DNA of 64,000 bases from Tessaracoccus palaemonis (GTDB lineage Bacteria; Actinomycetota; Actinomycetes; Propionibacteriales; Propionibacteriaceae), in contig NZ_CP079216.1 in the NCBI RefSeq assembly GCF_019316905.1, positions 434,001 through 498,000 on the forward strand, in the 5' to 3' direction. A program made the position numbers and the translations under genes. This document shows, piece by piece, positions 1 to 64,000 of the stretch. Positions within the stretch are counted from its first letter, which is position 1, and every line of letters begins with the position of its first letter. The notes below the pieces were generated by a model. That model saw only the letters and a program-made list of their open reading frames with translations. It did not search any database and had not been told where the DNA came from.

Positions 1-1060
1 TTCCGGAGTCGGCCTTCGCCGCCTCGACCGTCGGCGCGGGCGGGTCGAAGATCGCCTTCTGGGCCATCTCCATGAACTTGTTGAAGACCAGGTCGGAGCG
101 TTCCTCCATCCGCTTGGAGATCTCGTCGGCGCCGGGCAGCGTGGTGTCGACCTTGATGTCGACGGTGATCGTGCCGGACTTGCGCATCTTGTTGAACTCG
201 GCCTGCGCGTCGACCTTCGCCCACAGGTAGCGGCCCGACGCGGCGGCGGAGAAGTGCTGGAACACCGACTCCCAGTTGCCGTCGATCTTGATGGTGCACA
301 CCGGCGACCAGACCTTCAGCTTGTAGTTCTGGATGACGATCAGCGGGCTGGAGGTGCCGTGGAAGGCCGCCCACGCGATCGACGTCGGGTACTTGCCGAG
401 CAGGCCGGAGAACGCGTGTGCGCCCGTCGGGTCGATCGAGCCGGCGCCCTGGCCCTGCATGACGCAGTACCAGGGGTCGAGGTTGTTGTCGGTCGCGCCA
501 GGCTGCGGGTCGCGGGTCATGGCGCGCGCCGCGGGCATGCCGACGGTGCGGAACCCGCTGCCGACGGCCCGGTTCCCGCCCTGGTCCAGCACGGGGAAGC
601 CGGCCTCGGTCGGCGCCATGTTGGACACGCTGGTGGTCGACTGCGTGATGATCGCCGGCCTGAACGTCGGCGCCTTCTTCGCGCGCTTGATGCCCCAGAA
701 GGCATCCTCCGAGTCGGTGAACTGCGCCGTGATGGCGGCCTCGGCCTGCTTGCGGGTCTCCTCGGGCAGGGCCCCGGTGACCGTGAACGTCAGCATGCCG
801 CCGGCGACGTCGCCGCCGCCCCCGATCACGCCCTCGCCGCCCGTGCCGGAGAACCGGACGAGGTTGAACAGGTAGTCCCCGTCGTCGGGGCCGTTCTTGC
901 GCGCCATGCGCACCTGGTTGGGGATGTAGTAGAACACCGGGGCCTCGCCAGCGGCGATGAGCTCGCGGTTGTTGACGTCCGGAAGATAGAGGACGTCGTA
1001 GCCGCCGTGGGTGATCGGCTGTGATCCCCCGGCGTACGTCGGACCCATTGCCTGGACCAT
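1..1060 (-). CDS. unrecognised large protein, last visible gene of CHAT/S8 protease cassette (partial)
   Basis: The frame is open from the ATG at 1060 to the window edge, giving 353 residues without a stop, so the C-terminus is missing. The start is supported by GGAGG seven bases upstream. The protein begins MVQAMGPTYAGG and has no signal peptide or membrane segment. It has a Gly-rich stretch near residues 75-85 (GTGGEGVIGGGG) and otherwise looks like a mixed alpha/beta soluble protein. I do not recognise the family. It lies 51 bases downstream of the CHAT-protein gene on the same strand, so it is probably the last or a late member of that operon. One inference is that it is a substrate or effector of the protease module, but nothing in the sequence proves this. 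Confidence 0.75.
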   Translation of the reverse strand, partial: MVQAMGPTYAGGSQPITHGGYDVLYLPDVNNRELIAAGEAPVFYYIPNQVRMARKNGPDDGDYLFNLVRFSGTGGEGVIGGGGDVAGGMLTFTVTGALPEETRKQAEAAITAQFTDSEDAFWGIKRAKKAPTFRPAIITQSTTSVSNMAPTEAGFPVLDQGGNRAVGSGFRTVGMPAARAMTRDPQPGATDNNLDPWYCVMQGQGAGSIDPTGAHAFSGLLGKYPTSIAWAAFHGTSSPLIVIQNYKLKVWSPVCTIKIDGNWESVFQHFSAAASGRYLWAKVDAQAEFNKMRKSGTITVDIKVDTTLPGADEISKRMEERSDLVFNKFMEMAQKAIFDPPAPTVEAAKADSG

Positions 1061-1111
1061 GATGCTGCCTCCTTGACTGTGGGCCGCGGCGCGGGCGCGT
1101 CGCGACACCCC

Positions 1112-3547
1112 TCAGGAGACGGCTGCGGCCCGGTTGATACTCCAGGTTGTGCGCCAGGGGGCGCCGAAGCAGGTGTAGGCGCCGGCGGCCGGTGTGCCGG
1201 CGGTGGCGGCGGCCAGCGCGGCCGCCGCGTCGAGCCCGCGGGCCAGGCCGTCGTGGTAGCGGCTCATCGTGGCGGCGGCCGTGGCGTCGGCGATGGGGGA
1301 CACGGGGGCGACGACGCACGCGACGCCGCGCGCCAGCAGCGTCGCGGTCAGCCCCAGCGGCTGCTCGCCGGGCCGGTGCGTCGTGCGGCCGACCTCGCAC
1401 GCGCTCAGCACGATGTGGCTGGCCCGGAGCCGCACGCGTTCCAGCTCGTGCGCCACGACGGTGCCCTCCGCGAGCCGGAGGCTGGAGAACAGCGGCGAGT
1501 CGGGGCGGTGCAGGCCGTGGGCCGCGACGTGCACCAGGTCCGCCCTGGCGAGGGCCTCGCCGAGCCGGGAGGCCCTCTCTGCGCCCCAGGTGACCTCGAC
1601 GGCGGCCACCTCGGCGTCGGCGAGCGGCAGGTCAGGCCCGCTCAGCGCGGTCACGACGGGGTCGGCGACCTGACGACCGCAGGTCGCCCAACTGGACGCC
1701 GTCGGGGCGACGGTGACGCTCCGGCCCGCCAGGTCGGGCAGCGCGAGCCAGGGAACACCCGCCAGCTCGCGGGACGGGACAACAACCAGCGGGGAGGCCC
1801 CGGACAGTGGCCGGGCGACCACCTCCGACAGCGCCCCCAGCCGCGCGGCCAGGGAGGCGTCGACGGTGGCAGCGAGGGGGTGCGCCGAGCCGATGCGGGC
1901 CCGGGCCGTGAGGTCCGTGAGCGCCGCGCCGGCCAGCGCCGTGATCTCCGTGCGGCCGCCCAGCCTCACGAGCCGCTCGGGTCCCTGCCCGAGGACGGCC
2001 ACCCACAGCTCGTCGGCCATCGGGACCGCCACGGCGAGCGTGACGCCGTTCTCGCGCACAGCCCGTCGCAGCCTGGCGATCGGCAGCGTGAGGACCGCGG
2101 CCGGCACGTCGGTGGCGAGCCACGTGACGGACTGGAGCTCCCGTTCCGCGTCGACGACGGCCCGCTCGCAGGCGGCCGACGACGGGTCGGCGTTCGCGGC
2201 GGCCCGCACGCGACGCAGCTCGGCGGCGGCCTCGGCGACGCGCGGGTCCTCGTCGGGTTCCATCCTCGGCGTGGGACGCAGCGCCGCGCGCCACCGCTCG
2301 GTCGCGTCGATCAGCGTGGCCACGCGCCGACCGGGGGCGGCCCGCGCGGCCAGGGCGATGTCGAGGTCGGCCGCCTGGACTCCGTGCAGCGCGACGGCCG
2401 CGCGCAGGTCGAGGCTGGAGGTGCCGAGTTGGGCCCGCAGCAGCGTCGAGTAGGCCGACCGGAGCTGGCGGCGGGCCCGCGGCAGGTCGCCCTGGCGGTC
2501 GGACTCGCGGGCCAACGCGACGAGCCCGGCGAGGCGCCGCGACACGACGGGGGAGCGGGCGAGCGTGCGGGTGGCCTCGGCGAGGCTCTCACGGGTGGGG
2601 TCGCCCGACGGGGTCAGCGAGAGGAGGACGGCGGCGGCCTGCGGGGCGACCCAGCGGTCTCCCGCTCGCCGTGCCTTCACGAGCAGGGCCTCCGCGGCAT
2701 CGTGCTGAGGCTCCGCCTGCAGCGCCACGAGGAGGCAGCGCCTGGCCCAGGCGGGCTCGCCGCGCCCCGCGAAACCGTCGGCGGCCTGCCTGGCGAGCCT
2801 GGCTGCCTCGGTCGCGTGGCCGAGCAGCAGCAGGGCGCGGGCCAGTTCGTGGTCCCGCTCGCCACCCAGGTGGGGGTCGGTGGGGGCCATGTCGGCCAGC
2901 AGGGACCTGGCCTCGTCGACGAGCCCGGCCTCGAGCAGCACGCGGGCGCGGTCGAGGCGCGACGTGTTGCGGTCGAGATCGACGTCGATCGCGTCGGCCT
3001 CCCGCATGGCGGCAAGTGCCTCGGGCAACTGGCCGCGCACGAACAGCACCCAGCCGAGGTTGTGGCGGGCCATGAACAGCAGCGGCGTGGCGCCCAGCAC
3101 CTCGGCCAGTTCGGCGCAGGCACGCAGATCGGCCACCGCCGCGTCCGGGCGCCAGAGCTCCGAGGCGAGCGTGCCGCGGTTCAGGAACAGCCGGACGCGG
3201 TCGGGCGGGGGAAGCGAGTCGGGGTCGACCCGGCCGAGCGCGGCGAGCGCGGCGTCCAGCTCTCCGGAGCGTGCGAGCACGATCCCCTCCTGCACGCCGG
3301 CGGCCGCCGCGACGTGTGGCAGCAGCGCTGCGTCGGCGGCGACGGCGCGGACCTCGGCGAGCGCCGCCGCCGGCCCGGACCTCTCGAACGTCACCCAGCT
3401 CGACGAGAGCCGCACCCGCAGCCGCGTCTCGGCGTCGGACGGGCCGCAGACGGCGAGCGCACGACGAAGCAGCAGGTCGGCCGCGTCGGTCCGCTGCTCA
3501 GCCAGCGCGGCGCGGGCCTGCTCGTACAGCTCGGTGGGTGAGGTCAA
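1112..3547 (-). CDS. TPR-CHAT domain protein (caspase-like cysteine peptidase)
   Basis: 811 residues. The TTG start at 3547 overlaps the TGA of the upstream gene (TTGA) and has GGGAG just before it; longer versions would run into the upstream gene. The N-terminal half is Ala/Leu/Arg-rich helical repeat of TPR type (for example LYEQARAALAEQRTDAADLL). The C-terminal third is a CHAT domain: a strand-rich VVVPSRELAGVPWLAL segment, the catalytic His677 in HVAAHG, Cys717 in LSACEVG, and the closing GLTATLLARGVACVVAPV. CHAT domains are clan CD peptidases related to caspases and separase. The protein is probably cytoplasmic because no signal peptide is seen. Its neighbours are a serine protease and a sigma factor, which suggests signalling by regulated proteolysis. 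The family call is firm; substrate and trigger are unknown. Confidence 0.9.
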   Translation of the reverse strand: MTSPTELYEQARAALAEQRTDAADLLLRRALAVCGPSDAETRLRVRLSSSWVTFERSGPAAALAEVRAVAADAALLPHVAAAAGVQEGIVLARSGELDAALAALGRVDPDSLPPPDRVRLFLNRGTLASELWRPDAAVADLRACAELAEVLGATPLLFMARHNLGWVLFVRGQLPEALAAMREADAIDVDLDRNTSRLDRARVLLEAGLVDEARSLLADMAPTDPHLGGERDHELARALLLLGHATEAARLARQAADGFAGRGEPAWARRCLLVALQAEPQHDAAEALLVKARRAGDRWVAPQAAAVLLSLTPSGDPTRESLAEATRTLARSPVVSRRLAGLVALARESDRQGDLPRARRQLRSAYSTLLRAQLGTSSLDLRAAVALHGVQAADLDIALAARAAPGRRVATLIDATERWRAALRPTPRMEPDEDPRVAEAAAELRRVRAAANADPSSAACERAVVDAERELQSVTWLATDVPAAVLTLPIARLRRAVRENGVTLAVAVPMADELWVAVLGQGPERLVRLGGRTEITALAGAALTDLTARARIGSAHPLAATVDASLAARLGALSEVVARPLSGASPLVVVPSRELAGVPWLALPDLAGRSVTVAPTASSWATCGRQVADPVVTALSGPDLPLADAEVAAVEVTWGAERASRLGEALARADLVHVAAHGLHRPDSPLFSSLRLAEGTVVAHELERVRLRASHIVLSACEVGRTTHRPGEQPLGLTATLLARGVACVVAPVSPIADATAAATMSRYHDGLARGLDAAAALAAATAGTPAAGAYTCFGAPWRTTWSINRAAAVS

Positions 3548-4017
3548 GACGCTCCCGGGATCTCGATGAACGGGGTGGCCACCGCCCGGTCGCCCGCGCG
3601 GACGGGGTGGATGACGAAACGGACGCTGCCGGGCTGCACCGCGGGCCACTCGAGCCGCCCCGTCGCGTCGGAGGTGGAGGTGTACACGGCGGTGGAGGTG
3701 TGCAGGTCGACGCGGACGCCACCTCCGGTGATCCATCCGGCCACCCGCACGCCATCGTCGGACGGGGCCCACGTCACCATCAGGCTGATGGTCGACGCGG
3801 TGAACGTGACGGTGTCGACCTCAGCCCTGGCCGGCTGCAGGGCATCGCTGGTCAGGACAGCCAACTCGGCGTTCATCAGCTCCAGCGACACGGCCAGGGC
3901 TATGCGGTCCAGCATCCCGGGGGGCATCGGGTCGGCCTGTTCCTGAGCGTCGGCGAGCGCCGCCAGCAGGGCGAGGTCGTCGTCGGTCAGTGGGGCATCG
4001 GCGTCGTGGGAGTTCAT
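3544..4017 (-). CDS. small protein with carboxypeptidase-regulatory-like beta domain, between sigma factor and CHAT gene
   Basis: 157 residues. The ATG at 4017 overlaps the sigma-factor stop (ATGA) and GGAG lies upstream. The N-terminal about 60 residues are acidic and helical (LTDDDLALLAALADAQEQ). The C-terminal about 95 residues form a beta-rich domain with a VDLHTSTAVYTSTSDATGR segment typical of carboxypeptidase-regulatory-like or transthyretin-like folds. No transmembrane helix or zinc-binding HxxxCxxC motif is seen, so it is not a classical membrane or ZAS anti-sigma factor. Its position directly after the sigma factor makes a regulatory partner role possible, but this is inference. Confidence 0.8.
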   Translation of the reverse strand: MNSHDADAPLTDDDLALLAALADAQEQADPMPPGMLDRIALAVSLELMNAELAVLTSDALQPARAEVDTVTFTASTISLMVTWAPSDDGVRVAGWITGGGVRVDLHTSTAVYTSTSDATGRLEWPAVQPGSVRFVIHPVRAGDRAVATPFIEIPGAS

Positions 4018-4586
4018 GACCGGCTCCATCCTGGGTCGTGGGACAGCGCGGCGCGCAGCGCGGCGAGGCAGCGGCCGCGCGTCGGGCCGATGGACCCCAC
4101 CGGCATGCCGAGCGCCTTCGAGATGGCCGCGTAGTCGGGCGTCGCGGCGTACGCGACGACGCGCAGCAGCGCCTGGCAGCGTGGGTTGAGCGTCGCAACG
4201 TGGCGCCACAGGCGGGCGTTCGCGTCGCCGTCGAGGACGCTGTCCTCCGGGCCGGAGGTCTCGTCCACAGGCTCGACGTCGAGGGGCTGGGTCGGCCGGC
4301 CGCCGGCGACGCGCCAGGACTCGCGTCGGACGCTGGTCAGCAGCCACGCGAACACGGCCTGTGGGTCACGGACACCGTCGGCGTGCCGGACCAGGGACAC
4401 CCAGGCGCCCTGCACGACGTCCTCGGCCTGTTCGCGCGTCAGCCCGCACGACCTGGCGGCGGCCCAGAGCGGCGGGGTGAGCAGCCGGACGAGGTCGGCC
4501 ATGCGTGCGGTGTCACCCGCGAGGTAGTCGAGGAAGGCGGCGCCCGCCTCGTCGGAGAGCGAGCCGGTCCGGCCGGGGGTGGTCAT
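4014..4586 (-). CDS. ECF-type RNA polymerase sigma factor
   Basis: 190 residues. The start at 4586 overlaps the S8 protease stop (ATGA). Region 2 is visible at about residues 25-90 (LTREQAEDVVQGAWVSLVRH, then AWLLTSVRRESWR) and a region 4 helix-turn-helix at about residues 130-180 (LLRVVAYAATPDYAAISKAL, then GRCLAALR). Length and two-domain layout fit ECF sigma factors, which direct RNA polymerase to a small regulon. It probably controls this cassette or genes responding to the same signal. No obvious membrane anti-sigma factor is next to it. The neighbouring 157-residue protein or the proteases could control it. Confidence 0.85.
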   Translation of the reverse strand: MTTPGRTGSLSDEAGAAFLDYLAGDTARMADLVRLLTPPLWAAARSCGLTREQAEDVVQGAWVSLVRHADGVRDPQAVFAWLLTSVRRESWRVAGGRPTQPLDVEPVDETSGPEDSVLDGDANARLWRHVATLNPRCQALLRVVAYAATPDYAAISKALGMPVGSIGPTRGRCLAALRAALSHDPGWSRS

Positions 4587-6064
4587 GGCCGCCACCCCAT
4601 TTCTGCCGTGATGGCGGCCCAGCCGCGCTGCACGCCGGCCTTCGCGTCGAGCTCCGGCAGCGTGCGGTCGGTGGCCAGCCGCGCGGCCAGCTGCCCTGCG
4701 AGCACGGGCGCCGCGAACGACGTCCCCGACCAGGTGGCGAACCCGCCGACGAAGGAGTCCGGGTCGATGGTGGCGCGCCGCCGGCCCGCGTGCTGCAGCC
4801 GGGCGGCCGGCTCGAGCTCCCCGTCGAGGTCGACGGGCAGGGTGCTGACGAGCCCGGCGCCGGGGCGGTGGCACGAGACCCAGTCGCCTGCGTTGGAGAA
4901 GTACGCGTCGGTCCCGTCGGGGTTCAGCGCGCCGACGCTGACGAGCGGGACCGCCGCCGGGTCGAACGGGGCCGCGCCCGCGAAGGCCGCCGGGTACAGG
5001 GGTTCGGTCGTGGACTGGTTGCCCGCGGAGGCGACGACGGCGACGCCGACGGAGCCCAGTTCGTCGAGGACGACCCGCAACGGGGCGTCCTCCAGCGAGT
5101 CTTCGGGGTCCTCGTGGTAGTAGCCCAGCGCCAGGCAGATGACGTCGATCAGCTCGCCGGTGGTGCCGTCGGCCTGGGCCTGTACCTGGCGGACGAGCAG
5201 CAGCGCGAGGACCTGGATCAGCGCACCCTCGGGCACGCCGCCGGCCTCGTCGACGATCGGCACGACCTGCAGCCGCGCCTCGGGACACGTCTGCCGGATC
5301 AGGCCGGCCATGAACATCGCGTGCCCGGCGTACGGCAGCAGCGACCCGTCGAGGGGGTTCCGAGGCTCCGGCGGATCGGCGACGGGGACGTCGCCGCCCA
5401 GCCCGAGCCGCAGCCCCGCCGCGTGCACCTCGTCGGTCGCGCGGGCGGGATCCTCGAACCAAGGGTGGGCTCCGAGCACCGTGTCGCAGATGACCACCAG
5501 CGGCGTACGCCTGAGCCGTCTCGCCCGCAGCGCCGGGTCGGGTGCGACGACGGCGACGGGGCTCCGGCCGCCGCTGCCGGGCCGCTGGTACTGCGCCGAC
5601 GGCGGCTCCCCGGCGGGCATGGACACGTAGTAGGGCATCGAGACGTAGTACGGCATCGACACGTAGTAGGGCCCGAGTGTCATCAGATGGTCCAGGGCGA
5701 GGCCGCGGGCGGTGTCGGGGTCGGTCCGGCGGGCTGCCTGCAGGATCGGCCACGCGTCGACGGGCGGACCGTCCCGGCGCACGAGCCGGACGCTGGTCAC
5801 CCAGCTGCGGTCGAGGAGTTCGACCAGTCGGCCGTCGATGCTGCCGATCACCTTCTGCAGGGCGTCGGACTCCTGGTCCGTGACGACCTCTGTCCCCGAC
5901 TGCTCGGCCACCTTGCGGAGCAGTTCCAGTGGGGCGTCCTGCGAGCGGCCGGGGAGCCCTCGCACGAGGATCCGGTCGCCGAGGTAGGTGGTGGTGCGCG
6001 GCGCTGACCCGGAGGGCAACTGCTCGCTGAGTGGGTCGAGCACCCGTAGGACTGACTGGGACAC
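4583..6064 (-). CDS. intracellular subtilisin-like S8 family serine protease
   Basis: 493 residues, GTG start at 6064 with GGAGGCAGGC upstream. A roughly 180-residue N-terminal region precedes the peptidase domain. The catalytic triad can be assigned as Asp194 (VICDTVLG), His248 (YAGHAMFMAG) and Ser449 (WSGTSFAAPV), with the oxyanion Asn in SAGNQST. There is no Sec signal peptide, unlike secreted subtilisins, so it should act in the cytoplasm. Residues 133-150 are three perfect copies of YYVSMP at the junction between the N-terminal region and the protease domain. It is the first gene of the cassette and overlaps the sigma-factor gene by four bases. Specificity is unknown. Confidence 0.9.
   Translation of the reverse strand: MSQSVLRVLDPLSEQLPSGSAPRTTTYLGDRILVRGLPGRSQDAPLELLRKVAEQSGTEVVTDQESDALQKVIGSIDGRLVELLDRSWVTSVRLVRRDGPPVDAWPILQAARRTDPDTARGLALDHLMTLGPYYVSMPYYVSMPYYVSMPAGEPPSAQYQRPGSGGRSPVAVVAPDPALRARRLRRTPLVVICDTVLGAHPWFEDPARATDEVHAAGLRLGLGGDVPVADPPEPRNPLDGSLLPYAGHAMFMAGLIRQTCPEARLQVVPIVDEAGGVPEGALIQVLALLLVRQVQAQADGTTGELIDVICLALGYYHEDPEDSLEDAPLRVVLDELGSVGVAVVASAGNQSTTEPLYPAAFAGAAPFDPAAVPLVSVGALNPDGTDAYFSNAGDWVSCHRPGAGLVSTLPVDLDGELEPAARLQHAGRRRATIDPDSFVGGFATWSGTSFAAPVLAGQLAARLATDRTLPELDAKAGVQRGWAAITAEMGWRP
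5615..5668 (-). repeat. three 18-bp tandem repeats coding YYVSMP x3 in the S8 protease
   Basis: Three consecutive 18-nt units encode the hexapeptide YYVSMP at residues 133-150, flanked by Gly-Pro and Ala-Gly. The units differ at a few silent positions, so the peptide is more conserved than the DNA. This hints at selection on the peptide, for example as a processing site or docking motif. Confidence 0.9.
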
Positions 6065-6282
6065 GCCTGCCTCCGATCATGGCTGGATACACCTGCCAGG
6101 AGGGCCGGGGATCGCGCCTGATACCGGGATTCTGCTCCCGTGGGAGGTCAGGGATGCCGCTCGTGTCGGACGACCACGGTACTTAGGTGCACCCCCCTGA
6201 TCCGGCCGGAGAGGCCCGGCGTATCCTCGCCGCTACGTGGGTCTGCCGCGGTGGCAGCCGACCAGTTTCGAAGGAGAGACTC

Positions 6283-7440
6283 ATGGTCTACCGCATGATC
6301 TTCAACCAGAACGCGTACTTCGGGCGCGGGGCCATCAAGGAGATTCCGGCCGTCGCGGCGGCGCGTGGATTCACCAAGGCATTCATCGTCACCGACCCGG
6401 TGCTGGCCGACCCAGCGGTCGGCACGGCAGCGAAGGTGACCGCGATCCTCGACGAGGCGGGCATCGCCTACGAGATCTTCACCAACGTGCAGCCGAACCC
6501 GCCGGTCGAGTGCATCACCGACGGCGTCGAGAAGTTCGCCGCGTCGGGCGCCGACTTCCTGATCGGGCTCGGCGGCGGGTCGCCGCAGGACACCTGCAAG
6601 GGCATCGGCATCATCAGCGCGAACCCGGAGTTCGCCGACGTGCTGAGCCTCGAGGGGGTCGCGGCCACCCGCAACCCGTCCGTCCCGATCTTCGGAGTGC
6701 CCACCACGGCCGGCACCGCGTCCGAGACCACCATCAACTACGTGATCACCGACACGGCGCGCAAGCGCAAGTTCGTCGCCGTCGACCCGCACGATATCCC
6801 CGTCGTCGCGTTCGTCGATCCCGATCTGACCGACGGCATGCCGCGCGGACTCAAGGTGGCCACGGGTCTCGACGCCCTGACCCATGCGATCGAGGGCTAC
6901 ATCACGCCCGGCGCGTGGGCGCTGTCCGACGCCCTGTCGCTCAAGGCGATCCAGATGATCGCCGCGAACCTCGCGAAGTCGGCCGACGGCGACGTTCCGG
7001 CCGGCGAGCAGATGGCGTACGCCTCCTACGTGACGGGCATGGCGTACTCCAACGTCGGCCTGGGACTGGTGCACGGCATGGCGCACCCGCTCGGCGGTCG
7101 ACTCGGCGTCGCGCACGGCGTGGCCAACGGCATCCTCCTCGGCACGGTCATGGAGTACAACAAGGACTTCTCGGGCGAGAAGTACCGCGACATCGCGGCG
7201 GCGTTCGGAGTCGAGGATGCCTACACCGGCGAGCTGGAGGCCGTCCGCGACGCGGCGGTCGCGGCCGTGCGGAAGCTCACCGTCGACCTGGGCAACCCGA
7301 CGACCATCACGGAGGTCGGGGCCACGGCGGCCGACGTTCCCGCGCTGGCCGCCGACGCCTTCGCCGACGTCTGCACGCCCGGCAACCCGCGTGCCGCGAC
7401 CCTGGAGGACATCGAGGCGCTGTACACCGCGCTGCTCTGA
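6283..7440 (+). CDS. fucO: lactaldehyde reductase / propanediol oxidoreductase (iron-dependent alcohol dehydrogenase)
   Basis: 385 residues; ATG 6283 chosen because AAGGAGAG precedes it and MVYRMIFNQNAYFGRGA matches the usual FucO N-terminus. It interconverts L-lactaldehyde and 1,2-propanediol with NAD(H). The dinucleotide motif GGGSPQD and the iron ligands Asp and His in GLDALTHAIEG, His in GLVHGMAHPLG and His in VAHGVANG are all present, and the length equals E. coli FucO. The strong FucO-specific match (NPEFADVLSLEG, KRKFVAVDPHDIP) separates it from generic group III alcohol dehydrogenases. It is monocistronic here but makes the substrate of the Pdu pathway encoded about 16 kb away. Confidence 0.93.
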   Translation: MVYRMIFNQNAYFGRGAIKEIPAVAAARGFTKAFIVTDPVLADPAVGTAAKVTAILDEAGIAYEIFTNVQPNPPVECITDGVEKFAASGADFLIGLGGGSPQDTCKGIGIISANPEFADVLSLEGVAATRNPSVPIFGVPTTAGTASETTINYVITDTARKRKFVAVDPHDIPVVAFVDPDLTDGMPRGLKVATGLDALTHAIEGYITPGAWALSDALSLKAIQMIAANLAKSADGDVPAGEQMAYASYVTGMAYSNVGLGLVHGMAHPLGGRLGVAHGVANGILLGTVMEYNKDFSGEKYRDIAAAFGVEDAYTGELEAVRDAAVAAVRKLTVDLGNPTTITEVGATAADVPALAADAFADVCTPGNPRAATLEDIEALYTALL

Positions 7441-7449
7441 CCGGGGTCG

Positions 7450-7485
7450 GATCGGGGGCGGGTCAGGGCCCTCCCGCTCCCGATC
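7450..7485. terminator. hairpin after fucO
   Basis: A 13-nt inverted repeat (GATCGGGGGCGGG with CCCGCTCCCGATC, one mismatch) and a 10-nt loop, nine bases after the fucO stop. No clear T-run follows, so it could be a weak terminator or an mRNA-stabilising stem. Confidence 0.45.
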
Positions 7486-7534
7486 GCGCCCGGCGGCGGG
7501 CAGACTGGGGGTATCACCGCAGAAGGAGTGCCCC

Positions 7535-8026
7535 ATGACCGAGAAGAACGACGACGTGACGGCGGAGACCCCGATCGTCGACGCCGAGGACGCCAAGGAC
7601 TTCCAGGAGCCCGAGCAGAAGAGTGACGTCGATCAGCTGGCCGAGGGCCTGAAGAAGGCGGCCACCGAGACGGCCTACGCCACCGTCGGCCTGGTCGACC
7701 TCGTCAGCTCGAAGGCCCGCGAGTTCTACGACGACCAGAAGAAGCAGTACGCGACGGCGCACCCGGATGAGGACGCCCAGACGACCAGTGGCTTCCTGAC
7801 CCAGCTGGGCAGCCAGCTCGACAAGCTCGTCGCCGACATCGCAGGTGGCTTCCGTGACCTGGCAGACCGTGGCCGCAGCGCGGGTCGCGACACGGCTCCG
7901 GCGGCTGAGGTCACGAAGGATGCCGAGCCGGAGGTGACGAAGGACTCTGAGTCCGCGGTGGAGCCGCCCGAGGCCGCTCCGGCCGAGGCCGCCTCCGACG
8001 TCGCCGACGACGGACCTGCTTACTGA
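7535..8026 (+). CDS. small charged hypothetical protein
   Basis: 163 residues, ATG 7535 preceded by AGAAGGAG. Highly acidic ends flank a central helical segment (LAEGLKKAATETAYATVGLVDLVSSKAREFYDDQKK) and an Ala/Glu/Pro-rich disordered C-terminus with two VTKD repeats. No signal peptide or membrane helix. The pattern resembles small actinobacterial proteins of unknown function with a central amphipathic helix. It has its own strong terminator. No function can be assigned. Confidence 0.75.
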   Translation: MTEKNDDVTAETPIVDAEDAKDFQEPEQKSDVDQLAEGLKKAATETAYATVGLVDLVSSKAREFYDDQKKQYATAHPDEDAQTTSGFLTQLGSQLDKLVADIAGGFRDLADRGRSAGRDTAPAAEVTKDAEPEVTKDSESAVEPPEAAPAEAASDVADDGPAY

Positions 8027-8043
8027 TTGATCGCCCCAATCGA

Positions 8044-8076
8044 GGCCGCCACCGGAGTTCCGGTGGCGGCCTTTCA
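8044..8076 (+). terminator. rho-independent terminator
   Basis: A perfect 13-bp stem (GGCCGCCACCGGA paired with TCCGGTGGCGGCC, minimal loop) directly followed by TTT, 17 bases after the stop of the preceding gene. Confidence 0.85.
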
Positions 8077-8186
8077 TCTGGCCCTTGGCAAGGTGTTTCA
8101 TCCATGGCTGTTCGCCTTGGGTGAACGAGCCTCAAGTCGAGCAGCCTGGTTCGAAAACTGTCGGTGGGGGTCCGTAGCCTCGTGAT

Positions 8187-9683
8187 ATGGGGGATGAGCA
8201 GCTGTCGACGGGCGTGGCGTTGGCCGCGATCGCCAGCGTGCTCTCGTCCATCGACCACTCCCAGCGCGTCGGGATCGACCACCGGGAACGGTTGGACCTG
8301 CTGCGGCAGGTGCGCCGGGCGAAGGATCGCCTTGCCGGGTTGGAGGCGTGCCTGATCTCGGAGGCCGAGACGTGTGGCTCGGCTGAGGTGGTGAGCGGGA
8401 CGCAGCTGTCGAGCCTGCTGGGCAGGGAGGAGCATCTCGACAGGAGTGAGGCCCGCCGACAGATCGGCCAGGCGGGGCGGATCGCCCGGCATTCCGACGT
8501 GGCGCGGGCCGTGGTGGACGGGGCGCTCAGCCCGGGCCACGCCGTCAGCGTCGGCGAGGCCCTCGGTCGCCTGCCTCTCGCGCTGACCGACGAGCAGCGC
8601 GAGAGCGCCCGCGGGTTCCTCCTGGAGAAGGCGCGGAGCGCGACTCCGCGTCAGGTGGCTGACAGTCACGACGAGGTTCTGCAGGCGGTGGCGCCGGAGC
8701 TGCTGCCCACGGACGCGCAGCTCGACGCGCGGCTGCGTCGGCAGCGTGAGCGGGCGCTCCATCGTCGTCACCTCGTGTACGGGCCCGATCCCGAGTACCC
8801 CGGCTCCTGGTACTTCAAGGGTTCCCTGCCGGCGCTCGAGGCGGAGATCTTGGTGAACGCGATCACCGCCCAGGTCGCGGATCGGAAGCGGGCCGAGCGT
8901 CGACAGCGCCACCGGGACCTGACTCCTACCTGGCAGCAGCGTCAGGCCGACGCGCTGGTCGCCGTCGCGGCCGGGAGCAGCCACGCTGTGGCCGGCGACG
9001 AGGAGGCTTCCGTGACGCGTGATCCCGAGGTGCCCGCTCGGGCGGAGAGCGACGTGGCCGGGACCGGATCGACTGATGCGGCGTTGCAGCCGACGCGCGT
9101 GCCAGCTGATGCGGGGCTGCGGCCGACGCGCGTGCCCGGCGGTGCGGCGCTCCGTCCGGCATTTGTTCCACCGACTGAGGGGCCGCGGCCGACGTTCGTG
9201 CCAGCGGGTGCGGCGACCCGGCCGACGCTCGTGGTCACCGTCAGCTACGAGGAGCTGCTGAACCAGTCCTACGCAGGCGGCGTTCTGGCCTCCGGCCAGC
9301 GGGTCCCGGCCGGCGAGCTTCGTCGGATCGCGTGCGACGCCGAGGTGATCCCCGTCGTGCTGGGTGGACGCTCCGAGTTGCTCGACCTTGGCCGGGCGGA
9401 GCGGTGGGTCACCCCAGGGCTCCGCCGGGCGCTCGCGATCCGCGACGGGGGATGTATCTTCCCCGGCTGCGAGGCGACGGCGGTCGAGTGTGAGGCGCAT
9501 CACGTCGTCCCGTGGTGGGCCGGCGGATCGACGTCGCTGGAGAATCTGGCGCTGTTGTGCCCGTTCCACCACTCCAAACTGGAACCCACCCGAACCGACG
9601 GTATTGAGAACCGCGACGGCTGGCGAATATTGTTCGACCGCGAGACCCGAAGACCCGTCGTCGTGGAGCCGGACACCGGCTGA
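8187..9683 (+). CDS. DUF222 / 13E12-family protein with C-terminal HNH endonuclease domain
   Basis: 498 residues. The N-terminal DUF222 region covers about residues 20-300 and the HNH nuclease motif lies at about residues 415-470 (CIFPGCEATAVECEAHH, then LENLALLCPFHHSKLEP) with zinc-ligand Cys pairs and the HH catalytic site. Between them, at about residues 295-350, is a degenerate Pro/Thr/Ala repeat (LRPTRVP, LRPAFVP, PRPTFVP, TRPTLVV). No Shine-Dalgarno is seen, but TAGCCT ends 6 bases before the ATG, consistent with a leaderless transcript. Such genes are multicopy in actinobacteria and are often linked to repeats or mobile DNA. Biological role unknown. Confidence 0.88.
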   Translation: MGDEQLSTGVALAAIASVLSSIDHSQRVGIDHRERLDLLRQVRRAKDRLAGLEACLISEAETCGSAEVVSGTQLSSLLGREEHLDRSEARRQIGQAGRIARHSDVARAVVDGALSPGHAVSVGEALGRLPLALTDEQRESARGFLLEKARSATPRQVADSHDEVLQAVAPELLPTDAQLDARLRRQRERALHRRHLVYGPDPEYPGSWYFKGSLPALEAEILVNAITAQVADRKRAERRQRHRDLTPTWQQRQADALVAVAAGSSHAVAGDEEASVTRDPEVPARAESDVAGTGSTDAALQPTRVPADAGLRPTRVPGGAALRPAFVPPTEGPRPTFVPAGAATRPTLVVTVSYEELLNQSYAGGVLASGQRVPAGELRRIACDAEVIPVVLGGRSELLDLGRAERWVTPGLRRALAIRDGGCIFPGCEATAVECEAHHVVPWWAGGSTSLENLALLCPFHHSKLEPTRTDGIENRDGWRILFDRETRRPVVVEPDTG

Positions 9684-10071
9684 CCCCCTCGCGGGAGACG
9701 GGTAGGGGCGGGCCGGGCTTACGGTGGGGTTTCCTGGTGCCGGTTCCCGACCTCGGCGGGCTTGGCCCCGGTTCCCGGCCTCGGGGGCTTGGTCCCGGTT
9801 CGCCGAGCACTTCGACAGGCTCAGCACATGCACTTCGACAGGCTCAGCACATGCACTTCGACAGGCTCAGCACATGCCTGCCTGTCGAGGTGCCTCGAGC
9901 GGAGCGAGAGTCTGCCCGGGTAGGACTTCCCTTCGCCGCGATCATGCCCGGTTCGCCGCGCTCATGCCCGGTTCGCCGACCACTTCGACAGGCTCAGCAC
10001 ATGCCTGTCGAGGTGCCTCGAGTGGAGCGAGAGACCCTCCTGGACAGGACCTTCCCTTCGCTGCGCTCAGG
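9684..10071. repeat. gene-free stretch of family A repeats, including three perfect 23-bp units
   Basis: No gene is seen in this 388-bp stretch. Three perfect tandem copies of a 23-bp unit containing TTCGACAGGCTCAGCACATG occupy 9808-9876. They are followed by CCTGTCGAGGTGCCTCGAG plus GGAGCGAGAG modules, and further copies at about 9979-10040. The core TTCGACAGGCTCA is the complement of TGAGCCTGTCGAA, found in both orientations here and after the IS element. This is a REP-like dispersed family; related sequence lies inside two Pdu genes. Confidence 0.85.
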
Positions 10072-11510
10072 GGTCAAGTCCCGTGGTGTGGTGTCATTCC
10101 GTTGCTTCCTGTTGGTGGGTGATGGTCAGGCGGTGAGGTAGAGCTCGTGGTGGGCGGGTTCGGTGTGTTCGTGGAGGGTGTGGACGAGTTTGCGCATGGA
10201 GATGTCGGAGAAGTAGCGGCGTTCGCCGTAAGACCATTCCTCGTGCTGCTCCTGGAGGACGGCGCCGATGAGGCGGGTCACGGAGTCGCGGTCGGGGAAG
10301 ATCTGGACGACGTCGGCGCGTCGTTTGATCTCCCGGTTGAGGCGCTCGATGGGGTTGTTCGACCAGACCTTTTGCCAGTGCTCGCGCGGCAGCGTCGCGA
10401 ACCCGGTCAGGTCCGCTTCGGCGGCCTCGAGCATCGCGGTGACCTCGGGAAACGCGGAGCGGAGGCTGTCGGTGACGGCCTTGTATTGCGCGATCACGGT
10501 TTGGGTCGTGGTCTGCGCGAAGATCGTGGAGATCAGCGCGTTGACCGGTTTCGAGTGGGCCGATCCGAGGCGTTGAGTTACGTTGCGGGCGAAGTGGACC
10601 CGGCATCTCTGCCACCCCGCTCCGGGCAGGATCGCTTTCACTGCCGCTTTCAGTCCGGCGTGCGCGTCGCTGGTGACCAGGGTCACCCCGAGCGGGTCCG
10701 CATCGGTGGCGACCTTGAGGCCACGGTCGCGCAGCGAGCGGAGGAACTCGGTCCAGAAGTCGGTGGTCTCCGCGTCACCGAGCGCCATCCCGAGGATCTC
10801 GCGTCGGCCCTCACCAGAGACTCCGGTCGCGACGACCAGTGCTTGGGAGACGACCCGGCCGCGGTGGCGGACGTCGAGGTAGGTGGCGTCGAGGAACAGG
10901 TACGGGAACCAGGTGTGATCGAGTCTGCGGTGCAGGAACTCGTGGACTGCCTCGTCGATCTCGCCGCAGATCCGCGACACCGTCGAGCGGGAGATGCCGG
11001 TGTCGTTGCCGAGCGCACGGATCAGGTGCTCGACCTTCCGGGTCGAGACCCCGTCGATCCAGGCCTGGCAGATCACCGCGTAGAGGGCCTTATCGACCCG
11101 CCGCCGCGGGTGCAACAGAGACGGGAAGAACGACCCTTCCCGCAGCTTCGGGATCTGCAGGTCGACCTCCCCGGCCGGGGTCGCGAGGACCTTCGGGCGC
11201 GTGCCGTTGCGGCGGGTGGTCCGTTCCGGGGTGCGCTCGTAACGGGCGGCGCCGATCTTCGCGGTCGCTTCCGCGTCGACAAGGTCTTGCAGGCCGGCCT
11301 GCAGCATCCGGCGGAACACGTCCTGATGCGCGAGGTCGGGATCGGCGAGAACTTCACCGATCAGGGTCGAAAGGGCAGACTGGTACTGGGTCATCGTGGG
11401 ATCTCTGCTTTGCTTCTTGCCGGAAACAACTGGTCATCCCACGATGGCCCTTCAACGTCCACGACGACGAGAACCCCCACAGGATTGACACCACGCTATG
11501 GGACTCACCC
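10072..11510 (-). mobile_element. complete IS256-family insertion sequence, 1439 bp, with 8-bp target duplication
   Basis: Imperfect 29-bp terminal inverted repeats (22 of 29 identical) lie at 10072-10100 and 11482-11510, sharing GTGGTGTCA. The element is flanked by direct repeats CGCTCAGG at 10064-10071 and 11511-11518, the size expected for IS256 transposition. One intact transposase fills the element on the minus strand. Joining the flanks rebuilds a family A repeat, so the IS inserted into a repeat copy. Intact ends, duplication and transposase suggest a recent insertion. Confidence 0.92.
10126..11394 (-). CDS. IS256-family transposase (mutator type)
   Basis: 422 residues, ATG 11394. A DDE transposase: candidate catalytic Asp residues in FLDATYLDVR and TSDAHAGLK and the Glu in NPIERLNREIKRR, with the mutator signature around the second Asp and the CRVHFARN motif. 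The N-terminal domain (residues 1-150) is the DNA-binding part. Full length for the family and unbroken, so it may be active. It cuts and rejoins the ends of the surrounding element. Confidence 0.95.
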   Translation of the reverse strand: MTQYQSALSTLIGEVLADPDLAHQDVFRRMLQAGLQDLVDAEATAKIGAARYERTPERTTRRNGTRPKVLATPAGEVDLQIPKLREGSFFPSLLHPRRRVDKALYAVICQAWIDGVSTRKVEHLIRALGNDTGISRSTVSRICGEIDEAVHEFLHRRLDHTWFPYLFLDATYLDVRHRGRVVSQALVVATGVSGEGRREILGMALGDAETTDFWTEFLRSLRDRGLKVATDADPLGVTLVTSDAHAGLKAAVKAILPGAGWQRCRVHFARNVTQRLGSAHSKPVNALISTIFAQTTTQTVIAQYKAVTDSLRSAFPEVTAMLEAAEADLTGFATLPREHWQKVWSNNPIERLNREIKRRADVVQIFPDRDSVTRLIGAVLQEQHEEWSYGERRYFSDISMRKLVHTLHEHTEPAHHELYLTA

Positions 11511-11990
11511 CGCTCAGGGCGTTTCGACAGGGCCTGTGCTGAGCCTGTCGAAGTGCTCAACGAGCCGATTCGCCGTGCTGTGCCGCGGGCAAGCCACCGC
11601 TACCGAGCGACGACGGACTCAGCCCTTGTTCGCCGAGCACCGCGTCAGGCTCAGCCCGACCTGGGTAGAGGCGCCACGAGTGGAGCGAGAGGTCTGCCCG
11701 GGCAGAGCTTCCCTTCGCCGCGCTCATGCCCGGTTTGCCGAGCACTTCGACAGCCTCAGCACATGCCTGTCGAGGTGCCTTGAGCGGAGCGAGAGTCTCC
11801 CCGGGCAGGGCTTCGTTTCGCCGCGCTCATGCCCGGTTCGCCGAGCCTGTCGAGGTGCCTCGAGCGGAGCGAGAGGTCTGCCCGGGCAGGACTTCGTTTC
11901 GCTGCGCGCAGGGCGTCTCGACAAGCATGTGCTGAGCCTGTCGAAGTGCTCAGCGAGGCCGGCCGCTGCCCCTGCCAGCGCCGCCACAGG
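11511..11990. repeat. gene-free family A repeat cluster right of the IS
   Basis: No gene is seen. Several partial copies of the REP-like family A occur in both orientations: TGAGCCTGTCGAAGTGCTCA forms at about 11540 and 11935, and CACTTCGACAGCCTCAGCAC near 11743. CGAGCGGAGCGAGAG and TGCCCGGGCAG modules recur between them. Copies are separated by GCTCATGCCCGGTTCGCCGAG. The cluster continues the one left of the IS, so the two were one array before the insertion. Confidence 0.8.
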
Positions 11991-11997
11991 CCCAAAC

Positions 11998-12150
11998 GCC
12001 ACCCTTACCGACCGACGCCACCCTCCGGTACACATGCCACCGCCATGGCGGTGGCGTCTGTCAACAAGGGTGGCGTCTGTCGGCAAGGGTGGCGTCTGTC
12101 GGTAAGGGTGGCGTCTGTCGGCAAGGGTGGCGTCGATCGGTAAGGGTGGC
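11998..12150. repeat. 19-bp tandem array next to a 20-bp perfect palindrome
   Basis: Five 19-bp units GTCTGTCGGYAAGGGTGGC run from 12056 to 12150 (the first and last are slightly diverged). One inverted unit lies at 11998-12016. Between the orientations, at 12036-12055, is the perfect palindrome GCCACCGCCATGGCGGTGGC. There are no unique spacers, so this is not a CRISPR array. From 12165 to 12220 a family B repeat copy follows, reaching almost to the end of glgP. Confidence 0.85.
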
Positions 12151-12164
12151 GCCGGTGCCCTGCG

Positions 12165-12220
12165 ACCGATTTTCGTCACCTGACCGGGGAGAATCGACCA
12201 CTGACCGTTTTTCGGGTCTG
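12165..12220. repeat. family B repeat copy
   Basis: CGATTTTCGTCACCTGACC and GGAGAATCGACCACTGACCG form a copy of the repeat found at 43479-43787 and 44992-45137. It lies just past the 3' end of glgP and may contribute a transcription-end structure. Confidence 0.7.
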
Positions 12221-12241
12221 GACCTCGGGGCTCCCAGCGCG

Positions 12242-14794
12242 TCAGAGCATCGGCGTGGTGTGCCAGATGCGCTGCAGGTAGTCGCGCATCGAGCGGTCTG
12301 AGGAGAAGTAGCCGGTGCGAGCCATGTTGAGGATCGCGGAACGCATCCACGAATCCTGGTCCGCGTAGCGCTCCTCGACCTTGGCCTGCGCCGCGACGTA
12401 GGAGTCGAAGTCGGCGAGCGCCATGAAGCGGTCCTGGTTCTTCAGATTCTCCACGACCATGTCGAAGAGGTGCCGGTCGCCGTTCGAGAAGACGCCCGAC
12501 GAGATGAGGTCCAGCGTGGCCTTCAGTTGCGGGTTCGCGTCGTAGTAGGAGTGCGGGTTGTAGCCCTGTGCGCCCAGCTCGGCGACCTCCGGCTCGGACA
12601 TGCCGAACAGGAAGAAGTGCTTGTCGCCGACGAGCTTGCGGATCTCGACGTTCGCGCCGTCGTCCGTGCCGATCGTCAGTGCGCCGTTGAGGGCGAACTT
12701 CATGTTGCCGGTGCCGGACGCCTCCATGCCGGCGAGCGAGATCTGCTCGGACAGGTCCGCGGCGGGGATCAGCTTCTCCGCGAGGGTCACGTTGTAGTTC
12801 GCCGGGAAGGCGATCTTCAGGCGACCCTCGAGGATCGGGTCGGCGTTGATCGTCGCGGCCACCTTGTTGATCAGGTGGATGGTCTCCTTCGCCATGGCAT
12901 AGCCGGGTGCGGCCTTGGAGCCGAACACGACGGTACGGGGCGTGACCTCGGAGGCGGCGATCTTTCCGGAGAGCACCTGCTCGTACAGCGACACGATGTG
13001 CAGCAGCTTCAGCGACTGTCGCTTGTACTCGTGCAGACGCTTGACCATCACGTCGACCAGGTGGCCGTCGGGCAGGTCGATGCCGTCGCGGGCGCGCAGC
13101 AGGTCGGCGATCCGATGCTTGTTCCACGCCTTGATCTCGGCGAACTGGGCCCGGAACTCCGGGTCGTCGGCGTAGGGCTCAAGCTCCTTGAGGCGCTCGA
13201 GGTCCGTCACCCAGCCGTTGCCGATGGTGTCGTTGATCAGCTCCGAGAGCTTCGGGTTCGACAGCCGGACGAAGCGACGCGGGGTGACGCCGTTGGTGAC
13301 GTTGGTGAACTTCTCCGGCCACAGGGCGGAGAAGTCCGGCAGGACCTTGTCGCGCAGCAGCTGGGAGTGCAGCTCGGCGACGCCGTTGACCTTGGTGCCG
13401 GCGACGGTGGCGAGGAACGCCATCCGCACGCCCTGACCGTGGCTGATGATCGACATGTGGTGGGCTCGCAGCTCGTCGCCGGGGAAGGCCTCGCGCACCT
13501 CAGCCAGGAAGTGGTCGTTGATCTGGTAGATCAGCTCGAGGTGACGGGGAAGCAGACGCCCGAGCAGGTCGGTCGGCCACACCTCGAGGGCCTCAGGCAG
13601 CAGCGTGTGGCAGGTGTAGGCGAAGCACCGTCTGGTGACATCCCAGGCCTCGTCCCACTCGAAGTCGTACTCGTCGATCAGGATGCGCATGAGCTCCGGC
13701 ACCGCGATCACCGGGTGGGTGTCGTTCAGCTGGAACGTGACCCGCTCCGGCAGGTTGTGCAGATCGAAGCCGTCCTCCAGCGAGTGGTCGATGAAGTCAC
13801 GCAGCGAGCAGGCGACGAAGAAGTACTGCTGCTGGAGGCGCAGCTCCTTGCCCTGGGGGGTGGAATCCTCCGGGTACAGCACCTTGGAGATGTTCTCGGC
13901 GAACGTCTGCGCACGGACGGCCTGCGCGTAGTCGCCGGAGTTGAAGATCTGCAGGTCGAACGCCTTGGTGGCCTGCGCGGACCAGAGGCGCAGCGTGTTC
14001 ACGCGGCCGTTCAGGTAGCCGGGGACCATGTAGTTGTAGGGCACGCCCAGCACGTTCCAGGCGGGCACCCAGCGGACGCGCTCGCGGCCGTCCTCCCCGA
14101 TGTAGCGCTCGGTGTGGCCGCCGAAGTCGACCTGCACGGAGGCCTCCGGGTGCGGGAACTCCCACGGCGAGCCGAGCGACAGCCACGTGTCGGGCTGCTC
14201 GACCTGACGACCATCGACGAAGGTCTGGCGGAAGATGCCGTACTCGTAGCGGATGCCGTAGCCCACGCACGGCACGTCCATGGTGGCGAGCGAGTCGATG
14301 AAGCAGGCGGCGAGGCGGCCGAGACCGCCGTTGCCGAGGCCCGGCTCCACCTCCTGGGCGCGGAGCGTCGCGATGTCGATACCGCACAGCGCCAGGCCCT
14401 TCTCGGCGATGTCGCTCAGGTCGGTCGCGAGCAGCGCGTTGCCGAGCTGGCGGCCCAGCAGGTACTCGGCGGAGAGGTAGCCGATGGTCTTCGGCTTGTT
14501 CTCGTGCACCTTGCGGTTCGTCTCGAGCCAGCGCGCCATCAGGTAGTTGCGGACGGTGCTGGCCAGCGCCATGTACTGGTCGTTGACCGACGACAGGGAC
14601 AACGGGACACCCTGGTTGGTGTTCAGCTCGTGCAGGAACTCCTTCACGAATCCGTCGACGGAGTGGGGCGGGGCGCCGACGGGGGCGGTTGCCAACGGGT
14701 GGGTCGGCTTCCCGGAGGGACCCAGATCACGCGATTCGGTGGTCGGGGACTCGTCGGCCAGCGGAAGCTGGTCAGTGCGCACGTTCTCAGACAT
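12242..14794 (-). CDS. glgP: glycogen/maltodextrin phosphorylase
   Basis: 850 residues, ATG 14794 (MSENVRTDQ). It releases glucose-1-phosphate from alpha-1,4-glucan in the cytoplasm. Family signatures are plain: the N-terminal LSAEYLLGRQLGNAL, the GLGNGGLGRLAACFIDS loop, and the pyridoxal-phosphate site EASGTGNMKFALNGALTIGT with Lys699 as the Schiff-base lysine. Length fits GlgP of the GT35 family (about 800-850). The first about 50 residues are a variable, probably disordered extension. Translation initiation shows only a weak GGGGCC. The gene is alone on its strand, with repeats at its 3' side. Confidence 0.96.
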   Translation of the reverse strand: MSENVRTDQLPLADESPTTESRDLGPSGKPTHPLATAPVGAPPHSVDGFVKEFLHELNTNQGVPLSLSSVNDQYMALASTVRNYLMARWLETNRKVHENKPKTIGYLSAEYLLGRQLGNALLATDLSDIAEKGLALCGIDIATLRAQEVEPGLGNGGLGRLAACFIDSLATMDVPCVGYGIRYEYGIFRQTFVDGRQVEQPDTWLSLGSPWEFPHPEASVQVDFGGHTERYIGEDGRERVRWVPAWNVLGVPYNYMVPGYLNGRVNTLRLWSAQATKAFDLQIFNSGDYAQAVRAQTFAENISKVLYPEDSTPQGKELRLQQQYFFVACSLRDFIDHSLEDGFDLHNLPERVTFQLNDTHPVIAVPELMRILIDEYDFEWDEAWDVTRRCFAYTCHTLLPEALEVWPTDLLGRLLPRHLELIYQINDHFLAEVREAFPGDELRAHHMSIISHGQGVRMAFLATVAGTKVNGVAELHSQLLRDKVLPDFSALWPEKFTNVTNGVTPRRFVRLSNPKLSELINDTIGNGWVTDLERLKELEPYADDPEFRAQFAEIKAWNKHRIADLLRARDGIDLPDGHLVDVMVKRLHEYKRQSLKLLHIVSLYEQVLSGKIAASEVTPRTVVFGSKAAPGYAMAKETIHLINKVAATINADPILEGRLKIAFPANYNVTLAEKLIPAADLSEQISLAGMEASGTGNMKFALNGALTIGTDDGANVEIRKLVGDKHFFLFGMSEPEVAELGAQGYNPHSYYDANPQLKATLDLISSGVFSNGDRHLFDMVVENLKNQDRFMALADFDSYVAAQAKVEERYADQDSWMRSAILNMARTGYFSSDRSMRDYLQRIWHTTPML

Positions 14795-14883
14795 AGGCCC
14801 CACACTAGTCGGAGTGCGTGAATTGATGGTTTGCGGGCAGGTGACGTGCGCGTAACAACTCGTGGTGGAGCCGGAGTTCGTGA

Positions 14884-14902
14884 GGAGGTTAGGGCACACT
14901 AA
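14884..14902 (+). promoter_or_regulatory. candidate DtxR/IdeR iron box in front of the ABC importer operon
   Basis: The 19-mer GGAGGTTAGGGCACACTAA matches the DtxR/IdeR consensus TTAGGTTAGSCTAACCTAA at 13 of 19 positions. It overlaps a likely -10 element TAAGCT (14900-14905) that ends 7 bases before the ATG, where an iron-bound repressor would block RNA polymerase. Confidence 0.5.
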
Positions 14903-14912
14903 GCTGCCGCAC

Positions 14913-15926
14913 ATGTCCAAGCCCCGCCCAGCGGCCAGAACCCTCATCGTGCTCGTCGCGTTGCTGGTCCTTGTCGCCCTGGCGGCCATCTTCTCCATGA
15001 TGGTCGGCAGCAATCCCATCTCGGCGCCCCAGGTGGTCGCGGCCCTTGTCGACCGCGCCAACGACCCCGGCTCGGTCGTCTGGGGTTCGCGCGTCCCCCG
15101 CACGGTCCTCGGGCTCCTCGTCGGGGCGGCGCTCGGCCTGGCCGGAGCCGTGATGCAGGGCCAGACCCGCAACCCACTTGCGGACCCGGGCGTGCTGGGT
15201 GTCTCGGCCGGCGCGAGCCTCGCCGTCGTGGCCGGCGTGTACCTGTTCCGCGTCACCTCCGTCCTCGGCACGCTGAGCTTCGCGCTGGTGGGCGCCCTGG
15301 TCGCCAGCGTGGTCGTGTTCTCGGTCGCCGCGCTCGGCCGCGACCTCAGCAGCCCCGTGCCGCTGGCCATCGCCGGCACCGTCGTGTCCTCCCTCCTGGT
15401 GGCGCTCACCTCGCTGCTGGTGCTCCGCGACGAGACGACCCTGGCCGCCTACCGGATCTGGGTCGTCGGCTCGCTCTCGGGGCGCAGCCTCGACGGCGTG
15501 GAGGCGGCCGCGCTGCTGGCCGTCCTCGGGGCGGTCTTCGCCGCGCTGAACGTGTCCTCGCTCAACGCGCTGGCGCTCGGCACGGAACTCGCCACCGGGC
15601 TCGGGGTCAACCTCGTCCGTGCCCGCCTCGTCGGTCTCGCGGCCGTCACGCTGCTCACGGCGAGCGCCGTCGCGATCACGGGCCCGATCGGCTTCGTCGG
15701 CCTGACCGCCCCGCACGTGGCGCGGTCAATGGTCGGCGGCAACCACGCGTCGCTGCTGCCGGCGTCGGCGCTGATCGGCATGGTCGTGCTCCTGCTGAGC
15801 GACGTGCTCGGCCGCACCGCCGGCGGCGACGGCACGGCGGAGGTGCCCGTGGGCGTCGTCCTGACCGTCCTGGGGGGCATCGTGTTCATCCTGATCGTCC
15901 GACGCGTGAAGGTGGCCGCGCTGTGA
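14913..15926 (+). CDS. iron-siderophore ABC transporter permease (FecCD family)
   Basis: 337 residues, ATG 14913. TAAGCT lies 7 bases upstream and there is no good Shine-Dalgarno, so the mRNA is probably leaderless. About ten hydrophobic segments span the protein. The FecCD signatures are RVPRTVLGLLVGAALGLAGA near residue 55 and the cytoplasmic coupling region ITGPIGFVGLTAPHVAR near residue 255. It forms half of the membrane channel with the next gene, whose GTG start overlaps this stop by four bases (GTGA). The operon also holds an ATPase and a lipoprotein receptor, so the role is uptake of ferric siderophore or a similar chelate. Confidence 0.92.
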   Translation: MSKPRPAARTLIVLVALLVLVALAAIFSMMVGSNPISAPQVVAALVDRANDPGSVVWGSRVPRTVLGLLVGAALGLAGAVMQGQTRNPLADPGVLGVSAGASLAVVAGVYLFRVTSVLGTLSFALVGALVASVVVFSVAALGRDLSSPVPLAIAGTVVSSLLVALTSLLVLRDETTLAAYRIWVVGSLSGRSLDGVEAAALLAVLGAVFAALNVSSLNALALGTELATGLGVNLVRARLVGLAAVTLLTASAVAITGPIGFVGLTAPHVARSMVGGNHASLLPASALIGMVVLLLSDVLGRTAGGDGTAEVPVGVVLTVLGGIVFILIVRRVKVAAL

Positions 15927-16969
15927 GCATCGCCAGCACCTCCGTCAGCAGCGGCCGCCGGGCCGCCCGCAGCGTCGTCACCGACATCGCCTTCGTCGCC
16001 GTCCTGTTCGCGCTGGTCGTCGCCGGGCTGGTCGTCGGCTCCTCGTCGCTGTCCCCAGCCGATGTCGTCGCCACGCTGTTCGGGCAGGGCGACGCCAAGA
16101 TGCAGCTCATCGTGTTCGAGCTCCGCATGCCGCGCGTGGCCGCCGCGCTCGTCGTCGGACTCTGCCTCGGCATGGCCGGCGCGCTCGCGCAGGGTTTCGC
16201 GCGCAACCCGCTCGCCTCGCCCGACATCCTCGGCGTCACCTCCGGCGCGAGCCTCGGCGCCGTCGCCGCCATCGTGCTGGGCGGCGGCACCTACGCGGTG
16301 GCGAGCACGCTCAGCTCGGTCGGCATCCCGCTCGCCGCCATCGTCGGCGCGCTGGCCGCCTCCGCCGCGGTCTACGGGCTCGCCTGGCGCGACGGCGTGG
16401 AGAGCTACCGGCTCATCCTGATCGGCATCGGCGCTACCGCCACGCTCGGCGGCATCACCAGCTTCCTCGTCGCCCGCGCGCAGATCACCGACGCGGCGCA
16501 GGCCGCGCAGTGGATGGTCGGCAGTCTGTCGGGCGTGTCCTGGGCGAGCGTGTGGCCCGCCGCGCTGGCGCTGCTGATCCTCGCCCCGGTCGCACTCAGC
16601 CAGTCGCGCAACCTCGACATCGCCCAGCTCGGCGACGAGCTCACGGTCGGCCTCGGCGTGCGGATCCAGCTCCACCGCCTGCTGCTGCTGTTCGTCGCGA
16701 CCGTGCTCACCGCCGTCGCAGTCTCGGCCAGCGGCCCCGTGGAGTTCGTGGCCTTCGTCGCGCCGCAGATCGCCCGCCGGGTGGCCCGTGTCTCCCGCCC
16801 GCCGCTGCTGGCCTCCGCCCTGATGGGCGCCATCATCGTGCTCGGCGGCGACTCCTTCGCCCGGGCCGTCGCGCCCGGCCTCCCCGTCGGCGTCATCACC
16901 GTCATCGTCGGTGCGCCGTACCTCATCTGGCTTCTCATCCGCGGTCGACAGAAGGAGACCACAGCATGA
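15923..16969 (+). CDS. iron-siderophore ABC transporter permease (FecCD family), second subunit
   Basis: 348 residues, GTG 15923 overlapping the previous stop. Same architecture as its partner: a first membrane segment at about residues 22-42, FELRMPRVAAALVVGLCLG near residue 65, and ASGPVEFVAFVAPQIARRV near residue 270, which is the loop that contacts the ATPase. The two permeases are paralogous and probably form a heterodimer. The ATPase start overlaps the stop (ATGA), implying coupled translation. Confidence 0.92.
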   Translation: MSIASTSVSSGRRAARSVVTDIAFVAVLFALVVAGLVVGSSSLSPADVVATLFGQGDAKMQLIVFELRMPRVAAALVVGLCLGMAGALAQGFARNPLASPDILGVTSGASLGAVAAIVLGGGTYAVASTLSSVGIPLAAIVGALAASAAVYGLAWRDGVESYRLILIGIGATATLGGITSFLVARAQITDAAQAAQWMVGSLSGVSWASVWPAALALLILAPVALSQSRNLDIAQLGDELTVGLGVRIQLHRLLLLFVATVLTAVAVSASGPVEFVAFVAPQIARRVARVSRPPLLASALMGAIIVLGGDSFARAVAPGLPVGVITVIVGAPYLIWLLIRGRQKETTA

Positions 16970-17784
16970 CCGTCACCACCACACCCGCACTCGAGGCGCG
17001 GGGCGTGACCCTCGGCTACGAGGGCAACGTCGTGTTCCGCGACCTCGACATCGCCATCGAGCCGGGCCGGATCACCGGCCTGCTGGGGCCGAACGGCTGC
17101 GGCAAGTCCACGCTGCTCAAGGCCTTCGGCAGGATCCTGAAGCCCACGGCGGGCACCATCGCCTTCGACGGCGAGGACATCGCGGGCGTCTCCACCCGGG
17201 CCGTCGCCCGCCGCCTCGCGCTGCTGCCGCAGAAGCCGCTCACCCCGGCCGCGACGAGCGTGCGGGACCTGGTGGCCCGCGGCCGGCACCCCCACCAGAG
17301 CCTCTGGCGGCCCTGGACCGCCGAGGACGCCCGCATCGTCGACGAGGCGCTCGAGGCCACCGGCCTGACCGACATCGCGGACCGCGACGCCGGGTCCCTG
17401 TCGGGCGGCCAGCTGCAGCGCGCCTGGATCGCGCTGGTGCTCGCGCAGCAGGCGGGCACCGTCCTGCTCGACGAGCCCACCACGTTCCTCGACCTCGGCC
17501 ACCAGGTGGAGGTGCTCAGCCTCGTCGAACAGGTCAACCGCGACCGCGGCACGACCGTCGTCATGGTGCTCCACGACCTCAGCCTCGCCGCCCGCTACTG
17601 CGACCGGCTCATCCTGCTCGCCGACGGCCGCGTCGCGGCCGACGGCTCCCCGTGGGACGTGCTGACGCCCGAGACGCTGCAGGAGTCGTTCGGGCTGCGC
17701 GCGCTCGTCATCCCGGACCCCGTCAGCGAGACCCCGCTCGTGGTCCCGCTGCTGCACGAGGGACAGGAACTGGGCTCCGCCTGA
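16966..17784 (+). CDS. iron-siderophore ABC transporter ATP-binding protein (FepC/FecE family)
   Basis: 272 residues, ATG 16966. Walker A GPNGCGKST (near residue 43), Q-loop LLPQKPLTP, signature LSGGQLQRAWIA, Walker B TVLLDEPTTFLDL and switch His in VLHDLSLAARYCD are all intact. The TTFLDL sequence after Walker B is typical of FepC-type iron-chelate ATPases. It powers the two upstream permeases from the cytoplasmic face. It ends 43 bases before the receptor gene, which has its own candidate iron box. Confidence 0.95.
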   Translation: MTVTTTPALEARGVTLGYEGNVVFRDLDIAIEPGRITGLLGPNGCGKSTLLKAFGRILKPTAGTIAFDGEDIAGVSTRAVARRLALLPQKPLTPAATSVRDLVARGRHPHQSLWRPWTAEDARIVDEALEATGLTDIADRDAGSLSGGQLQRAWIALVLAQQAGTVLLDEPTTFLDLGHQVEVLSLVEQVNRDRGTTVVMVLHDLSLAARYCDRLILLADGRVAADGSPWDVLTPETLQESFGLRALVIPDPVSETPLVVPLLHEGQELGSA

Positions 17785-17798
17785 CCCGCGTTTCTGCA

Positions 17799-17817
17799 TT
17801 AGGGAAGCCTTTGCTAA
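17799..17817 (+). promoter_or_regulatory. candidate DtxR/IdeR iron box in front of the siderophore-binding lipoprotein gene
   Basis: TTAGGGAAGCCTTTGCTAA matches the DtxR/IdeR consensus at 14 of 19 positions, with both outer half-sites TTAGG and CTAA and the central AGCCT intact. It overlaps a probable -10 TAACTT (17815-17820) placed 7 bases before the ATG. This suggests that the receptor has a separate iron-repressed promoter inside the operon. Confidence 0.65.
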
Positions 17818-17827
17818 CTTATTCCGC

Positions 17828-18853
17828 ATGACTCGCATCTCGAAGGTCGGCCGCCTGGCCGGCATCCTCGCCCTCACCGCGGCGTTCACGCTCGGGGCCT
17901 GCTCCTCGACCGATACCGCCACCGACGACACGTCGGCCGCCGCCAGCTCCTCGGCCTCCGGCCCCTGGACCTACACGGATGACACGGGCAAGACCGTCGA
18001 GCTCGACGCTCAGCCCACGAACATCGCCGCCTTCGCCGACTACGCAGCCGGCCTGCTGAGCTACGGCGTGACGCCGACGGCCATCTTCGGCCGCATGGAC
18101 GTCGCGACGGACGAGCGCTTCTCCGAGTACGACATCTCGAACACCGCCATCGTCGGCAACAGCTACGGCGAGATCGACCTCGAGGCGCTCGCCGCCTCCG
18201 ACCCCGACATCATCGTGACGGGCATCTACCCGACCGACCGCGAGGGCACCCTGGACCTCGAGGGACCCCTCTACGCGTTCGCGGACCGCGAGCAGCAGGA
18301 CCAGTTGGAGAAGATCGCGCCGATCGTCGCGATCGAGATCGGCGGCAGCGGTGCCGACGTCACCCAGAGCTTCAACAAGCTCGCCTCCGCGCTGGGTGCC
18401 TCCGAGGACCGCATCAACGAGGCCAAGACCGAGTACGACGCCGCCGTCACCGCGCTGACGGAGACCGCAGGCGCCAGCGACCTCGAGGTCACCCAGATGT
18501 ACGCCGACGCCAGCGGCATCTACCTGGTCAAGCCCGCCGACGAGCCCGAGACGGCCCACTACACCGAGCTCGGCGTCAACTACACCAACCTCAACCCCGA
18601 CGGCGACTACTACTGGGACATCTACACCTGGGAGAACGCCGCCGACATGATGACCGGCGACGTGCTCCTGCTGAGCGAGGAGGGCATGCAGGCCGACGAG
18701 CTGGCTGAGCAGGCCACCTTCGCCGACCACCCGGCCCTGAAGGCCGGCCAGACCCACGAGTGGGGCGTCGCCGCGTTCGACTACCACTCGCAGGCCGAGC
18801 AGATGACCAAGCTGACCGACATCCTGAAGGAGTCGAAGAAGGTCACCTCCTGA
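17828..18853 (+). CDS. iron-siderophore ABC transporter substrate-binding lipoprotein
   Basis: 341 residues, ATG 17828. Signal peptide with lipobox FTLGACSS, acylated Cys at residue 25, then a low-complexity Thr/Ser/Ala linker. The mature part has two lobes of the class III periplasmic-binding fold (TVELDAQPTNIAAFADYAAG, then AASDPDIIVTGIYPTDREG). It is anchored outside the membrane and hands ferric chelate to the permeases encoded upstream. The ligand cannot be told from sequence. Confidence 0.9.
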   Translation: MTRISKVGRLAGILALTAAFTLGACSSTDTATDDTSAAASSSASGPWTYTDDTGKTVELDAQPTNIAAFADYAAGLLSYGVTPTAIFGRMDVATDERFSEYDISNTAIVGNSYGEIDLEALAASDPDIIVTGIYPTDREGTLDLEGPLYAFADREQQDQLEKIAPIVAIEIGGSGADVTQSFNKLASALGASEDRINEAKTEYDAAVTALTETAGASDLEVTQMYADASGIYLVKPADEPETAHYTELGVNYTNLNPDGDYYWDIYTWENAADMMTGDVLLLSEEGMQADELAEQATFADHPALKAGQTHEWGVAAFDYHSQAEQMTKLTDILKESKKVTS

Positions 18854-18870
18854 CCCTCCGGCCAGCCCTC

Positions 18871-18909
18871 AGGACCCCCGGCGCCCCGGCGTCGGGGGTC
18901 CTCCGTTTC
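18871..18909 (+). terminator. terminator of the iron-uptake operon
   Basis: AGGACCCCCG pairs perfectly with CGGGGGTCCT across a GC-rich loop, followed by CCGTTTCG. It starts 17 bases after the receptor stop. Confidence 0.75.
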
Positions 18910-18946
18910 GTGCCGGGCCGCACCCTCTGCGACGTAGGGTGCCCCC

Positions 18947-19216
18947 ATGTGCCGCAACATCCATCCGCTGAACAACTTCGAGCCCCCCGCCACCAACGAC
19001 GAGGTGCACGCCGCCGCGCTGCAGTACGTGCGCAAGGTCGCGGGGACGACGCGGCCCAGCCGGGCCAACGAGGAGGCCTTCAACCGCGCCGTCGAGGAGA
19101 TCGCCCACATCACGGGGCACCTCATCGAGGCGCTCGTGACCACCGCGCCGCCGAAGAACCGCGAGGAGGAGGCCGCGAAGGCCCGCGCCCGCAGCGCCGC
19201 GCGCTACGCCAGCTGA
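18947..19216 (+). CDS. DUF2277 family protein
   Basis: 89 residues, ATG 18947. It opens with MCRNIHPLNNFEPPAT, the hallmark of DUF2277, and continues as helices (AALQYVRKVAGTTRPSRANE). Function is unknown. TAGGGT (18935-18940) ends 6 bases before the ATG with no Shine-Dalgarno, so the transcript is probably leaderless. It converges on pduQ, with stops only four bases apart. Confidence 0.9.
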   Translation: MCRNIHPLNNFEPPATNDEVHAAALQYVRKVAGTTRPSRANEEAFNRAVEEIAHITGHLIEALVTTAPPKNREEEAAKARARSAARYAS

Positions 19217-19220
19217 GACC

Positions 19221-20330
19221 TCAGAGCAGGTTGCGCAGGATCGCGACCAGGTCCAGGTGCGTCGGCTCGACGGGGTTGGTGGGCGTGCACCCGTCGGCGA
19301 GCGCCTGCTCGGCCATCTCGTCGAGCTTCGCGCGCACCTCAGCTGGGTCGATGCCCTCGTCCGCGAGCCGGGGGTGGATGCCGAGCGCCTTGTTGAGCTT
19401 CTCGATGGCCGTGATGAACGACAGCACCCCGGCCTTGACGTTGGGCCCGGTCGACTTGCCGACGAGGTGCGCCAGCCATGCGTACTTCGTCGCGGCGCGC
19501 TCGCTGCGGGCGGCGTTGAAGGCCATGACGTGCGGCATCAGCATGGCGTTCAGCCGCCCGTGCGCGACGGGGAAGTGGCCGCCCAGCGCGTGCGCGAGGG
19601 AGTGGTTGATGCCGAGGTTCGAGTTGTTGAAGGCCATCGCGGCCAGGGTCGACGCGTTGTGCATCCGCTCGCGGGCCACGAGGTCGGTGCCCTCGTCGTA
19701 GCAGCGCTGCAGGTTCGCGCACAGGAGGTGCACCGACTTCTCGGCGCAGGCATCCGAGAAGTCGCTCGCGGCGGTCGAGACGTAGGCCTCGACGGCGTGC
19801 GTCAGCACGTCCATGCCGGAGTCCGCCGTGACCTTGGGCGGCACACCCACGACGCACTGCGGGTCGAGGATCGCGACGCCGGGCAGCATGTCGCGGGAGA
19901 TCATCGGGAGCTTCGCGTGGGTGGCCTCGTCGGTCACGACGGCGAAGCTCGTCACCTCCGACCCGGAACCGGACGTGGTCGGCACCACCACCAGGCCCAT
20001 GGGGGCGCCGAAGCCGCTGTCCAGGGCGGCCTTGTGCATGGCCTTCGCGGCGTCGATGGACGAGCCACCGCCCAGGGCGATGACCACGACGGGCTCGACG
20101 GCCAGGTAGCAGGCCACGCCCTTCGCGATCAGCGAGACCGTCGGGTTCGGGACGACCTCCTTGAACACCGTCGTGTCCGGCCCGAGGAAGTGCAGCACCT
20201 GCGCGAACAGCCCTGTTGTCGCCAGGAACTCATCAGTCACGAGCAGCACGCGATCGGTGGCGTAGGCCCGGAGCTCCTCCAGCGAGCCGTTCCCGAAGTG
20301 GATCTCGGTGTGCAGCGAGAAGGTGCTCAT
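19221..20330 (-). CDS. pduQ: 1-propanol dehydrogenase of the Pdu microcompartment (iron-containing)
   Basis: 369 residues, ATG 20330 with GGAGGA upstream; the length matches PduQ. It reduces propionaldehyde to 1-propanol and regenerates NAD+ inside the compartment. NAD-binding GGGSSIDAAKAMH near residue 85 and the iron-ligand regions MDVLTHAVEAYVS, HSLAHALGG and VAHGRLNA mark a group III alcohol dehydrogenase. The opening MSTFSLHTEIHFG is PduQ-like. It is the last gene of the minus-strand pdu operon and overlaps pocR (ATGA). It is clearly distinct from FucO at 6283. Confidence 0.93.
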   Translation of the reverse strand: MSTFSLHTEIHFGNGSLEELRAYATDRVLLVTDEFLATTGLFAQVLHFLGPDTTVFKEVVPNPTVSLIAKGVACYLAVEPVVVIALGGGSSIDAAKAMHKAALDSGFGAPMGLVVVPTTSGSGSEVTSFAVVTDEATHAKLPMISRDMLPGVAILDPQCVVGVPPKVTADSGMDVLTHAVEAYVSTAASDFSDACAEKSVHLLCANLQRCYDEGTDLVARERMHNASTLAAMAFNNSNLGINHSLAHALGGHFPVAHGRLNAMLMPHVMAFNAARSERAATKYAWLAHLVGKSTGPNVKAGVLSFITAIEKLNKALGIHPRLADEGIDPAEVRAKLDEMAEQALADGCTPTNPVEPTHLDLVAILRNLL

Positions 20331-21667
20331 GCGGTTCCTCCGGAGAACTGGTTGCGGTACTGACTCGGCGTGATGCCGAAGTGCTTCTTGAAGCAGCGCG
20401 AGAAGTAGTTGACCGGCTGGAAGTCCAGCTCGGTCGCGATCCTCAGCACGGGCTTGGTGGTGTGTGCGAGCAGCAGCTTGGCCCGGTCGAGGCGCTTGGC
20501 CGAGACATAGGAGTTGAAGCTGTGCCCAGTGTGCTGCTTGAACTGGCGCGCGAAGTGCGACTCGGACAGCACCAGGTAGTTCGCGGCGCTCTGCACCGTC
20601 AGGAACGACGTGGGGTCCTTCTCGATCTCGTTGATGAGCGTGTCGACCGTGCGGTCCTTGACCGTCAGTCGCGGCTCGACGAGGTCGTGCAGCTTGATGA
20701 CGAGGCGCTCGCAGTACAGCTGACACTCGTAGCGGTTCATGGGGGAGCGGCGGCTGCCGCGGTTCCGCATGACCTCCACGGTCAGGTCGCGGCCGTACTG
20801 GAGGCCCTCGCTGGTGGCGACGCCGATCAGCATGTCCTCGAAGGGCGTGAGGTCGTCACGCGGGATCTTCTGGCTCCAGCGCGGCAGCAGGTCGTCGAGG
20901 TGCCGGCTGACGATCTCCAGGTTGTCGGCAACCTTGCGATGGTGGAGGTTGCGCGCGACGCGGGCCGAATCCAGCGTCGAGGGCGGCGATTCGATGGGCA
21001 TCAAAGGCAGCGCCTTGCTGCGGCCCTCCAGCAGCGGCGCCAGCACAGTGCGGTCGTGCCCGGCGGCGCTGGGGATGCCCGGCAGGCGTCCGAGGTATGG
21101 GCCGGACGCGATCACCATGGTGGGGTGCGCCCTGCCGAGGGTCTCGTTCGCGAGCGAGATGATCGCGTCGGCCGCCTTGTGCAGCTTCTCCAGGTCCACG
21201 ACCTTGAGCTTGAGCGTCAACTCCTCGATCTCCGGGTCCCCGCGCCATGCCTCCTTCGCGGTCAGCATCTGCTGCAGCTGGTCCTGGCCGCTCTTCAGCA
21301 GCACCTGACCCGCGAGCACCGCGCCCAGGAAGCGGTTGCCCGTCGTGATGGAGACCGAGAAGTCCACGAGCCCCGCGTGGCACTGGTAGACGACGGGTCG
21401 CCCCTCGAGCGAGGACTGGAAACCGCCGTGCGCATCGCAGGTGTAACAGAGGCGCCGAACCGCGGGGTCACGGCGGAGGAACTGGCAGAACTCACTGAAC
21501 TCGGAGGCCCTTGTCACAGGCGATCCCATGGAGTCGACGGTGATCATCGCCAACCCGGTCTCGGCCGCGAACTCGTCCTGGATCTGCTGCAGCCGGTCGA
21601 CGTCGACGAGCTGTCTCAGATCTGTCACCTCATGGGTGGTCAGATCGCCGATGTTGATGGTTGACAC
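20327..21667 (-). CDS. pocR: PocR-type AraC-family transcriptional activator
   Basis: 446 residues, GTG 21667 with AAGGAG six bases upstream. The N-terminal PocR sensory domain (about residues 15-180) includes VDVDRLQQIQDEFAAETGLA and a Cys-rich part RRLCYTCDAHGG and VVYQCHAGLVDF. The C-terminal AraC DNA-binding domain (about 345-440) has two helix-turn-helix motifs (LSESHFARQFKQHTGHSF and LRIATELDFQPVNYFSRCF). PocR senses 1,2-propanediol and activates pdu and cobalamin genes in enterobacteria. Its place in the pdu locus supports the same job here. The reading frame overlaps the end of pduV by 28 bases. Confidence 0.93.
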   Translation of the reverse strand: MSTINIGDLTTHEVTDLRQLVDVDRLQQIQDEFAAETGLAMITVDSMGSPVTRASEFSEFCQFLRRDPAVRRLCYTCDAHGGFQSSLEGRPVVYQCHAGLVDFSVSITTGNRFLGAVLAGQVLLKSGQDQLQQMLTAKEAWRGDPEIEELTLKLKVVDLEKLHKAADAIISLANETLGRAHPTMVIASGPYLGRLPGIPSAAGHDRTVLAPLLEGRSKALPLMPIESPPSTLDSARVARNLHHRKVADNLEIVSRHLDDLLPRWSQKIPRDDLTPFEDMLIGVATSEGLQYGRDLTVEVMRNRGSRRSPMNRYECQLYCERLVIKLHDLVEPRLTVKDRTVDTLINEIEKDPTSFLTVQSAANYLVLSESHFARQFKQHTGHSFNSYVSAKRLDRAKLLLAHTTKPVLRIATELDFQPVNYFSRCFKKHFGITPSQYRNQFSGGTA

Positions 21668-22086
21668 AGAATCTCCTTGAGCTCGTCCATGCCCTCTCCG
21701 GTGAAGGCATCGGCGATGAACACGTCCCGGGCGCCGGCCAGCCGCAGCTGCCCCTCGGCCTCGTGGATCGACTCGGGGGTCCCGAGGCCGCTCTTGGTGA
21801 TCACACCGATGACGGGCCGGTTGAAGGCCGTCGAGAAGCCTGGGGGGAAGCGGGTGCCGCGCTCGTCGGCCGCCTGCACGAGGACGACGGTGTCCACCGA
21901 GTAGCTGGCGGTGATCAGAGCGTGCTTGTAGAAGCGCGATTCGAGGAACTCGCCGGGGGTGTCGACGACGCCGGCCTTGACCTCGATCGCCTGCGTCTTG
22001 GCGTAGTCGAGATCCTCCCCGTGGACTGCCTGGCGCAGGGTGGTCTTGCCGACGCCGACGCTGCCGATCAGCAGTATGTGCCGCAC
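21640..22086 (-). CDS. pduV: EutP/PduV-type small GTPase of the microcompartment
   Basis: 148 residues, GTG 22086. Ras-like GTPase: P-loop GSVGVGKTT, switch II DTPGEFLE, and specificity motif ITKSG. In other systems PduV links microcompartments to cellular filaments through PduU. Here it is directly downstream of pduU and overlaps pocR. It is a single-domain GTPase of normal length (about 150). Confidence 0.92.
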   Translation of the reverse strand: MRHILLIGSVGVGKTTLRQAVHGEDLDYAKTQAIEVKAGVVDTPGEFLESRFYKHALITASYSVDTVVLVQAADERGTRFPPGFSTAFNRPVIGVITKSGLGTPESIHEAEGQLRLAGARDVFIADAFTGEGMDELKEILCQPSTSAI

Positions 22087-22092
22087 CTCTGC

Positions 22093-22446
22093 CTACGTCC
22101 TCGTGATGGGGGCGGGAGTGAAGCCGAGCACGTCGCGCAGGGTGTCGACGACGTCGCGGACGGCCGTCTCGATGTCGGAGAGCTGCCCCACCAGGAGCAG
22201 CGAACCGGAGAAACGGTCGACGTAGGCGAGCTGCACCGCGGATGACTTGGTCGCGATGTCGCCGCCGATGATGGCGGCCTCGCCGGGGGTCAGGGTGAGG
22301 ACCGCCACGGATCCTGCCGTCTTGTCCATCAGCCCGATCTTGGCGAAGAGCTGCTGGTCGGCGTTCGCGATGATGTGTGCGAGGGTCACCTGTTTGCCAG
22401 GGACGAACTCCTGGATGATCCTCGCTTTGTCGCTCATGGGATCCAT
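22093..22446 (-). CDS. pduU: PduU shell protein (circularly permuted BMC domain)
   Basis: 117 residues. ATG 22446 was chosen because GGAGG lies 9 bases upstream and the length then equals known PduU; an alternative start is 22437 (MSDK). Signature IIQEFVPGKQVTLAHIIAN forms the N-terminal beta-barrel strand typical of PduU, then the permuted BMC fold (TPGEAAIIGGDIATKSSAVQ). It forms a hexameric facet tile whose pore is plugged by the small barrel. First gene of the minus-strand pdu operon. Confidence 0.95.
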   Translation of the reverse strand: MDPMSDKARIIQEFVPGKQVTLAHIIANADQQLFAKIGLMDKTAGSVAVLTLTPGEAAIIGGDIATKSSAVQLAYVDRFSGSLLLVGQLSDIETAVRDVVDTLRDVLGFTPAPITRT

Positions 22447-22480
22447 GAGGGCACACCTCCGCGTCGTTGCTTCTGATGCA

Positions 22481-22509
22481 ACTCTAGACAGGGGGCCCAG
22501 GCGTCTCAA
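22481..22509 (-). promoter_or_regulatory. promoter of the pduU-pduV-pocR-pduQ operon
   Basis: On the minus strand a -35 TTGAGA (22509-22504), a 17-bp spacer and a -10 TAGAGT (22486-22481) form a near-consensus housekeeping promoter, about 35-40 bases upstream of the pduU start. A good promoter here implies basal PocR expression. Confidence 0.65.
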
Positions 22510-22548
22510 TGGGGGCCCGGGCTTAGGCCGGATTGTGTAACAACAGTC

Positions 22549-22565
22549 TCAGATCGTGTATCTGA
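22549..22565. promoter_or_regulatory. candidate PocR operator and pduA promoter region
   Basis: A perfect inverted repeat TCAGAT-CGTGT-ATCTGA. A TACCCT element at 22574-22579 could be the -10 of pduA, and its -35 position (22551-22556) would lie inside the inverted repeat. A poor -35 covered by a dyad is what an activator-dependent promoter would look like. Assignment to PocR is inference. Confidence 0.4.
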
Positions 22566-22628
22566 TCCCTGCGTACCCTTGTCGACGAGTGACCCCATCC
22601 CTGGGAAAACGAGACGAAGGAGTCCAAC

Positions 22629-22904
22629 ATGCAGGAAGCACTCGGACTGGTCGAGACCAAAGGATTCGTAGGTGCGGTCGAGGCCGCCGATGCGATGGTC
22701 AAGTCGGCCAATGTCCAGCTGATCGGCAGCGAGAAGATCGGCGCCGGCTTCGTGACCGTCATGGTCCGTGGCGACGTCGGCGCGGTGAAGGCCGCGACCG
22801 ATGCTGGTGCGGCAGCCGCGGCGAAGGTGGGCGAGGTTGTCTCGTGCCACGTCATCCCGCGCCCCCACACCGATGTCGAGAAGCTGCTCCCCGCGGCGAA
22901 GTGA
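22629..22904 (+). CDS. pduA: PduA-type BMC shell hexamer protein
   Basis: 91 residues, ATG 22629 with GAAGGAG upstream. A single canonical BMC domain: [20 protein letters not shown], then [17 protein letters not shown] and [14 protein letters not shown]. It builds the major hexameric tiles, whose central pore admits propanediol. First gene of the plus-strand operon. Near-identical in pattern to pduJ at 29366. Confidence 0.96.
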
Positions 22905-22912
22905 GCTGAGTC

Positions 22913-23692
22913 ATGTCTGAAGATCTGATCAACAAGGTCATGGCCGAGGTCATGAAGAAGGTCTCCCCCGAGGCCGCACCCGCCCCCGCCGCCGGGACCC
23001 GCCCCGGCGTCACCGAGTTCGTCGGCACCAATGCGCTCGGCGACACGATCGGCCTGGTCATCGCCAACGTCGACCCGCAGCTCCACGAGATGATGGGGCT
23101 GGACAAGAAGTACCGCTCGATCGGCATCCTGGGTGCCCGCACCGGCGCCGGTCCGCACATCTTCGCGGCCGACGAGGCTGTCAAGGCCACCAACACCGAG
23201 ATCCTGACCATCGAGCTGCCCCGCGACACCAAGGGTGGCGCAGGTCACGGCTCCCTGATCGTGTTCGGCGCCGAGGACGTCTCCGACGCCCGCCGCGCCG
23301 TCGAGGTCGCGCTGTCGGAGCTGGACCGCACGTTCGGCGACGTCTACGGCAACGACGCAGGCCACCTGGAGTTCCAGTACACGGCCCGCGCCAGCCACGC
23401 CCTGAACAAGGCGTTCGGCGCCCCGCTCGGCAAGTCGTTCGGCATCACGGTGGGCGCCCCCGCCGCGATCGGCGTCGTGCTCGCGGACACGGCGGTCAAG
23501 GCCTCGACGATCGACGTCGTCGCCTACTCCAGCCCTGCCTCCGGCACGAGCTTCTCCAACGAGGTCATCTCCGCGTTCTCCGGTGACTCCGGCGCCGTGC
23601 GCCAGGCGATCATCGCCGCACGCGAGGTCGGCCGTCAGCTGCTCGGCGCGCTGGGTGACTACCCCGAGTCGACCACCACCCCCTACATCTGA
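22913..23692 (+). CDS. pduB: PduB trimeric shell protein (tandem BMC)
   Basis: 259 residues, ATG 22913. An N-terminal amphipathic helix (EDLINKVMAEVMKKVS) resembles the encapsulation peptides of cargo enzymes and fits the known role of the PduB N-terminus in tethering cargo to the shell. Two fused BMC domains follow (for example TIGLVIANVDPQLHEMMGL and KSFGITVGAPAAIGVVLAD). It forms pseudohexameric trimers. Eight bases after pduA. Confidence 0.95.
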   Translation: MSEDLINKVMAEVMKKVSPEAAPAPAAGTRPGVTEFVGTNALGDTIGLVIANVDPQLHEMMGLDKKYRSIGILGARTGAGPHIFAADEAVKATNTEILTIELPRDTKGGAGHGSLIVFGAEDVSDARRAVEVALSELDRTFGDVYGNDAGHLEFQYTARASHALNKAFGAPLGKSFGITVGAPAAIGVVLADTAVKASTIDVVAYSSPASGTSFSNEVISAFSGDSGAVRQAIIAAREVGRQLLGALGDYPESTTTPYI

Positions 23693-23702
23693 GGTCGTCA
23701 AC

Positions 23703-25364
23703 GTGAAGTCCAAGAGATTTGAGGTGCTCGACGCACGTCCTGTGAACCAGGACGGCTACGTCACCGAATGGCCCGAAGTGGGCCTGATCGCCATGGACGG
23801 CCCCAATGATCCCAAGCCCTCGATCCGCATCGAGGACGGCAAGGTCGTGGAGCTGGACGGCAAGTCCCGTGCCGAGTTCGACATGCTCGACACGTTCATC
23901 GCCGAGTACGGCATCAACCTGGAGCGGGCCGTCGAGGTCAACGCCATGGATTCGGTGCAGCTGGCCCACATGCTGTGCGACATCAACGTGCCGCGCGCCA
24001 CGCTGGTCCCGCTGACCACATCCATGACGCCCGCGAAGGCGGCCGAGGTCGTCTCGCAGATGAGCGTCCTCGAGCTGATGAGCGCCGTCACCAAGATGCG
24101 TGCCCGCAAGACGCCGGCCAACCAGTGCCACGTCACCAACCTGGCCGACAACCCCGTGCAGATCGCGGCGGACGCGGCCGAGGCCGCCATCCGCGGCTTC
24201 GCCGAGGAGGAGACCACGGTCGGCGTCGTGCGCTACGCACCGTTCAACGCGCTGGCCATCCTGGTCGGCGCGCAGGTCGGGCGGCCCGGCATCCTCACCC
24301 AGTGCGCGGTCGAGGAGGCCACGGAGCTGCAGCTCGGCATGCGCGGCCTCACGGCCTACGCCGAGACGGTGTCGGTCTACGGCACCGAGGCTGTCTTCAT
24401 GGACGGCGACGACACCCCGTGGTCGAAGGCGTTCCTCGCCTCCTGCTACGCGTCGCGCGGACTGAAGATGCGCTTCACCTCCGGCACGGGCTCCGAGGTC
24501 CAGATGGGCTTCGCGGAGGGCAAGTCGATGCTCTACCTCGAGTCCCGCTGCCTGTTCGTGACGAAGGCCGCCGGCTCCCAGGGCACGCAGAACGGCTCCG
24601 TGAGCTGCGTCGGTGTCCCCGCCGCCGTGCCGCAGGGCATCCGCGCGATCCTGGCGGAGAACCTGATCGCGATCATGCTCGACCTCGAGTGTGCATCGTC
24701 GAACGACCAGACGTTCACCCACTCGGACCTGCGTCGCGTTGCCCGCACGCTGATGCAGTTCGTGCCCGGCACGGACTTCATCTGCTCCGGCTACTCGGCC
24801 ACCCCGAACTACGACAACATGTTCGCCGGTTCGAACTGGGACGCCGAGGACTACGACGACTGGGTCATCCTGCAGCGCGACCTGCACGTCGACGGGGGCC
24901 TGCTCCCCGCCGGTGAGGAGGAGGTCGTCGACATCCGCCGCAAGGCCGCCCGCGCCATCCAGGCTGCGTTCAAGCAGCTCGGCCTGCCGGACATCACGGA
25001 CGCTGAGGTGGAGGCAGCGACCTACGCCAACGGTTCGAAGGACATGCCCGCACGCAACGTCGTCGAGGACCTGAAGGCCGCCGAGGAGATGATGGCCCGC
25101 GAGGTCACCGGACTCGACGTGGCGAAGGCCCTCGTGAGCGGCGGCTTCGAGGACGTCGGCGAGGCGGTCTTCAACCTCCTGAAGCACCGGGTGGCGGGCG
25201 ACTACCTGCACACCTCGGCGATCTTCACCCGCGAGTTCAAGGTGGACTCCGCCGTCAACAACCTGAACGACTACGCGGGCCCGAAGACCGGCTACCAGAT
25301 CTCGGAAGAGAAGTGGAACCGTCTGAAGACCATCCGCCAGGCGATCAGCCCGGAAAGCATCTGA
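23703..25364 (+). CDS. pduC: B12-dependent propanediol dehydratase, large subunit
   Basis: 553 residues, one less than Salmonella PduC. GTG 23703 was chosen because GAGG precedes it and [18 protein letters not shown] matches the family N-terminus. The catalytic alpha subunit holds the TIM barrel that binds propanediol and adenosylcobalamin. Characteristic stretches include [35 protein letters not shown] and [16 protein letters not shown]. With PduD and PduE it converts 1,2-propanediol to propionaldehyde; glycerol is a possible second substrate. Not a glycyl-radical enzyme. Confidence 0.97.
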
Positions 25365-25378
25365 GGGGGATCACAGCC

Positions 25379-26047
25379 ATGGATCAAGCAACTCTGAAGA
25401 CACTGATCGAGCAGGTCATCCGCGAGGTCGTCACCGAGTCGGCGAACCCGACGGCACCCGCGAGCGGCGGCGTCGCCACCATGACGCCGGCGGTCGCAGG
25501 GAACCTGACCATCACCGAGACCGGGGACGCGCAGCGCGGCACCGATCCCAAGGAGGTCGTCATCGCCCTGTCGCCCGCCTTCAGCACGAGCATCCACGAG
25601 ACCATCATCGGCATCCCGCATGCCACGGTCCTCAGGGAGATCTGCGCAGGCATCGAGGAGGAGGGCCTGAAGTACCGCTTCGTCCGCCTCTACAAGACGG
25701 CAGACGTCGGCTTCGTCGCCCACGAGGCGGCCAAGCTGTCCGGCTCGGGCATCGGCATCGGCATCCAGTCGCGCGGCACGACGGTCATCCACCAGAAGGA
25801 TCTGCCGCCGCTGTCGAACGTGGAGCTGTTCAGCCAGTCCCCGCTCATCGACGAGGAGACGTTCCGCGCCATCGGCAAGAACGCCGCCAAGTACGCCAAG
25901 GGCGAGAACCCCGCCCCGGTGCCGATCCGCAACGACCAGATGGCCCGGCCGAAGTACCAGGCCAAGGCTGCGCTGCTGCACAACAAGGAAACGACCCTCT
26001 GCGATCTGAACAAGAAGCCCCAGGCGCTTCAGATCAGCTTCGGCTAG
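25379..26047 (+). CDS. pduD: propanediol dehydratase, medium subunit
   Basis: 222 residues, ATG 25379. Its N-terminal helix ([18 protein letters not shown]) is the encapsulation peptide that carries the dehydratase into the compartment. It is followed by a Pro/Ala linker and the cobalamin-binding Rossmann-like domain ([38 protein letters not shown]). Length fits PduD. Fourteen bases from pduC, ten to pduE. Confidence 0.96.
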
Positions 26048-26057
26048 GAGAAGCGAC

Positions 26058-26597
26058 ATGGATCAAGAGCAACTGATTCGACAGATCATGGCCGAGGTCA
26101 TGCAGAACCTCGGCGGCAACGACAACGTCACCTTCGAGAAGAAGGCCCCCGCGGCGGCTGCTGCCGCCCCGGCGTCCTCCGGACAGAAGGTCGGTGTGGC
26201 GGACTACCCGCTCGCCGAGAAGAACCCGCAGCTGGTCAAGACCGATTCCGGTCTCAGCCTGGACGATCTGACGTTCGACAAGCTGAAGAGCGGCCAGCTG
26301 AAGGCCTCGGACTTCAAGATCTCCGCGGAGACCCTTGAGCTCCAGGCGCAGATCGCCGAGGACTCCGGCCGTGGCCCGCTGGCGCGCAACATGCGTCGCG
26401 CCGCCGAGCTGGTCGCCGTCCCCGACCAGCGGCTGCTGGCCATCTACAACGCCCTGCGGCCGTACCGCTCCACCAAGACGGAGCTGTACGACATCGCCGC
26501 CGAGCTCGAGGGCACCTACGGTGCCAAGGTGTCCGCCGGATTCGTCCGGCAGGCCGCCGACGTCTACGAGTCGCGCGGACGCCTCCGCGTCGACTGA
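26058..26597 (+). CDS. pduE: propanediol dehydratase, small subunit
   Basis: 179 residues, ATG 26058. Starts MDQEQLIRQIMAEVMQNLGG, an amphipathic helix similar to those of PduD and PduB, then a linker and the all-helical small-subunit fold (RNMRRAAELVAVPDQRLLAIYNALRPYR). Completes the dehydratase heterotrimer. It is followed by the largest gap inside the operon (106 bases), which contains a strong hairpin. Confidence 0.96.
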   Translation: MDQEQLIRQIMAEVMQNLGGNDNVTFEKKAPAAAAAAPASSGQKVGVADYPLAEKNPQLVKTDSGLSLDDLTFDKLKSGQLKASDFKISAETLELQAQIAEDSGRGPLARNMRRAAELVAVPDQRLLAIYNALRPYRSTKTELYDIAAELEGTYGAKVSAGFVRQAADVYESRGRLRVD

Positions 26598-26610
26598 CAC
26601 CCATCCTGTG

Positions 26611-26647
26611 CCCCGGTCGGACCTGCCCCCCACGGGCCCGACCGGGG
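26611..26647 (+). promoter_or_regulatory. intercistronic hairpin between pduE and pduG
   Basis: CCCCGGTCGG and CCGACCGGGG pair perfectly over 10 bp with a 17-nt loop. It sits in the only long gap of an operon whose other gaps are under 15 bases. No T-run follows, so it is more likely an RNA-processing, stabilising or attenuating element than a full terminator. Confidence 0.55.
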
Positions 26648-26703
26648 ACACACCACACCCCGGGTCATCGACGACCTACCCCCAGATATTCGAAGGACGA
26701 AGC

Positions 26704-28515
26704 ATGCGCCTGATCGCCGGCATCGACATCGGTAACGCGACAACGGAGGTCGCGCTCGCCGAGGCCGACGGGGAGAAGCTCACGTTCCTGGCAAGCTCGA
26801 CGATCCCGACCACGGGCATCAAGGGCACCGACGCCAACATCCAGGGCATCTTCCACGCGCTCAACGTCGCGCTGAAGAACGGCGGCCGCCAGCTCGCAGA
26901 CCTCGACCTGGTGCGCATCAACGAGGCCGCCCCCGTCATCGGCGACGTCGCGATGGAGACCATCACCGAGACGATCATCACCGAGTCGACGATGATCGGC
27001 CACAATCCGGCCACGCCCGGCGGGCTCGGCATCGGCGTCGGCACCACCATCGACATCGCCCACCTGGCCACCGCCCCGGTCGGCGTGCCCTACATCGTGG
27101 TGGCCGACCGCTCCTTCCCCTACGACGACGTCGCGCGCCGCATCAACGCGGCCCATGTGGAGGTGACCGGCGCCATCCTGCAGGCCGACGATGGCGTCCT
27201 TGTCCACAACCGGCTCGACCGCAAGATCCCCATCGTCGACGAGGTCGGTCTGATCGAGAAGGTGCCGCTCGGTATGCTCGCGGCGATCGAGGTGGCCGAG
27301 GTCGGCCGCATCGTCGAGACGCTCGCCAACCCGTTCGGCATCGCGACCCTCTTCGGGCTCGACGCGCAGGACACCAAGCAGGTCGTCCCGCTCGCCCGGT
27401 CCCTGGTCGGCAACCGTTCGGCCGTGGTCATCAAGACCCCCAAGGGAGACGTGCAGGAGCGCCGCATCCCGGCCGGTCGGCTCACGGTGCTCGGCGAGTC
27501 GACCAAGGCCGAGGTCGACGTCGACCGCGGGGCCGAGGAGATCATGCAGGCCGTCGGGAAGGTCCGCCACGTGACCGACGTCGTCGGCGAGCCGGGCACC
27601 AACGTCGGCGGCATGATGGAGAAGGTCCGCGTCACCATGGCGCAGCTGACCAACCTGCAGCCCCGCGACGTCAACATCACCGACCTGCTGGCCGTAGACA
27701 CCCAGGTGCCCCAGCAGGTCGCTGGCGGCATCGCCAACGAGTTCTCCATGGAGGCGGCCGTCGGCATCGCCGTCATGGTCAAGACCGACCGGCTGCAGAT
27801 GCAGAAGATCGCGCAGCACATGGCCTCCGAACTCGGCATCGCAGTGGAGGTCGGCGGCGTCGAGGCAGACATGGCGATCCGCGGCGCGCTGACCACGCCC
27901 GGCACAGCCGCCCCCATCGCCATCCTCGACATGGGAGCCGGCTCGACGGACGCCTCCGTCATGCGCGCGGACGGCACCGGAACCTCCATCCACCTGGCCG
28001 GCGCCGGCAACATGGTGACGCTGATGATCCAGTCGGAGCTCGGGCTCGACACCTTCGACACCGCCGAGGACATCAAGCGCTACCCGCTGGCCAAGGTCGA
28101 GACCGTCTTCAACATCCGCCACGAGGACGGCACGGTCCAGTTCTTCGACGAGCCGCTGCCTCCGCAGGTCTACGCCCGCACGGTCATCTTGAAGCCCGAC
28201 GGCCTCGTCCCGCTCGACCTGAGCCTGCCCGTCGAGGCCATCCGCCAGGTGCGCATCCGCGCCAAGGAGCGCGTCTTCGTCACCAACGCGATCCGCGCGC
28301 TGCGCAAGGTCAGCCCCACCGACAACGTGCGTGACATCGACTTCGTCGTGCTCGTCGGAGGCTCTGCCCTCGACTTCGAGATCCCGCAGCTCGTCACGCA
28401 CGCGCTGGCCGAGTACCGCGTCGTCGCGGGTCGGGCGAACATCCGCGGCACCGAGGGGCCGCGGAACGCGGTCGCAACCGGGCTCGCCCTGAGCTTCGCG
28501 GAGCCGAGAAAATGA
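26704..28515 (+). CDS. pduG: diol dehydratase reactivase, large subunit
   Basis: 603 residues, ATG 26704 preceded by AAGGA. An actin/Hsp70-fold ATPase that, with PduH, ejects damaged cobalamin from the dehydratase. Phosphate-binding loops are seen at IAGIDIGNATTEVALAEAD (N-terminus) and AILDMGAGSTDASVM (about residue 405). The swiveling and linker domains lie between. The C-terminus DFVVLVGGSALDFEIPQLV completes the fold. Overlaps pduH by four bases (ATGA). Confidence 0.96.
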   Translation: MRLIAGIDIGNATTEVALAEADGEKLTFLASSTIPTTGIKGTDANIQGIFHALNVALKNGGRQLADLDLVRINEAAPVIGDVAMETITETIITESTMIGHNPATPGGLGIGVGTTIDIAHLATAPVGVPYIVVADRSFPYDDVARRINAAHVEVTGAILQADDGVLVHNRLDRKIPIVDEVGLIEKVPLGMLAAIEVAEVGRIVETLANPFGIATLFGLDAQDTKQVVPLARSLVGNRSAVVIKTPKGDVQERRIPAGRLTVLGESTKAEVDVDRGAEEIMQAVGKVRHVTDVVGEPGTNVGGMMEKVRVTMAQLTNLQPRDVNITDLLAVDTQVPQQVAGGIANEFSMEAAVGIAVMVKTDRLQMQKIAQHMASELGIAVEVGGVEADMAIRGALTTPGTAAPIAILDMGAGSTDASVMRADGTGTSIHLAGAGNMVTLMIQSELGLDTFDTAEDIKRYPLAKVETVFNIRHEDGTVQFFDEPLPPQVYARTVILKPDGLVPLDLSLPVEAIRQVRIRAKERVFVTNAIRALRKVSPTDNVRDIDFVVLVGGSALDFEIPQLVTHALAEYRVVAGRANIRGTEGPRNAVATGLALSFAEPRK

Positions 28516-28874
28516 CGAAGAAGCCGGAGCCACCCGCCATCCTGTGCCACGTCAACGCACGGGTCCCCGACCCTGCCCTCACCTCGCTGCTGCTCGGCAT
28601 CGAGGAGGAGGGGGTACCCGTCGAGGTGCACCGCTTCGACGAGCTGAACCCGCTGACGCTCGCCCATGAGGCGGCCGTCGCGTCCCGGCTCGGGATCGGG
28701 CTCGGCGTCTCGCTCGACTACGTCGTCACCACCACAGAGAAGCTCGACGAGGGGCGCCCCTACATCGCGCAGTTCCTCGGCGAGTGCCCCGAACAGGACC
28801 GGGTGATCGGCTCGAACGCCGCCCGGATCGTCAAACGCATCCCACTTCGAAGCGCACCGGAAAGGAACCACTGA
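28512..28874 (+). CDS. pduH: diol dehydratase reactivase, small subunit
   Basis: 120 residues, ATG 28512 overlapping the pduG stop. Resembles the beta subunit of the dehydratase (LLLGIEEEGVPVEVHRFD, LAHEAAVASRLGIGLGVSLD), which it displaces during reactivation. Normal length. Its last base is the first base of the next start codon (TGATG). Confidence 0.94.
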   Translation: MTKKPEPPAILCHVNARVPDPALTSLLLGIEEEGVPVEVHRFDELNPLTLAHEAAVASRLGIGLGVSLDYVVTTTEKLDEGRPYIAQFLGECPEQDRVIGSNAARIVKRIPLRSAPERNH

Positions 28875-29362
28875 TGCAAGCACTGGGACTCATCGAGGTC
28901 GTCGGCCTCGCGGCCGGCTTCGAGGCGGCTGACGTCGCCTGCAAGTCGGCAAACGTCGAACTGGTCGGCTACGAACTCGCCAAGGGCGGCGGTTTCGTGA
29001 CCATCAAGGTCCTCGGCCAGGTCGGCGCCGTCACCGCCGCGATCGACGCCGCCGCCGTCGCGGCCGCGAAGATCAACCGCGTGGTCAGCAAGCTGGTCAT
29101 CCCGCGGCCGAACGACCAGATCGAGCCGCTGGTGGGCAACAAGCTCACGCGCGGCTGGACCGCCCCCACTCCCGCGCCGGAGCCGAATCCGGAGCCCGAG
29201 CCGGAGCCCGAGCCCACCGCGGTGCTCGACTCCGACATCACCGAGGTCGTCGAGGACGCCCCCCTGAACACCGCCGATGCACAGTCGGCGGCACCCAAGA
29301 CCCGCCCGGCCACCACCGCGCGGAAGACCGCGGCCGCCAAGGCCACGACCGGAAGGAAGTAA
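28874..29362 (+). CDS. pduK: PduK-like BMC shell protein with long C-terminal tail
   Basis: 162 residues, ATG 28874. A BMC domain (residues 1-90: ALGLIEVVGLAAGFEAADVA, IKVLGQVGAVTAAID) is followed by a 70-residue extension. The extension has a Pro-Glu repeat (PEPNPEPEPEPEP), an acidic segment, and a basic Ala/Lys/Thr end (TARKTAAAKATTGRK). Enterobacterial PduK also has a tail, but with cysteines; none occur in this tail, so no Fe-S site is likely there. Minor shell component; the tail may bind cargo or other shells. Confidence 0.88.
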   Translation: MQALGLIEVVGLAAGFEAADVACKSANVELVGYELAKGGGFVTIKVLGQVGAVTAAIDAAAVAAAKINRVVSKLVIPRPNDQIEPLVGNKLTRGWTAPTPAPEPNPEPEPEPEPTAVLDSDITEVVEDAPLNTADAQSAAPKTRPATTARKTAAAKATTGRK

Positions 29363-29365
29363 CCC

Positions 29366-29638
29366 ATGAGCCAGGCACTGGGCCTCATCGAGACCAAGGG
29401 TCTCGTCGGCGCCGTCGAGGCGGCCGATGCCATGACCAAGTCGGCCAACGTGACCCTCGTCGGCCAGGAGAAGATCGGCTCCGGCCTCGTGACGATCATG
29501 GTCCGCGGCGACGTCGGTGCCGTCAAGGCCGCCGTCGACGCGGGAGCGGCAGCTGCCTCGCGCGTCGGTGAGCTCGTCTCGCAGCACGTCATCCCGCGGC
29601 CGCACGCCGACGTCGAGAAGCTGCTCCCGCAGGTCTGA
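29366..29638 (+). CDS. pduJ: PduJ-type BMC shell hexamer protein
   Basis: 90 residues, ATG 29366. A canonical BMC domain very close to PduA ([37 protein letters not shown]). Major facet tile. The pduA/pduJ assignment follows gene order; the two proteins are interchangeable by sequence. Confidence 0.94.
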
Positions 29639-29640
29639 TC

Positions 29641-30276
29641 ATGTCCGAAGCGCAGCTGATCTCCACCATCGCCGACCGCATCGTCGCCAAGTTCAACGAG
29701 GCCGACCCGACGAAGACCATCGTCGGGATCTCGAACCGGCACGTGCACCTGACCGACGCCGACTTCGCCACCCTGTTCGGATACGACCGACCCGTCGTGA
29801 AGAAGTACGTCCGGCAGCACGGGGAGTTCGCGGCCGAGGAGTCGGTGACGATCCACGGCCCCAAGGGCTCGTTCCAGCGCGTCCGCGTGATGGGACCGAA
29901 CCGGTCGGCGACGCAGGTCGAGCTCAGCCGCACAGACTGCCGCGCGCTCGGCCTCGACGCGCCGATGGCGCAGTCCGGACACCTGTCCGAGGCCGCGCCG
30001 ATCGAGATCGAGGGCCCCAAGGGACGCGTCGCGCTCGACCACGCGGCGATCGTCGCCGGCCGACACATCCACATGGGCCCCGCCGATGCGGAAGCACTCG
30101 GGCTCAAGGATCAGGACCGCGTCAGCGTCGTGTTCCCGGGTGAGCGCGGCGGCCGCTTCGACAACTTCCTCGTGCGGGTCAAGGACTCCTACCTCCTCGA
30201 ACTGCACCTGGACACCGACGAGGCCAACGCCATCGGCGCGAAGACCGGCGACTACGCGACGATCTGCCCGAGATGA
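29641..30276 (+). CDS. pduL: PduL phosphotransacylase
   Basis: 211 residues, ATG 29641. Converts propionyl-CoA and phosphate to propionyl-phosphate and frees CoA inside the compartment. The N-terminal helix AQLISTIADRIVAKFN looks like an encapsulation peptide. Zinc-ligand histidines appear in two PduL motifs, SNRHVHLT and AGRHIHMG. Two-barrel fold of normal length. The next gene's start overlaps the stop (ATGA). No propionate kinase gene lies in this locus. Confidence 0.95.
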   Translation: MSEAQLISTIADRIVAKFNEADPTKTIVGISNRHVHLTDADFATLFGYDRPVVKKYVRQHGEFAAEESVTIHGPKGSFQRVRVMGPNRSATQVELSRTDCRALGLDAPMAQSGHLSEAAPIEIEGPKGRVALDHAAIVAGRHIHMGPADAEALGLKDQDRVSVVFPGERGGRFDNFLVRVKDSYLLELHLDTDEANAIGAKTGDYATICPR

Positions 30277-31100
30277 GCACCATGACCGCGACCCCTACGT
30301 CCCAGCTCGACCGGTTCGCCCGCCAGGTGCGCTCCGGGCGGACGGCTGCGCCCGGCGGCGCCTGCCGGCTGGGCGTCGACCTCGGCACGGGCAACATCGT
30401 GCTTGCCGTGGTCGACGGGGACGACCATCCCATCGGCGGGGCCTGGCTCCGCTCGACGGTCGTCCGTGACGGGGTCGTGGTCGACTGGCTGGGGGCCGTG
30501 AGGGCCGTCGGTCAGCTGCGCGACGCACTCGCCGGGAAGCTCGGCGTCACGTTCCGCGAGGCCGCCGTCGCGATTCCTCCGGGCATCGACGCGGGGACCA
30601 CCAAGGTGTTCACCAACGTGCTGGAGGCCTGCGGACTCGAGGCGTCGGAGGTCGTCGACGAGCCGGTCGCGGCGGCCACGGCGCTCGGCGTCACCGACGG
30701 CGTTGTGATCGATGTCGGCCACGGGACCACAGGGGTCTCGATCCTGCGCGACTCCGAGGTGCTGAAGTCCGTGGACCAGGCCACCGGCGGCCACCACATG
30801 ACCCTGGTGATCTCGGGCGCTCTCGGCATCGACTATGAGGCCGCGGAGCAGCTCAAGCGTGACCCCGCGCAGGGCGATCTCGTGATCGGCCTGATCCGCC
30901 CGACGCTCGAGAAGATGGCGACCATCGCCGCGGAGGCGACGGTCGGCTACGAGGAGTTCCCCGTCTACCTCGTGGGCGGTTCGAGCTCCTACCCACAGTC
31001 ACCGGCCGTGTTCGAGGGCGTCCTCCGGCGCCCCGTCACCCGGCCGGACGAGCCGCTGTTCCCCACCCCGCTGGGGACGGCGATGAGGAGGAACAGGTGA
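30273..31100 (+). CDS. eutJ: EutJ-family Hsp70-like chaperone
   Basis: 275 residues, ATG 30273. An actin/Hsp70-type ATPase domain without a substrate-binding domain: LGVDLGTGNIVLAVVDGDD near residue 33, VVIDVGHGTTGVSILRD near residue 145, and VYLVGGSSSYP near the end. EutJ is found in ethanolamine and some Pdu loci and is thought to help enzyme assembly or reactivation. Its presence in an operon that already has PduGH is notable. Overlaps both neighbours. Confidence 0.88.
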   Translation: MSTMTATPTSQLDRFARQVRSGRTAAPGGACRLGVDLGTGNIVLAVVDGDDHPIGGAWLRSTVVRDGVVVDWLGAVRAVGQLRDALAGKLGVTFREAAVAIPPGIDAGTTKVFTNVLEACGLEASEVVDEPVAAATALGVTDGVVIDVGHGTTGVSILRDSEVLKSVDQATGGHHMTLVISGALGIDYEAAEQLKRDPAQGDLVIGLIRPTLEKMATIAAEATVGYEEFPVYLVGGSSSYPQSPAVFEGVLRRPVTRPDEPLFPTPLGTAMRRNR

Positions 31101-31888
31101 CAGAGCAGGAGCTGCGCTCCCTGATCAGGCAGGTCGTCGTCGAGGTGCTCGCCGACGGGGCCCCGGCGCGCCCGGAGCCCCGCAACGCGCTGGTGCTGTT
31201 CACCGGCGCCTTGCTCGGGTTCGAGGCCTCGCTGGAGTCGCTGCGGCGGCTCAAGGCGACGGGCCTGGTCAACCTCGACTGGACCCAGACCCACTCCGCA
31301 TCGAAGATCCTCGACCAGCAGGCCATCGAGTCCATCGGCATGTGCCCGGCAGAGAAGTCGCTCGTGATGGGCCACGACATGCTGATCATCCCGACCGCGA
31401 CCGTGAACATGGTCGCGAAGGTCGCGCACGGCATCGGCGACTGCCTCGCCTCGAACGTGATGGCCGAGTTCATCATGTTCGACAAGCCCGTCGTCCTGTC
31501 CGTCAACGCCTGCGGAGACACCCCCGACAAGCGCGGCTGGTTCCCCGACCTGCCCGCCGGCTACTCGCGCATGCTGCAGGGCAACCTCGAGGCGCTCGCG
31601 TCCTTCGGCGTGACCCTGGCCTCGTCCGAGACGCTCGACGAGGCGGTTGGTTCCCTGAGCCTGTCGAAGGGCCCTGAGCCTGCCGAAGGGAAGGCCGTCT
31701 CGACAGGCTCAACGCGTTTCGACAAGCTCAACGACCCGGTCGTCTGCGCCGAGCGGCTGATCCACGACGGGATCGTCAAGACGGTCGCGCCCCGCACCAC
31801 GCTGCGGGTCGGCGCAGGGGCGCTCATCACGGCGCTCGCGCGGGAGACCGCCGCGGCGCGCAACATCATCATCGAGAGGGAGCACTGA
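31097..31888 (+). CDS. microcompartment-associated flavoprotein
   Basis: 263 residues, GTG 31097 with GAGGAGGAACAG upstream. Starts with a likely encapsulation helix (TEQELRSLIRQVVVEVLADG), then a Rossmann-like flavoprotein domain of the HFCD/Flavoprotein type (ALVLFTGALLGFEASLESL, MLIIPTATVNMVAKVAHGIGD, MAEFIMFDKPVVLSV). Residues 185-212 are an inserted repeat-encoded peptide. Its job is unknown. A reducing role in the cobalamin cycle, in place of the missing PduS, is a reasonable guess because pduO is two genes downstream. Confidence 0.75.
   Translation: MTEQELRSLIRQVVVEVLADGAPARPEPRNALVLFTGALLGFEASLESLRRLKATGLVNLDWTQTHSASKILDQQAIESIGMCPAEKSLVMGHDMLIIPTATVNMVAKVAHGIGDCLASNVMAEFIMFDKPVVLSVNACGDTPDKRGWFPDLPAGYSRMLQGNLEALASFGVTLASSETLDEAVGSLSLSKGPEPAEGKAVSTGSTRFDKLNDPVVCAERLIHDGIVKTVAPRTTLRVGAGALITALARETAAARNIIIEREH
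31649..31732 (+). repeat. family A repeat inserted in frame in the flavoprotein gene (84 nt, 28 codons)
   Basis: GGTTCCCTGAGCCTGTCGAA and CTCGACAGGCTCA halves form a REP-like palindromic element of exactly 28 codons, encoding GSLSLSKGPEPAEG and then KAVSTGSTRFDKLN. The host reading frame is kept on both sides. A nearly identical copy lies in pduO. Confidence 0.9.
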
Positions 31889-31889
31889 C

Positions 31890-32162
31890 ATGTACCTGGC
31901 CAAGGTCATCGGGAATGTCGTCTCGACCAGCAAGGACCCCCGCCTCGTCGGCTTCAAGCTGATGCTGACCCGGCGCCTCGACGAGTCCGGCGCGCTGACC
32001 GGAACCCCTGAGGTGTGTGTCGACACAGTCGGCGCCGGCAACGGGGAGACGGTCATCGTCACCAAGGGCTCCTCTGCCCGCTTCGCGGCCGACCGCAAGG
32101 AAGCCCCCATCGACTCCACGATCGTCGGCATCGTCGACGCTGTCGAGATCGACGAGCGCTGA
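31890..32162 (+). CDS. pduN: PduN pentameric vertex protein (BMV/EutN-CcmL family)
   Basis: 90 residues, ATG 31890. An EutN/CcmL beta-barrel: MYLAKVIGNVVSTSKDPRL, then VCVDTVGAGNGETVIVTKGS and DSTIVGIVDAVEI. It caps the vertices of the polyhedral shell. One base after the flavoprotein stop. Confidence 0.95.
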   Translation: MYLAKVIGNVVSTSKDPRLVGFKLMLTRRLDESGALTGTPEVCVDTVGAGNGETVIVTKGSSARFAADRKEAPIDSTIVGIVDAVEIDER

Positions 32163-32165
32163 CCG

Positions 32166-33335
32166 ATGCCCGCCATCTACACCCGCACCGGCGACAAGGG
32201 GACCACCGGCCTGTTCGGTGGCTCCCGCGTCACCAAGCAGAGCCTGCGCGTCGAGGCCTACGGGACCGTCGACGAGGCCAATGCGGCGCTGGGCGCGGCG
32301 AAGGCCGGGCTCGAGCCGGGGCCGTGGCGGGACCGGATCCACGCGATCCAGCAGCGCATGTTCGTCGCGGGTGCGGAACTCGCCTCCGACGCCAAGGGCG
32401 CCGAGATCCTCGCCAACAAGATCTCCACCGCCGACATCGAGGGCCTCGAGCACCTGATCGACGACTGCCTGGCCATCACCGGCCCGCAGCGCTCGTTCGT
32501 GGTGCCAGGCCGCGACGAGGTCTCCGCCCCGTTCCACGTCGCGCGAACCGTCGTCCGCCGGGCCGAGCGCCGCTGTCTGACCCTTGCCGAGCATGAGCCC
32601 GTCCGGCCGGAGCTCATCAAGTTCCTCAACCGACTCTCCGACGCCGTCTACTCGGTCGCCCGCCTCACGGAGACGTGGTACGAGCTGGCGCACGTCGAGC
32701 AGGTCGTCCGCGACACCGTCGCCAGGTACTGGCCGCAGCTGGACGGTTCCCTGAGCCCCTCCGGTTCCCTGAGCCCGGCCGGTTCCCTGAGCTTGTCGAA
32801 GGGCCCTGAGCTTGTCGAAGGGGAAGGCGTCTCGACAGGCTCGACGCGTTTCGACAGGCTCAACGATCCGGCTGAGACCTCCCGCTGGGCTGCGATGCGC
32901 GCGCACTGCGACGCACGCGCGCCGGAGGCGCTGCTCAGGCTCGCGAAGGAGCTGGCCGAAGGCGCGGAGAAGCGGGCGACGATGCTCGGCGTGCCGATGG
33001 TGATCGTCGTGGTCGACGCGGCGGGTAACCAGGTGCTGCTGCACCGGATGCCCGGGTCGCTGATCGCGAGCCTGGAGATCGCCGCCAACAAGGCCTGGAG
33101 CGCGAACGCGTTCAAGATGCCCACCGCCGACCTCGGGCCGCTGGCGGCCGAGGGCGGCGCCCTCCCCGGACTGGCGGGGGGCAACTCGGGACGTGTCGTC
33201 CTCTTCGGAGGCGGCGTCCCACTCATCGTCGACGGTGCCGTCATCGGCGCCCTCGGCATCTCCGGCGGCACCGTCGACGAGGACTGCGACGTCGCCACTT
33301 ATGCACTGACAACCGTGATGGGAGCACAGAAATGA
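32166..33335 (+). CDS. pduO: PduO-type ATP:cob(I)alamin adenosyltransferase fused to a GlcG/HbpS-like domain
   Basis: 389 residues, ATG 32166. The N-terminal domain (1-190) transfers adenosyl to cobalamin: YTRTGDKGTTGLFGG is the ATP-binding start and ARTVVRRAERRCL the conserved helix. The C-terminal domain (240-389) is of GlcG/HbpS type (ALLRLAKELAEGAEKRA, VIVVVDAAGNQVLLHRMPG, GALGISGGTVDEDC), known in Salmonella to bind heme. Residues 194-233 between them are encoded by an inserted repeat. The insertion falls in the natural linker, so function is probably kept. Confidence 0.93.
   Translation: MPAIYTRTGDKGTTGLFGGSRVTKQSLRVEAYGTVDEANAALGAAKAGLEPGPWRDRIHAIQQRMFVAGAELASDAKGAEILANKISTADIEGLEHLIDDCLAITGPQRSFVVPGRDEVSAPFHVARTVVRRAERRCLTLAEHEPVRPELIKFLNRLSDAVYSVARLTETWYELAHVEQVVRDTVARYWPQLDGSLSPSGSLSPAGSLSLSKGPELVEGEGVSTGSTRFDRLNDPAETSRWAAMRAHCDARAPEALLRLAKELAEGAEKRATMLGVPMVIVVVDAAGNQVLLHRMPGSLIASLEIAANKAWSANAFKMPTADLGPLAAEGGALPGLAGGNSGRVVLFGGGVPLIVDGAVIGALGISGGTVDEDCDVATYALTTVMGAQK
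32745..32864 (+). repeat. family A repeat inserted in frame in the pduO linker (120 nt, 40 codons)
   Basis: Two extra 18-nt GGTTCCCTGAGCCC units (GSLSPS, GSLSPA) precede an 84-nt core that encodes GSLSLSKGPELVEG and then EGVSTGSTRFDRLN. The core differs from the flavoprotein insert by only five residues and is read in the same frame. The total is a multiple of three. Confidence 0.9.
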
Positions 33336-34732
33336 CGATCGACCCGACCCTGCTCGAAGCAGCCGTCCGCAAGGTGCTGGCGGCACTTCCCGCCGACGAG
33401 AAGCCGTCGGCCTCGGGCGACGGCGTGTTCGACGACATGGATGCCGCCGTCGATGCGGCCTCGACGGCCGCGAAGAACTACCGCGCCTGCTCGTTGGCCG
33501 AGCGGCGCCGTTTCATCCAGGCCATCCGCGACTGCATGACCATGCCGGAGAACCTCGACTACATGGCTGCCCAGGCGGTCATCGAGACCGGCATGGGTGA
33601 CGTGGCGCACAAGTACCTGAAGAACAAGTTCGCCGCGGAGAACACGCCGGGTGTCGAGGACCTCGAGACTTCGGCGTGGTCCGGCGACCACGGCCTGACC
33701 ACCGTGGAGTACTCGGCCTACGGCGTCATCGGAGCCATCACGCCGACCACCAACCCGACCGAGACGGTGATCTGCAACGCCATCGGCATGCTGGCCGCGG
33801 GCAACGCGGTGGTGTTCTCGCCGCACCCGCGCGCCAAGAACCTGTCGCTGTGGCAGGTGCGTAAGCTCAACAAGGCCCTCGCCGCCGCAGGGGCCCCGGC
33901 CAACCTGATCGTGACGGTCTCCGACCCGTCGATCGAGAACACCAACAAGATGATCGCGCACCCGGACGTGCGGATGCTGGTCGCCACCGGCGGCCCCGGC
34001 ATCGTGCACACGGTGCTCAGCTCCGGCAAGAAGGCGATCGGAGCCGGCGCGGGCAACCCGCCCGTCGTGGTCGACGAGACGGCCGACATCGCCCACGCCG
34101 CCAAGTGCATCGTCGACGGCGCCAGCTTCGACAACAACCTTCCCTGCACGGCGGAGAAGGAGATCATCGCGGTGGACTCCATCGCCGACCTGCTGAAGTT
34201 CAACCTGCTCAAGAACGGCGCCTACGAGATCACGCCGGAGCAGGCGAAGCAGCTCGAGTCCATCATCCTCAACGCCAAGGGGACCGGCCCCAACACGGCA
34301 TGGGTCGGTAAGCCGGCCGGCGAGATCCTGCAGGCCATCGGCATCGAACCGCCTGCGGGAGTGCGCCTCGTCGTCTTCGAGGCCGCCGCGGACCACCCGT
34401 TCGTGGTGCACGAGCTGATGATGCCGGTCCTCGGCCTGGTGCGCGTGCCGGACGTGGATGCGGCGATCGAGCTGGCCGTCGAGCTGGAGCACGGCAACCG
34501 GCACACGGCCATCATGCACTCGCGCGACGTGAAGAAGCTCACCAAGATGGGCCGCGAGATCCAGACGACCATCTTCGTGAAGAACGGCCCGTCGTTCAAC
34601 GGCATCGGCATCGGCGGCGAGGGCTACTCGACGTTCACGATCGCCGGGCCCACGGGCGAGGGGCTGACCCGCACGCGCAACTTCGCGCGGACCCGTCGCT
34701 GCGTCCTGGTCGACGACCTCAACATCCGCTGA
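33332..34732 (+). CDS. pduP: CoA-acylating propionaldehyde dehydrogenase
   Basis: 466 residues, ATG 33332 overlapping the pduO stop. Oxidises propionaldehyde to propionyl-CoA with NAD+. The N-terminal helix [16 protein letters not shown] is an encapsulation peptide of the class first shown in PduP. An ALDH fold follows, with [16 protein letters not shown] near residue 138 and catalytic Cys272 in [10 protein letters not shown]. Normal length (about 460). Its stop shares a base with the mdh start. Confidence 0.96.
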
Positions 34733-35715
34733 TGTCTACTCCGTTCACCGTCGCCGTCACCGGGGCGGCCGGGCAGATCGGGTACGCGCTGCTCTACCGG
34801 CTGGCGTCGGGCGACCTGCTGGGCGACCGGCCGGTGCGGCTCAGGCTGCTGGAGGTGGAGCCGGCGCTCAAGGCCCTCGAGGGGGTCGTGATGGAGCTCG
34901 ACGACTGCGCCTTCCCGAACCTGGCCGGCGTGGAGATCGGCTCGGACCCGAGAAGGATGTTCGACGGCGCCAACCTGGCGATGCTCGTCGGCGCCATGCC
35001 ACGCAAGGCCGGGATGGAGCGCTCCGACCTGCTCACGGCCAACGGCGCGATCTTCACGGAACAGGGGAGGGCGCTGGCGGCCTCGGCAGCCGACGACGTG
35101 CGCGTCGTCGTGACCGGCAACCCCGCCAACACCAACGCGTTGATCGCGTACCACAACGCGTCGGGCATCCCCCGGGAACGCTTCTCCGCGCTGACCCGGT
35201 TGGACCACAACCGGGCCCGCGCGCTGCTCGCGGAGCGGGCCGGGAGGCCGGTGCGCGACGTCACGGGCATGACCATCTGGGGCAACCACTCCACCACGCA
35301 GTACCCGGACGTCTTCAACGCGAAGGTGTGCGGAGTTCCGGCCGACCGGTGGATCGCCGACGACGGATGGATCAACTTCGACTTCATCCCGACGGTCGCC
35401 CGCCGCGGCGCGGCCGTGATCGCGGCCCGCGGCTCCTCGAGCGCCGCCTCCGCAGCGAACGCGACGATCGAGCACTCCCGCGACTGGCTGCTCGGCACTC
35501 CCGAGGGCGAGTGGACGTCGATGGCCGTGCCCTCCGACGGGTCGTACGGGGTGCCGGACGGCCTGGTCTCGTCGTTCCCGGTGACCTGCTCGGGAGGCGA
35601 CTGGTCGATCGTGCAGGGCCTGCCGATCAGCGCCTTCGCGCAGGCGAAGATCGACGCGTCGCTTGGTGAGCTGCAGGGCGAGCGCGACGCCGTGCGCGCC
35701 CTCGGCCTGATCTGA
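34732..35715 (+). CDS. mdh: malate dehydrogenase, coupled to pduP
   Basis: 327 residues, ATG 34732 overlapping the pduP stop (TGATG). Group 2 NAD-malate dehydrogenase: [41 protein letters not shown] and [11 protein letters not shown] with the active-site His. No encapsulation helix, so it is probably cytosolic. It reduces oxaloacetate with NADH. In propionate-forming actinobacteria this is a step of the Wood-Werkman cycle and would reoxidise NADH. It is the last gene of the plus-strand pdu operon; the stop lies three bases from that of the convergent gene. Confidence 0.95.
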
Positions 35716-35718
35716 GGC

Positions 35719-36585
35719 TCAGGAGACGGGGGCGGAGCCGACGCCCGCGACCGCGACCGTCGGCGTGCCGTCCTGCACGGTCAGCGTGATCGTCGGGTCG
35801 GTGAGGACGTCACCTCCCGAGGCCGCGTAGAGGGCGTCGGCGAGAGCCTCACCCGTGAGGCCGGCCAGATCGACGCCGGGCTCGGCTGTCCCCGACCAGC
35901 ACACCGTGCCGACGTCCGTGCCGTCCAGGCTGCGCCACACCTCCGGCTGGCAGCCGTTGCTGGCGTCCGCCCTCGTCAGGCGGGCGGTGACACGGTCGGG
36001 GCTGAGCTGCACCGACTGCACGATCCCCGACGGCGCCAGCAGCGTCAGCTCGTCGAGCGCAGTCTGCAGCTCCGCGGCCGACCACTGCCCCGTGAGGGCA
36101 GGGACGAGTTTGCCGTCGAGCCGGGAGGCGACCGGATCGGCGCCCGTGACGGACTGGGCATCGGCGCCGCACTGCACGGATGACACGTGCGATGAGGCAG
36201 TCACGGCGTACAGCGAGACGCGGTACCACGACTCGTCACACGACTCCTTCAGTGCGGTGAGCTCGGCGCCCAACGTCTCGGGGTCCAGCGAGTCGGCGGT
36301 CAGCGCCGCCACCTGGATGCTGGTGGGCTGCGGGTCGAGGCTCCGCGGCGCCAGGATGCGAGAGAGGGTCCCGTCGGCCGAGGAGGTGATGATGCTCAGC
36401 TGGTCGGGGGTCCACGTCAGCGAGCCGAGAGATGTGGCCGGGTCGGCCACCAGCTCCTCCAGCGCGGGGACGACCGCGGCCGCGGGGTCGATCGCGGGCT
36501 CCTCCCGCTCGGCCGGGGCGCATCCCGCGAGGATCCCGGTGACCGCCACGGCCGTCGCCAGGGCAAGCCCGCGGGCATCACTCAT
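35719..36585 (-). CDS. lipoprotein of unknown function in a type VII-like module
   Basis: 288 residues, ATG 36585. Signal peptide with lipobox ILAGCAP (Cys at residue 22). The mature part shows no known domain: mixed alpha/beta with four Cys (CDESW, VQCGAD, NGCQPE, VCWSG), possibly two disulfides. Overlaps the upstream 425-residue gene by eight bases. Last gene of the three-gene module. Confidence 0.82.
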   Translation of the reverse strand: MSDARGLALATAVAVTGILAGCAPAEREEPAIDPAAAVVPALEELVADPATSLGSLTWTPDQLSIITSSADGTLSRILAPRSLDPQPTSIQVAALTADSLDPETLGAELTALKESCDESWYRVSLYAVTASSHVSSVQCGADAQSVTGADPVASRLDGKLVPALTGQWSAAELQTALDELTLLAPSGIVQSVQLSPDRVTARLTRADASNGCQPEVWRSLDGTDVGTVCWSGTAEPGVDLAGLTGEALADALYAASGGDVLTDPTITLTVQDGTPTVAVAGVGSAPVS

Positions 36586-37855
36586 CGAGCATCCGCTGCA
36601 ACTGCTGGGCCTCCTGGGTGTTCAGTGCCTCACCGGTGAGGTAGTTGCGGATCGTGGCGTCCAGCTTCTCCGACATGTCCAGCGTCGCGGACTGGCCCCG
36701 CGTCAGTGCCTTCTCGCGGAGGTCCTGGGCCAGCGTGTTCAGCCCCGAGGTCGCGGTGGCCGAGAAACCGGGGAACTGCAGGAACATCGGCTCGATCGCC
36801 GGGGTGCCCGAAGCGGTGCTGATGACAGGATCGAAGTCGCCGGAGAGGTCCTCCCAGAACTCGATGTGGTCCTTGAACCAGCGGGTGTTGAAACGCAGCT
36901 CCTCGAACCCGGACTGTTCGGGGGAGCGGTACCCCGACAGGTTGGCCGGCATCGGCCAGCCGTTGCCGCCGCCCCCCGTCGGCTCGCTCATCGCGTTGAT
37001 CTGTCCCCGCAGCTCCTCGGTCTTCAGCGTGGCGGAGACGGCGTTGTTGAGCGTGTTGATCATCGCGGTGGCCTTTTCGGTCTGCCGCGACTTGTAGTCG
37101 TTGACGAACGTGGCCACGTCGCCGATCTTGCCGAGCACGAAGTCGATGCTCAGGTCCTCGGGCTTCCACGAACCCGTGGCCAGGTCGATGTAGGACTGGT
37201 TCTGTTCCCGCACGAGGTCAGCGAAGGCCGTCAGCGACTCCGTCATGTTCTGCAGGAAGGCCGCGTCACGCTCGAGCAGCTCCCGGATGACCGACTGGGT
37301 CGTGGAGTGAGCGGAGTCCTGGAGCGTCACGTTGTCGCGGTAGGTCTCCATCGCCGAGGGGCTCTGCCAGCCGGTGGTGTCTCCCGTGGTGCTGATCTGG
37401 GTGATGCTGCTGGGGAACACCAGAGTAGAGAGCTTCGCGACGGTGTCGACCCAGCCGCTCATGTGGTCCGCGACGCTGCCCACGGTGTCGCGGATGTCCT
37501 TGGAATCAAGCTCGAACTTCTCATCGACCTCGTCGACGATGCCCTGGGCGTTCTCGAGGGCATCGTAGGCCTCCTGCCTGCGTGGGTGCGGGACCTCCTC
37601 CTCGATCCAGCTCACGCCGCCCACGCTCATCCAGAACTTGTCCCAGCCGCTGTACTTGTCGTCGCGGTACTCGACGCCCAGGTACTGACCCGATGCCCAG
37701 GTCTCGTACTTGTACTGCTTCAGCTGTCCGATGGTGGACTTGATGTCACCCATGACGGCCGCCCCAGCCTCCACGAGATCCTCGTAGCTGTCGACCATGT
37801 CGTCGCAGGACTGCTTGATGACCAGTGCGGCGTCGTACGCCTCGTTGCCCGGCAT
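36578..37855 (-). CDS. helical WXG100/LXG-like protein
   Basis: 425 residues, ATG 37855 with GAGGCGGGC upstream. Mostly helical. The first 55 residues form a helix ending in a turn YETWASGQY that resembles a WXG motif, followed by long helices (VDEVDEKFELDSKDIRDTV, DSAHSTTQSVIRELLERDA) and a Gly-rich loop TGGGGNGWPMP. No signal peptide. The layout (YbaB-like gene, helical WXG-like gene, lipoprotein) recalls type VII secretion-associated clusters of actinobacteria. No toxin domain is evident. Family assignment is tentative. Confidence 0.75.
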   Translation of the reverse strand: MPGNEAYDAALVIKQSCDDMVDSYEDLVEAGAAVMGDIKSTIGQLKQYKYETWASGQYLGVEYRDDKYSGWDKFWMSVGGVSWIEEEVPHPRRQEAYDALENAQGIVDEVDEKFELDSKDIRDTVGSVADHMSGWVDTVAKLSTLVFPSSITQISTTGDTTGWQSPSAMETYRDNVTLQDSAHSTTQSVIRELLERDAAFLQNMTESLTAFADLVREQNQSYIDLATGSWKPEDLSIDFVLGKIGDVATFVNDYKSRQTEKATAMINTLNNAVSATLKTEELRGQINAMSEPTGGGGNGWPMPANLSGYRSPEQSGFEELRFNTRWFKDHIEFWEDLSGDFDPVISTASGTPAIEPMFLQFPGFSATATSGLNTLAQDLREKALTRGQSATLDMSEKLDATIRNYLTGEALNTQEAQQLQRMLDE

Positions 37856-37862
37856 GCCCGCC

Positions 37863-38390
37863 TCAGCTCACGAACTCGCGGATCTGGCGGTCGAGGCGCC
37901 TGAGCGCCTCCCGCTCCTCGCGGCCGGGGTCCCGCCCGAGGAGGTCGACGCCGGCGAAGGCGCTGAGCAGCGTGTCGGCGAGAGACTGGAGCGTGGCGCG
38001 CCCGGCCCACTCGGGGTCGAGGGCTACGGAGTCGAAGCGACCCCCGTCGAGGAAGATGGCGACGTGGCGCTGGTCGTCGACGACCTCGTCGGCCCCGGCG
38101 GCCGTGAACTCGCCCGCCCTCGATCGGCGCAGGTAGTCGCGGGACCGCTGCATCCATTCGCGGTGCATCGCCATGTACTCGCGCAGCCGCTGCGGCGAGA
38201 CCTGCCGTCGGGTGGCATCGTCGCCCTCGGCGGGGGGCGGCGCCGTCTCGTCTTCGGGGAGGGCGGCTCGGATGGCCGCCGTGAGTTCCTCGGAGAGACC
38301 CCTGGCATCGGTGCGGTCCCGCCAGCCGTTGCGGATTCCTACCCTGACCAGTCGGCCAGCCTCGATCTCGACGTCCACCTCAGCGCCCAT
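37863..38390 (-). CDS. YbaB/EbfC-like protein associated with type VII-type genes
   Basis: 175 residues, ATG 38390 with AAGGAGGG upstream. The N-terminal strand pattern EVDVEIEAGRLVRVGIRNGW followed by LSEELTAAIRAAL is typical of YbaB/EbfC-like domains found next to WXG100 genes. A Pro-rich linker and a helical C-terminal half (QRLREYMAMHREWMQRSRDY) follow. First gene of the module, 7 bases before the next start. Function unknown. Confidence 0.75.
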   Translation of the reverse strand: MGAEVDVEIEAGRLVRVGIRNGWRDRTDARGLSEELTAAIRAALPEDETAPPPAEGDDATRRQVSPQRLREYMAMHREWMQRSRDYLRRSRAGEFTAAGADEVVDDQRHVAIFLDGGRFDSVALDPEWAGRATLQSLADTLLSAFAGVDLLGRDPGREEREALRRLDRQIREFVS

Positions 38391-38513
38391 CGGCCCTCCT
38401 TCAGTTGTCTCGACCCTAGCGGCGCGTCCGGTCGCGGGGGCGTCAACCGGCTGAGTACGGATCCGCGATCCGTGTGAGTATCGGCCGTGCCAAGATGGGC
38501 GAGGAGGTGCCCC

Positions 38514-39212
38514 ATGCTGTTCGACTGGTCGGCCGTTCCGCTGCAGGTGGGTCTGGTGACCGCAGCGTTCCTGCTCTGCGCCTGCATCGGCATTGAGAGG
38601 CAGTTCCAGCACAAGTCCGCCGGCGTCCGCACGCATGCTCTCGTCGGGCTGGGCAGTTGCGTGTTCACGCTGATCTCGGTCGAGGGGTTCATCTACCTGG
38701 CCGAGTACCAGGTCACGCGCGACCCCTCGCGCATCGCCGCGCAGATCGTCTCGGGCATCGGCTTCCTCGGCGCCGGCGTCATCTTCGTCAACCGCGACGT
38801 CGTCCGGGGGCTGACCACGGCCGCGTCGATCTGGCTGGCCGCCGCCATCGGCATGGCCTGCGGGGCGGGGCTGCTGCCGCTGGCCGTCTTCGCGACGATG
38901 CTGCACTTCGTCGCGGTGCTTGTCGTGGCGCCGCTGGCCCGCCTGATGCCGACCGCGGGGGAGCGGTCGACGGTGCTGCTGACCTATGCCGACGGCCGCG
39001 GCGTGCTGCGCGACGTGCTCGCGGTGGCGACCGACCTCGGCTGCGAGACGACGCTGGTGAACACGCGTCAGACGCACGTCGACGACACCGTCGCGGTCCG
39101 CGCCGAGATGCGGTTCCGTAAGGGGCCGCCGCTGCGCGACGTGATGACGCAGCTGAGCGAGGTGCGAGGCGTGCTGAGCGTCGAGCTGGCGACCCGCGAC
39201 GACGAGCTCTAG
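38514..39212 (+). CDS. MgtC/SapB family membrane protein
   Basis: 232 residues, ATG 38514 preceded by GAGGAGG. About five membrane segments with the MgtC core CACIGIERQFQHKSAGVRTHAL and IVSGIGFLGAGVIF, then a C-terminal ACT-like soluble domain (residues 150-232). In pathogens MgtC modulates ATP synthase and magnesium-limited growth; most environmental homologues have unknown roles. Stand-alone gene. Confidence 0.9.
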   Translation: MLFDWSAVPLQVGLVTAAFLLCACIGIERQFQHKSAGVRTHALVGLGSCVFTLISVEGFIYLAEYQVTRDPSRIAAQIVSGIGFLGAGVIFVNRDVVRGLTTAASIWLAAAIGMACGAGLLPLAVFATMLHFVAVLVVAPLARLMPTAGERSTVLLTYADGRGVLRDVLAVATDLGCETTLVNTRQTHVDDTVAVRAEMRFRKGPPLRDVMTQLSEVRGVLSVELATRDDEL

Positions 39213-39296
39213 AAACCGGAGGCGGTCGGGAGCACTGAGCCCGCGTCGTGCAGAATGCTGACACGGGCCGCCCGGTCCCGGAGATGAGGACCTGCC

Positions 39297-40787
39297 ATGC
39301 ACGCCACCGCCGTCGTCAGGAGACGCGTCCTGTCGCTGATCGCCGCCCTCGCCGTGGTGCTGGCGGCGGGGGTCGTGCCGGCCGCCGCGGAGGGCCCGGC
39401 CGTCTCGTCGGCCACCCCGACCATCTCGGGCACGCCCCGGGTCGGCTCCACACTGACCGCGAAGGCCGGCTCGTGGACCTCAGGGGCCACGCTGAAGTAC
39501 CAGTGGCGCGCTGACGGCAAGGCGATCTCGAAGGCCACGTCGAAGTCCTTCAGGCCCACGACGACGCAGAAGGGCAAGCGGATCACCGTCACGGTCACGG
39601 GGTCGAAGTCGGGGTACACATCCGTGTCGAAGACGTCGGCGGCCACGAAGAAGGTCATCCTCGCGCCCACCCCGAAGGTGACCGGCTCGGCAAAGCTCGG
39701 CTCCAGGCTCACGGTCAAGCGCGGCACCTGGACGTCGGGCACCAGGCTGAAGGTGCAGTGGTACGCGGACAACGTCGCGATCCCGGGCGCAACGTCGACC
39801 ACGTTCACCGTCACGAGCAGCCAGCAGGGCAAGAAGATCTTCGCGCGCGTCACGGGCTCCAGGTCCGGCTACCCGACGGTGAAGCGGGATTCCGCGGTGA
39901 CGAAGCAGGTCAAGCTCGTCGACACCTCCAGCAGGGCTTCGGTGGACGCCGCCTACACGAAGATCCTCGCGCCGGCGCTGAAGAAGAGCACCGGGTGGAC
40001 CGGAAAGACGTCCAGCTGCAAGGTCGGCACGGAGTCCTCGTCGTCGAAGAAGGCCACGCTCGACGCGGTCAACCTGATGCGCGCCATGGTGCAGCTCGAC
40101 GGGGTCCGGTTCAACAGCACCTGGAACAAGGAGGCGCTGCGCAACTCGCTGATGATGGAGGCGCGCGGCGAGATCACGCACTACCCGACGAAGTCGGGCT
40201 CCTGCTGGAGCCCCGTCGGCGCGGACGCGGCCGGCCGGTCCAACATCGCGCTGCAGTGGGGCGGCTCGCTGCCCGCCATGACGACCGGGGCCCGCGGCGT
40301 CGTCGGCTACATGGTCGACGCCGGGAGCAACAACACGGTCGTAGGCCACCGGCGCTGGATCCTGGAGCCCTCGATCGCCGTGATGGGCACCGGCTCGACG
40401 AACCGGGCCAGCACCCTGACCGTCATCGGCAAGAGCGGGCTCGCCACCTCGAAGTACAACGCGAAGCCCACCTGGCTCGAGTGGCCGTCGGCGGGGTACT
40501 TCCCGGCCAGCATCGAGCCCGACGGCCGCTGGTCGCTGTCTGCTTCCGCGGCGGGGGCCGACTTCTCGAAGGCCAAGGTCACGGTCAAGACGTCCAGCGG
40601 CAGGAAGCTCTCCGTGAAGAAGTACGGCGTCGTGTCCTACATGGGACCGGAGACCATCAGCTTCAAGGTGTCGGGCCTCAGCAGGCCGAAGGGGTCGGCC
40701 GTGGCCACGTACACGGTTTCCGTGACGGGCATCAAGGGGACCCCGACGTCGAGCTACACCTACAAGGTCAAGCTGTTCAACCCCTGA
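39297..40787 (+). CDS. secreted protein with two Ig-like repeats and a CAP (SCP/PR1) domain
   Basis: 496 residues, ATG 39297. Sec signal peptide (residues 1-31, cut after VVPAAAE). Two bacterial Ig-like repeats of about 85 residues follow (ISGTPRVGSTLTAKAGSWTS and VTGSAKLGSRLTVKRGTWTS, each ending SGYxxV). A CAP domain covers about residues 255-360 (VNLMRAMVQLDG, HYPTKSGSCWSP, VGHRRWILEP), and a beta-rich C-terminus ends the protein. No LPXTG sorting signal. Likely an extracellular or wall-associated adhesin-like protein. Confidence 0.88.
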   Translation: MHATAVVRRRVLSLIAALAVVLAAGVVPAAAEGPAVSSATPTISGTPRVGSTLTAKAGSWTSGATLKYQWRADGKAISKATSKSFRPTTTQKGKRITVTVTGSKSGYTSVSKTSAATKKVILAPTPKVTGSAKLGSRLTVKRGTWTSGTRLKVQWYADNVAIPGATSTTFTVTSSQQGKKIFARVTGSRSGYPTVKRDSAVTKQVKLVDTSSRASVDAAYTKILAPALKKSTGWTGKTSSCKVGTESSSSKKATLDAVNLMRAMVQLDGVRFNSTWNKEALRNSLMMEARGEITHYPTKSGSCWSPVGADAAGRSNIALQWGGSLPAMTTGARGVVGYMVDAGSNNTVVGHRRWILEPSIAVMGTGSTNRASTLTVIGKSGLATSKYNAKPTWLEWPSAGYFPASIEPDGRWSLSASAAGADFSKAKVTVKTSSGRKLSVKKYGVVSYMGPETISFKVSGLSRPKGSAVATYTVSVTGIKGTPTSSYTYKVKLFNP

Positions 40788-40830
40788 CCGATCAGGGTCG
40801 GATCAGGGAATATCCTCCTTGCCGTGAGGG

Positions 40831-40849
40831 TTGAGTGAAGTAGACTCAA
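40831..40849 (+). promoter_or_regulatory. HAIR element (HspR operator) of clpB
   Basis: TTGAGT-N7-ACTCAA is a perfect dyad that matches the HAIR consensus CTTGAGT-N7-ACTCAAG. It lies 33 bases upstream of the ATG, next to a possible -10 TAGAAT (40852-40857). HspR represses clpB through HAIR in streptomycetes and mycobacteria, so heat-shock control is expected. Confidence 0.88.
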
Positions 40850-40881
40850 CTTAGAATTTCGACGAGGAGAGACCCACACTC

Positions 40882-43449
<2,568 letters not shown>

Positions 43450-43478
43450 CGCCTCCACCGAGCCCCGGCCCACCCTTC

Positions 43479-43787
43479 CGAAAATCGACCACTGCACGCT
43501 TCTCCCCGGTCCGCCGTGGAAATCCGTTCACTGCCCACACCGCCGGTGGTCCCTCTGATGGCGCCTGCTTGCAGCGACGGTCAGGGCGTCCTGCTTGCTG
43601 CGACCAATGGGCCGCTCGGCTTGCGGCGGACCGTCGGGTCGCCCTACAGAAAATCGACCAGTGACCGCTTCTCCCCGGTCCGGTGCCGAAAACCGCTCAC
43701 TGCCCTGGCGTCGCGCGTTCCCGAAAATCGACCAGTGACCCCTTCTCCCCGGTCCACCAAGGAGAAGCGGTCACTGGTCGATTTTCG
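43479..43787. repeat. family B repeats, including a 27-bp hairpin
   Basis: No gene is seen in 43450-44044. Copies of GAAAATCGACCAGTGACC followed by CTTCTCCCCGGTCC occur at 43479, 43651 and 43722. The last copy meets an inverted copy to give a hairpin with arms 43722-43748 and 43761-43787 (26 of 27 paired, 12-nt loop). Degenerate half-copies (AAACCGCTCACTGCCC type) lie between. The family recurs at 12165-12220 and 44992-45137. Confidence 0.88.
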
Positions 43788-43875
43788 TGGTGGGACCCGG
43801 GTGGGGATGCCGTCGTCGTCTGAAGGGGCTGAAGCGTCCCCCCCCCGTCGCTGGTTGCGCGGCGCAACCGACTCC

Positions 43876-43917
43876 GCCTGCGGCTGCGTGACCGACGCCT
43901 GCGGCTGCGTGACCGGC
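43876..43917. repeat. two 21-bp tandem repeats plus a degenerate third
   Basis: GCCTGCGGCTGCGTGACCGAC is repeated with one change, then a decayed third unit (to about 43937). It lies in the gene-free stretch between clpB and the SDR gene. The stretch also holds a diverged 33-34 bp direct repeat (43948-43980 and 44015-44048) whose second copy includes the SDR stop codon. Confidence 0.75.
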
Positions 43918-44044
43918 TCGGTCTGTGGGTGCACGACCGACTCAGCAGCGGTTGCGCCTTCGAGTTGGGCGCGTCGTCAGGCCTAGTCAGCAGCACCCGA
44001 GAGGCGCTGGTGCTGCGGCTGCGCCGTCGACTTTGGGCGCTTCG

Positions 44045-44800
44045 TCAGTGCACCGAGAAGCCGCCGTCGACCGCGATGGACTGTCCCGTGACGTACGCCG
44101 AGCCGGGTCCCGCGAGGAACACGGCCGCGGCGGCGAAGTCCGACGGGGCGCCGTTCCGCCCGACGAGCGTCCGCGCGGCGAGCCGTGCGACGGTCTCAGG
44201 GTCAGAACTCAGGCGTCGGTTCAGCGGCGTCTGGACGAATCCGGGGATCAGGACGTTCGACGTGACGCCCTGCGAGGACCAGGCCTCGGCCTGGGACCGG
44301 GCGAGGCCCTCGAGCGCGGCCTTGGAGACCCCGTAGGCGCCGCTGTTCGCGAAGGGGCGATGGGCCTGCTGCGAGCTGATGCTGATGATGCGCCCGTAGC
44401 CGCGCTCGGCCATGCCGGGGGCGAGGCGCTGCCCGAGCACGAACGGCGCGTCGAGGTTGACCCGCATCGTCGCGTCCCAGGTGTCCTCGTCGAGCTCTGG
44501 CATCGACGGCCGGAGGTTGATCCCCGCAGAATTGACGAGGATGTCGACGGCCCCGACCTCGTCGGCGAGTGCGTGCGCGCCGACCCGGGCCGACAGATCT
44601 GCGACGACGCCAGCGGCGGAGCAGCCACCGACGCGGATCGTCTCGACCGTCTCGTCGATCGCCGAGCCGGTCCGCGCGGCGACGACCACGTGGGCCCCGG
44701 CCTCCGCCAGGGCGAGTGCGATGGCCCGCCCGATCCCGGAGCTGCCGCCCGTCACGAGCGCGGTGCGGCCGTCGAGTCCGAAGAGCTGCTGCAGTGACAT
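44045..44800 (-). CDS. SDR-family oxidoreductase
   Basis: 251 residues, ATG 44800 (MSLQQLFGLDGRTALVTGG). Classical short-chain dehydrogenase: cofactor loop TGGSSGIG, NSAG, catalytic Ser in ISISSQQ, and YGVSK with the catalytic Tyr and Lys. The closest recognisable relatives are gluconate 5-dehydrogenase and 2-deoxygluconate dehydrogenase types, but substrate cannot be fixed. Stand-alone gene flanked by repeats on both sides. Confidence 0.88.
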   Translation of the reverse strand: MSLQQLFGLDGRTALVTGGSSGIGRAIALALAEAGAHVVVAARTGSAIDETVETIRVGGCSAAGVVADLSARVGAHALADEVGAVDILVNSAGINLRPSMPELDEDTWDATMRVNLDAPFVLGQRLAPGMAERGYGRIISISSQQAHRPFANSGAYGVSKAALEGLARSQAEAWSSQGVTSNVLIPGFVQTPLNRRLSSDPETVARLAARTLVGRNGAPSDFAAAAVFLAGPGSAYVTGQSIAVDGGFSVH

Positions 44801-44905
44801 CGGCCCAGCGTAGCGACCAGTCACGCGACCGCCGCTGTGCGTCATATGCGAGAGCCCGGTATGTGCGGCGACGATGACTTCACGGGGTACCGGACGACAA
44901 CGGGC

Positions 44906-44983
44906 GGATCACGTCGGCGGGCGACGTCGGCGGGCGACGTCGGGGGATCCAGTCGGCAGATCCCGTCGGCGGATCCCGTCGGC
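44906..44983. repeat. six 13-bp tandem repeats
   Basis: Six units of GGATCCCGTCGGC or variants (GGGCGACGTCGGC) in exact 13-bp register. No gene is seen in 44801-45237; this array and the family B copies fill most of it. Confidence 0.85.
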
Positions 44984-44991
44984 CGACCGTC

Positions 44992-45137
44992 GAGAATCGG
45001 GCAGTGGTCGCTTCTCCCCGGTCCGGGTCCGAGAACCGTTCACTGCCCATGCGCGGCCGACTCGCGAGAATCGACCAGTGCCCGGTTCTCCTCGGCGGAC
45101 CGGGGAGAATCGGGCACTGGTCGTTTTTCGGGGTGGG
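44992..45137. repeat. family B repeat cluster
   Basis: Direct copies (GAGAATCGGGCAGTGGTCGC plus TTCTCCCCGGTCCG; GAGAATCGACCAGTGCCCGG) and an opposing copy (ACCGGGGAGAATCGGGCACTGG) in the spacer upstream of the DUF1707 genes. Confidence 0.82.
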
Positions 45138-45237
45138 TCGAGTCGTGTTAGGGGCTGGGGCTCTCAGGGCGGTTCCGGGAGGTGAACCCGGGGGAGCCCG
45201 GAGGCGACCCTCCGCCAGGCCGCGTACCCTGGAACGC

Positions 45238-45855
45238 ATGCCCGACTTCATCCGCATCGGTGACGCAGAGCGCGACGAGGCCGTCTCGTTGCTGCAGGAC
45301 CACCACGCGGCCGGCCGGCTCTCCACCGAGGAGTTCGACGACCGGATGGGGAAGGCTCTCGAGGCCAAGGTCGCCGACGACCTGACCGCGCTCTTCGTCG
45401 ACCTGCCCGGCCAGCGACCCGGCCAGAAGTCCGCGCCTGTCACCTATGGGCAGCCCGCGCCGGTCAGCTACGGGATGCCGGTCCCGCAGCAGTGGGCCCC
45501 GCCCGTCGAACAGGGGCCCTCCGACCGGTCCAGGGCGCTGTGGTGGGCGCTCGGCGCAGCCCTGCTGCTCCTCTTCGTGATGGGCGTAGGTACCGGTCAT
45601 TTCATCGGCTTCCCGCTCGTGGTCATCGTCGCGGTGCTGGCCGGTCACAAGGCGCGGACCCGTCGGATGCTGTCCGGAAGGCCGCGTGGCCGCTTCCCCC
45701 GACCCCTGACGGTGGCCGGGAAGCAGGCCGTCATGCAGCAGCTGAGCCTCGGAAACCCCGACGGTGCCGTCGCGGCCTTCATGGAGGTGACCGGAGCCGA
45801 CCCCGAGTCCGCCCGACGCGCCGTGTGGGCCCTCGGCCGCGAACTCGGCCGCTGA
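45238..45855 (+). CDS. DUF1707 (SHOCT-like) membrane protein
   Basis: 205 residues, ATG 45238. The N-terminal DUF1707 domain (RIGDAERDEAVSLLQDHHAA, LSTEEFDDRMGKALEAK) is followed by a Pro-rich linker, two membrane segments (ALWWALGAALLLLFVMG, FIGFPLVVIVAVLAG) and a small helical C-terminal domain. TACCCT ends 7 bases before the ATG with no Shine-Dalgarno, suggesting a leaderless transcript. Paralogue of the next gene. Function unknown. Confidence 0.88.
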   Translation: MPDFIRIGDAERDEAVSLLQDHHAAGRLSTEEFDDRMGKALEAKVADDLTALFVDLPGQRPGQKSAPVTYGQPAPVSYGMPVPQQWAPPVEQGPSDRSRALWWALGAALLLLFVMGVGTGHFIGFPLVVIVAVLAGHKARTRRMLSGRPRGRFPRPLTVAGKQAVMQQLSLGNPDGAVAAFMEVTGADPESARRAVWALGRELGR

Positions 45856-45902
45856 CCGATCCCCGACGCGCCGGATTCCCAGGGGCGCCGTAGTCTGGAG
45901 TC

Positions 45903-46508
45903 ATGCCCGACTACATCCGCATCGGTGACGCAGAACGCGACGAGGCCATCGCGATCCTGCAGGAGCATCATGCAGCGGGCCGACTCTCGACCGACGAGTT
46001 CGACGACCGGATGGGCCGGGCGCTTGAGGCCAAGGTCGCCCCCGACCTCGCCGTGCTCTTCAACGACCTCCCCGGTCGCAAGCCGGGGCAGGCCGCGGCA
46101 TCGGCCGGGCCCGCCGCGCAGCCGCCGGGCCTCCCCGTGCAGTACGGCATCCCCTCCGCGCTACCGGAGCCGGTCGCGAAGCTGGGCAAACCCTGGTACG
46201 CGCAGTGGTGGATGGTCATCGTGGCCATGGTGCTCACCGGGATGTCCGACGGCAGGCTCGGCGGTCTCGTCCTCCTCACTGCGCTCTGGGTCTGGGTGAT
46301 CTACCCCCAGATGGTCAAGCGCCGGACCCCCGTCGCACCGCCCGCGCCCCGCCGCCCGCTCACATACGAGGAGCGCGAGCAGATCATGTACTACATCCGC
46401 ACCGGCAGCCCGGCGCAGGCCGAGGCCCGCTACCGCGACCTGACGGGCGCCGATCAGTTCACGGCGAAGATGACTGTCGCGGCGATGGCGCGGGAACTGG
46501 GCCGCTGA
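45903..46508 (+). CDS. DUF1707 (SHOCT-like) membrane protein, tandem paralogue
   Basis: 201 residues, ATG 45903. Same order as its neighbour: DUF1707 (RIGDAERDEAIAILQEHHAA), linker, hydrophobic segments (WWMVIVAMVLTGM, GGLVLLTALWVWVIYP), and a C-terminal helix pair ending MARELGR, almost the same ending as its paralogue (LGRELGR). TAGTCT ends 6 bases before the ATG, so it has its own promoter. Confidence 0.88.
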   Translation: MPDYIRIGDAERDEAIAILQEHHAAGRLSTDEFDDRMGRALEAKVAPDLAVLFNDLPGRKPGQAAASAGPAAQPPGLPVQYGIPSALPEPVAKLGKPWYAQWWMVIVAMVLTGMSDGRLGGLVLLTALWVWVIYPQMVKRRTPVAPPAPRRPLTYEEREQIMYYIRTGSPAQAEARYRDLTGADQFTAKMTVAAMARELGR

Positions 46509-46528
46509 CCCGGTGGCAGGATGGCCCC

Positions 46529-47170
46529 ATGGCCTCCCTGCATGACATCCGACGCGACTACACCGGCGAGCCCCTCCCGCATGACCCCTCCGGCCTCGAC
46601 CCGTGGAGGTTCTTCGCCAGCTGGGTCCAGGAGGCGCTGGAGGCCGGGATCTCCGACGCGACGGCCGTGACGCTGGCCACCGCCGACGCGCACGGGAGGC
46701 CGTCGGCCCGCATCGTCCTGCTCAAGGAGTATTCGCCCCGCGGGCTGGTCTTCTTCACGGACTACGGCTCCGACAAGGGGCGCGACCTCGACGAGAATCC
46801 CGTCGCCAGCGCGTCGTTCTGGTGGGCCCCCCAGACGCGGCAGGTCCGGGCCACCGGCCCCGTGAGCCGCCTGCCCCGCGAGGAGTCCGAGGCCTACTTC
46901 GCCACCCGCCCGCGCGCCAGCCAGTTGGAGGCCTGGGCATCACACCAGTCGGCGCCCCTCCCATCGCGCGACGATCTGGCCGCGTCCTTCGCGGAGGCCG
47001 AGGGGCGGTTCGAGGGACGCGACGTCGAGTGCCCGCCCGCATGGGGCGGCTACCTCGTCGACGTCGACACCTTCGAGTTCTGGCAGGGGCTGCCGAGCCG
47101 GCTCCACGACCGCGTCCGCTTCGAACGCGACGGCGCGGGCGCCTGGGCCGCGACGCGGCTGCAGCCCTGA
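46529..47170 (+). CDS. pdxH: pyridoxamine/pyridoxine 5'-phosphate oxidase
   Basis: 213 residues, ATG 46529. Makes pyridoxal 5'-phosphate with FMN and oxygen. FMN-binding RIVLLKEYSPRGLVFFTDYG and the conserved QVRATGPVSRLPREESEAYF plus the C-terminal WGGYLVDVDTFEFWQGLPSR and LHDRVRFER identify PdxH. Normal length. PLP would be used by, among others, glycogen phosphorylase. Confidence 0.95.
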   Translation: MASLHDIRRDYTGEPLPHDPSGLDPWRFFASWVQEALEAGISDATAVTLATADAHGRPSARIVLLKEYSPRGLVFFTDYGSDKGRDLDENPVASASFWWAPQTRQVRATGPVSRLPREESEAYFATRPRASQLEAWASHQSAPLPSRDDLAASFAEAEGRFEGRDVECPPAWGGYLVDVDTFEFWQGLPSRLHDRVRFERDGAGAWAATRLQP

Positions 47171-47174
47171 CGCC

Positions 47175-48407
47175 TCACGCGGGCCGCAACTCGAGCAGCT
47201 TCGCGTCCTCTCCGTCCTGCAGCAGCCAGATCGACCCGTCCGGCGCCTCTGCGACGGCCCGGATCCGGGCGTCCATGCTCCAGGTCTCCTTCTCGGTGGC
47301 CTTCGCGCCGTCGAGGTCGACGCGGATCAGCGCCTCGCCCGAGAGAGCGCCGATGAACGCGTCGCCGGTCCAGGCCGGGAACAGGTTGCCCTGGTAGATC
47401 ATCAGCGAGCCGGGGGAGCTCGACGGGTTCCACCACACCGTCGGCGCGACGAAGCCGTCGCCCTTCGCGTGGTCGGGGATGTCGGTGCCGTCGTAGTGCG
47501 TGCCGTTGCTCACCTCCGGCCAGCCGTAGTTCCCGCCCGCCTCGATCAGGTTGAGCTCGTCGCCGCCCATCGGGCCCATCTCGGTCTCCCACAGCCTGCC
47601 GTCGGCGTCGAACGAGATGCCCAGGGGGTTGCGGTGGCCCTTCGACCACAGCTCGTCGGTCACGTCGTCGCCCTCACCCGCCCAGGGGTTGCCGGGTGCC
47701 GGGTCCCCGTCGAGTGTGAGCCGCACGATCGCGCCCAGGTTGGTGTCGAGGTCCTGCGCGGGGGTCATCTGCCGACGCTCGCCCGACGTGACGTACAGGT
47801 GGCCGTCGTGCACGGCCAGCCGGTGCCCGAAGTGACCGTCGCCGGTGGTCTTCGGGACCTGACGCCAGATGACCTCCAGCCCTGTGAGGGTGCGCTGCTC
47901 GACGTCGAGACGACCCCGCCCGACGACCGCCCCGCTGCGCCCTGACGAGTCCGAGTTCACCCAGCTGAGGTAGACGGTGCCGTCGGCGGTGAAGGTCGGG
48001 CCCGCGATGATGTCGCCGAGACCGCCCTGCCCGGCGACTGTGATGCTCTCCGGCGTGCCCGTCACTGGTTCGATGCCCCGGTCGTCGCGGATCAGGAGCG
48101 TGCCGCCGCGCTCCGTGATGACCATCGCGTCCGTGCCGGGCAGGAAGGCCATCGCCCATGGCTCGTCGAACGTCTCGTGCTCGGTCACCTCGAACTCGTG
48201 CGTCTCCGGCACCGGTCTGGCGGACGTGCTGGCCGGCTCCGGTGACGCGACCGCAGACCTGCTCGCCGACGCCGACGCGGCGGGGGAGGATGTCGCGGAG
48301 ACGCTGGACGCCCCGGCCGACGGGGAGTCGGCAGGGGCGTCGTCGATGGCGGTGCAGGCCGTCAGGAGCAGAGCTGCGGCGGCCGGGAGGCAGAGTCGGG
48401 TGCTCAT
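47175..48407 (-). CDS. PQQ-dependent sugar dehydrogenase-like lipoprotein
   Basis: 410 residues, ATG 48407. Lipobox ALLLTACTA, Ser/Ala-rich linker, then a six-bladed propeller of the glucose/sorbosone dehydrogenase type (DEPWAMAFLPGTDAMVITER, GDGHFGHRLAVHDGHLYVTSG, WSKGHRNPLGISFDADGRLW, GGNYGWPEVSNGTHYDG). Presumably extracellular. Whether it binds PQQ and which sugar it oxidises cannot be seen. Converges on pdxH. Confidence 0.9.
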   Translation of the reverse strand: MSTRLCLPAAAALLLTACTAIDDAPADSPSAGASSVSATSSPAASASASRSAVASPEPASTSARPVPETHEFEVTEHETFDEPWAMAFLPGTDAMVITERGGTLLIRDDRGIEPVTGTPESITVAGQGGLGDIIAGPTFTADGTVYLSWVNSDSSGRSGAVVGRGRLDVEQRTLTGLEVIWRQVPKTTGDGHFGHRLAVHDGHLYVTSGERRQMTPAQDLDTNLGAIVRLTLDGDPAPGNPWAGEGDDVTDELWSKGHRNPLGISFDADGRLWETEMGPMGGDELNLIEAGGNYGWPEVSNGTHYDGTDIPDHAKGDGFVAPTVWWNPSSSPGSLMIYQGNLFPAWTGDAFIGALSGEALIRVDLDGAKATEKETWSMDARIRAVAEAPDGSIWLLQDGEDAKLLELRPA

Positions 48408-48499
48408 CCCCCGACGCTAGCCGTGGCGGGGTCAGGTCTCCCCGGGCGCGCGGCCGGGGCACGTGTGGTGGTCCGGCCGGAGGGGCGCGTCGGGAACGG

Positions 48500-49807
48500 T
48501 CACAGCCCGCTCTTCATCCACCCGTCCCCGCGGGCGCGCAGCCCCAGCGTCACGGCCCGGGCGCCCATGAAGCCGAGCGTGAACGACCCCCAGAGCCACA
48601 GCAGCGCCGGCAGGCCGGTGGGCAGCAGCAGGGCGATGAGCGCCAGCGGTGCGTAGACCACGAGCGTGATCAGGCCCGCCTTCGCCAGGTAGGCGCCGTC
48701 GCCGGCCCCGATCAGCACACCGTCGAGGAGGTAGACGTAGCCCGCGAGCGCCAGCGTCGCGCCCACCACGAGCAGCAGCGACGCGACGATCCCGCGCACC
48801 GCGTCGTCGGTGGAGAACAGCCAGGCGATCGGGCCACGCAACACGATGGCGGCGAGTCCCAGCGTGGCCCCGGCGCCCACCGACCATCGGGTCATCACGC
48901 GGGTGAAGTGCCGCGCCTCGGACCGGTCGCCCGCCCCGAGCGCGGTGGCGATGATCGTCTGGCCCGCGATGGCGAGGGCATCCAGGGCATAGGCCAGCAG
49001 ATTCCACACGTTCATCGCGATCACGTGGGCCGCGAGCGCCTCGGCGCCCTGCCGGGCTGCGACGTAGGTCGTGATGAGCAGCGCGGCCCGCAGCGTCACG
49101 GTCCGCAGCCAGAGCGGGAACCCGATCCCGAGGCTCATCGCCATGTCTCCCCAGTGCGGGGCGAGCCGGGCGCCGGTCGGCCTGGCGCGTCGCCAGACCA
49201 GCCAGGCGGCCGTCAGCCCCATGCCGGTCTCGGCGACGGCCGTGCCGAGCGCCGCTCCGGCGATGCCGAGCTGGAGGCCGAATACGAAGCCGACGTTGAG
49301 CGCGAAGTTGGCCGCGGCGGCCGACACCGACAGCGCCAGGGGAGTGCGGGCGTCGGCGAACCCGCGGAAGGTGCCGGTCGCGGCGAGCGTCACGAGCATG
49401 AAGGGCAGGCCGGGCAACGACCACCTCAGATAGGTCACGGCGTGGGGGAGCACGTCGCCGGTAGCGCCCAGCGCCGCGCACAGCCAGGGCGCCAACGGCC
49501 ACATGACCGCGGCGACGACGGCGCCGATGGCGAACGCGAGCCACATCGCCTGGATGCCGAGCTCCAGGCCCCGGCGACGCTCGCCCGCGCCGACGTACCG
49601 TCCGACGACCGACGTGGACCCGTAGGCCAGGAAGATGCACAGCCCGACAGCGGTCAGGAGCAGGCCGCTGCCGACCCCGAGGCCCGCCAGCTGGACGGTG
49701 CCGAGCCGGCCGACGATCCAGGTGTCGGCCAGCACCATGAGCGGCTGCGCGAGCAGCGCGGCGAAGGCGGGGACGGCGAGGGACAGGATGCGGCGCGTGA
49801 GACTCAT
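48500..49807 (-). CDS. MATE-family multidrug efflux protein (DinF-like)
   Basis: 435 residues, ATG 49807. Twelve hydrophobic segments in two halves; the first half begins ILSLAVPAFAALLAQPLMVLADTWIVGRLG, the usual MATE opening, and the second has GIGFPLWLRTVTLRAALLITTYVAARQG. DinF-subfamily by pattern. Cation-driven drug or metabolite export. Confidence 0.9.
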   Translation of the reverse strand: MSLTRRILSLAVPAFAALLAQPLMVLADTWIVGRLGTVQLAGLGVGSGLLLTAVGLCIFLAYGSTSVVGRYVGAGERRRGLELGIQAMWLAFAIGAVVAAVMWPLAPWLCAALGATGDVLPHAVTYLRWSLPGLPFMLVTLAATGTFRGFADARTPLALSVSAAAANFALNVGFVFGLQLGIAGAALGTAVAETGMGLTAAWLVWRRARPTGARLAPHWGDMAMSLGIGFPLWLRTVTLRAALLITTYVAARQGAEALAAHVIAMNVWNLLAYALDALAIAGQTIIATALGAGDRSEARHFTRVMTRWSVGAGATLGLAAIVLRGPIAWLFSTDDAVRGIVASLLLVVGATLALAGYVYLLDGVLIGAGDGAYLAKAGLITLVVYAPLALIALLLPTGLPALLWLWGSFTLGFMGARAVTLGLRARGDGWMKSGL

Positions 49808-49897
49808 GGCGCAGTCAGCGTATCGCCGCCGCGGGCGGCCCCCGGCCGGTAGCCTCGGGGCGAACCGGGCCGTCCCGGCCCCGCGAGAGGAGAAGAC

Positions 49898-50194
49898 GTG
49901 GCCGTCGTCAAGATCAACGCCATCGAGGTGCCCGAGGGCGCCGGGCCGGAGCTGGAGAAGCGCTTCGCCGCCCGCCGGCACGCCGTCGACGGATCCCCGG
50001 GCTTCCTCGGGTTCCAGCTGCTGCGCCCCGTCGCGGGGGAGTCGCGCTACTTCGTCGTGACGCAGTGGGCCACCGAGGAGGACTTCGCCGCCTGGCGCGA
50101 CAACGGTGCGCGCGCGGCCCACGCCGGCGGCGCCGAGCGGCGGCCCGTCGCCAGCGGCGCGCAGCTGCTGGAGTTCGAGGTCGTCGACCTCTGA
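49898..50194 (+). CDS. MhuD-like heme-degrading monooxygenase
   Basis: 98 residues, GTG 49898 with GAGAGGAG upstream. Very similar in pattern to mycobacterial MhuD (MAVVKINAIEVPEGAGPELE, GSPGFLGFQLLRPV). The heme-site residues Asn7, Trp66 and His75 sit at the same numbers as in MhuD. Expected to open heme and release iron, giving mycobilin-type products without CO in the MhuD case. It complements the iron importer upstream in the window, though no iron box is seen in front of it. Confidence 0.9.
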   Translation: MAVVKINAIEVPEGAGPELEKRFAARRHAVDGSPGFLGFQLLRPVAGESRYFVVTQWATEEDFAAWRDNGARAAHAGGAERRPVASGAQLLEFEVVDL

Positions 50195-50225
50195 CCGCCC
50201 ACGGGCGGCCGGTAGGGTCTCGCCC

Positions 50226-51032
50226 ATGAGTGAGCGCCTGGCCCCCGACCGCGACGTCCCCGGCGCGTTCTGGGTCCGGTTCGGCCCCACCCAGCAGTCC
50301 TGGGTCGACCCGTCGCGCCCGGACTTCCTCGCCTTCGAGTACGTCCAGCACATCGCGATGGTGCTCGACCACACCGTGCTCGACACGCCCGCCGACCAGC
50401 GGCTGCGGATCGTGCACATCGGCGGCGCGGGCATGTCGCTGCCCCGCTGGGTGGCCTGGCGCCGCCCCGGCACCGCGCAGGTCGTGTGCGAGCCGGACGT
50501 CGAGCTGACCGCCGAGGTCCGGCGCAAGATCCCCCTGGCTCCCCGCTCGGGCATCAAGGTCCGCGACGTCGACGGCCGCGCGGGGCTGGCCGCGATGCCG
50601 GAGGCGTGGGCAGACGTCATCATCGTCGACGCGTTCGACGGCCCGAGCGTGCCGGGCGAACTCGCCACCGTCGAGTGCCTCGACCAGCTGCGCAGGGTGA
50701 GCCGCGGCGACGCCGTCGTCATCTACAACGTCACCGACCGGGCGCCGTTCGAGTGGACCAAGGGCCTGGCGGCAGGGCTGTCGGCCCGCTGGCGCAACCT
50801 CATCGTCGGCATGGAACCCGTCGTCATGAAGGGCAAACGCTTCGGCAACGTCGTCCTCGCGGCCAGCGACAAGCGGGCCGACACCGCCGCGATCGAGCGG
50901 GCCTCGGCCGGGCTGACGATCGGCTACCGCTGGATCGTCGGCGCACGGGCCCGCGACTGGCCGGGCGGCGCCGAGCCCATGACCGACGACGATGCGACCA
51001 CCTCGCCCGGCCCGCGCGGCCGCGGCTGGTAG
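50226..51032 (+). CDS. spermidine synthase-like SAM-fold protein
   Basis: 268 residues, ATG 50226. Rossmann core RLRIVHIGGAGMSLPRWVAW, acidic VVCEPDVELTAEV and WADVIIVDAFDGPSVPGEL match polyamine aminopropyltransferase-like proteins (fused-MFS or stand-alone actinobacterial type). TAGGGT ends 7 bases before the ATG (leaderless). Whether it makes polyamine or methylates something is uncertain. Confidence 0.82.
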   Translation: MSERLAPDRDVPGAFWVRFGPTQQSWVDPSRPDFLAFEYVQHIAMVLDHTVLDTPADQRLRIVHIGGAGMSLPRWVAWRRPGTAQVVCEPDVELTAEVRRKIPLAPRSGIKVRDVDGRAGLAAMPEAWADVIIVDAFDGPSVPGELATVECLDQLRRVSRGDAVVIYNVTDRAPFEWTKGLAAGLSARWRNLIVGMEPVVMKGKRFGNVVLAASDKRADTAAIERASAGLTIGYRWIVGARARDWPGGAEPMTDDDATTSPGPRGRGW

Positions 51033-51074
51033 CCGGCGCGCCGTGCGCAGCGGCTGACCTGCAAGAATGGGCCC

Positions 51075-51749
51075 GTGCAGGCGAAGAAGAAGACCGGGAA
51101 GCGGGGCACCTCCCCGCTGGCGGTGTTCCTCATCGCCCTGGTGATCGCCGCCCTCTCGCTCGGCGGCTGGATCGCCTGGAGCTACTGGGGCAGCAACGTG
51201 CTCGCCCAGCGGGCCGCGGCCGACGAACTCGCCGGCGTGCAGACGGCCATCGCCGAGGCGACGCCGACCGCCATCGAGACCGACGGGGCCCCCGAGGTCG
51301 CCCACCCCGCCATCGGAACCGCGGCCTGGATCGTGCGCATCCCCGCCATCGGCCTGGAGGCGCCCGTCATCGCCGGCGTCGAGCCCTCCGACCTGAACCG
51401 CGGGCTCGGCTGGTACCCGGGCACGTCGCTGCCCGGCCAGGCGGGCAACTTCGCGCTGGCCGGAAACCGTGTCACCGGCGGGGCCTTCCTGCGCGACGTC
51501 ATGAGCCTGGCCGTCGGCGACCAGGTGATCATCGAGACGCCCGAGGCGACATTCACGTACACGCTCACCGTCGCCCCCGCGGACCTCACGGTCGCATCCG
51601 ACGACTCGTGGGTCCTCGACCCCGTGCCCGGCCACGTCGACGTCGTGCCGACGCAGGCCTTCCTGACCCTGACCACCGCCGAAGACCTCGTGCCCACGGG
51701 CGACCGCTCCGTGGGCTTCGGCACCCTGACGAAGACGGAGACGCCATGA
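51075..51749 (+). CDS. sortase-fold protein lacking catalytic His and Cys (probable pseudosortase)
   Basis: 224 residues, GTG 51075. One N-terminal membrane anchor (residues 14-36), then a class E/D-like sortase barrel (IVRIPAIGLEAPVIAGVEPSDL, GWYPGTSLPGQAGNFALAGN). The usual catalytic AGHR is AGNR here (Asn131), and TLTTC is TLTTA (Ala202); Arg211 remains in GDRSVGFG. It therefore cannot work as a normal transpeptidase. Its stop overlaps the pyrE start (ATGA). Possible role: binding sorting signals or a structural envelope role. Confidence 0.8.
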   Translation: MQAKKKTGKRGTSPLAVFLIALVIAALSLGGWIAWSYWGSNVLAQRAAADELAGVQTAIAEATPTAIETDGAPEVAHPAIGTAAWIVRIPAIGLEAPVIAGVEPSDLNRGLGWYPGTSLPGQAGNFALAGNRVTGGAFLRDVMSLAVGDQVIIETPEATFTYTLTVAPADLTVASDDSWVLDPVPGHVDVVPTQAFLTLTTAEDLVPTGDRSVGFGTLTKTETP

Positions 51750-52285
51750 CCGACCGCACCGAACTCATCTCGCACATCGGGAACCTCGCCGTCGTCCGCG
51801 GCAAGGTCACCCTCTCCTCCGGCAAGGAGGCCGACTACTACGTCGACATGCGCCGCGTGACGCTCGACGGCGTCGCGTCGCCCATCGTCGGGCGCGTCAT
51901 GAACGAGCTCGTCGCCGACCTCGACTTCGACGCCGTCGGCGGCCTGACGCTCGGCGCCGACCCCGTCGCCACCGCCATGCTGCACGCGAAGGCGGCCTCG
52001 GGCGGGCGACTCGACGTCTTCGTCGTGCGCAAGGAGGCGAAGGCGCACGGGCTCCAGCGCCGCATCGAGGGCACCGACGTCGCCGGCCGCCGTGTGCTGG
52101 TCGTCGAGGACACCTCCACGACTGGCGGCTCGGCGCTGACCGCGGTCGAGGCCGTCCGCGAGGCCGGCGGCACCGTCGTCGCCGTCGCCGTGGTCGTCGA
52201 CCGCGCCACCGGCGCCGCCGAGCGCGTCGCGGAGGCGGGGCTGGAGTACCGCTTCGCCGTCGGTCTGGAGGACCTCGGGCTCTAG
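51746..52285 (+). CDS. pyrE: orotate phosphoribosyltransferase
   Basis: 179 residues, ATG 51746. Pyrimidine biosynthesis: orotate + PRPP to OMP. Orotate-loop GKVTLSSGKEADYYVDMR and PRPP motif VLVVEDTSTTGGSALTAV are intact. Translation is probably coupled to the upstream sortase-like gene through an ATGA overlap. Confidence 0.96.
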   Translation: MTDRTELISHIGNLAVVRGKVTLSSGKEADYYVDMRRVTLDGVASPIVGRVMNELVADLDFDAVGGLTLGADPVATAMLHAKAASGGRLDVFVVRKEAKAHGLQRRIEGTDVAGRRVLVVEDTSTTGGSALTAVEAVREAGGTVVAVAVVVDRATGAAERVAEAGLEYRFAVGLEDLGL

Positions 52286-52362
52286 CAACCGACTGCCGAC
52301 ATGGCCTTTTGACGGACGGCCGCGTCGACTACCGTGAAGGGCGACCTACTAGGAGGCCAACC

Positions 52363-53088
52363 GTGATCGCCCTCATCATCGTTCTCGTCGTCATCGTCGG
52401 CATCATCGCCTGGGGCGTCGGCTCGTACAACTCGTTCGTGCGCGCCCGCAACGTCATCCAGGAGTCGTGGCGTCAGATCGACGTCGAACTCAACCGCCGC
52501 TACGACCTGATCCCGAACCTGGTCGAGACCGTGCGCGGCTACGCGGCCCACGAGCGCAACACGCTCGAGCAGATCACCGCGCTGCGCAACCAGGCCCGCC
52601 AGCTCGCGGCGTCCGCGCAGGGCGCCCCGACGCAGGAGCGCGCCGCGGTCGAGCAGGAGCTGACGCAGGCCGTGCACGGCCTCATGGTCTCGGTCGAGGC
52701 CTACCCCGACCTGAAGTCCAACACCAACTTCCTCGAGCTGCAGCGCGAGCTGACCGACACCGAGGACCGCATCGCCGCCGCGCGCCGCTTCTACAACGCC
52801 AATGTGCGCGAGTACAACACCAAGATCGACTCGGTGCCCACCAACGTCATCGCGGGCTTCGCCAAGTTCGAGAAGGCCACCTACTTCGAGGTCAACGACC
52901 CGGCCGTGCGTCAGGCCCCCGGCGTGAACTTCGGCGAGATCTCGCAGCGGCCCGCTGGCTCGGCCGAGCCGCAGCAGCTGCCGACCAACACCCAGCAGCC
53001 CCCCGTGCAGCCGCCGTCGGCGACCCCGCAGATCTCCACGGACCCGTTCGCGCAGGAGAACCAGAACAAGGGTCCGTTCCAGGGCTGA
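52363..53088 (+). CDS. lemA: LemA family membrane protein
   Basis: 241 residues, GTG 52363 chosen because AGGAGG lies six bases upstream; an earlier in-frame ATG at 52309 has no site. One N-terminal membrane helix (IALIIVLVVIVGIIAWGVG), then the LemA helical domain (SWRQIDVELNRRYDLIPNLV, PDLKSNTNFLELQRELTDTE) and a disordered Pro/Gln tail. Role unknown; often with metalloprotease or TPM genes, which are absent here. Confidence 0.93.
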   Translation: MIALIIVLVVIVGIIAWGVGSYNSFVRARNVIQESWRQIDVELNRRYDLIPNLVETVRGYAAHERNTLEQITALRNQARQLAASAQGAPTQERAAVEQELTQAVHGLMVSVEAYPDLKSNTNFLELQRELTDTEDRIAAARRFYNANVREYNTKIDSVPTNVIAGFAKFEKATYFEVNDPAVRQAPGVNFGEISQRPAGSAEPQQLPTNTQQPPVQPPSATPQISTDPFAQENQNKGPFQG

Positions 53089-53094
53089 GCCCGC

Positions 53095-53778
53095 TCAGGC
53101 AGCCACACCCTCCGATTCGCCCTTCCGCGCCTTGAGGCGCTGGAGGGCGAACTCGATTCCCATCGGGACCAGCGAGACGAGCACGATGAGGACCAGCACG
53201 GCGTCGATGTGGTCGCGGATCAGGTCGACGCGACCGAGGAAGTACCCCAGCGTCGTGACGCCGACGCCCCACAGGGCCCCGCCGATGGCGGTGTAGGAGA
53301 TGAAGCGCCGAAATGGCATGCCCGCGACGCCCGCCACGAGCGTCACGATCGTCCGCACGATGGGCACGAAGCGCGCCAGGATCAGGGCCTTGGGCCCGTG
53401 GCGGTCGAAGAACACGTGCGTCCGCGCGACGTGCTTCGGGTCGAGGACCTTGCCCATCAGCCCGTCGCGCGGCCTGAAGATCGGCGGGCCGACGACGGTG
53501 CCGAGCCAGTAGCCCGCGACGTTGCCTGCGATCGCGGCACAGGTCAGCACGAGTGCCGAGACGACCAGCGTCGGCATCGGGCCGCCGAAGCTGATGCTGC
53601 CGAGCGCGGCGAACATCCCCACGGTGAACAGCAGCGAGTCGCCGGGCAGGATCGAGAAGAGCCCGCACTCGGCGAAGATGACCAGCGCGCAGCCCCAGAG
53701 CGCCCAGTTGCCCATCGCGTTGATGAGGAACTCGGGGTCCATCCAGGCCGGAAGAAGAAGCGGGACCAGTGTCGTCAC
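53095..53778 (-). CDS. DedA family membrane protein
   Basis: About 227 residues from GTG 53778 (an ATG at 53742, MDPEFL, is an alternative; longer in-frame starts have no good site). Five or so membrane segments with the DedA motifs FAECGLFSILPGDSLLF and FDRHGPKALILARFVPIVRT, including the conserved Arg residues. Undecaprenyl-phosphate or phospholipid flipping is the current view for the family. Converges on lemA. Confidence 0.9.
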   Translation of the reverse strand: MTTLVPLLLPAWMDPEFLINAMGNWALWGCALVIFAECGLFSILPGDSLLFTVGMFAALGSISFGGPMPTLVVSALVLTCAAIAGNVAGYWLGTVVGPPIFRPRDGLMGKVLDPKHVARTHVFFDRHGPKALILARFVPIVRTIVTLVAGVAGMPFRRFISYTAIGGALWGVGVTTLGYFLGRVDLIRDHIDAVLVLIVLVSLVPMGIEFALQRLKARKGESEGVAA

Positions 53779-53876
53779 CGTCCCACGGTACGCCTGGCTG
53801 TTCCCAGACTCGAACCCACCGGGAGGTAATCCCACACCCCAGAACTGTTCGCCCTGGATGAACTCCCTGCAGGTGG

Positions 53877-53918
53877 TTGAAAAGTCAATCAATCTGGGCT
53901 ACGGTTGTACCAACAACC
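53877..53918 (+). promoter_or_regulatory. yceI promoter with two palindromes
   Basis: -35 TTGAAA (53877-53882), 17-bp spacer, -10 TACGGT (53900-53905). Palindrome TTGA-AAAG-TCAA (53877-53888) covers the -35. Perfect GGTTGT-ACCA-ACAACC (53903-53918) covers the -10 end and start site. Two operators suggest tight repression; the regulator is not in the window. Confidence 0.65.
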
Positions 53919-53934
53919 CCGAAAGGACAAAAAC

Positions 53935-54477
53935 ATGAGCCTCGCCGATCTCCAGGGCGCCCTCGTTCTCGATCCCACCCACACGACCCTGTCGTTCGTG
54001 ACCCGCCACGCGATGGTGACCAAGGTCCGCGGAGCCTTCGAGAACTTCGAAGGCTCCGCGGTCGTCGACGCCGCCAACCCGGCCGCCTCCTCGCTCGACG
54101 TCAAGATCGAGACCGCCTCGGTCGACACCCGCAACGCCGACCGTGACGCGCACCTGCGCTCCGGCGACTTCTTCGACGCCGAGCAGTTCCCCTACATCAC
54201 GTTCAAGGGCACCGACTTCGCCGTCAAGGGCGATGTCGTCGAGGTCACCGGCGACATGACCATCAAGGACGTCACCCGCCCCGTCACCTTCCCGCTGGAG
54301 TACCAGGGCGAGGCCAAGGACCCCTTCGGCAACACCCGCGTCGGCTTCGAGGGCTCCGTGCAGGTGCTCCGCTCCGACTTCGGCCTGACCTGGAACGCTG
54401 CCCTGGAGACCGGCGGTTTCCTCGTCTCCGACAAGGTCACCCTCGAGCTGGAGATCTCCGCGATCGCCCAGGCCTGA
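53935..54477 (+). CDS. YceI-family lipid-binding protein
   Basis: 180 residues, ATG 53935 with GAAAGGAC upstream. A lipocalin-like barrel (LVLDPTHTTLSFVTRHAMVTK, DFFDAEQFPYITFKGT, VTRPVTFPLEYQG). No signal peptide, so cytoplasmic, as for many actinobacterial YceI. Binds polyprenoid-like lipids in characterised members. Followed by a strong hairpin terminator. Confidence 0.92.
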   Translation: MSLADLQGALVLDPTHTTLSFVTRHAMVTKVRGAFENFEGSAVVDAANPAASSLDVKIETASVDTRNADRDAHLRSGDFFDAEQFPYITFKGTDFAVKGDVVEVTGDMTIKDVTRPVTFPLEYQGEAKDPFGNTRVGFEGSVQVLRSDFGLTWNAALETGGFLVSDKVTLELEISAIAQA

Positions 54478-54499
54478 GCCTGATCTGAACGCCACCTTC

Positions 54500-54528
54500 G
54501 GATCCCCCGCCCAGCAGGCGGGGGATCC
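54500..54528 (+). terminator. terminator after yceI
   Basis: A perfect 12-bp stem GGATCCCCCGCC / GGCGGGGGATCC with a 5-nt loop. The T-run is short. It lies directly upstream of the -10 element of the next gene. Confidence 0.7.
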
Positions 54529-54545
54529 GTCGTTACTCTCGACCC

Positions 54546-55208
54546 GTGACTGACGAACTGATCGACCCCACTGTGCCGACGGTCGGCGTCGGCCCGCACC
54601 CGGAGCCCTGGCCGGACGACGACCGCCTCGACCCGGCGCTGCTCGCCGGGGGTGACCGGCGCAATGTCGTCGACCGGTACAGGTACTGGCGCCTCGAGGC
54701 GATCGTCGCGGATCTCGACGACAGCCGGAGTCGGCTGCACGTCGCCATCCAGAACTGGGAGCACGACTTCAACATCGGGTCCATCGTGCGAACGGCGAAC
54801 GCCTTCAACGTCGCGGGGGTGCACATCGTCGGCCGGCGGCGCTGGAACCGCCGCGGCGCCATGGTCACCGACCGCTATCTCCACGTCCACCACCACGCCG
54901 ACGAGGCCGAGCTGCTCGACTGGCTCCGCGAGCGCGGCGTCACCCCCGTCGGCGTCGACAACCTGCCGGGCTCCGTGCCGCTGGAGACGGCGCAACTCCC
55001 CGCCGACTGCTGTCTGGTCTTCGGCTCGGAGGGGCCCGGCCTGACCGACTCCATGGTCGCCGGCTGCGACGCGCTGGTCGCCATCACGCAGACGGGGTCG
55101 ACCAGGTCGATGAACGCCGGCGCCGCCGCCGCCATCGCGATGTACCACTGGCGCCTGCAGCATCCACCCGTCGCCGCGGGGATGGTCGGCGTCGCGGACG
55201 TAGAGTGA
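54546..55208 (+). CDS. SpoU/TrmH-family RNA methyltransferase
   Basis: 220 residues, GTG 54546; TACTCT ends 6 bases before it (leaderless). The SPOUT knot motifs are clear: motif 1 FNIGSIVRTANAF, motif 2 LVFGSEGPGL, motif 3 STRSMNAGAAAAIAMYHW. 2'-O-methylation of tRNA or rRNA using SAM; the exact target is not evident. Confidence 0.92.
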   Translation: MTDELIDPTVPTVGVGPHPEPWPDDDRLDPALLAGGDRRNVVDRYRYWRLEAIVADLDDSRSRLHVAIQNWEHDFNIGSIVRTANAFNVAGVHIVGRRRWNRRGAMVTDRYLHVHHHADEAELLDWLRERGVTPVGVDNLPGSVPLETAQLPADCCLVFGSEGPGLTDSMVAGCDALVAITQTGSTRSMNAGAAAAIAMYHWRLQHPPVAAGMVGVADVE

Positions 55209-55750
55209 GCAGCATGCCAGAGCGATTCGCCGCAGGACTCACCCCGCTGCCCACCGCCGCCCGCGTCACCCAGCAGCGCTCGGCGCTGCGCTGGCGCATC
55301 ATCTCGACCGTCATCTCCGCCGTCGTGCTCGGCCTCGTCATCTACTTCCTCGGCCGCGACTGGCCGCGCACCTGGACCATCGTGGTCGTCGCGCTGTGGA
55401 CCGCCTCGTCGGTCTTCTGGCTCGTCGTGTCCGCGGTGGGGCTGGCCAACGCCAAGCGCGACCTCGCCGCCATCCAGGAGGGAGTGGCGTTCTACCTCGA
55501 CGGCCGCGGCGTGGAGTTCGTGACGCCGGTCGCCGCGCGCGTCCCCTGGGAGAACGTGTCCGCGCTGAGGCTGGTCGGTCGCCAGTCCGGGGCCGGTCCG
55601 GCGGTCTCGCTCGAGGCCGACGGGGCCCACGTCGCCAAGGTCCCGGTGTCCTTCATCGACGCGGCACCGGAGATCATCGACTCCGCGGCTCGTGCCTATT
55701 CGCTCGGCCGCGTCCACCTCGACACCAGCGCGCTGGACCGCGTGATCTGA
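55205..55750 (+). CDS. membrane protein of unknown function
   Basis: 181 residues from GTG 55205, which overlaps the previous stop; ATG 55214 is an alternative start. Two membrane segments (IISTVISAVVLGLVIYFLG and TWTIVVVALWTASSVFWLVV) followed by a soluble PH-like domain (GVAFYLDGRGVEFVTP, VPWENVSALRLVGR). No function assigned. Confidence 0.8.
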   Translation: MSSMPERFAAGLTPLPTAARVTQQRSALRWRIISTVISAVVLGLVIYFLGRDWPRTWTIVVVALWTASSVFWLVVSAVGLANAKRDLAAIQEGVAFYLDGRGVEFVTPVAARVPWENVSALRLVGRQSGAGPAVSLEADGAHVAKVPVSFIDAAPEIIDSAARAYSLGRVHLDTSALDRVI

Positions 55751-55854
55751 GCGTCGCCCGTCCCACGAGGGTCACCCTTTGGCTGCCAAGGGGCACGCGA
55801 TAGGCTGGGCGTGCTGAAGGATTCTTCGAGTTCACATCAAGAAATGAGGCTTCC

Positions 55855-56877
55855 ATGCCAGTTGCAACTCCCGAGGTCTACGCGGAGATGATCGATCGGG
55901 CCAAGGCGGGCAAGTTCGCCTACCCGGCCATCAACGTCTCCTCCTCCCAGACCCTGAACGCCGCTCTCCAGGGCTTCACCGAGGCCGGCTCGGACGGCAT
56001 CCTGCAGATCTCGACCGGTGGCGCGGAGTACATGTCCGGCCCCACCATCAAGGACAAGGTCACCGGCGCCGCCGCGTTCGCTGCCTACGCGCAGGAAGTT
56101 GCCAAGAACTACCCCGTCACGGTTGCTCTGCACACCGACCACTGCCCCAAGGACAAGCTGGACTCCTTCGTGCGTCCGCTGCTGGCCATCTCCGAGGAGC
56201 GCGTCGCACGCGGCGAGCTGCCCCTGTTCCAGTCGCACATGTGGGACGGCTCCGCCGTTCCCATGGAGGAGAACCTCCAGATCGCTGACGAGCTCCTCGC
56301 CCGTTGTGCGGCGGCGAACATCATCCTCGAGATCGAGGTCGGCGTTGTCGGCGGCGAAGAGGACGGCGTCGTCGGCGAGATCAACGACAAGCTGTACACC
56401 ACCGTCGAGGACGGCATGCGCACCGCCGAGGTCCTCGGCCTGGGCGAGAGGGGCCGCTACATGACGGCCCTGACGTTCGGCAACGTGCACGGCGTCTACA
56501 AGCCGGGTCACGTCAAGCTGCGTCCCGCGGTTCTCCAGGAGATCCAGCAGGCCGTCGGCGCCAAGTACGGCAAGGAGTCCCCGTTCGACCTGGTCTTCCA
56601 CGGCGGCTCGGGCTCGACCCCGCAGGAGATCTCCGACGCGGTCGACTTCGGTGTCATCAAGATGAACATCGACACCGACACGCAGTACGCCTTCACCCGT
56701 CCGGTCGTGGAGCACATGTTCCGCAACTACGACGGCGTCCTGAAGATCGACGGCGAGGTCGGCAACAAGAAGCAGTACGACCCCCGCGCCTGGGGCAAGG
56801 CTGCCGAGTCCGGCATGGCCAAGCGCATCGTCGAGGCCTGCGAGCAGCTCCGCTCCGCCGGCACGAAGATGGCCTGA
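55855..56877 (+). CDS. fba: class II fructose-bisphosphate aldolase
   Basis: 340 residues, ATG 55855. Glycolysis and gluconeogenesis. Zinc-site histidines in VALHTDHCPK, NVHGVYKPGHVKLRP and DLVFHGGSGS; the NIDTDTQYA loop binds phosphate. Class IIA, full length. Possible promoter: TTTGGC - 17 bp - TAGGCT (55801-55806). Own terminator. Confidence 0.97.
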   Translation: MPVATPEVYAEMIDRAKAGKFAYPAINVSSSQTLNAALQGFTEAGSDGILQISTGGAEYMSGPTIKDKVTGAAAFAAYAQEVAKNYPVTVALHTDHCPKDKLDSFVRPLLAISEERVARGELPLFQSHMWDGSAVPMEENLQIADELLARCAAANIILEIEVGVVGGEEDGVVGEINDKLYTTVEDGMRTAEVLGLGERGRYMTALTFGNVHGVYKPGHVKLRPAVLQEIQQAVGAKYGKESPFDLVFHGGSGSTPQEISDAVDFGVIKMNIDTDTQYAFTRPVVEHMFRNYDGVLKIDGEVGNKKQYDPRAWGKAAESGMAKRIVEACEQLRSAGTKMA

Positions 56878-56894
56878 ACCGTCTGACCTGACAG

Positions 56895-56936
56895 CGGCGG
56901 CCGGTCCCCTCGGGGGCCGGCCGCCGTTTCGCTTTT
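56895..56936 (+). terminator. terminator after fba
   Basis: A perfect 10-bp stem CGGCGGCCGG / CCGGCCGCCG with a 12-nt loop, followed by TTTCGCTTTT. Confidence 0.88.
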
Positions 56937-56986
56937 GCGCGCGGGCATCTGGTTGAATGTTTGACAATCTCGGCTAAGGTGGACCC

Positions 56987-58024
56987 ATGAGAGCTTTCGG
57001 ATTCCTGTCCTTCGGGCACTACTCGCCGGTGCGGGGCTCCGCGACGCGCACCGCGGGCGACATGCTGAGGCAGACCGTCGAGATCGCCGAGGGGGCCGAC
57101 GAGCTCGGCGTCAACGGCGCCTTCGTGCGCGTCCACCACTTCGCGCGCCAGGCCGCGTCGCCGATCCCGGTCCTGACGGCCATGGCGGCCCGCACCCGGC
57201 GCATCGAGGTCGGCACCGGCGTGATCGACCTGCGCTACGAGAACCCCCTCTACCTCGCGGAGGAGGCCGCCGCCCTCGACCTGCTGTCCGACGGCAGGCT
57301 CGCGCTCGGCGTCAGCCGGGGGAGCCCGGAGACGGCGCTGCGCGGCTACGAGGCCTTCGGGTACACCGGGTCGGCCGACCCGCGCGGGGCCGACATCGCC
57401 CGCGACCACTTCGAGTTGTTCTGGCGCGCCATCAACGGGCAGAAGGTCGCCGACGCGGACCCGCAGACCGGGCCCGCCGGCCGGCTGGCGATCGAGCCCC
57501 GCTCCGAGACGCTGCCCGAGCATGTCTGGTGGGGGAGCGGGTCCCGCTCGTCGGCCGAGTGGGCGGGGAAGATGGGGCTCAACCTCATGAGCTCGACCCT
57601 CCTGACCGAGGCGACGGGGCAGCCGCTGCACGAGCTGCAGTCCGAGCAGATCCAGATCTTCCGCGACGCCTGGCGCGAGGCCGGCCACACGCGCGCGCCC
57701 CGCGTGTCCGTGTCGCGCAGCATCTTCCCGATCGTCGACGACCGCGACCGCCAGTACTTCGGCGTTTCCGGCGGGGGTCGCGACCAGATCGGCGTGATCG
57801 ACAACCTCCAGTCGACCTTCGGCCGCACCTACGCCGACGAGCCGGACAGGCTCGTCGAGCAGCTGAGGCAGGACTCGGCCGTGATGAATGCCGACACCGT
57901 CATGCTCACCATCCCGAACCAGATCGGCGTCGACTACAACCTCCACGTGCTCGAGTCCTTCGCGAGGTACGTCGCGCCAGAGCTGGGCTGGAAGCCCAAC
58001 TGGGAGGGGCCCGTCGAGGGGTGA
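56987..58024 (+). CDS. LLM-class flavin-dependent oxidoreductase (luciferase-like)
   Basis: 345 residues, ATG 56987. A bacterial-luciferase TIM barrel (DELGVNGAFVRVHHFARQ, GTGVIDLRYENPLYLAEEAA, LSDGRLALGVSRGSPE). Uses reduced FMN or F420; substrate unknown. Promoter TTGAAT - 16 bp - TAAGGT, the -10 ending 6 bases before the ATG (leaderless). Confidence 0.9.
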   Translation: MRAFGFLSFGHYSPVRGSATRTAGDMLRQTVEIAEGADELGVNGAFVRVHHFARQAASPIPVLTAMAARTRRIEVGTGVIDLRYENPLYLAEEAAALDLLSDGRLALGVSRGSPETALRGYEAFGYTGSADPRGADIARDHFELFWRAINGQKVADADPQTGPAGRLAIEPRSETLPEHVWWGSGSRSSAEWAGKMGLNLMSSTLLTEATGQPLHELQSEQIQIFRDAWREAGHTRAPRVSVSRSIFPIVDDRDRQYFGVSGGGRDQIGVIDNLQSTFGRTYADEPDRLVEQLRQDSAVMNADTVMLTIPNQIGVDYNLHVLESFARYVAPELGWKPNWEGPVEG

Positions 58025-58075
58025 CCCGGCCGCTGAGGCCGAACCGCCCTTGACGCGGTGTGGGATCGTGGGCGC

Positions 58076-59041
58076 ATGACCAGAGTCCTCATCCTCGGCG
58101 GCACCGGCTGGCTCGGGGCCGAGATCGCGCGCGGCTGGGTGGCCGCCGGCGCGGACGTGACCTGCCTTGCGCGCGGCGCCTCGGGCGATGTCCCCGAGGG
58201 GGCCAGACTCGTGCGCGCGGACCGGCGGGAACCGGGGACGTATGACGCGCTCGACGGCGAGTGGGACGAGGTGGTCGAGCTGTCCTACGAGCCGGACCTC
58301 GTCGAACCCGCTCTCCGCGCCCTCGCGGACAGGGCCCGTCACTGGACGCTCGTGTCCACCGTCTCGGTGTACGCCCGCAGCGACGAGCCGGACGCCGACG
58401 AGTCGGCCGAGCTCGTCGAGCCCGCCGATCTCGCGCAGTACCCCGACGCGAAGGTGGCGGCGGAGCGGGCGACGGCCTCGAGGATCGGTGACCGTCTGCT
58501 CATCGCCCGCCCCGGCCTCATCGTCGGCCCTGGCGACCCGTCCGACCGCTTCGGCTACTGGATGGCACGCCTGGCGCGTGGCGGGAGGGCGCTAGCGCCG
58601 GTCGCGGTCGGGCGGTACGTGCAGGTGATCGACGTCGCCGACCTCGCCTGCTGGGTCGTCGAGGCGGGGGACCGCGGGCTGACGGGCGCGTTCGACGTCG
58701 TCGGTGAGTCGGTGCCGATGGAGGAGTTCTTCCGCGCCGCGTGCGAGGTCGCAGGCTTCGACCCGCAGGACCTCGTGCACGTCGCGGACGAGCACCTGCT
58801 CGCGCGCGACGTCCGCTACTGGGCGGGTCCCAGGTCGTTGCCGCTGTGGATCCCGGCGGAGGACACCGGCTTCGCCCGGCGCAGCGGCGCCGCCTTCCGG
58901 GCGGCGGGAGGCCGGGTGCGCCCGCTGGCCGAGACCCTGCGCCGAACCCTTGCCGACGAGGTGGCCCGCGGCGTCGACCGGGCCCGCAGATCCGGCCTGA
59001 CTGCCGCGGAGGAGGCCGCGGTCCTGGACGCGCTGGGGTGA
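58076..59041 (+). CDS. NAD-dependent epimerase/dehydratase-like protein
   Basis: 321 residues, ATG 58076 (MTRVLILGGTGWLGAEIARG). An extended SDR with the N-terminal GGTGWLG dinucleotide loop. The central part (LVSTVSVYARSDEPDADES, LLIARPGLIVGPGDPSDRFGYW) resembles atypical epimerases; the catalytic YxxxK is not clear (YPDAKVAAE). A reductase or epimerase role is uncertain. Confidence 0.82.
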   Translation: MTRVLILGGTGWLGAEIARGWVAAGADVTCLARGASGDVPEGARLVRADRREPGTYDALDGEWDEVVELSYEPDLVEPALRALADRARHWTLVSTVSVYARSDEPDADESAELVEPADLAQYPDAKVAAERATASRIGDRLLIARPGLIVGPGDPSDRFGYWMARLARGGRALAPVAVGRYVQVIDVADLACWVVEAGDRGLTGAFDVVGESVPMEEFFRAACEVAGFDPQDLVHVADEHLLARDVRYWAGPRSLPLWIPAEDTGFARRSGAAFRAAGGRVRPLAETLRRTLADEVARGVDRARRSGLTAAEEAAVLDALG

Positions 59042-59077
59042 TGGTCGCGGGGTGACCGACGGCGCGGGCAGCGCTAA

Positions 59078-59099
59078 TATCTGCGTATGAGTGCAGATA
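59078..59099 (+). promoter_or_regulatory. ArsR/SmtB-type operator straddling the arsR start codon
   Basis: A perfect inverted repeat TATCTGC-N8-GCAGATA. It overlaps the -10 TAATAT (59075-59080) and the ATG at 59087. Binding would block a leaderless promoter directly, so metal-released autorepression is expected. Confidence 0.75.
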
Positions 59100-59470
59100 C
59101 GAAGACATGCAGCTTCGGAGTCGAGAGCCAGTACGTCGACCTCGCCGCCGAGGTGTTCTCCCTGCTGTCCGACGTCACCCGGATCCGGATCATCCTGGCG
59201 CTGCGGGAGGGAGAGCTGCCGGTGGGCGAGCTGGCGCAGCGCGTGGGCAAGGCGCCGACCGCCGTGTCCCAGCATCTCGCCAAGCTGCGCTGGGGGAAGA
59301 TCGTCCAGGCGCGTCAGGAGGGCAACCGCGTCTTCTACAGCCTGATCGACGAGCACGCCCGCGAGCTCGTGAACCACGCGGTCTTCCAGGCCGAGCACGT
59401 CGTCGGAGGGGTGCCGAAGCACCACGTCGCGGCCGACGGCGCGGTCTCCGTCGAGGCCGCGGCCCAGTGA
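59087..59470 (+). CDS. ArsR/SmtB-family metal-sensing repressor
   Basis: 127 residues, ATG 59087. Winged helix (LSDVTRIRIILALREGELP, APTAVSQHLAKLRWGKIVQAR). The C-terminal helix carries DEHARELVNHAVFQAEH, a set of Asp, His and Glu typical of an alpha-5 metal site (zinc, cobalt or nickel sensors). A Cys-containing N-terminus (TKTCSFGVES) could add a ligand. Overlaps the ATPase gene (GTGA), so it should control metal efflux. Confidence 0.92.
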   Translation: MSADTKTCSFGVESQYVDLAAEVFSLLSDVTRIRIILALREGELPVGELAQRVGKAPTAVSQHLAKLRWGKIVQARQEGNRVFYSLIDEHARELVNHAVFQAEHVVGGVPKHHVAADGAVSVEAAAQ

Positions 59471-61335
59471 CCGCGACCAGGGAAGCAGCCGACGAGGCCG
59501 TCGAGGCCACCGGCGCCGCGAGCCTCTGGCGTCGGGTCGACCGGGGCGACGCGGCCCGCGCTGCGTTCGTCGCGGTGTGCACGCTGGTCACGGCGCTCGG
59601 CCTCACCTGGCCCTGGCCCGCAGCTCCTGCGGTGGCGGTGCTCGGCATCGTCATCGGCTGCTGGCCCATCCTCACCGAGGCGGTCGAGGACGTGCGTCAC
59701 CGGCGGATGAGCATGGAGTTGTCGATGCTCATCGCGATCGTCGCGGCCGCGCTCATCGGCGAGTGGACGACCGCGCTTCTCATCGCCACCTTCGTCCTCG
59801 CGGCGGAGATCCTCGAGGACCTCTCGATGGACCGCGGCCGCGACGCCCTCACCGACCTGATGACCTTCCTGCCGGAGACGGTCCGGGTCCGGACCGGCGA
59901 CGGCGCGGTGGAGATCCCGCTGGTCGACGTCCGGGTGGGGCAGGTGCTCGTCGTCGCGCCCGGCGGACGCGTCCCCGTCGACGGGGTCGTCGTCGCGGGC
60001 ACGTCCAGCCTCGACCAGTCGCGCATCACGGGGGAGTCCCTTCCGGTGGACGTCGGTCCCGGGGCGGAGGTCTATGCCGGGTCCATCAACCAGGTCGGCG
60101 CCGTTGAGATCTCCGCCGTCCGCGTCGGGGCAGAGTCCTCGTATGGACGGATCGTCGAGGCCGTACGGCACGCCCAGGCGTCGGAGCCTCCCGTCCAGCG
60201 GCTCGCCGACCGGCTGGCCGCCTGGCTCGTCTACCTCGCCCTCGGCGGCGCGGCCCTCACGTTCCTCGTGACGCGCGACCTCACCGCGACCATCTCCGTG
60301 GTCGTCGTGGCCGGCGCCTGCGGGGTCGCGGCCGGCACCCCGCTCGCGGTGCTCGCGGCCATCGCGCGCGTCGCCCGTTCCGGCGCGTTCGTGAAGGACG
60401 GTGCGCACCTCGAGGCGCTGTCTGTGGTCGACACGGTCGTCTTCGACAAGACCGGAACGCTGACCACCGGCAACCCGGCGGTCGTCGGCATCCGGTCCAC
60501 AGGGCTGCCGGAGGACGAACTCCTCCGGCTGGCCGCGGGCGCCGAGCTCTACTCTGAGCACCCGCTGGGGCGGGCGATCGTCGCCGAGGCCCGCGCCCGC
60601 GGCGTGGCACTTCCTGCCGTGGCCGACTTCGAATACCGACCCGGCCTCGGTGTCACCGCCGTCGTCGAGGGGGCGACGGTGGCGGCGGGCGGAGCGTCCC
60701 TCGTCCCCGACGCCCCGGCGGCCGACGGCGTGGCGACGGCGGTCCACGTCGCGGTGGCCGGCAGCTACGCGGGCACGATCCTGCTCGCCGACCCGGTCCG
60801 GCCGTCCGCCCGGGCGGCGGTGGCCGAGCTGCACCGACGGGGCCTCCGCACCCTGATGATCACCGGGGACCAGGAGGGGCCGGCGCGCGCGGTCGCCGAC
60901 GAGCTGGGCATCGGCGAGGTGCGGGCCGGCCTGCTCCCGGAGAAGAAGCTCGCTGCCATCGACGCTGAGCGCGCCGCCGGGCACCGGCTGGCCATGGTCG
61001 GCGACGGCGTCAACGACGCGCCAGCCCTCGCCCGGGCCGACGTCGGCATCGCCATGGGCAGCGGCACCGACATTGCGCGCGACAGCGCAGACGTCGTGCT
61101 CATCAGCTCGGACCCGGCCGACCTCGTCCGCACGGTCCAGGTCGCCCGCCGCGCCCGGCGGATCGTGCTGGTCAACTTCGCCGGCACGATCGCAGTCGAC
61201 CTCGTCGGCATGTTGCTGGCCGCCTTCGGCATCCTCGGCCCGGTCGCCGCGGCGCTGGTGCACGTCGGCAGTGAGACGGCCTTCATCCTCAACTCCGCGC
61301 GACTGATCCCTGGCAGGGGCAGCAGGAGGGCGTGA
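59467..61335 (+). CDS. P1B-type metal-transporting ATPase with atypical membrane motif
   Basis: 622 residues, GTG 59467. Phosphorylation motif DKTGT at Asp327, TGES actuator loop, P1B-specific SEHPLGRAI, and hinge GDGVNDAPAL. No N-terminal CxxC metal domain. The membrane motif, normally CPC, reads GAC (AGACGVAAGTP, Cys285): the first Cys and the Pro are replaced. It is a heavy-metal exporter by family and by coupling to an alpha-5 type ArsR sensor. The metal is uncertain because of the variant motif. Confidence 0.9.
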   Translation: MTATREAADEAVEATGAASLWRRVDRGDAARAAFVAVCTLVTALGLTWPWPAAPAVAVLGIVIGCWPILTEAVEDVRHRRMSMELSMLIAIVAAALIGEWTTALLIATFVLAAEILEDLSMDRGRDALTDLMTFLPETVRVRTGDGAVEIPLVDVRVGQVLVVAPGGRVPVDGVVVAGTSSLDQSRITGESLPVDVGPGAEVYAGSINQVGAVEISAVRVGAESSYGRIVEAVRHAQASEPPVQRLADRLAAWLVYLALGGAALTFLVTRDLTATISVVVVAGACGVAAGTPLAVLAAIARVARSGAFVKDGAHLEALSVVDTVVFDKTGTLTTGNPAVVGIRSTGLPEDELLRLAAGAELYSEHPLGRAIVAEARARGVALPAVADFEYRPGLGVTAVVEGATVAAGGASLVPDAPAADGVATAVHVAVAGSYAGTILLADPVRPSARAAVAELHRRGLRTLMITGDQEGPARAVADELGIGEVRAGLLPEKKLAAIDAERAAGHRLAMVGDGVNDAPALARADVGIAMGSGTDIARDSADVVLISSDPADLVRTVQVARRARRIVLVNFAGTIAVDLVGMLLAAFGILGPVAAALVHVGSETAFILNSARLIPGRGSRRA

Positions 61336-61541
61336 CCTCCGCGACGGCCGCTTTGGGGCCCGGAATCGTGGGCATCTGCTCATCGTGCAGGTATAACCAC
61401 TTGTCAGACGGCTTCGATCGGAATTGATCATCACGATTCAGTAACGACCTGTGGTGTTCGCCGACACCGACTGCTAGCGTTAACATCGTTCCAGTCGAGG
61501 CACCGTTGCCGCGACCGTGATCCGGGTACGAAGGAGTACAG

Positions 61542-63059
61542 GTGACCACACTTCTAGAGCTGAAGAACGTCTCCAAGACGTTCCCAGGCGTCAAGGCGCT
61601 GCAGGGGGTGCATCTCGACCTCAACGCGGGCGAGGTGCTCGGCCTGTGCGGCGAGAACGGCGCGGGCAAGTCGACCCTGATGAAGATCCTGACCGGCATC
61701 TACACGCCCGACCCGGGTGCCGAGATCTGGCTGCAGGGCCAGCAGGTCCAGGTGCAGGGCGTCAACCACGCCCGCGAACTCGGCCTGTCGATCATCCACC
61801 AGGAACTGAACATGGTCCCCGACCTGACGGTCGCTCAGAACCTGTTCCTCGGCCGCTCCGGCAGCCACAAGGGCGGCTTCATCAGCGACGACAAGCTGAA
61901 CACCCGCGCGGGCGAGCTGTTCGACCGGCTGGGAATGAAGCTCGACCCCAAGGCGCGTATCCGCGACCTGTCCGTGGCGCGTCAGCAGATGGTCGAGATC
62001 GCCCGCGCCCTGTCCTACAACTCCCGCATCCTCGTCATGGACGAGCCGACCGCGGCGCTCACCCTCGCCGAGACCGATGCCCTGTTCGGCATGATCCGTG
62101 ACTTCGTCACGCCCGAGACCGGCCTGATCTACATCTCGCACCGCATGCCGGAGATCGAGGAGATCACCGACCGCGTCTCCGTGCTGCGCGACGGCCAGTA
62201 CGTCGGCACCGTGACCACCAAGGAGGTCGAGATGCGCGAGATCATCTCGATGATGGTCGGCCGCGAGGTCTCCGGCGACGCCCGCCCCCGCACGCACGTC
62301 ACCTCCGACGAGGTCGTCCTCAAGGTCGACGGGGTCAGCACCCGCAACCTGCTCGAGGATGTCAGCTTCGAGGTCCGCAAGGGCGAGGTCCTCGGCTTCG
62401 CCGGCCTGATGGGCGCCGGCCGCACCGAGGTCGCCCGCTGCGTCTTCGGCGCCGACCCCCGCACGTCGGGCGACATCCACATGCACGGCCGGAAGATCGC
62501 CATCCACGGGGCGGCCGACGCCGTCCGCGCGGGCATCGGGTACCTCTCCGAGGACCGCAAGCAGTTCGGCCTCCTGCTCGACCAGGACATCAAGGCCAAC
62601 ACCGCGATGGCCGCCATGAGCACCTTCAACAAGGCCGGCTACATCCTCGACGCGAAGATCCGCGAGGTCGGCGAGGAGTACAGCAAGCGGCTGCGCGTGA
62701 AGACGCCGAGCGTCAACCAGATCATCGGCAAGCTGTCCGGCGGCAACCAGCAGAAGGTCGTCATCGCCAAGTGGCTGGTCCGCGACTGCGACGTGCTGAT
62801 CTTCGACGAGCCCACCCGCGGCATCGACGTCGGCGCCAAGGAGGAGATCTACGACCTGATCGAGTCGCTGTCCGCGCAGGGCAAGGCGATCATCGTCATC
62901 AGCTCCGAGCTGCCCGAGGTGCTGCGCCTGTCCCACCGCATCGCCGTCATGGCCCAGGGCCGCATCACCGGCTTCCTCGACAACGAGGATGCCACCCAGG
63001 AAAACATCATGGAGCTCGCCACCGTCGGCAAGTCCCAGTCGAAAGGAAACGCAGCGTGA
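61542..63059 (+). CDS. sugar ABC transporter ATP-binding protein (RbsA/XylG family)
   Basis: 505 residues, GTG 61542 with AAGGAG upstream. Two fused ATPase halves: the first with GENGAGKST (near residue 36), LSVARQQMVEIARAL and MDEPTAAL; the second with a degenerate Walker A (GLMGAGRTEVARCVFG) and LSGGNQQKVVIAKWL. This two-domain layout is typical of ribose/xylose-type importers. A possible -10 TAGCGT lies at about 61474. The permease start overlaps the stop (GTGA). Confidence 0.95.
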   Translation: MTTLLELKNVSKTFPGVKALQGVHLDLNAGEVLGLCGENGAGKSTLMKILTGIYTPDPGAEIWLQGQQVQVQGVNHARELGLSIIHQELNMVPDLTVAQNLFLGRSGSHKGGFISDDKLNTRAGELFDRLGMKLDPKARIRDLSVARQQMVEIARALSYNSRILVMDEPTAALTLAETDALFGMIRDFVTPETGLIYISHRMPEIEEITDRVSVLRDGQYVGTVTTKEVEMREIISMMVGREVSGDARPRTHVTSDEVVLKVDGVSTRNLLEDVSFEVRKGEVLGFAGLMGAGRTEVARCVFGADPRTSGDIHMHGRKIAIHGAADAVRAGIGYLSEDRKQFGLLLDQDIKANTAMAAMSTFNKAGYILDAKIREVGEEYSKRLRVKTPSVNQIIGKLSGGNQQKVVIAKWLVRDCDVLIFDEPTRGIDVGAKEEIYDLIESLSAQGKAIIVISSELPEVLRLSHRIAVMAQGRITGFLDNEDATQENIMELATVGKSQSKGNAA

Positions 63060-64000
63060 GCACCGCAGCCGCCGCCCCGACCGCAGCCCCGTCCAAGGCC
63101 GGTCAGATCCTGAGATCCTCGCTCCAGCAGCTGTTCGTCTTCGCAGCGCTGATCGTGGTGTTCGTGTTCTTCATGATCTTCGCGAACAACTTCGGCCCGG
63201 GCATCATCCCTGACATCCTGCTCCAGGCCGCCGCCATCGGCACCATGGCACTGGGCGCGACGTTCATCATCGCCACCGGCGGCATCGACCTGTCGGTCGG
63301 CACGGGCATGACCTTCTGTGCCGTGATGGCGGGCGTGTTCATGTCAAGCGCCTTCATGAACCTTCCGCTCGGCATCGGCCTGCTGCTGACCATCCTGGTC
63401 GGCATCGCCATCGGCCTTGTCAACGGCTTCCTGATCGCCTACCTCGACATCCCGCCGTTCATCGCGACGCTGGCCATGATGATGGTCACCCGCGGCCTGT
63501 CGCTGATCATCTCCAAGTCGTCGTCGATCAAGATCGAGAACCCCGACTACTCGGCCATCTCGAACGGGCGCATCCTGCCGTTCCTGTCGAACGCGGCGCT
63601 GATCTTCGTCGTCCTCGGCATCGTGGCGGCGTTCCTGCTCGGCAAGACGCTGCTCGGCCGCTACGCCCTGGCGATCGGCTCCAACGAGGAGGCCACGCGC
63701 CTGTCCGGCATCAACGTGCGCCTGTGGAAGATGCTCGTCTACGTCACCGCCGGCATCTTCACAGCGCTCGGCGCCATCCTCTACTCCGGTCGGTTCGGCT
63801 TCGTGCAGCCCGCGGAGGGCCTCGGCATGGAGCTGCAGGTCATCGCGGCCGTCGTCATCGGCGGCACGTCGCTGTCGGGCGGCCGCGCCAACATCGTCGG
63901 CACCATGATGGGCGCCCTGCTCATGATGACGCTCACCGTCGGCCTCCAGATGATGGGCATCCCCAACCAGTGGCAGCTCGTCGTCACCGGCGTCATCGTC
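63056..64000 (+). CDS. sugar ABC transporter permease (RbsC family), partial
   Basis: GTG 63056; open to the window end, 315 residues seen. About eight to nine membrane segments and the family motif GGIDLSVGTGM near residue 78 and VIGGTSLSGGRANIVGT near residue 268. Partner of the upstream ATPase; a binding-protein gene is expected further on. Only the last 10-40 residues seem to be missing. Confidence 0.93.
   Translation, partial: MSTAAAAPTAAPSKAGQILRSSLQQLFVFAALIVVFVFFMIFANNFGPGIIPDILLQAAAIGTMALGATFIIATGGIDLSVGTGMTFCAVMAGVFMSSAFMNLPLGIGLLLTILVGIAIGLVNGFLIAYLDIPPFIATLAMMMVTRGLSLIISKSSSIKIENPDYSAISNGRILPFLSNAALIFVVLGIVAAFLLGKTLLGRYALAIGSNEEATRLSGINVRLWKMLVYVTAGIFTALGAILYSGRFGFVQPAEGLGMELQVIAAVVIGGTSLSGGRANIVGTMMGALLMMTLTVGLQMMGIPNQWQLVVTGVIV

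Follow-up and report, generated by a model that had tools for sequence, protein, structure and literature searches.

Two neighbouring pdu-cluster proteins of Tessaracoccus palaemonis very probably contain a dispersed REP-like hairpin repeat in translated form

Two adjoining genes of a pdu-type cluster, the flavoprotein gene and pduO, contain inserts that encode almost the same peptide, and these two peptides very probably result from the translation of a dispersed REP-like hairpin repeat, kept in frame in flexible linkers. An earlier note on the window (the whole stretch of 64,000 nucleotides analysed here) had described in-frame repeats with a near-identical peptide in both genes; these are real, with exact coordinates, and both start at codon phase 0 of their own gene. 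Each insert combines four hairpin units with the core TTCGACARGCTCA, of which two are inverted and two direct, arranged as follows:

31097..31888, plus strand: flavoprotein gene of the pdu cluster, 263 aa, PF02441, with orthologues in 48 of 198 genomes of the family
31649..31732, plus strand: in-frame composite repeat insert of the flavoprotein gene, 84 nt / 28 aa, in a linker C-terminal to the flavoprotein domain
31656..31668, minus strand: inverted repeat unit core, flavoprotein insert
31675..31687, minus strand: inverted repeat unit core, flavoprotein insert, 1 mismatch
31699..31711, plus strand: direct repeat unit core, flavoprotein insert, 1 mismatch
31718..31730, plus strand: direct repeat unit core, flavoprotein insert
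32166..33335, plus strand: pduO, 389 aa, cobalamin adenosyltransferase (PF01923) plus HbpS-like domain (PF03928)
32745..32780, plus strand: two degenerate 18-nt units (GGTTCCCTGAGCCCNNCC) of pduO, encoding GSLSPSGSLSPA, in a copy number unlike that of the sister species
32781..32864, plus strand: 84-nt composite repeat core of pduO, in the same frame as in the flavoprotein gene
32788..32800, minus strand: inverted repeat unit core, pduO insert
32807..32819, minus strand: inverted repeat unit core, pduO insert
32831..32843, plus strand: direct repeat unit core, pduO insert, 2 mismatches
32850..32862, plus strand: direct repeat unit core, pduO insert

The pduO insert (32745-32864) is 120 nt long, comprising the two degenerate 18-nt units and the 84-nt core, and its peptide reads GSLSPSGSLSPA followed by GSLSLSKGPELVEGEGVSTGSTRFDRLN, compared to GSLSLSKGPEPAEGKAVSTGSTRFDKLN in the flavoprotein. 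When aligned without gaps, the two 84-nt cores matched at 76 of 84 positions and, among the elements fetched, neither had a closer full-length match than the other, the next best reaching 79%; in elements other than these two, likeness was found mainly within the first 42 nt. The use of the same frame in both genes is true as previously described, but is weak evidence alone: TGA stops are present in two of the three forward frames of the core, and a six-frame reading left only two stop-free frames for the flavoprotein core and three for that of pduO. With so few of the six frames open, one composite tolerated at two sites would often be read in the same frame at both, even if the peptide itself were under no selection.

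The pduO insert had been placed in the interdomain linker, and the domain limits agree with this, as it lies between the adenosyltransferase domain (residues 4-167) and the HbpS-like domain (258-381). In the AlphaFold models, residues 197-207 of the flavoprotein had a pLDDT under 50, compared to values above 90 for the domains on either side, and so did residues 194-248 of PduO, again flanked by ordered domains. In these models, both inserts behave as disordered linkers.

The unit itself is abundant. Exact copies of the core numbered 118 + 114 = 232 in the 3.20 Mb single-contig genome, of which the window occupies 434001-498000, whereas the reversed control pattern did not occur at all, and 22 core-like sites were counted in the window where 1.8 were expected, so the repeat is not a product of chance. 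Around 213 exact cores, three main flank types were distinguished (CCC|core|GGG, CGT|core|ACG and GCAC|core|GCAC), the first flanking pair was Watson-Crick in 207 units compared to 136 expected from independent columns, and the stem pairs beside the core covaried between subtypes, although the stem adjoining the core is only ~3 bp long, shorter than in most REPs. No GTAG or CGTC tag was detected in position counts around these 213 units, and membership of the GTAG or CGTC REP superfamily was rejected on the absence of this unpaired end tag.

The placement of the elements was determined in stretches around ~200 of the 232 copies and in the window, with gene calls from our own codon-usage gene finder trained on the window. 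Although the coding share of the window is ~90%, 118 of 133 elements were intergenic, with 12 within genes and 3 at a gene edge. Convergent genes flanked 32 of 73 elements, compared to 2 of 29 background gaps, and only four elements lay between divergent genes. The family therefore has the features by which REPs are recognised: a short palindromic unit of high copy number, mostly intergenic, with a preference for the 3' sides of genes and convergent pairs. Among the clusters listed, 54 of 75 fell in the first and last quarters of the contig (p = 0.0002), even though the list stops before the far end of the contig. Two unrelated genes (L114:2096-3070 and L131:1364-1939) end in a common repeat-derived C-terminal tail, VEHFDRLSTGPVETP, followed by a stop, and further genes likewise receive their C-terminus and stop from repeat elements.

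Two groups of intergenic units in the window are:

9811..9996, plus strand: intergenic array of the core-TTCGACARGCTCA unit with GCAC-type flanks
11540..11945, minus strand: further units, in the intergenic region shared with the array at 9811..9996

The region 9684-11990 had been regarded as intergenic arrays; repeat units are indeed present, but it is not a pure intergenic array, as a transposase gene interrupts it. This IS256/Mutator-type insertion (window 9945-11510, gene 10126-11394, minus strand) is absent in the sister species and has CGCTCAGGG at either end, which is probably a 9-bp target duplication.

The distribution of the repeat among relatives is patchy. Copy numbers of 406, 232, 160, 87 and 39 were found in 5 of 36 congeneric genomes searched and of 0-5 in the other 31, and a similarly patchy abundance was detected in other genera of the family; a longer hairpin was present in 11 of 296 genomes of a phylum-wide sample that included the genome studied. 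The genus of this genome also includes [Pseudopropionibacterium] massiliense (NCBI: Arachnia, Propionibacteriaceae). The window matched no curated RNA family in Rfam, a search for the composite on plasmids or phages gave no match, and a literature search for the core sequence found no paper.

Multi-unit in-frame inserts were detected in the flavoprotein, PduO, PepN (PF01433), DnaX, EccC (FtsK/SpoIIIE) and a LolD-like ABC ATPase; counting all in-frame inserts, two ABC ATPases are among the hosts. These genic inserts are read in several frames (SLSLSKGPELVEG, STGSARFDKLN, PSTGSGNRDG), and the motifs STGSG, LRQAQ and FDRL of other inserts show that frames differ among hosts. In Mfd, an E2 acyltransferase, a helicase and a DppD-like ABC protein, a single unit matched; these matches could be degenerate copies or arise by chance, and they were not counted as proven inserts. 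The comparison with empty sites proposed in the earlier note was clear for PepN and EccC, with insert-free orthologues in many congeners. PepN was present in 38 of 39 genomes of the genus searched, and its insert of ~60 aa, in a loop between two conserved segments, was missing in all 20 aligned orthologues covering the site except that of the sister species (G017); the EccC insert lies in a linker between ATPase domains. As with Rickettsia palindromic elements, the flavoprotein, PduO, PepN and EccC inserts lie in frame in unrelated genes and are missing in orthologues. In another genus, genome G050, with 559 copies, has an in-frame insert (PSTSSG...STGSG) in IleS (locus L202, gene at 1237-4101, element at 2025-2121), at a site that resembles an editing-domain loop. 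In the same genome, the nine units listed at C1:1085837-1086017 follow each other in perfect 21-nt steps, and multiples of 21 nt recur in many arrays.

When 30 flavoprotein sequences and some 30 of PduO were aligned, the repeat peptide was found only in the species studied and in G017; no distant orthologue carried it. This, together with the patchy abundance among close relatives, supports the previous proposal of a mobile repeat tolerated as a linker, mobility being deduced from distribution. Neither a transposition event nor a target duplication of the units was detected. The two genomes share about 94-96% DNA identity in the region of the pdu inserts, and G017 has both inserts at the same sites, with a flavoprotein region 141 nt longer and a pduO region 33 nt longer, both open. 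The pduO peptide of G017 has diverged, with VSGSSRVDKLND for VSTGSTRFDRLND.

An anchored comparison of both genomes, giving the net length difference per site and not single events, revealed that all six genic differences (-42, -141, -33, +24, +30 and +39) were multiples of three, whereas none of the nine non-zero intergenic differences was (268, 380, 2, -1562, -20, -1600, -46, 23 and 608; Fisher p = 0.0002). The E2 acyltransferase site, which differs by 24 nt from the sister, was counted in this test, and a complete IS110 copy is included in two of the intergenic differences. As intergenic elements are expected to be unconstrained in length, this contrast points to selection on the host genes and not on the peptide. 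Therefore, the claim that the frame is fixed by selection held as far as genic length changes preserve the frame and intergenic ones do not, but did not extend to the exact peptide: selection keeps the frame open, and inserts elsewhere are read in other frames.

The repeat units are also targets of insertion sequences. In G017, an IS110-type transposon was found within two of the compared arrays, and its copies are:

L265, L267, L269, L271, L273, L275: IS110 copies of G017, with junctions near 1234 and 2695 in transposase orientation

In each of these six copies, the break in the unit falls at the same base (CCCTTCGA^CARGCTCAGGG). The 5' non-coding region of this element contains the 9-nt left half of the target, and CCCTTCGAC is followed there by CTTG, an arrangement like that described for IS621, with a left target guide of 9 nt and a right one of 4 nt (PMC11208160); judged from sequence, the CCCTTCGAC 9-mer is likely the bridge-RNA left target guide, any shared 9-mer having appeared by chance in 336 of 20,000 single-base shuffles. 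In genome G014, a different IS110 lies after CCCTTCGATAC (CTCTTCGATAC or TCCTTCGATAC in two copies) in 7 of 8 copies, and its non-coding region includes CTTCGATAC. There, this other IS110 (L264, L268, L270, L272, L274, L276 and L277) has landed in a second family of hairpin repeats (CCCTTCGATAC...CTACTCAGGG). As IS110 targeting of REPs is already known (PMC1525189), these insertions support calling the core-TTCGACARGCTCA units REP-like; the fixed-base insertion into repeats is alike in IS621 and REP-targeting IS110 elements (PMC11208160, PMC1525189), although both the repeat and the IS are different here. No IS110 transposase was found in the genome studied, so that this link leaves the spread of the units unexplained.

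A REP-associated tyrosine transposase (RAYT) had been suggested as the mover of the repeat. This suggestion failed, as no Y1/RAYT gene (PF01797) was detected in the genome studied nor in 14 of 15 other repeat-rich relatives, the one match being in another genus; a RAYT-mobilised REPIN was accordingly rejected. We consider it rather unlikely that this is an actinobacterial repeat which spreads without a RAYT, by an unspecified or IS110-linked mechanism, and steadily supplies in-frame disordered linkers, each of them also a landing site for bridge-RNA-guided IS110.

According to the favoured explanation, that of translated copies of a dispersed repeat, the unit would consist of the core TTCGACARGCTCA with short complementary flanks, mostly in inverted pairs, and would have multiplied in the lineage of the Arachnia-group species and its sister, mainly in intergenic regions near gene 3' ends. 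Selection would normally purge genic insertions, the survivors being those with a length in multiples of three bases, a stop-free frame and a position in a flexible linker or surface loop, where the host proteins presumably still work. Before the split from the sister, the flavoprotein linker and the interdomain linker of PduO would each have received one of two near-identical composites, one of them probably copied locally from the other, and later growth and shrinkage of the arrays would have proceeded by in-frame steps, those of 18-nt units included. Against this account, no insertion was caught with a target duplication, the closest insert-free genomes were too diverged to show junctions, and replication slippage or gene conversion could also make arrays without true transposition.

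Taken further, slippage would dispense with mobility altogether, the arrays arising locally from short chance matches. Tandem steps of 18 and 36 nt, the changes in array length between the sisters and the lack of a Y1 transposase are consistent with such an origin, but a specific 13-nt core with paired flanks at ~75 separate clusters and in hundreds of copies in several genera makes it very unlikely, because slippage cannot seed a family of arrays in which this one core recurs. Positive selection of the pdu peptide as a matched pair, for instance a neutral repeat co-opted as a sticky linker joining PduO and the flavoprotein, is decidedly unlikely: the mutual closeness of the cores over 84 nt and the retention of both inserts in the same frame in two species would fit it, but local copying and the two or three open frames explain the likeness, and in G017 the PduO peptide has diverged and copy numbers differ. 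Selection for the exact pdu peptide is unsupported, as host genes use differing frames.

A nearly identical same-frame peptide in two neighbouring cluster genes could also be taken for an old functional Pdu segment, such as an encapsulation or interaction peptide, with the other DNA repeats unrelated to it or derived from it. This reading is extremely improbable, since no other family orthologue examined has the peptide, the unit is also found in unrelated proteins in other frames and at more than 100 intergenic places, copy number differs between the sister species and the inserts have no predicted structure; an ancient protein segment was rejected on the orthologue alignments.

Comparable repeats are known. 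The GTAG- and CGTC-tagged REPs (Di Nocera et al. 2013, PMC3733652) are short hairpins that occur in tens to hundreds of copies, form inverted pairs and favour intergenic positions at 3' ends and between convergent gene pairs; those inside genes encode 20-82 aa, often in DNA replication/repair and tRNA-synthetase genes, and linkers or loops are proposed to accommodate them (PMC3733652). The family described here is alike in its hairpin pairs, copy number, location and occasional genic copies, but has neither tag, a different stem and core, and a host in the Actinomycetota, absent from the host phyla of that study. Rickettsia palindromic elements (RPE-1, RPE-4 and RPE-6, cited in PMC3733652) are likewise palindromes in frame in unrelated proteins, although unrelated in sequence, whereas the family described here has composite arrays and is mostly intergenic. 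REPINs (PMC3116915) and RAYT-associated repeats (PMC3733652) share the inverted pairs of short hairpins across the chromosome, but not the absence of the transposase. Thus, the phenomenon, that of intragenic REPs and RPE-like insertions, is known, and the repeat family and its host are apparently new; a literature search found no precedent for translated repeats of the core-TTCGACARGCTCA family or in this phylum.

The many insert-free orthologues and the comparison with the sister species show a non-coding repeat becoming part of enzymes, with selection keeping only in-frame changes. They also serve as a warning that annotated proteins can owe peptides such as LSLSKGPELVEG, STGSTRFDRLN or LRQAQGT to a translated repeat and not to a domain, and the choice of these repeats as targets by IS110 provides a natural test case for bridge-RNA guides.

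Follow-up and report, generated by a model that had tools for sequence, protein, structure and literature searches.

Sortases normally staple proteins to the bacterial cell wall; they serve as drug targets and as protein-ligation tools, and annotated sortases are generally assumed to be transpeptidases. The window analysed here, a stretch of 64,000 nucleotides of the Tessaracoccus palaemonis genome, carries just before pyrE a gene for a sortase-like protein devoid of both the catalytic histidine and the catalytic cysteine. Is such a gene on its way out, does it still encode an enzyme of another kind, or has its product been kept for something other than catalysis? It is very probable that the window protein is non-catalytic and under selection, and we give a probability of about 0.6 to reading it as a pseudo-sortase of a kind that arose repeatedly and persists for binding, not catalysis, with a putative ligand.

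Fold and active site of the window protein

The reading frame runs uninterrupted from a GTG at 51075 to a TGA ending at 51749 and encodes 224 amino acids (Table 1). Its product matches the Pfam Sortase family PF04203 (E 8.4e-19; score 68 bits, cut-off 26.6). The AlphaFold model, obtained from an input alignment with 37 class E relatives, has a mean pLDDT of 88.9. Among solved structures it comes closest to 5go5, the Streptomyces avermitilis sortase E, with a TM-score of 0.86 on the target and a Z of 23.1 (140 residues, rmsd 1.7). The protein thus belongs to the sortase beta-barrel fold, with class E as the nearest class, and its N-terminal hydrophobic helix is predicted to anchor it in the membrane. 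With 140.2 bits it falls below the cut-off of 160 of the NCBIfam class E model NF033747, for which five intact relatives score 183-225 and five dead ones, lacking catalytic residues, 111-166, one of them above the cut-off. It is not a class F sortase, scoring 19.7 bits with NF033748 (cut-off 166).

Table 1. Coordinates of the features discussed; positions are those of the window, except those prefixed G000:C1, which refer to the window genome (G000)
Feature	Position	Strand	Basis
Spermidine-synthase-like gene upstream, conserved genus neighbour	50226..51032	+	NF037959, 66.6 bits
Pseudo-sortase gene, class-E-derived, N131/A202/R211, no cysteine	51075..51749	+	sequence, alignment, model
Predicted membrane anchor, N-terminal hydrophobic stretch, ~residues 14-36, within modelled helix 14-61	51114..51182	+	sequence and model
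Codon 131, AAC, Asn at the catalytic-His position of sortases	51465..51467	+	sequence and alignment
Codon 202, GCC, Ala at the catalytic-Cys position of sortases	51678..51680	+	sequence and alignment
Codon 211, CGC, conserved active-site Arg	51705..51707	+	sequence and alignment
pyrE, orotate phosphoribosyltransferase	51746..52285	+	TIGR00336, 130.8 bits (cut-off 106.8)
LPxAG-type tail (L253)	G000:C1:180413-180526		
LPxAG-type tail (L254)	G000:C1:403689-403802		
LPxAG-type tail (L255)	G000:C1:2694984-2695091		

Asn131, Ala202 and Arg211 line up with the sortase E residues His, Cys and Arg, both in solved structures and in a 147-row family alignment; the reference motifs at the first two sites are AG[H]RVT and TLTT[C]. 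Misalignment was rejected as an explanation, the flanks of these motifs being free of gaps, and so was a sequencing error, since a second species (G021), whose protein is 94% identical, carries the same Asn/Ala/Arg. The window protein contains no cysteine over its whole length and therefore no sortase-type nucleophile is possible; having neither this residue nor the catalytic His, it cannot, judged from its sequence, act as a cysteine transpeptidase. Two further class E residues are kept: aligned to SrtE1 of S. coelicolor, R211 corresponds to Arg329 and Y114 to Tyr229, both of which form hydrogen bonds to the sorting signal according to PMC5148588. The residues named in the preliminary description of this locus are confirmed, and its proposal of a sortase-fold pseudoenzyme with retained anchor and barrel, for which it had suggested a structure prediction as a check, is supported.

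Distribution of the loss and constraint on the remaining protein

An orthologue is present in 34 of the 39 species of the genus and absent from G002, G004, G005, G048 and G006; where these five genomes give sortase matches at all, the matches are weak and to other sortases. With an extra copy in G011, the genus contributes 35 rows, of which six have His/Cys/Arg and 29 are devoid of at least one triad residue, so that a strain-specific loss is rejected. The states at positions 131/202 are N/A, Y/A, Y/G, P/S, L/H, L/E, R/E, N/E, R/H, R/N, H/A, H/D, H/Q, H/E, N/C, R/C, Q/C and Y/C, and the exact Asn131/Ala202 pair occurs in three rows only (the window genome, G021 and G020). The preliminary description had asked whether the two substitutions are conserved, and took a normal His and Cys in orthologues as a sign of loss in a single strain. 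The loss does recur far beyond one strain, but the exact pair is not conserved and the replacements vary; orthologues with the normal triad do exist, but the loss is not confined to a strain.

The same pattern extends to the family, where a search at E 1e-15 matched 159 of 197 genomes. Outside the genus, where 126 genomes matched, 103 places from 96 of them were retained, mostly the higher-scoring ones, the weaker remainder, largely from one genus, being omitted; together with the 35 genus rows and nine outgroup rows they form the 147-row alignment. Counts are based on 140 rows, after four g15 rows (another paralogue) and three outgroup rows of family f3 were dropped; 68 of them are intact and the other 72 were classed as dead. 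By a strict count 71 of the 140 are without at least one of His, Cys and Arg, G043 being classed as dead although its triad is formally intact (it has Cys132 too). Essential residues are thus missing in more than one species, as expected of a pseudoenzyme, and dead members occur in 15 of the 27 sampled genera of the family.

On a quick tree of the 147 rows, with four sites excluded, the intact and dead states need at least seven changes, four of them forced by well-supported branches, and the best tree of 102 thinned rows under a mixture model needs five. A constraint that gathers all dead rows into a single clade is rejected (p-AU 0.00137). Most dead rows fall into one clade with a support of 95, which spans ten genera and counts 48 rows after thinning and 62 in the full set. 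In the quick tree, separate losses are found in g18, g21, g25 and g27 and, as a single row, in g13. The catalytic residues have been lost more than once, most simply by one ancient loss with several others after it.

Catalysis might nevertheless continue with new residues, for example Tyr131/Ser202/Arg211, which is seen more often than any other dead combination (12 rows out of 72), is spread over several genera and includes one apparently separate loss. Asn and Ala stand at these sites in the window protein, and Leu, Pro, Gly and Ala in its close relatives; no nucleophile is common to them, and 36 of the 72 dead rows are free of cysteine; we regard a new chemistry as very improbable. Most of the remaining dead rows contain cysteines in pairs. 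Apart from g25_G185, g25_G194 and g24_G071, the intact rows carry C202 as their one cysteine outside the membrane helix. C132 and C202 occur together in all nine genus rows that have either, the 21 others having neither, and C59 is paired with C156 in 15 of 15 cases. The association of C132 with C202 gives a Fisher p of 7e-8 with kinship ignored; an independent-pairs test had too few pairs, with one on starred branches. The natural reading is that these pairs are putative structural disulfides newly allowed by the loss, the C132/C202 pair perhaps being built on the former nucleophile.

If the family members were not enzymes any more, their constraint could simply be weakening: catalysis would have become useless and the gene would linger through its operon and its start/stop overlap with pyrE, on the way out. 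The diversity of replacements at 131 and 202 would fit such a decay. The Nei-Gojobori dN/dS ratios speak against it: seven dead pairs more than 80% identical give 0.21 (window genome and G021), 0.21, 0.17, 0.30, 0.29, 0.23 and 0.20, equal to intact pairs of the same identity range (0.13-0.29). This purifying selection, a second mark of a pseudoenzyme, bears out, together with the open frame, the preliminary statement that the gene is not a decaying pseudogene. The decay is also opposed by internal stops in only three of the family-search matches listed, by the rise of cysteine pairs, by the retention of the orthologue across most of the genus, and by the invariance of G121, G124, N125, Y162, V184 and P185 in the 62 dead rows. 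Of 142 barrel positions, 202 and 131 rank first and second in the variability that 62 dead rows have gained over 68 intact ones, while Arg211 and Tyr114 each persist in 67 dead rows out of 72; Arg211 is replaced by Val in three species and by Ile or Leu in two more. The residues of the substrate groove were taken from those named in PMC5148588 and transferred manually to the alignment. With all columns considered, their conservation does not exceed that of other positions (permutation p 0.21; genus p 0.41). Among columns conserved in the intact enzymes they are better kept (p 0.049 and 0.016), in a subset picked after the first result.

The pyrE neighbourhood and the deletion of the gene

The stop of the pseudo-sortase gene overlaps the start of pyrE in an ATGA at 51746-51749, a coupling that had been thought unexpected and is not peculiar to the dead form. 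A pyrE gene in the same orientation lies downstream, at most 300 bases away, in 40 of the 68 intact and 51 of the 72 dead rows, 26 intact and 18 dead rows having no pyrE in the DNA stretch examined. The four-base overlap is also found in the intact genus members G013, G041 and G011b, and intact sortases adjoin pyrE in f2, a further family of this order, as well. Because triad-bearing orthologues share this neighbourhood, it must be ancestral, and the placement before pyrE is an inherited operon context, not evidence for a role in pyrimidine metabolism.

The spermidine-synthase-like gene is conserved in the genus upstream of the sortase or of pyrE; its product in the window (50226-51032) matches only the synthase half of a fused MFS/spermidine synthase family. 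Downstream of pyrE, a LemA-family gene (52309-53088; PF04011, 194 bits) is conserved in several relatives. In one genome (G044; L139, L140) the region is rearranged, with pyrE on another contig and the dead sortase gene and the spermidine-synthase-like gene adjoining in divergent orientation.

Three of the species devoid of the orthologue (G002, G004 and G005) have only 70-80 bases, and no sortase gene, separating the end of the spermidine-synthase-like gene from pyrE; the sortase gene is also missing from G048, where pyrE reads in two frames. The latter (G048:C1:2249973-2250510, in a single-contig genome) is either a real frameshift or an assembly error. In a tree of the neighbour genes these four species group together (97) inside a clade (100) with G010, G024, G046 and G018, and the first three of these have lost Arg211 too (triads R/H/V and R/N/V). 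This one clade hence holds a species without the catalytic His, then an Arg-less clade, then four gene-less species that keep pyrE, a stepwise erosion which is the best evidence for decay. The deletion of the sortase gene with pyrE kept also shows that the overlap is not what forces its retention elsewhere. Taken with the constraint on the dead members, decay is an unlikely account of the family.

A candidate binding role and comparison with known systems

The repeated loss of the catalytic residues in a protein maintained beside pyrE suggests binding rather than catalysis. On the most likely account, the membrane-anchored pseudo-sortase derives from a class E housekeeping sortase that the ancestor of the family had beside pyrE, and it may serve on the outer membrane face as a receptor devoid of catalysis. 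The old substrate groove would hold an extended peptide, a C-terminal sorting signal or something like it, uncut, and the held protein may be retained or chaperoned, or the remaining class F-like sortase modulated. Against this reading stand the unexceptional conservation of the groove over all columns, the species without Arg211 and the four relatives from which the gene has gone. That a groove without its Cys can hold a peptide is indicated by solved Cys-to-Ala sortases which, by their entry titles, have sorting peptides bound (7s4o, 7s51 and 8t8g). From this analogy, binding of a sorting-type peptide in the groove is a tentative proposal, with somewhat less than even chances.

The window genome offers candidate ligands in the form of three LPxAG-type tails on large surface-type proteins (Table 1), consisting of LPSAG or LPNAG, with Ala replacing Thr, a hydrophobic stretch and RRR or RRH. 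They end open frames of 589, 1816 and 3515 amino acids, the first of which matches the ice-binding-like adhesive domain PF20597. PF00746 gives no match above its cut-off in this genome. A search model built from the three tails gave two matches in G021 and none of that kind elsewhere among 16 genomes. PF00746 scores above the cut-off in 23 of the 39 genus genomes, with an LPxTG tail at 20 of the 29 loci scanned from that search; the contrast between LPxAG in the window genome and G021 and mostly LPxTG in relatives is suggestive only. A more speculative extension, which we hold with low confidence, is that the family repeatedly and independently turned its pyrE-linked class E sortase into a putative receptor of sorting signals, whose tails (here perhaps those of the three surface proteins) would be held uncut, so that anchoring by sortase would be replaced non-covalently or regulated, often with disulfide stabilisation after loss of the catalytic Cys.

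The dead protein could instead compete for sorting signals or pair with an active sortase, either class F-like as here or a class E paralogue elsewhere. A PF04203 search of the window genome returned one match and no second sortase. With the NCBIfam class F model, however, a further ORF that Pfam Sortase had missed came to light (G000:C1:2079637-2080029, L288), so that the idea of a genome without another sortase was rejected. We read its IHTY, IICW and DSRVFF motifs as the likely catalytic His, Cys and Arg; similar ORFs occur in each of the four other genomes tested (G021, G003, G019 and G051), and intact and dead class-E-type copies are found together in six genomes. With this intact-looking sortase in the genome, inhibition of a true sortase, raised in the preliminary description along with sorting-signal binding and a scaffold as putative roles, keeps some plausibility. 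Against it, no physical or genetic link joins the genes, the class-F-like ORF lying far off in the chromosome, and we consider modulation of an active sortase doubtful.

The binding protein that we favour would imply a second, non-catalytic job for the sortase fold, pointed to by repeated catalytic loss under continued selection, and the relatives provide a natural series (intact, His/Cys-free, Arg-free and deleted) for finding that job. For genome surveys, sortase counts based on domain matches include dead members and miss class F-like ones. The open-access papers searched, PMC5148588 and PMC13251363 among them, describe no sortase pseudoenzyme and no pyrE-linked class E sortase.

Among known systems, the class E sortases (S. 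avermitilis 5go5 and S. coelicolor SrtE1 5cuw) share with the window protein the fold, the N-terminal anchor, the Arg, the Tyr229 equivalent and the VLDPVP stretch of the S4-pocket loop, and intact orthologues occupy the same operon site; they differ in having the catalytic His and Cys, and the window protein scores under the cut-off of NF033747. The class F sortases have the sortase domain in common with it and one is encoded in the same genome, but the window protein is far below the cut-off of their model. The engineered S. pyogenes SrtA C208A and T. fusca SrtE C222A carry the Cys-to-Ala change seen at site 202. Presumably both keep their His, their entry names showing no change of it. The peptide complexes of SrtA C208A have been solved, as entry titles state, but these are laboratory mutants, unlike the natural window protein. 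A general parallel lies with pseudoenzymes such as the bacterial pseudokinases (PMC12599244), in which, as here, the fold is kept, the catalytic residues are gone and the protein is retained.
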